Shown here: piece by piece, positions 1 through 18,358 of the stretch
Numbering within the stretch: position 1 is the first letter of the stretch
Layout of the letters: each line of letters opens with the position of its first letter
Assembly (NCBI GenBank): GCA_023150835.1
Contig: JAKLKB010000136.1
Location: forward strand, 1-18,358
Direction of reading: 5' to 3'
DNA length: 18,358 nucleotides
Origin: Myxococcota bacterium
Lineage (GTDB): Bacteria; Myxococcota_C; UBA6777
Position numbers and translations under genes: made by a program
The notes under the pieces: model-generated
Databases searched by the model: none
The model's input: the letters and a program-made list of their open reading frames with translations, nothing else
What the model was told of the DNA's origin: nothing

Positions 1-15
1 AATCACACGGTGTTT

Positions 16-42
16 CGTAGGGGCAGGCCCCCGTGCCTGCCC
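16..42 (+). repeat. REP-like 27-bp hairpin repeat, copy 1
   Basis: A 27-bp unit starting CGTAGGGGCAG. It folds into an 8-bp hairpin, GGGCAGGC (21-28) with GCCTGCCC (35-42), and a 6-nt loop. The same-length unit recurs at 6973-6999 and, inverted, at 18332-18358. Stem bases differ between copies but always on both arms, so pairing is kept. Extragenic palindromes of this general kind are common in bacterial genomes; the function here is unknown. Confidence 0.75.
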
Positions 43-112
43 TCGATCTGTTGCGTCGGTGACCTCTTCATCGCCATCTTTTTTGAACGAACCCGTTCTT
101 CGGGCGCGAAAG

Positions 113-142
113 TTGAAGAAACTTAGTGATACTTACTTATAC
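113..142 (+). promoter_or_regulatory. Possible sigma70 promoter for the tRNA gene
   Basis: A -35-like TTGAAG (113-118) and a -10-like TTATAC (137-142) are separated by 18 bp in an A/T-richer stretch. They lie about 90 bp upstream of the tRNA. Transcription from here would include the left arm of the inverted repeat at 204-217. This is a consensus match only. Confidence 0.35.
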
Positions 143-203
143 CGCAACAAGTTTAAATTTATTGAACAACCCTCGCCCCTCTCACGTCAAAGCGCGCCAA
201 ATG

Positions 204-340
204 GTTGGGGTCTGTACCCTTACCCCCAAAGTGTACAAATAGCTCAATGGCAGAGCGCTTTTTTTCAGAAAAGGATGTTGCGGGTTCGATCCCCGCTTTG
301 TACGACCACTTTGGACACTCGTACAGACCCCAACTTTTTT
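204..340 (+). terminator. Inverted repeat enclosing the tRNA; right arm followed by T6
   Basis: GTTGGGGTCTGTAC (204-217) and GTACAGACCCCAAC (321-334) are perfect 14-bp inverted repeats flanking the tRNA gene, and six Ts follow at 335-340. A second, inner pair, CCAAAGT (226-232) with ACTTTGG (308-314), sits directly against the acceptor stem. In the transcript, leader and trailer could pair into one long stem capped by the tRNA cloverleaf. The T-run suggests the outer stem also works as an intrinsic terminator. The pairing is read from sequence; the terminator and processing roles are inference. Confidence 0.6.
233..304 (+). tRNA. tRNA with UCA anticodon (UGA-reading), type I
   Basis: A complete cloverleaf can be laid out by eye. 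Acceptor GTACAAA (233-239) pairs with TTTGTAC (297-303). The D stem is GCTC/GAGC around a GG-containing loop. The anticodon stem is CTTTT/AAAGG with one G-T pair and loop TTTCAGA, which gives anticodon TCA at 265-267. The variable loop is ATGTT, and the T stem GCGGG/CCCGC carries loop TTCGATC. Conserved tertiary contacts are all possible: T8-A14, A15-T48, G18/G19 with T55/C56, T54-A58 and G26-A44. A UCA anticodon is typical of selenocysteine tRNA, but this RNA has no long variable arm and only a 4-bp D stem, so it is not an ordinary SelC. CCA occurs at 306-308, one base later than expected if G304 is the discriminator; an extra T232-G304 pair would put A305 there. Amino-acid identity is not known. 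It may be an opal-suppressor-like tRNA or an inactive variant. Confidence 0.8.
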
Positions 341-678
341 CTCTTCCTCCCCGATCTGCCCGACTTTCCGCAACTTGACAGCTTCCCTGACACCAAGCCA
401 GCCATCTGATATCGCCTCACAGCTTCCCTCACGCCAAGCCAAAACCATGTTGAAAAAGATATGTTCGTGTTGTTCCAAGCGGTGCAGCTGCTGTTTTGAA
501 AAACGTCTGTTCGTCCCGCCAGCACGGGGTCAAGGGGTTGCAACCCCTTGCGGGGCGTGGTACCTCGCCCCACAAAGCACCCCAAACACCCCAAGCACCC
601 CAGTAAGATTGAAGAAGGTGCATGACAGCGCGGGCGATCTCGTGTATGTTTTCGGCCAAACCGAAGGAGACCGCAGCG
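305..678 (+). other. tRNA-hutI intergenic region with direct repeat
   Basis: No convincing gene. It holds the right arm of the tRNA inverted repeat, then a 23-bp direct repeat (378-400 and 419-441, 21 of 23 identical, 41-bp period), then the structured dispersed repeat annotated separately. A short imperfect run of CACCCCAA-type units lies at about 578-602. Reading frames through it are Cys/Arg-rich products of the repeat and are not credible proteins. Confidence 0.6.
477..571 (+). repeat. Structured dispersed repeat, copy A
   Basis: About 95 bp that align with 11594-11690. Shared blocks include a CAAGCGG(T/C)GCAGC(T/C)G start, a TTGAAAA..CGTCT(G/A)TTC block and CGCCA(G/A)(C/T)ACGGGGTCAAGGGG. 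The right end has two hairpins: the perfect 20-bp palindrome CAAGGGGTTGCAACCCCTTG (531-550), then GGGGCG (552-557) with CGCCCC (566-571). Copy B keeps both hairpins with different stem sequence. This looks like a composite REP or small non-autonomous repeat; no coding content is credible. Confidence 0.65.
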
Positions 679-1926
679 ATGGAGATCGTTCGTACCGGCC
701 CGAGAAAACGCTTTACAGGGATCAGCCGACTGTATCCGATGGACACCGCCATCGGTACGTTGCGTGTGATCGAAGATGCAGAGATCCTTGTGGAGGGCAA
801 ACATATCGTATGGGTGGGGAAGCGCGGCGAGGGGATGGGGCCGATCGAGGGGGAAGAGCGCATCGAGATGAGCGGAGTGATCTGCACACCGGGATGGATC
901 GATGCGCACACTCACTTGATCTGGGCGGGTAGTCGGCAGAATGAGTTTCGCGCCCGCCTCCAAGGACAAAGCTATCTCGATATCGCCCGCGCAGGTGGCG
1001 GGATCATGTCCACCGTTCGGGCGGTTCGTCAAACAGATACGTCCAAGCTGATCGCTGAGGGCCGCCACCGATTGGAGCGGATGCTTGGCTATGGCATCAC
1101 GACCCTTGAGGCCAAAAGCGGATACGGCTTGTCGACAGACGCCGAGATCAAGATACTACGCGCCATCCGCGCTTTGCATGAGGAAGGCCCCCAAGAGATC
1201 AGCGCGACTTTTTTGGGCGCTCACACCGTCCCTACTGAATACAAGCACGATCGGGCTTCCTACGTCTCCTTGGTTTGCGAAGAGATGCTGCCTGCCGTTG
1301 CAGAGGCAGGATTGGCTGATGCTTGCGATGTGTTCGTCGAAGAAGGCGCATTCACGCTCCAAGAAGCGCGGCGCATCCTCCAGCGCGGCCTCGATCTGGG
1401 CCTCCAGTCGCGCCTGCACGCCGATCAATTGTCATCAGGAGGCGGAGCCGAACTTGCCGCAGAGATGGGTGCATTGAGCGCCGATCACCTCGAAGAGATC
1501 AGCCCAACGGGCATTCAAAAGATGGCAGAAGCCCGTGTGACGGCCTGTTTGATCCCGGGTTCGACTTTTTGTTTGCGCCAACATCGCTATGCCCCTGCCC
1601 GCGCAATGATCGATGCAGGCATGCAGATCGCCCTTGCGACCGACCTCAACCCCGGGACAACTTGCAGCGAGTCCTTGCCTTTTCTTGGGACGCTTGCTTG
1701 TTTGCAGATGGGCCTTTTGCCCGAAGAAGTCTTGTACGCCGTCACGGTGGGGGCGGCACACGCCCTCGGACGAGCCGATCAGATCGGGCGGATCGCTGTC
1801 GGCTACCAAGCGGATCTGGCGTTCTTTGCGGCTCCCGATATCGATTACTTGTTTTACCATTACGCCGTCCTCCACACCCAGTCGGTCTACAAACACGGGC
1901 GCAAAGTCTGGCCGTCAAGCCCCTAA
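679..1926 (+). CDS. hutI: Imidazolonepropionase
   Basis: Catalyses the third step of histidine degradation: 4-imidazolone-5-propanoate plus water gives N-formimino-L-glutamate, in the cytoplasm. The 415-residue product is the usual family length. It shows amidohydrolase features: the metal-binding HTH at about residues 77-79 inside PGWIDAHTHL, then a GSRQNEF / GGGI.STV block typical of HutI. EAKSGYGL follows at about 144-151, GAHT near 182, HADQL near 247 (metal His), SADHL near 270 and ATDLNPGT with a metal-ligand Asp near 322. The start at ATG 679 is preferred because AAGGAGA lies 8 bases upstream. An in-frame ATG at 622 has only a closely spaced AGAAGG and would add 19 residues unlike the family. 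No hutH, hutU or formiminoglutamate gene is in the window, so the rest of the pathway must lie elsewhere. Confidence 0.95.
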   Translation: MEIVRTGPRKRFTGISRLYPMDTAIGTLRVIEDAEILVEGKHIVWVGKRGEGMGPIEGEERIEMSGVICTPGWIDAHTHLIWAGSRQNEFRARLQGQSYLDIARAGGGIMSTVRAVRQTDTSKLIAEGRHRLERMLGYGITTLEAKSGYGLSTDAEIKILRAIRALHEEGPQEISATFLGAHTVPTEYKHDRASYVSLVCEEMLPAVAEAGLADACDVFVEEGAFTLQEARRILQRGLDLGLQSRLHADQLSSGGGAELAAEMGALSADHLEEISPTGIQKMAEARVTACLIPGSTFCLRQHRYAPARAMIDAGMQIALATDLNPGTTCSESLPFLGTLACLQMGLLPEEVLYAVTVGAAHALGRADQIGRIAVGYQADLAFFAAPDIDYLFYHYAVLHTQSVYKHGRKVWPSSP

Positions 1927-2058
1927 GCTCGCTGCGATCAGAACAGACGACCGCAGCTCAAGCACACTTCCCCTCGGTGGAAACACCGACAAATCCCCAA
2001 CAAGTCCTCGCGGTTTCTTCACCGGCGGACGAAAAAAGAAACACGGAGAAAGCGAAGT

Positions 2059-4020
2059 ATGCCACAACAACGAGATCGATGGACACGAGTACAAAAGCGC
2101 ATCGTTGTCTTGTTCGGCTTCATCGGACTTTGGTGGTTGAGTGGACTTGGAGATCAATCCGCGAGAGCAGACGACTTTGTGTTGCCGGGCGACGATTCCC
2201 CGAAACCCAAAGCACGCAAACGCGCCGTTGCTCCAAAACGCCAAGCACAGGGGCTTTTACCGATGTACGGCCCCCCCAAAGAATGGCAGTCTTTCCGTAG
2301 CACCTCCCAAGTGACGTGCGCGATCCAAGAAGGCGATAACATCTGGGCAGGAACCCTCGATAGCGGTGTGATCCGTTGGAGCATCCGCTCGCGTGGTTAT
2401 CGCTTTTATGTCCCCAAAGAAACTCTCGCCAAAGCCCGCCATGTCACCTCTCTGGCGATGGATCGCCAAGCCAACCTGTGGATCGGAACCAAAGGATTTG
2501 GGGTGGCGATGCTCAAAGACGGTGGAACGCGCTTTACATGGTATCAATACAAAAACGGCTTACCGAGCAACGATATCCGAGGCTTGGTTCGCGACAACAA
2601 CGGCGCGATCTGGGCCGCCACCAACCGAGGTGCTGCCCGCTTCGATGGAAAACGCTGGAAGAAATTTACCCGCAAACAAGGGCTTCCAGATGGGGACTTG
2701 TTGGCGACTGGGCTCGACAGCAGCGGAAACGTCTGGTTTAGCCCCAACATCTCGAATCCCTTTTATTACGACGGCAGCCGCTTTCATCGCCTCAAAAAAT
2801 TCCCTTGGACGGGTTCCACTTGTATCACCAACGATCGCAAAGGTGGTTTGTGGTTTTGTAACGCCCAAGGAGCCATCCATCACGACAGCGAACGCACCCG
2901 CGCTTACGACACGACTCACGGCTTGGCTGGCCCCGTGATTCAGGCGATCCATGTCGACGCGGGTGGCGGTGTATGGTTTGGCACAAAAGACAACGGCATC
3001 AGCTATCTACGCGAGGGGCGCTGGACCACCATCAACCGCCGTCAAGGGCTCACCAACCTCGATATCCGCGCCATCACAAGCGGCCCCGCAGGTTCCATCC
3101 TCGCCGCGACACACCTCAACGGCATCGCACATTACCAAAACCGCCGATGGTACAGCTTTTCCACAGGGATCGTCGGAAACAAGATCCACGCAGTCGCCCA
3201 TGCCCACGATGGCTCCGTCTGGCTCGGAACAGGTTCGGGAGCCAGTCGCTATCACAACGGATATTGGTACAACTACGCCAGCGAGTTCACCACGCCCGAT
3301 GTTCGGTCATTTACATTTGATCCGACAGGCGCGGTGTGGATCGGAACCTTTGGCGCAGGGATCTATCGACACCAAGGGCGCGAATGGAAATTGACGGATG
3401 TGCTTTCAGGGATCGCAAGCAACAACATCGTGGGAACCCACCTCACGCCCGAAGGACTCTGGTTGATCCACGAGCAAAAAGGCGCAAGCCTGTTTGATGG
3501 CAAAGAATGGAAGCTGTTTGACAACAACAACACGGTTGGCCTGCTCGACCCCGCCTATCCGGCCCAAGCGACGCACCTTGACAAAGACATGACCCTCTAC
3601 ATCGGGTTCAAGGGAGGGGGCGCTGTGAAACGCCCGTTGCGTGGGCGTTGGCAACGGATCGGCTTTATGAGCGGTGCGGGTGGGCGCGGTGTGGTCAACA
3701 GCATCAGCAGCGAGGATGACGGGGCCTTGTGGTTTGGAACGAAGATCGGACTGTACCGAATGAAAGGCAACGACACCAAACACTTTACCAAAAAAGACGG
3801 ATTACCCGACACCCAAGTGCTGGCCGTTGCCACCGAAGGAAACAAAGTCTGGATCGGCACAAACAAAGGCGTGGCCTGCTTCGATGGCACCTCATGGCGC
3901 TCTTTTAACAAAGAGATGGGCCTTGTCTCCGATAGCATCAGCCTGATCAGCGTATCCCCCACAGGTGAAAAATGGTTCGGCTCTCCGCTTGACGGGCTGA
4001 CCATTTATCGCGGCGAATAA
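2059..4020 (+). CDS. Secreted double beta-propeller protein (Reg_prop-like repeats)
   Basis: A 653-residue exported protein. The N-terminus has basic residues, a hydrophobic stretch (about 15-30) and a cleavage-like ARA|DD at about 37. From about residue 95 to the end it consists of repeated blades with the W-(I/F/L)-G-T core and an N-G-L-P / D-I-R-x-(I/L) linker. This resembles the two-component regulator propeller repeats (Reg_prop) found in periplasmic sensor domains of hybrid histidine kinases. I count 14 blade cores, consistent with two seven-bladed propellers. No transmembrane segment, kinase or DNA-binding domain follows, so it is a free-standing ligand or partner-binding protein, not a sensor kinase. 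The ATG at 2059 has GGAGA 9 bases upstream. A proline/lysine-rich linker (about 45-70) separates the signal peptide from the propeller. The ligand is unknown, and neither hutI nor pgi suggests one. Confidence 0.85.
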   Translation: MPQQRDRWTRVQKRIVVLFGFIGLWWLSGLGDQSARADDFVLPGDDSPKPKARKRAVAPKRQAQGLLPMYGPPKEWQSFRSTSQVTCAIQEGDNIWAGTLDSGVIRWSIRSRGYRFYVPKETLAKARHVTSLAMDRQANLWIGTKGFGVAMLKDGGTRFTWYQYKNGLPSNDIRGLVRDNNGAIWAATNRGAARFDGKRWKKFTRKQGLPDGDLLATGLDSSGNVWFSPNISNPFYYDGSRFHRLKKFPWTGSTCITNDRKGGLWFCNAQGAIHHDSERTRAYDTTHGLAGPVIQAIHVDAGGGVWFGTKDNGISYLREGRWTTINRRQGLTNLDIRAITSGPAGSILAATHLNGIAHYQNRRWYSFSTGIVGNKIHAVAHAHDGSVWLGTGSGASRYHNGYWYNYASEFTTPDVRSFTFDPTGAVWIGTFGAGIYRHQGREWKLTDVLSGIASNNIVGTHLTPEGLWLIHEQKGASLFDGKEWKLFDNNNTVGLLDPAYPAQATHLDKDMTLYIGFKGGGAVKRPLRGRWQRIGFMSGAGGRGVVNSISSEDDGALWFGTKIGLYRMKGNDTKHFTKKDGLPDTQVLAVATEGNKVWIGTNKGVACFDGTSWRSFNKEMGLVSDSISLISVSPTGEKWFGSPLDGLTIYRGE

Positions 4021-4095
4021 CACGGCCCTCCCCATCCCAAACAAGACGACCCTCTCGACCACAATCCATCATCCCCCCACACGGAGTCCAAACAG

Positions 4096-5703
4096 ATGCA
4101 AGCCAACCAAACATGGGAGCAATTTTGCGAAAGCTACTGGTGGGACAAGGCTGTCCCATTGCGCCTCGATCTAAGTCGGATGGGCATCCCTGCGGCTTTT
4201 TGGAAAGAGATCGCCCCCAAGATGCAAGCGGCCTTTGAAGAGATGCAACAACTCGAACAGGGCGCGATCGCCAACCCCGACGAACAGCGGATGGTTGGGC
4301 ATTATTGGTTGCGCGATCCCAAGCGCGCTCCTGATCCGACGATCCGCGCCGAGATCGAGCAAAGCGTCCAACGCATCAAAGAATTCGCACATGCCATCCA
4401 CACCGGCCAACTCCGCCCCACCACCCAACCCACCTTTACGCGGTTTTTGCAGATCGGCATCGGTGGTTCGGCCCTTGGGCCTCAACTTGTGTACGATGCT
4501 CTGCGATCTCCTCGCGACGAGATGGAAGGCTTTTTCCTCGACAACACCGATCCCGATGGGATCGACCGATTGATCGCCGATCTGGGTGAACAGATCGCTT
4601 CGACCTTGGTCTTGATCGTCTCCAAGTCGGGCGGCACCAAAGAAACAGCCAACGGGATGTTGGAGATCAAAGCAGCCTTTGAAGCGCGGGGACTGTCTTT
4701 CGAGCGCCACGCCGTCGCGATCACAGGAGCAGGAAGCAAACTCGACGATCTGGCCCAACAGACGGGAATGTTAGACACCTTCCCGATCTGGGACTGGGTG
4801 GGGGGCCGCACCTCCTTGTTTTCGCCTGTTGGTTTGTTGCCTGCGGCTCTCCAAGGCATCGACATCAATCAACTGCTCGCAGGAGCCGCCGTGATGGACG
4901 AATGCACTCGCCGCGCCGATCTCAACAACCCCGCTGCTCGGCTCGCAGCAAGCTGGTACTTTGCGGGGGATGGACGTGGACAACGTGCGATGGTGGTCTT
5001 GCCCTACAAAGATCGGCTGCTTTTGTTGAGCCGCTACCTACAGCAACTCGTGATGGAATCGCTCGGAAAAGAACTCGACCGCGATCAACAAGTCGTCCAC
5101 CAAGGGATCGCTGTCTACGGCAACAAAGGTTCCACCGATCAACACGCCTTTGTCCAACAATTGCGCGACGGAGCCGACGATTTTTTTGTGACCTTTGTCG
5201 AAGTCCTCTTGGATCGCAAAGGCCGATCATTCGAGGTCGAAGACGAGATCACCAGCGGCGATTACCTGCTTGGCTTTTTGTACGGAACCCGACAAGCCCT
5301 CTGGGAAAGCGGAAAACGCTCACTCCACATCACTCTCCCCGAGACTTCCCCCACAAGTCTTGCGATGCTGATCGCTCTCTTTGAACGGGCCGTCGGCCTT
5401 TACGCTTCGCTGATCAACATCAACGCCTACCATCAGCCGGGCGTTGAGGCAGGAAAGAAAGCCGCAGGTGCGTTCCTTGCGCTGCAAAAACAGCTACTCA
5501 CCTTCCTACGCGCCCATCCCCACGAAGCGTTCTCTATCCCGCAGCTTGCCCGTTCCCTCCAATACCCACAACAAACCGATGCCCTGTTTTATATCGCCGA
5601 ACATCTCGCTGCCAACCAACGCTTGATCGCCTCGGATGCACCGCCACTCGCACGCACCTATCAATTCAAAAGCCCACCCACCACGAGCCGTCCGCTTCAT
5701 TAA
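4096..5703 (+). CDS. pgi: Glucose-6-phosphate isomerase
   Basis: Interconverts glucose 6-phosphate and fructose 6-phosphate in glycolysis and gluconeogenesis (cytoplasm). The 535-residue product carries GIGGSALGP at 121-129 and the sugar-phosphate-binding SKSGGTKET at 176-184. WDWVGGRTSLFS follows at about 232-243, then catalytic Glu in VMESLGK (E321), catalytic His in STDQHAF (H350) and PGVEAGKKAA with the active-site Lys at about 454. The length, with an additional C-terminal segment of about 65 residues after the signature, is like the longer bacterial Pgi forms. The ATG at 4096 is preceded by GGAG about 9 bases upstream. It sits 75 bp after the propeller gene and 103 bp before the glmU-like gene, so cotranscription is possible. 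Fructose 6-phosphate feeds amino-sugar synthesis, which fits the neighbouring UDP-GlcNAc-type enzyme. Confidence 0.97.
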   Translation: MQANQTWEQFCESYWWDKAVPLRLDLSRMGIPAAFWKEIAPKMQAAFEEMQQLEQGAIANPDEQRMVGHYWLRDPKRAPDPTIRAEIEQSVQRIKEFAHAIHTGQLRPTTQPTFTRFLQIGIGGSALGPQLVYDALRSPRDEMEGFFLDNTDPDGIDRLIADLGEQIASTLVLIVSKSGGTKETANGMLEIKAAFEARGLSFERHAVAITGAGSKLDDLAQQTGMLDTFPIWDWVGGRTSLFSPVGLLPAALQGIDINQLLAGAAVMDECTRRADLNNPAARLAASWYFAGDGRGQRAMVVLPYKDRLLLLSRYLQQLVMESLGKELDRDQQVVHQGIAVYGNKGSTDQHAFVQQLRDGADDFFVTFVEVLLDRKGRSFEVEDEITSGDYLLGFLYGTRQALWESGKRSLHITLPETSPTSLAMLIALFERAVGLYASLININAYHQPGVEAGKKAAGAFLALQKQLLTFLRAHPHEAFSIPQLARSLQYPQQTDALFYIAEHLAANQRLIASDAPPLARTYQFKSPPTTSRPLH

Positions 5704-5756
5704 AAGCAGCCGCTGGTAGAAACCTCGCATCCTCCGCAGTGATCACTCTTTCACAC

Positions 5757-5823
5757 CAAAGAAGCCTTCGCTTGTCTACCCACAATCTCCACAAAGGAGC
5801 CTTTGCTTGTCTACCCACGATCT
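5757..5823 (+). repeat. Tandem duplication of the glmU-like start region
   Basis: The 32 bp at 5757-5788 recur at 5792-5823 with 3 differences and a 35-bp period. Each copy carries a purine-rich RBS-like block and the words GCTTGTCTACCCAC, so a TTG start occurs in both (5772 and 5807). Only the second has a strong GGAG and opens the long frame. The first opens an overlapping 17-codon frame ending in TGA at 5823-5825. Confidence 0.8.
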
Positions 5824-6787
5824 GAACGTCTTGATCCTCGCCGCAGGCAAAGGGACGCGTATGCGTTCACAGCTTGCCAAAGTTCTCCATCCCATTGGCG
5901 GGATCCCACTCGCGGCGCATCCCGTCCACCTTGCACAATCGCTCTCTCCCCAACGCATCGTCTTGATCATCGGCCACCAAGCCGAGGCCGTCCAAGCCCA
6001 ACTCGATGCGCGTTTTGGCCAAGGCACCTTGCGCTACGCCCTCCAAGCCGAACAACGCGGCACCGCGCATGCCGTCCAATGCGCCCAACAACACCTCCTC
6101 GATGGCCCCCGTGAAGTCTTACTTCTGTGCGGAGACGTCCCGCTTTTGAGCGAAGACACATTGCGGGAGATGCTTCGCCGAAAAGACCAAACCAACGCAA
6201 CCATCGGCATGATCACTTTTGAAGCCGACGACCCCACAGGCTACGGGCGGATCGTCCGAGACGAACAAGGCAAGGTCCAAAAGATCCAAGAACACAAAGA
6301 CTGCAACACCACCGAGCGCTTGATCAAAGAATGCAATGCTGCGATCTACCTCGTCGCACGGGACTTTTTGCTCGATGCCCTCGATCGTATCGACAACCAC
6401 AACGCCCAAGGTGAATTCTATCTCACCGATATCGTCAAACTCGCTGTCCAACAACACCGTCACGTCGAAGCCTTGATCGTCAAAGATGCCGTCGAAGTCA
6501 TGGGCGTCAACGATCGCGCACAACTCGCTTTCCTCGAACAAGAATGGCTCCATCGACGCCAACAAGCCCTGATGAAACAAGGCGTCACGTTCCATCTTCC
6601 CCAAACCATCTGGCTTGATTACGACGTACGCATCGACTGCGACGCCGAGATCGGCCCCCACTGCGCCTTTTACGGCCAAACGCACATCGGCGAAGGCGCT
6701 CAGATCGGTGCGGGTGTTTACCTCAAAGACACGCAGATCCCCGCCCATACGACGCTTTCACCTCGCACCACACGCGGCATGGCGTAA
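5807..6787 (+). CDS. GlmU-type N-acetylglucosamine-1-phosphate uridylyltransferase, no acetyltransferase domain
   Basis: The product is 326 residues. Residues 1-240 match the nucleotidyltransferase half of GlmU, which makes UDP-GlcNAc from GlcNAc-1-P and UTP for peptidoglycan and LPS. Visible motifs are LAAGKGTRM (11-19) with K25, QRGTAHAV (83-90), LLLCGDVPLL with the metal Asp (D110), GYGRIVRD, IQEHKD..., the EFYLTDIV block (203-210) and VMGVNDRAQL (231-240). The linker helix is present, then only about four hexapeptide (left-handed helix) turns before TAA. GlmU is normally about 450-460 residues, so the acetyltransferase active site is absent. No matching sequence follows in other frames. 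The start is TTG 5807 with AAAGGAGC ending 6 bases upstream. It is either a genuine single-function uridylyltransferase or a truncated GlmU; acetylation would then need another gene. Confidence 0.85.
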   Translation: MSTHDLNVLILAAGKGTRMRSQLAKVLHPIGGIPLAAHPVHLAQSLSPQRIVLIIGHQAEAVQAQLDARFGQGTLRYALQAEQRGTAHAVQCAQQHLLDGPREVLLLCGDVPLLSEDTLREMLRRKDQTNATIGMITFEADDPTGYGRIVRDEQGKVQKIQEHKDCNTTERLIKECNAAIYLVARDFLLDALDRIDNHNAQGEFYLTDIVKLAVQQHRHVEALIVKDAVEVMGVNDRAQLAFLEQEWLHRRQQALMKQGVTFHLPQTIWLDYDVRIDCDAEIGPHCAFYGQTHIGEGAQIGAGVYLKDTQIPAHTTLSPRTTRGMA

Positions 6788-6925
6788 AGCTTCGCGCTTC
6801 AGAAAAGACCAAATCACGCCAACAACAGTCTACAAGGTGAGTTCGTTCGCTCCTGTTATGCCACACAAAAAACAATTGACGCAGATCGACGATACTATCA
6901 GGAGTGCATCGCACAAAATGCTACG

Positions 6926-6965
6926 AAATCCGCAGGGTGTGTGATAAATCCGCAGGGTGTTTGAT
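6926..6965 (+). repeat. 20-bp tandem repeat, two copies
   Basis: AAATCCGCAGGGTGTGTGAT (6926-6945) is followed at once by a copy differing at one base (6946-6965). Each unit contains TCCGCAGGGTGT. It lies just upstream of the REP-like hairpin. Function unknown. Confidence 0.85.
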
Positions 6966-6972
6966 CGAAAAA

Positions 6973-6999
6973 CGTAGGGGCAGCCCCCTGTGGCTGCCC
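6973..6999 (+). repeat. REP-like 27-bp hairpin repeat, copy 2
   Basis: Same orientation and length as the unit at 16-42. The stem is GGGCAGCC (6978-6985) with GGCTGCCC (6992-6999). Compared with copy 1, two positions change in both arms and pairing is retained. Confidence 0.75.
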
Positions 7000-7167
7000 A
7001 ACAATAGGGCGTCTACATCGGATCATACCGACACGCAGATCACGCACCTTGGATATCGTATGAGTGAGGTTTCACCCGCATCAAAGAGCAAAAAGCGCGT
7101 ATCTACCGAAGAAAAGAACGATCGTTGAGTTCAAAAAGCAAAGAGATCGCAAGCGATGGAGGTTTTC

Positions 7168-8055
7168 GTGGAAACAAAACGATGGTGGGGATGGCTGTTG
7201 AGTTGCCTTGTCGGCTTGGGGTGGAGTGCTTCACCCGCTCAAGCGACCTTGTTGGTATACCGCAGCCTCGACCAACAGATCCAAGCCGCAGCAAGCATCG
7301 TGCGTGGCCGTGTCTTGCACAAGCACAGCTTTATCTACCACGGCAACGGACACATCTACACGGACGTTCGTCTACACGTCCTTGAAACGCTCAAGGGCCA
7401 AGCCCCTCACGAACTGATGATCCGTCAACTCGGTGGAACAGTCGGAGAGCGTACCACCTTGATCGCGGGTGCTGCGCGGTTCTCGCTCGGTGAAGAGGTC
7501 GTCGTCTTTTTAGAAGCCCTTCGCCAACCCGACTTCCTCTTTGTCCAAGATCTCGGCGCTGGAAAATACACCGTATTTCTCCACGAAGGACGGACCTTGA
7601 TGCGCCGATCCGTCGAGGGTCTCGCCTTTTACCGCCACACCCCCAACGCCGCTGACCGCATCCGCACCCCCCAATTCAGCGAACGCCCGATGGATCTCGA
7701 TATGTTGCGCCAACGCGTTCAGATCCTCCAGCAACAACCGACGCTTTATCTGCTCAAGCCCCCGACACAGCGCTTTGAAGAACGGCTGCAACGCGCCAAA
7801 GATTCGATCACACCGCGCCTACCCGTCCCGCAACCTCTCCCCGCCTTCCAAGATCCCCGTCATCCCGTCCGTTCCATCTACGACCAAAGCACACAAAAGA
7901 CAGTTCCCCTGCGCGTCTTACAAAAACAACGGCTGCCTTTTTTTGTCACCCCGCTGCGCGGCGCACTCCTCCAAAAACGCCTTCGTTCCGCTCCTTCTCT
8001 GCTCTCTCCCACCACCTCCAACTCACCATCTCCCTCGCAAGGAGGCTCCCGATGA
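7168..8055 (+). CDS. Exported protein of unknown function, coupled to the matrixin
   Basis: A 295-residue protein when started at GTG 7168. That start has GGAGG 5 bases upstream and gives a clean signal peptide: METKRWW, a hydrophobic core, cleavage near SPAQA|TL at about 26. The alternative ATG at 7156 only adds four residues and overlaps the GGAGG. The mature N-terminal half (about 28-145) looks like one compact domain with VRGRV, IYTDVRLHVLETLKG, LGGTVGER and FSLGEEVVVFL. I have seen this general pattern in exported proteins of unknown function but cannot name a family. The C-terminal half is rich in Gln, Pro, Arg and Leu and looks flexible. Its stop overlaps the next start (ATGA), so it is translationally coupled to the metalloprotease gene, suggesting a chaperone, inhibitor, substrate or partner role. 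That role is inference. Confidence 0.8.
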   Translation: METKRWWGWLLSCLVGLGWSASPAQATLLVYRSLDQQIQAAASIVRGRVLHKHSFIYHGNGHIYTDVRLHVLETLKGQAPHELMIRQLGGTVGERTTLIAGAARFSLGEEVVVFLEALRQPDFLFVQDLGAGKYTVFLHEGRTLMRRSVEGLAFYRHTPNAADRIRTPQFSERPMDLDMLRQRVQILQQQPTLYLLKPPTQRFEERLQRAKDSITPRLPVPQPLPAFQDPRHPVRSIYDQSTQKTVPLRVLQKQRLPFFVTPLRGALLQKRLRSAPSLLSPTTSNSPSPSQGGSR

Positions 8056-10370
8056 TCCGCATAATCCGCACACACCACACCTCCACGACTTCATCACGCA
8101 AAATTGCAACACCCACGAAGCATCGTATATTCGGGATTTTTGTGGTCTTGATAGGCTTCTTTGCGTTGCCTTCTGCCCATGCCTACAAGCAGATCCTCAC
8201 CAACACAGGCAAAACCGCCAAGTGGCCGAAGATGCCGATTACATGGTTCTACAACCCCAACGGCTTCACTCAAATCAGCCAACAACAAATGATCGCCGTG
8301 ATGCAGAATGCCTTCCAACAATGGGCTTCTCCCACATGCACCAGCTTCCGCGCAAACTACGGCGGACTCAGCCAAAGCCTCTGGAGCCAATTCGATCAAA
8401 ACAACGTACTCGTCTGGAATAGCACGATCCCTAGCGCGCAATTCCCTACAGCACTCGCCCTGATGGTCCCCAATATCAATCCGACGACGGGCGACTTCCT
8501 TGATGCCGATATCATCTTCAATTCCAGCTACCAGTGGTCCACCCAGCCTGTCGGCCAACAATTCGATGTGATCGGGACAGTCACCCACGAGATCGGTCAC
8601 GTCGTCGGCCTCGATCATACCAACGTCACCGATGCGACGATGTTTCCAACAGCAGCCCCCGGCTTATGCCCTTGCCGCACCCTCAAACAAGACGACATCA
8701 ACGGCGTTTGCGCGATCTACCCCAGCGGAACCAACCCGGGCGGAGGCAAAGCAGGCGCAACCTGTTCTGTTCCCGCCGATTGTGCAAGCGGATTCACCTG
8801 TGTTCTCGCAACGCCACAAAGCACCTCGGGCGTCTGTCTCACCGATTGCACCAATACAGGCGGCTTTTGCGCTTCTGGCGAAAAATGCACCGCCCTCACC
8901 ACAGGGACCTCCGTTTGCGCCTGCCAAAGCAACACCGACTGCAACAACGGTAAAACTTGCCAAAACTACCAATGCACGGGCGGCTCCACAGGTGGAAATC
9001 GCAAGCTTGGCGAGGTCTGCGATGCCCAAAACCTCTGCGCCACAGGACTGAACTGCGTGATCCTCCAACAAGGCGCAAACAGCGGCATCTGCTTTGAAGA
9101 CTGCACCACCACACGCGCCTGTCCGAACGGCGAAACCTGCAAATCCCTCACCAACGGCACCGCTGCTTGCGCTTGCCAAGGCGACAGCGAATGTAGCGGC
9201 GGAAAAGTTTGTACCTCCAGTCTGCGATGCAGCAACACCAACAATCGACGCAAACTCGGCGAACCTTGCGACACCAACATCCTTTGTGAAGCAGGTCTGA
9301 CTTGCGTTTCCACTTCTCAAGGCGCAACTGCGGGCGTTTGCCTCGCTTTGTGTACAACCACAGGCCCTTGTGTCACGGGAGAAAAATGCTACGACCTCGG
9401 CAACGGCGAAAAAGCCTGTGCTTGCCAAAACGACAGCGATTGCACCAACGGTAAGTCTTGCCAAAGTTTCCGCTGCATCGGCGGTTCCAACCAAGGCGCA
9501 CGCGAAGGCGAAGCCTGCAATCCCAACTGCGAAGCCGGACTCAACTGCTTCGGAAACCCCACCAACGGCGGGATCTGCGTCCGCCCCTGTCAGTCCAACA
9601 CAGAATGCACCGGGGCCAACAAACGTTGCGATACCAACAACCGCTACTGCGTCCCCGAAAATCCGGGAACTCGCAAACGCGGCGAAGTCTGCGACAACCA
9701 AAATCTCTGCATCACGGGACTTTTTTGTACCGTCCTCCAACAAGGCGCATCCACGGGCATCTGCTTTCCTGTCTGTAACCCCCAAGCCACGGCCCCTTGC
9801 CCGGGGGGTGAACGATGCGCCCAACTCTCAGGCAGCAACAGCGGTGTCTGCATCTGCCAACAAGACAGCGAATGCAGCAGTGGCGGAACCTGCCAACAGT
9901 ACATCTGCAAAGGCAGCGTCAACCCCGGAACTTGCACCGTCGACACCGATTGCTCCTCGACCGATATCTGCCGAAACACCCGCTGCGTCCCGCGCAATAG
10001 CTGCCAAAGCAACGCCGACTGCGGCCCCAACCTCGTCTGTCAAAACAACCTCTGCACCACCAAACCCAGTCCCGAACCTCCCCCACCCGACGGCGGCCCC
10101 AACCCCGGCTCCTGTGATCCCGCCTGTGCAGCAGGCACCTATTGCCAAAAAGGCCGCTGCATCACCACTCCCGAATGTCTCAAAAACGAAGACTGCAACT
10201 CTCGCTCGACCTGCCAAGAATACGCTTGCATCCCCAACCCACTCCCCGAAACCACACCCCCCAAAACAGGATGCCAATCCCACGACACCACCCCGCTCTC
10301 TCTTTTCCTACTCTTCCTCCTGCTCGCCCTCGTACCCTTCTTCCGCCAACAACACCGCCCACGTTTCTAA
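8052..10370 (+). CDS. Secreted matrixin-like zinc metalloprotease with Cys-rich repeats and MYXO-CTERM-like tail
   Basis: A 772-residue surface or secreted protein. A long n-region and hydrophobic core end at PSAHA|YK (about 44). Residues 45-225 form a metzincin domain with zinc-binding HEIGHVVGLDH (179-189) and a Met-turn Met at 197 (DATMF). This fits the matrixin/M10-like group that cleaves proteins. Residues 237-730 are Cys-rich modules (GE(V/P/A)C...C..GL.C...GIC...C...C.NGE.C...CAC...S(D/E)C..GK.C). The modules begin near 236, 320, 403, 486 and 544, with an 83-residue period for the middle copies. A Pro-rich break (672-686) is followed by a last Cys cluster. The end is TGC (739-741), a Leu/Phe helix (749-764) and RQQHRPRF, resembling the MYXO-CTERM sorting signal for surface anchoring or release. 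The ATG at 8052 has AAGGAGG 6 bases upstream and overlaps the preceding stop. Substrate unknown. Confidence 0.9.
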   Translation: MIRIIRTHHTSTTSSRKIATPTKHRIFGIFVVLIGFFALPSAHAYKQILTNTGKTAKWPKMPITWFYNPNGFTQISQQQMIAVMQNAFQQWASPTCTSFRANYGGLSQSLWSQFDQNNVLVWNSTIPSAQFPTALALMVPNINPTTGDFLDADIIFNSSYQWSTQPVGQQFDVIGTVTHEIGHVVGLDHTNVTDATMFPTAAPGLCPCRTLKQDDINGVCAIYPSGTNPGGGKAGATCSVPADCASGFTCVLATPQSTSGVCLTDCTNTGGFCASGEKCTALTTGTSVCACQSNTDCNNGKTCQNYQCTGGSTGGNRKLGEVCDAQNLCATGLNCVILQQGANSGICFEDCTTTRACPNGETCKSLTNGTAACACQGDSECSGGKVCTSSLRCSNTNNRRKLGEPCDTNILCEAGLTCVSTSQGATAGVCLALCTTTGPCVTGEKCYDLGNGEKACACQNDSDCTNGKSCQSFRCIGGSNQGAREGEACNPNCEAGLNCFGNPTNGGICVRPCQSNTECTGANKRCDTNNRYCVPENPGTRKRGEVCDNQNLCITGLFCTVLQQGASTGICFPVCNPQATAPCPGGERCAQLSGSNSGVCICQQDSECSSGGTCQQYICKGSVNPGTCTVDTDCSSTDICRNTRCVPRNSCQSNADCGPNLVCQNNLCTTKPSPEPPPPDGGPNPGSCDPACAAGTYCQKGRCITTPECLKNEDCNSRSTCQEYACIPNPLPETTPPKTGCQSHDTTPLSLFLLFLLLALVPFFRQQHRPRF

Positions 10371-10747
10371 TACCCATCCCCATCAGAGCAACCCGTCGTC
10401 AATGACCCGCCCATCTCGGGAGCGGGCTTGTGATGGTTTCGCTCTGCTCGCTTTGTTCGCTTTCCGTGTCTTCCGTGCATCCTGTGGACTGCTGTCTTTT
10501 TCCTTGACATCTTCAAGTCTTTCGACTAAAACTGCTCCACTCTTTTTGTGGATAACTGCGGCATCGTGCAAAAAAAGCCGTCTATCCGACCTTTCTTGCT
10601 CCAAAGAGTAGCTCTTCCACGAGACCTCTCTCGCCCTTCCCCACGAAAAGATCTTCGCGATGTCCACCCCCTCTCCTACGCAAACAACGTCTCATCGTTT
10701 TCTGTGCGATGCTTGCGTTCGATCACTCAGTCAAAAGGATTGCCCCC
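10371..10747 (+). other. matrixin-rplU intergenic region
   Basis: 377 bp with no credible gene. It holds a short GC hairpin, CCCGC (10406-10410) with GCGGG (10422-10426), that lacks a T-run, then the promoter candidate for rplU. Open frames extending into it from the flanks are read-through of other frames. Confidence 0.55.
10504..10532 (+). promoter_or_regulatory. Probable sigma70 promoter of rplU(-rpmA)
   Basis: A perfect -35 TTGACA (10504-10509) is 17 bp from TAAAAC (10527-10532), a 4 of 6 match to the -10 consensus. It would give a 5' leader of about 200 nt ahead of rplU. No known L21 leader motif is recognised. Confidence 0.5.
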
Positions 10748-11077
10748 ATGTATGCGGTCATTCAAACCGGCGGTAAGCAGTACCGTGTCAAAGAAGGCGA
10801 CATGTTCTTTGTCGAAAAACTGCCTGGCGAAAAAAATCAAAAGATCGTCTTTGACAACATCCTGATGGTCAGCGGTGATAGCGGCCTCCAGATCGGAACG
10901 CCCACCCTGCAAACGGCTCGCGTCGCCTGCGAAGTCGTCGAGCAGTTCCGCGCCAAAAAGATCCTTGTCTTCAAAGTCAAACGACGCAAAAAATACCGCA
11001 ACCGTCAAGGACATCGCCAATACTACACCCGCTTGCGCGTGATGCAGATCGCTGCCGACGGTCAAATCAAAGACTAA
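10748..11077 (+). CDS. rplU: 50S ribosomal protein L21
   Basis: A 109-residue protein of the large ribosomal subunit that binds 23S rRNA. It has the family N-terminus MYAVIQTGGKQYRV, followed by EGD.FFVEKL and FDNILMVSGD. The basic C-terminal block KVKRRKKYRNRQGHRQYYTRLRV (key residues K/R, about 76-98) is typical of L21. The start at ATG 10748 matches the family and has AAAAGGA 8 bases upstream; an upstream in-frame ATG at 10709 would add 13 unrelated residues. It heads the usual rplU-rpmA pair, with rpmA starting 121 bp later. Confidence 0.98.
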   Translation: MYAVIQTGGKQYRVKEGDMFFVEKLPGEKNQKIVFDNILMVSGDSGLQIGTPTLQTARVACEVVEQFRAKKILVFKVKRRKKYRNRQGHRQYYTRLRVMQIAADGQIKD

Positions 11078-11079
11078 CA

Positions 11080-11123
11080 CACACAAAAAACACACAAAAA
11101 ACACACAAAAAACACACAAAAAA
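11080..11123 (+). repeat. Tandem repeat CACACAAAAAA x4
   Basis: Four consecutive copies of the 11-bp unit CACACAAAAAA start three bases after the rplU stop codon; the last runs into one extra A. The tract is pure A/C on this strand. It separates rplU from the terminator-like hairpin and rpmA. Such tracts are prone to slippage, so copy number may vary between strains. Confidence 0.9.
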
Positions 11124-11126
11124 AGC

Positions 11127-11150
11127 GGATCACATCCTGATCCCTCTTTT
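11127..11150 (+). terminator. Weak intrinsic terminator or attenuator between rplU and rpmA
   Basis: GGATCA (11127-11132) and TGATCC (11138-11143) form a 6-bp stem with a 5-nt loop, followed by CTCTTTTT. The stem is short, so it may only partly stop transcription and could set the L21:L27 message ratio. Inference from structure alone. Confidence 0.4.
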
Positions 11151-11198
11151 TAACCCCCAACGGCCCCCCCAAAGGTCGCGCGGTAGGAGCTCAGACTT

Positions 11199-11480
11199 AT
11201 GGCTACAAAAAAAGGTGGTGGTAGTACCCGAAACGGTCGCGATAGCGCTGGCCAGCGGCGCGGCGTCAAAAAATCTGGCGGCCAAGCTGTGATCGCCGGA
11301 AATATCCTTGTCCGCCAACTCGGAACCCAGTTCCATCCCGGAATCAACGTCGGTATGGGCCGCGATTACACGCTCTTTGCGTTGGTCGACGGCATCGTGA
11401 CTTTTGAAGTCAAAGATCGCGGTCGCAAGGCCGTCAGCGTGTACCCCGTCCAAGAAGACAACGCTGTCGCTGCCCCCTGA
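11199..11480 (+). CDS. rpmA: 50S ribosomal protein L27
   Basis: A 93-residue protein of the large subunit, located near the peptidyl-transferase centre. The product shows the highly conserved [16 protein letters not shown] start, [13 protein letters not shown](L)VRQ.GT.FHPG.NVG(M)[11 protein letters not shown], and a KDRGRK.VSV end. It has the direct N-terminus typical of Proteobacteria-like lineages, not the longer cleaved N-terminus of Firmicutes. The ATG at 11199 has AGGAG 9 bases upstream. It stops with TGA, one of several genes here that show UGA is a real stop. obgE would usually follow closely, but here it is 1.3 kb away. Confidence 0.98.
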
Positions 11481-11593
11481 TCTTTCCTTCCCCGTGTCCT
11501 CCCCAACACACTTCCCCCTCATTCCTTGCCCGAAACACTCTCCTCACAAACAACAACGACGCAAACAACAACCAATCCGAGTCCGCGCCACTT

Positions 11594-11690
11594 CAAGCGG
11601 CGCAGCCGTCGGCTTGAAAACGTCTATTCACCCCGCCAATACGGGGTCAAGGGGGCAAAGCTCCCTTGTGGTACGTGGGGCAACGCCCCA
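11594..11690 (+). repeat. Structured dispersed repeat, copy B
   Basis: Aligns with 477-571 in the same orientation, with shared blocks ending in ACGGGGTCAAGGGG. Its two terminal hairpins are CAAGGGGG (11648-11655) with CTCCCTTG (11661-11668), one G-T pair, and TGGGGC (11676-11681) with GCCCCA (11685-11690). The left block also has paired arms (CAAGC...GCTTG). Stem sequence differs from copy A while pairing persists. Confidence 0.65.
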
Positions 11691-11765
11691 TACGCGCCTT
11701 GTTAAGGTGGAAACCTCGTAGAGTCGGTCTTGATCGCCTTTTTTTTTCTCCCCCCCCCCCTCAAT

Positions 11766-11783
11766 CCCCCCGTGAACGGGGGG
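11766..11783 (+). repeat. C6/G6 hairpin with GTGAAC loop
   Basis: CCCCCC (11766-11771), loop GTGAAC, GGGGGG (11778-11783). The loop is the reverse complement of the loop in the hairpin at 11868-11891, so the two may be inverted copies of one element bracketing about 85 bp. Confidence 0.6.
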
Positions 11784-11867
11784 AAGTTGGAACGGGCTGC
11801 GTCTGCATTTGGTGCATACAGCGTGCGTCATGAAAAAACAAAATCCCCGATGCTTCCGACTTTCGCT

Positions 11868-11891
11868 CCCTCCCCTGTTCACGGGGGAGGG
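11868..11891 (+). repeat. CCCTCCCC hairpin with GTTCAC loop
   Basis: CCCTCCCC (11868-11875) pairs with GGGGAGGG (11884-11891) around TGTTCACG. It is the partner of the 11766-11783 hairpin in inverted orientation, and is followed by a G-rich run ending near 11910. CTCCCC...GTTCACGGGGGAG-type extragenic repeats are widespread in bacteria. Confidence 0.6.
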
Positions 11892-12045
11892 CGGGGTGGG
11901 GGGCTTTCCTCCGCTTCACCTAACGCCTATGGGGCAACGCCCCATCTCTCTCCTCGTGAATCCGCCCTCTCTTGCGAAAAAACGCGGCAACAACCCTTGG
12001 CGTCTCGTTTTTTTGAACGGGCATAAAAAAATTTTGAAATACAAT

Positions 12046-12074
12046 TTGACATTTAAACCAAAGACCCATAAAAA
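12046..12074 (+). promoter_or_regulatory. Possible sigma70 promoter upstream of obgE
   Basis: TTGACA (12046-12051) is 17 bp from TAAAAA (12069-12074), in the only markedly A/T-rich patch of this region. It is 750 bp from obgE, so it could serve obgE or an unrecognised small transcript. Consensus match only. Confidence 0.3.
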
Positions 12075-12161
12075 AGGGCCTCAACCAAGTGACAGCCCAT
12101 CGCTCAAGTGAGATCACTTTCTCCTCTTCGCGCTGAACTTCTTGATCGAGACCCTGTAGAT

Positions 12162-13897
<1,736 letters not shown>

Positions 13898-13933
13898 TCC
13901 CCACCCTGATCGCCCCACACAACGGAGGCTTTT

Positions 13934-14962
13934 GTGAACGCGCAACCCCCCATCATCGAAATCCAACACCTCAGCAAAGAGTTTCGCATCGGCTTCTTTC
14001 GCAAACGCGTCCGCGCTGTACGTGACCTTTCTCTCACCGTCCATCAAGGCGAGATCTTCGGATTCCTCGGCCCCAACGGCGCAGGAAAAACCACCACCAT
14101 CAAGATGCTGATGGGCCTGATCTACCCTTCCCAAGGTCAAGCCAAGCTCTTTGGCATACCCTCCGATGATCTGCGTGCCAAAGCTCGCCTCGGCTTTCTT
14201 CCCGAACATCCCTACTTCTACGACTACCTCACAGGACTCGAATTCCTCAATTTCTATGCCCGACTATTCGGGATTTCCAGTTCTATCCGTAGCGTTCGTG
14301 TCGAGCGACTCATCGAACAAGTCGGCCTCTCTCACGCCCGAAAACTTCCCCTGCGCAAATACTCCAAAGGCATGATCCAACGCATCGGCATCGCACAAGC
14401 CCTGATCAATGACCCCGATCTCGTGATCCTCGATGAACCCATGAGTGGACTCGATCCGATCGGGCGAAAAGATGTCCGCGATATCATCTTTCGCCTCCGT
14501 GACAGCGGAAAAACCGTCTTCTTTTCCTCCCACATCCTCCAAGACGTCGAGATGCTCTGCGATCGCGTCGCCATCCTCACCAAAGGACAACTCCGCAAAC
14601 TCGGCACCCTTCACGACCTTCTCGCCGAACTCAGCGGACTCAAAACCGAGATCACCTTCTCCGGACTTTCCACCCTCGATCTCGAACAACTTCAACGACT
14701 CGCCGATCGCATCGTCGTCCCCGGACCCCGCGCTACGCTCGTCTTCCCCAACGAACGCCTCGACGAAGCCGTCCGCTTGCTCCTCCAAAAAGGCGGCAAA
14801 CTCGAATCCATGATCCCTCTCAAAGGCACCCTCGAAGACCTCTTCGTCCAACAAGTCCACGCCACTCAAGACGAACCCTCCCCACTCCAAGACGAATCCT
14901 CCGCCTCACCGCCGCTACCCGAAAACACTCAGCCCCCACAGGAGACCTCCCGCGATGCATAA
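13934..14962 (+). CDS. ABC transporter ATP-binding protein (ABC-2 exporter type)
   Basis: A 342-residue cytoplasmic ATPase subunit. It has Walker A GPNGAGKT (46-53), a Q-loop position occupied by Glu in FLPEHPYF (E91), and signature YSKGM (143-147). Walker B LVILDEP (163-169), D-loop SGLD and H-loop SSHIL (His 200) follow. The FLPE form is frequent in ATPases that pair with ABC-2 permeases. After about 220 a C-terminal domain of about 80 residues ends in an acidic/Pro/Gln-rich tail (about 310-342). The start is GTG 13934 with CGGAGG 5 bases upstream. The stop lies 8 bases inside the next gene, whose product is the matching permease, so the two form one transporter. The substrate cannot be read from sequence. 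Confidence 0.93.
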   Translation: MNAQPPIIEIQHLSKEFRIGFFRKRVRAVRDLSLTVHQGEIFGFLGPNGAGKTTTIKMLMGLIYPSQGQAKLFGIPSDDLRAKARLGFLPEHPYFYDYLTGLEFLNFYARLFGISSSIRSVRVERLIEQVGLSHARKLPLRKYSKGMIQRIGIAQALINDPDLVILDEPMSGLDPIGRKDVRDIIFRLRDSGKTVFFSSHILQDVEMLCDRVAILTKGQLRKLGTLHDLLAELSGLKTEITFSGLSTLDLEQLQRLADRIVVPGPRATLVFPNERLDEAVRLLLQKGGKLESMIPLKGTLEDLFVQQVHATQDEPSPLQDESSASPPLPENTQPPQETSRDA

Positions 14963-15719
14963 ACTCCTTGTCATCGCCCAAAACACCTTCCGCGAAGCCA
15001 TCCGCGACAAGATCCTTTACTCCATCTTCTTCTTTGCTTTCTTGCTCTTGCTCGCCTCCCTCGCGCTCGGTGAACTCTCCCTTGGGCATCACATCAAAGT
15101 CACCAAAGACCTCGGACTCAGCGCCATCTCTTTCTTCGGCATCCTGATCGCCATCTTTACGGGCGTCAGCCTCGTCCACAAAGAAATCGACAAACGCACC
15201 CTCTACACCCTCCTCTCCAAACCGATCTATCGCTCCCAATTCGTCCTCGGAAAATATTTCGGGATGCTTTTGACTGCATTGACTCAGCTTGCCCTTCTCA
15301 CTGCCTTGTTCTCTTTGCTTGTTCTCTACCAACAAAAATACATCGAATCTGCTCTTTTCCAAGCCATCCTTCTCTATTGGATGGAAATTATGCTGGTCAC
15401 CAGCATCGCTCTTTTCTTCTCCTCTTTTACCACTCCCTTCTTTAGCGGTGTCTTTACCTTTTCCATCTTTGTCATCGGGCGGCTCATGCCCGAGATCGAG
15501 ATCCTCCTCAAACGCACCACCAACCCCCTGATCTGGCTCCTGCTCAAGATCAGCACCTTTCTCCCCAACCTCGATTACCTCAATATCGGACAGCGTGTCG
15601 TCCACCAAGAAAGTATCCCCTTCGACTATATGCTCTCTTCCGTGACCTACACCACGCTTTACATCGTCCTCTTTCTCTTCTTCGGAAGCCTACTCTTTTC
15701 CCGCAGAGACTTCATTTAA
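14955..15719 (+). CDS. ABC-2 type transporter permease
   Basis: A 254-residue inner-membrane protein with about six transmembrane segments (near 20-38, 55-76, 103-125, 138-156, 160-176 and 231-248). The N-terminal FREAIRDKILYSIFF and the HKEID.RTLYTLLSKPI.R..FVLGK block after TM2 are typical of ABC-2 permeases that fuse to no ATPase. A larger extracytoplasmic or re-entrant region lies at about 178-228. The ATG at 14955 has AGGAGA upstream and overlaps the ATPase stop by 8 bases, giving tight translational coupling. It should assemble with the preceding ATPase into an exporter or membrane-remodelling transporter. Confidence 0.9.
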   Translation: MHKLLVIAQNTFREAIRDKILYSIFFFAFLLLLASLALGELSLGHHIKVTKDLGLSAISFFGILIAIFTGVSLVHKEIDKRTLYTLLSKPIYRSQFVLGKYFGMLLTALTQLALLTALFSLLVLYQQKYIESALFQAILLYWMEIMLVTSIALFFSSFTTPFFSGVFTFSIFVIGRLMPEIEILLKRTTNPLIWLLLKISTFLPNLDYLNIGQRVVHQESIPFDYMLSSVTYTTLYIVLFLFFGSLLFSRRDFI

Positions 15720-15787
15720 TCTCGGAGATTTTCGCCGCTTTCCCCAAAGCCGACCGCACCCCACTCCCAAGCAGGCAAGGCAACTTG

Positions 15788-16432
15788 ATGACGATGCGCC
15801 CGCACCAACGCTTCTTGACTTTCCTCTTGCTGCTTGGCTGCTTTGTCCTCACTTCTCTCTACCTCAAAGGCTACCTCAGCGCACGCTCCGCTTTCTATCG
15901 CGCTGAATCCGCCCTCCAAAAAAAAGCCCTCCGCCCTGCCATCCGCTCCTACGGACACGCCATCCGATGGTACACCCCCGGCTCTCGCTATGTCGAACGC
16001 TCCATACACCGACTCTTGCGCCTCGCCGAGATCTCTTTTGACAAAGGTGACTGGGAACTCTCCCTCTTCGCCTACCAACACCTCTACAACGCCCTCTCCG
16101 CCATCCGTGGACTCTTCCAGCCCTTCCCCGCCGAAACTGCCCTCTGCCGCAACAAACTCGCCATCCTCCTCGCTCTCCTCCCTTCTCCCAACACCCCTTC
16201 GCCCGCCGAACGCAAAGCCCTCCACCAACAACTCCGCCTTCTCCTCCAACACACCCACGAACCCAACACCCTCCTCTCTGCCCTCTCCCTCTTCTTTTTC
16301 TGTTCCTTCTTCACCACGATCATCGTCGCTCTATGGCAAGGCCCTCTCTTGCAACCCAAACAACAAGCTCTCCTCGCCTTGATGGCCCTACAATCCGCCC
16401 TCTTCTGGCTGCTCTTCTTGCGCCTCGCCTAA
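15788..16432 (+). CDS. Membrane protein with helical (TPR-like) middle region, unknown function
   Basis: A 214-residue protein. A signal-anchor helix lies near 9-27. The middle region (30-150) is helical with aromatic/alanine spacing suggestive of degenerate TPR units (FYRAESALQKKALRPAI, SFDKGDWELSLFAYQHLY). Two closing hydrophobic helices are at about 163-183 and 194-213. I do not recognise a named family. ATG 15788 is chosen with AAGG 7 bases upstream; TTG 15785 directly before it is also possible. It lies 68 bp after the permease and 23 bp before the channel gene. A TPR-bearing membrane protein next to an ABC-2 exporter suggests an accessory or scaffold subunit, but this is inference. Confidence 0.75.
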   Translation: MTMRPHQRFLTFLLLLGCFVLTSLYLKGYLSARSAFYRAESALQKKALRPAIRSYGHAIRWYTPGSRYVERSIHRLLRLAEISFDKGDWELSLFAYQHLYNALSAIRGLFQPFPAETALCRNKLAILLALLPSPNTPSPAERKALHQQLRLLLQHTHEPNTLLSALSLFFFCSFFTTIIVALWQGPLLQPKQQALLALMALQSALFWLLFLRLA

Positions 16433-16455
16433 ACCGCGAACACGAGGACTCTTCC

Positions 16456-17934
16456 ATGCTCTTTCACCCCCAAAAAAATAACCCGCACACCCCTCCCACT
16501 CCACAAGAACCCCCTTGGAAGCGTTCTTTGCGCCGCTTCATGAATCACACCATCACCGATATCGTCGTTATCATCCTGATCCTTTCCTCCATCGCCCTAC
16601 TGCTTGCAGAGATCCTCTTCCCCCAACGCCCTGACATCCTCGAAGTCTTCAACATCGCCCTCACGATCTTTTTCTCCATCGAATTGTTTTTGCGCTTCCT
16701 CGCCGAACGCAAAACCTCTGTGTTCTTCCGCCGCTATTGGCTCGATATCATCGCCGTCCTCGCACCGTACTTCCGATCCCTTCGGATACTCCGCGTCCTC
16801 CGACTCTTGCGCATTTTCCGCCTCGGAAAACTACTCAACCGCCGCTTCTCTGGCATCCAGTCTTGGGTCGCTTTCGGTCTGCGACAGCAGTTCTGGCTTA
16901 TCCTCATCATCGTCACCCTTGTCATCGCGGGTGCCGTCACCTTTCACCTCGCCGAACCCCAAAATCCCAAAGTCAAGACCCTCCAAGACGCCGTCTGGTG
17001 GAGCTTGTTTTCCCTCGTCGGCGGAGAACCCCTCACGGGAGAACCCGCCGAATCCTTCAGCGGTCGCCTGATCTCCCTTATCATCGTCACCTCCGGCGTT
17101 ATCACTTTTGCCGCCGTCACGGGCATCATCACGGCCATCATGATCAACCGTCTCAAACCCCAAATGGAGCGAGGAGATATGGACCTCGAAGACCTCGAAC
17201 ACCACATCGTTATCTGCGGCTGGAGCCGCTCCGCAAACCTCTTGATCGCTGCTCTCCAAAATAGCGAAGAATATTGGGACAAAGGTATCGTACTCATCGC
17301 CGAATTTGGCGAAGGTGAACCCGAAAATCTCCTCGACAAGGCCAAGATCCTACCCTCCACCCTCTACGTCATCAAAGGCGACTTTACCCGCCTTGAGATC
17401 CTCGAACGCGCCGGCATCCGCCGCGCCAACGAAGCCATCGTCCTCGCCGATCAGATCCGCGAACGCTCCGACCAAGACCGCGACGCACGCACCGTCCTCG
17501 CCGCCATGCTCATCGAAAAACAAAATCCCACCATCTTTACCTGTGTCGAACTCCTCAACCGCGATAACGCCGCACACCTCCAAATGATGGGCGTCGAAGA
17601 GATCCTTGTCACCGACGAATACGCCGGAACCATCCTCGCCAACGCCCAACGCACCCGTGGCATCATCACCATGCTCAACGAACTCTTCGACCCCACCCGC
17701 GGAAACCAATTCTACAAAGTCCCTCTCCCCACCGTCTGGGCCGACAAAACCATCTCCTACATCTTCGAGGCTCTCAAACGCCAATACGACGCCATACTCG
17801 TCTCCATCGAAACCACCGCTCCATCCGGCGAACCACAACTCAAAGTCAACCCTCCCAACCACCTGATCGCCCGCAACGGCGACAAACTCGTCATCATCGC
17901 ACAACGACGCATCGACTTCCGAGACGCCTTTTGA
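16456..17934 (+). CDS. Voltage-sensor type ion channel with cytoplasmic RCK/TrkA domain
   Basis: A 492-residue inner-membrane channel. S1 is about 33-53. S2 (63-82) carries Glu 76 and Arg 80, S3 (95-104) carries Asp 97, and S4 has six arginines every third residue (107, 110, 113, 116, 119, 122). That is a complete voltage-sensor pattern. S5 is about 146-164, then a pore helix DAVWWSLFSLV (178-188) and S6 about 204-231. Where K+ channels read TVGYGD, this reads LVGGEP (187-192), so the aromatic residue is missing. The rest resembles the MthK-type RCK domain: HHIVICGWSRSA (249-260), KGDFTRLEILERAGI (307-321), and a C-terminal lobe ending in NGDKLVIIAQ. The ATG at 16456 has ACGAGGA 7 bases upstream; an in-frame ATG at 16333 lies inside the previous gene. 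It is the last gene of the probable obgE operon. Ion selectivity is uncertain. Confidence 0.88.
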   Translation: MLFHPQKNNPHTPPTPQEPPWKRSLRRFMNHTITDIVVIILILSSIALLLAEILFPQRPDILEVFNIALTIFFSIELFLRFLAERKTSVFFRRYWLDIIAVLAPYFRSLRILRVLRLLRIFRLGKLLNRRFSGIQSWVAFGLRQQFWLILIIVTLVIAGAVTFHLAEPQNPKVKTLQDAVWWSLFSLVGGEPLTGEPAESFSGRLISLIIVTSGVITFAAVTGIITAIMINRLKPQMERGDMDLEDLEHHIVICGWSRSANLLIAALQNSEEYWDKGIVLIAEFGEGEPENLLDKAKILPSTLYVIKGDFTRLEILERAGIRRANEAIVLADQIRERSDQDRDARTVLAAMLIEKQNPTIFTCVELLNRDNAAHLQMMGVEEILVTDEYAGTILANAQRTRGIITMLNELFDPTRGNQFYKVPLPTVWADKTISYIFEALKRQYDAILVSIETTAPSGEPQLKVNPPNHLIARNGDKLVIIAQRRIDFRDAF

Positions 17935-18331
17935 TATCGATGCCCCCCCCAAATAAATTCACTCGTCCTTCCACACGCCCATCCATCCGCCCCTTTCGAT
18001 CCTCTAACAGCCTCCCATTCCCCTCTGCTCACCCACGCACACAACCTAAACCGCGATCTCTTGAGATCGCTACCCTTCTCCCTCCCTCGCGGCCTAACGT
18101 TGTGTTGTTTCAACGTAAAACAAAGAAACGTTCATTGTGAGATCACCGAATCCGACCTCAAACGCAAGCAGATCTGAACGAGGCATTTATGCGACTTTTC
18201 CAATCCATCCTTCTTGCCTAAGTCAGTATCGCTTGATTTTTGTAACTTTGGTGCTTGAGCAGCAAGGTTCTTCGGGGTCCGTTCAAACCAACGCCATGAG
18301 AGAGGTATCAAGATGCAACACATTTCAGCCA
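17935..18331 (+). other. Intergenic region after the channel gene
   Basis: About 400 bp with no credible gene. It has a C-rich run at 17942-17950, a terminator-like hairpin (separate entry) and a smaller pair, ACGTTG (18097-18102) with CAACGT (18111-18116). Open frames on either strand show no motifs. Confidence 0.55.
18053..18070 (+). terminator. Possible transcription end hairpin of the obgE-channel operon
   Basis: GCGATCTC (18053-18060) and GAGATCGC (18063-18070) form a perfect 8-bp stem around TT, followed by the pyrimidine-rich TACCCTTCTCCCTCCC. There is no true T-run, so it may act with Rho or be a protein site. It is 119 bp after the channel stop. Confidence 0.4.
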
Positions 18332-18358
18332 GGGCAACCACAGGGGGTTGCCCCTACG
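18332..18358 (-). repeat. REP-like 27-bp hairpin repeat, copy 3 (inverted)
   Basis: On the minus strand this reads CGTAGGGGCAACC..., the same 27-bp unit as at 16-42 and 6973-6999. The stem is GGGCAACC (18332-18339) with GGTTGCCC (18346-18353). Again two stem positions differ from the other copies on both arms. The window ends at the edge of the unit. Confidence 0.75.

Follow-up and report, generated by a model that had tools for sequence, protein, structure and literature searches.

A putative bacterial Y RNA gene with a complete cloverleaf in Myxococcota, and a Ro60-family partner protein that carries an EF-Tu domain 3

Introduction

Y RNAs are non-coding RNAs that partner Ro60, a protein of RNA quality control. 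Bacterial Y RNAs are tRNA mimics with a basal stem that binds Ro60 (PMC8394870). The basal stem binds Rsr and the tRNA-like head contacts PNPase, giving the RYPER complex in which the decay of structured RNAs is altered; one of these RNAs, YrlA, is a substrate of tRNA-modifying enzymes (PMC8394870). YrlA (RF02553; Salmonella, Mycobacterium) has a tRNA-like domain, is encoded near Rsr/Ro60 and, in the RF02553 alignment, has the T arm before the D arm. The Y RNA of Deinococcus radiodurans (RF01053) has a basal stem formed by its paired ends, a Ro60-family partner, and a D region, a hairpin and a T arm in natural order above an acceptor-like stem; the RF01053 model has no paired D stem. Another RNA to be considered is the selC* tRNA-Cys, which carries a UCA anticodon, occurs in other delta-proteobacteria and is recognised by having U73 together with a modified 8/4 branch (PMC7609411).

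The window discussed here (the whole stretch of DNA that was analysed, 18,358 nucleotides from a Myxococcota bacterium) contains exactly one tRNA call, which ARAGORN places at 232-308 and labels tRNA-SeC(TCA). Based on its anatomy, its genomic context and its partner protein, we read this feature as a probable bacterial Y RNA gene of the Yrl type with a topology like that of the Deinococcus Y RNA, with a probability of roughly 0.9. It shares with the Deinococcus RNA the basal stem of paired ends, the Ro60-family partner and the natural order of the arms, and it aligns end to end with RF01053 (25.3 bits, E 0.0077 for this stretch) but has a complete cloverleaf. The alignment score falls far below the Rfam gathering score of 80, and the element lies outside the narrow Rfam Y RNA families. 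The tRNA-like domain is also a feature of YrlA, but here the arms are in natural order and the domain is joined to the basal stem via the acceptor stem. A bacterial Y RNA is a known kind of RNA. What is new is the complete cloverleaf in natural order, the presence of several copies with a shared acceptor-like stem, and the fusion of Ro60 to EF-Tu domain 3, although the earlier literature may mention such fusions or Y RNAs with full cloverleaves.

Genomes and Searches

The window comes from the genome referred to as G000. G001 is a sister species (contig labelled Myxococcota bacterium KLAP109), G003 belongs to another genus (contig labelled Deltaproteobacteria bacterium NP119), and G004 is a related genome with two Ro60 genes. 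Three copies of the element from each of G000, G001 and G003 make up a nine-copy alignment. A covariance model of the family, R1, was run over 241 genomes, and matches below ~100 bits were left out of the family because ordinary tRNAs score 60-70 bits. The Y RNA candidates of phages and of G004 are backed by their position and by the ACUYG and basal-stem motifs, not by score.

Two further features of this assembly can be mentioned. In the window, positions 5807-6787 hold a GlmU-like open reading frame of only 326 aa that, judged by eye from the translation, has an N-terminal uridylyltransferase and a short remnant of the left-handed helix. An odd tRNA array at L044 (G000:C34:13500-16200), L046 and L051 includes tRNA-Leu genes (GAG, CAA, TAG and TAA) with short variable arms; the canonical set is found elsewhere, and the array looks phage-type although it lies within the same assembly.

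Anatomy of the Window Element

The initial annotation described a complete tRNA at 233-304 with a UCA anticodon and a 5-nt variable loop. The intact cloverleaf was borne out by Rfam RF00005, which aligns with 233-304 over the full length and scores 62.9 bits, far above the cut-off of 29. The D loop and the anticodon loop are each 7 nt, the T stem is 5 bp, and the bases of the tertiary contacts (G18G19, U54U55C56 and A58) are all in place. The boundaries had to be moved outwards, since the flanks pair with each other: 204-217 pairs with 321-334 (14 bp) and 226-233 with 307-314 (8 bp), enclosing an internal loop. The element therefore spans 204-334 on the forward strand, a hairpin of 131 nt with a folding energy of -52.6 kcal/mol and a fold z of -6.1. 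Its extent is supported by the fold, by conservation in the G001 orthologue and by the weak match to RF01053.

From the base upwards, the 5' strand of the outer basal stem (204-217) is followed by the 5' side of the internal loop at 218-225, CCUUACCC, which in alignments of the copies takes the family form YCYYAY.., and by the 5' strand of the inner basal stem at 226-233, CCAAAGUG. The six innermost pairs of the outer stem covary among the copies, and compensatory changes are found in 5 of the 8 inner pairs. The acceptor-like stem is formed by UACAAA (234-239) and UUUGUA (297-302) and is invariant in 9/9 copies. Above it, the Rfam tRNA alignment places a D-arm-like hairpin at 242-256, an anticodon-arm-like hairpin at 258-274 (loop UUUCAGA at 263-269, with the UCA "anticodon" at 265-267) and a T-arm-like hairpin, GCGGG-UUCGAUC-CCCGC, at 280-296. 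All five pairs of the anticodon-arm stem show compensatory change among the copies, and the T arm is likewise supported by covariation.

On the 3' side, the fold and the alignment leave an unpaired bulge, CGAC (303-306; 4-5 nt in the family), at the site that holds the discriminator and CCA in a tRNA. The 3' strand of the inner stem, CACUUUGG, follows at 307-314, supported by fold and covariation. The CCA near 306-308 does not mark the 3' end of a tRNA, because it belongs to CACU, which comes after the bulge and is paired with AGUG. The 3' side of the internal loop (315-320, ACACUC) has the family form RAACUY followed by G in the alignments, a motif also present in the candidates from G004 and huge phages. 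The 3' strand of the outer stem occupies 321-334 and is immediately followed by a T run (TTTTTT, 335-340) that is a probable intrinsic terminator. The terminator scan, limited to loops of 3-8 nt, could not detect this run, and a search for a sigma-70 promoter-like site gave no hit.

The pairing of the flanks sets the element apart from the tRNA genes of the same genome. When the 55 tRNA calls in G000 were compared, the window element had the strongest flank-to-flank pairing (-36.5 kcal/mol), and ranks 2 and 3 were taken by its two sister copies. The 52 ordinary tRNA genes had a mean of -8.7 kcal/mol (sd 3.9), with a best value of -17.1. The folded hairpin has no free tRNA 3' end. The acceptor end lies inside a flanking helix of 22 bp.

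Copies and Conservation

A search with the 131-nt sequence returned an orthologue in G001 (98%) and a full-length match in G003 (70%). There are two further copies in G000, orthologues of all three in G001, and three copies in G003, so that the search of relatives proposed in the initial annotation did yield both an orthologue and family copies. The cloverleaves of all copies start with GUACAAAU and end with UUUGUA and thus have the same acceptor-like stem, and they carry different "anticodons", which ARAGORN assigns in the siblings to Asn(GTT), Ile(GAT), Pro(TGG), Asp(GTC) and Lys(CTT). In the nine-copy alignment, 98.7% of the cells are paired and 19/34 pairs show a compensatory change. These changes fall in the outer, inner, D, anticodon and T stems, and the UACAAA:UUUGUA helix is without any variation. 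The ACUYG loop is common to all nine copies. With model R1, the nine copies score 115-124 bits and everything else in the 241 genomes scores 70 or less, mostly ordinary tRNAs. Folding of single sequences recovered the shape in 5/6 copies; the G000 GAU copy fails when folded alone and is covered by the consensus structure and by R1. Comparison of the copies thus establishes a predicted 131-nt RNA with a two-part basal stem, a conserved internal loop and a complete cloverleaf joined via its acceptor stem, and it likewise establishes that there are paralogues whose "anticodons" differ and that sister copies are located at the gene for a Ro60-family protein.

In G000 as in G001, the window copy is found upstream of hutI, apart from the Ro60 locus. 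This position, together with the fact that its upstream neighbours are beyond the contig edge, could be taken to mean that the feature is an inactive relic, or a decayed tRNA gene with a hairpin formed around it by chance. We consider this very improbable. The element is 98.5% identical to its G001 orthologue, with both differences in loops, whereas identity in the non-coding DNA beside it falls to 76% upstream and 87% downstream (Fisher p 3e-6 against the element), and there is strong covariation among the copies. The high identity relative to the flanks and the placement of the changes argue that the window element, as judged from its sequence, is a maintained solo copy. The synteny with hutI in two species, and the lack of similar DNA in the phage collection, also led us to reject the suggestion that it is a phage-borne tRNA.

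The capture of a cognate tRNA was considered as the origin of each "anticodon" and was rejected, as only the G003 CUU copy resembles a canonical tRNA (Lys/Trp) and the others group unclearly.

Evidence Against a Decoding tRNA

The UCA anticodon, U33, the intact cloverleaf and the SeC label from ARAGORN would all fit a working tRNA that reads UGA, whether as an opal suppressor or as a variant of tRNA-Cys or tRNA-Sec that resembles selC*. SelA is encoded in G000 (513.7 bits), so the organism probably uses selenocysteine, and the UCA-bearing selC* tRNA-Cys of other delta-proteobacteria would provide a precedent. Several lines of evidence make such a tRNA a most unlikely reading. A canonical tRNA-Sec is found elsewhere in the genome, at G000:C24:10826-10916 (RF01852, 70.6 bits; also called SeC by ARAGORN), which together with SelA answers the proposal that selA and a regular selC should be looked for. 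Among the RF01852 matches listed for G000 the window element does not appear, and it has neither the long variable arm nor the 8-bp acceptor. The view that it is not a standard selenocysteine tRNA was therefore right. The extension of that view to a non-canonical selenocysteine or cysteine-type tRNA finds no support, because the sequence lacks U73 and the 8/4 architecture in addition to the regular selC being present, and inspection of the window ORFs revealed no selB or cysS copy.

Reassignment of UGA is ruled out by the presence of RF2 in the genome. The genes that had been cited as ending in TGA do so (stops at 8055, 11480, 13897 and 17934), and the statement that UGA is not simply reassigned stands. 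RF2 and the TGA stops also speak against an opal suppressor, as do the buried acceptor end and the siblings, in which the same acceptor stem goes with GUU, GAU, UGG, GUC or CUU. Some of the sibling anticodon loops are unlike those of decoding tRNAs, with G33 in place of U33 in the GUU copy and U37 in the GAU copy. G304, which had been taken as a discriminator that would fit a tryptophan-like identity, does not act as one in the alignment: the other copies have A at position 72, and the unpaired 4-5-nt bulge precedes CACU. Among the four explanations originally offered, a non-translational role comes closest to the Y RNA reading, and the suppressor and the Sec/Cys-type tRNA are unsupported.

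The Ro60-Family Partner Protein

In G003, an ORF of 640 aa directly follows three copies of the element on the same strand. G000 encodes a 646-aa homologue of this ORF with two copies 4 kb upstream, and the arrangement in G001 is alike. The Pfam TROVE profile (PF05731) gave no match to the partner protein, and Ro60 would have been wrongly excluded by a TROVE search because that search alone finds nothing. The vWA_Ro60 profile (PF25045) gave 26.2 bits, just under its cut-off of 27.7. An AlphaFold (AF2) model of the partner was obtained with a pLDDT of 73.6. When this model was used in a Foldseek search, ranks 1-13 were all Ro60, Rsr or TROVE structures from the PDB (E 1e-12 to 3e-8), and VIA-align gave Z values of 16-19 over 415-445 residues (18.4 over 443 residues for 2nvo). 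Both programs place a HEAT-repeat TROVE ring and a vWA fold across residues 8-504, as in the known Rsr/Ro60 structures (2NVO, 1YVP, 9NEN, and 9L5Y from phage phiLo), to which the sequence identity is 14-17%. On the basis of the modelled fold and the vWA profile, the partner is assigned as a divergent Ro60. In two genera, the neighbours of the Y RNA/Ro60 locus include a conserved protein that fuses SHOCT, a Ser/Thr kinase and an FGE-sulfatase (L074:7134-9779 and L075:10492-12918; 41% identity).

EF-Tu Domain 3 on Ro60

The C-terminal residues of the partner (~555-640) match EF-Tu domain 3 (PF03143, cut-off 27) with 29.8 bits in G003 and 26.8 bits in G000, and this domain is 32-35% identical to the EF-Tu encoded in the same genome (E 3e-12 and 1e-15). 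Modelled alone, the domain had a pLDDT of 60, which is low confidence; all 50 matches listed by Foldseek for this model were EF-Tu or EF-Tu-containing structures. The domain is found on the Ro60 proteins of G000, G001 and G003, but it is absent from the Ro60 homologues of G004 and of huge phages.

In EF-Tu, domain 3 contacts the T stem of tRNA. The contact residues, which we take to be R330, H331, Q341, T350 and E390 in Thermus numbering, are by alignment all present in G003 (5/5), and G000 has R330, H331 and E390. It is tentatively suggested that the cloverleaf head docks on the EF-Tu domain 3 of Ro60. A coupled system can be imagined, equally speculatively, in which the T-stem face of domain 3 would clamp the head of the Y RNA and damaged or deacylated tRNAs would compete for it, so that the particle might serve as a tRNA sensor or as a machine for tRNA quality control in which the Y RNA acts as a built-in decoy. 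Domain 3 and the cloverleaf are not strictly linked, because phage Ro60 proteins without the domain also have cloverleaf-type RNAs.

Relatives in G004 and Huge Phages

G004 (L154:3429-7725, G004:C41) has two tandem Ro60 genes, each with a Y RNA candidate just upstream; an ORF that resembles a vWA protein lies between them. One candidate (L154, 7602-7725) has its D, anticodon and T arms in natural order. The other (4929-5059) has the permuted order of YrlA and matches RF02553 with 24.9 bits (E 0.0035; gathering score 69). Both have a near-identical basal stem, CCGYGCCCUNAC...AAACUUGCRCGG. The occurrence of natural and permuted heads on one basal stem suggests that Ro60 binds the part they share, the basal stem. 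Divergent Ro60 homologues of huge phages (on contigs as long as 595 kb; L130-L134 and L153) also have cloverleaf-type RNAs nearby, several with ACUYG, and at least two such candidates are found in LR756511.1, an uncultured phage of 595 kb.

These relatives bear on whether the element is instead a tRNA precursor with strong leader-trailer pairing, which would be processed to a minor tRNA and would also be a Ro60-bound quality-control substrate. The cloverleaves do score on par with real tRNAs, and the body of the G003 CUU copy is close to tRNA-Lys/Trp. Even so, we regard a precursor as improbable, with little to separate its chances from those of the readings already set aside. The acceptor-like stem is identical despite the different "anticodons", and in G004 the same basal stem is found under a permuted YrlA-type head; together these indicate that the unit is the Y RNA scaffold. 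For the Y RNA reading, the window element has the basal stem of paired 5' and 3' ends with a tRNA-like domain atop it, and proximity to a Ro60/Rsr gene is found for the sister copies in G000, G001 and G003 and for the G004 candidates, although not for the window copy itself. The basal stem, the cloverleaf, the Ro60 context of the sister copies and the parallel in G004 all argue for a bacterial Y RNA.

Proposed Function and Implications

We propose that the Ro60 homologue of this cell would be bound through the basal stem together with the invariant UACAAA:UUUGUA junction. The head, with its cloverleaf, would mimic a tRNA without taking part in decoding; UCA would then have no codon-reading role and may have arisen by chance, in a loop that varies freely while its stem is conserved. 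The head could be held by the EF-Tu-domain-3 extension of Ro60, or pass the particle on to PNPase in the manner of the Deinococcus RYPER, or do both. In this way the Y RNA may gate or tether Ro60 for the handling of structured or damaged RNAs. The window gene, as a solo copy upstream of hutI, would act in trans.

Standard tools call the window RNA a selenocysteine or suppressor tRNA, so Y RNAs of this kind may hide among the "odd tRNAs" of many genomes and huge phages. A Ro60 that is naturally fused to the T-stem-binding domain of EF-Tu, with Y RNAs that have complete cloverleaves, would offer a concrete and testable answer to the purpose of the Y RNA head.
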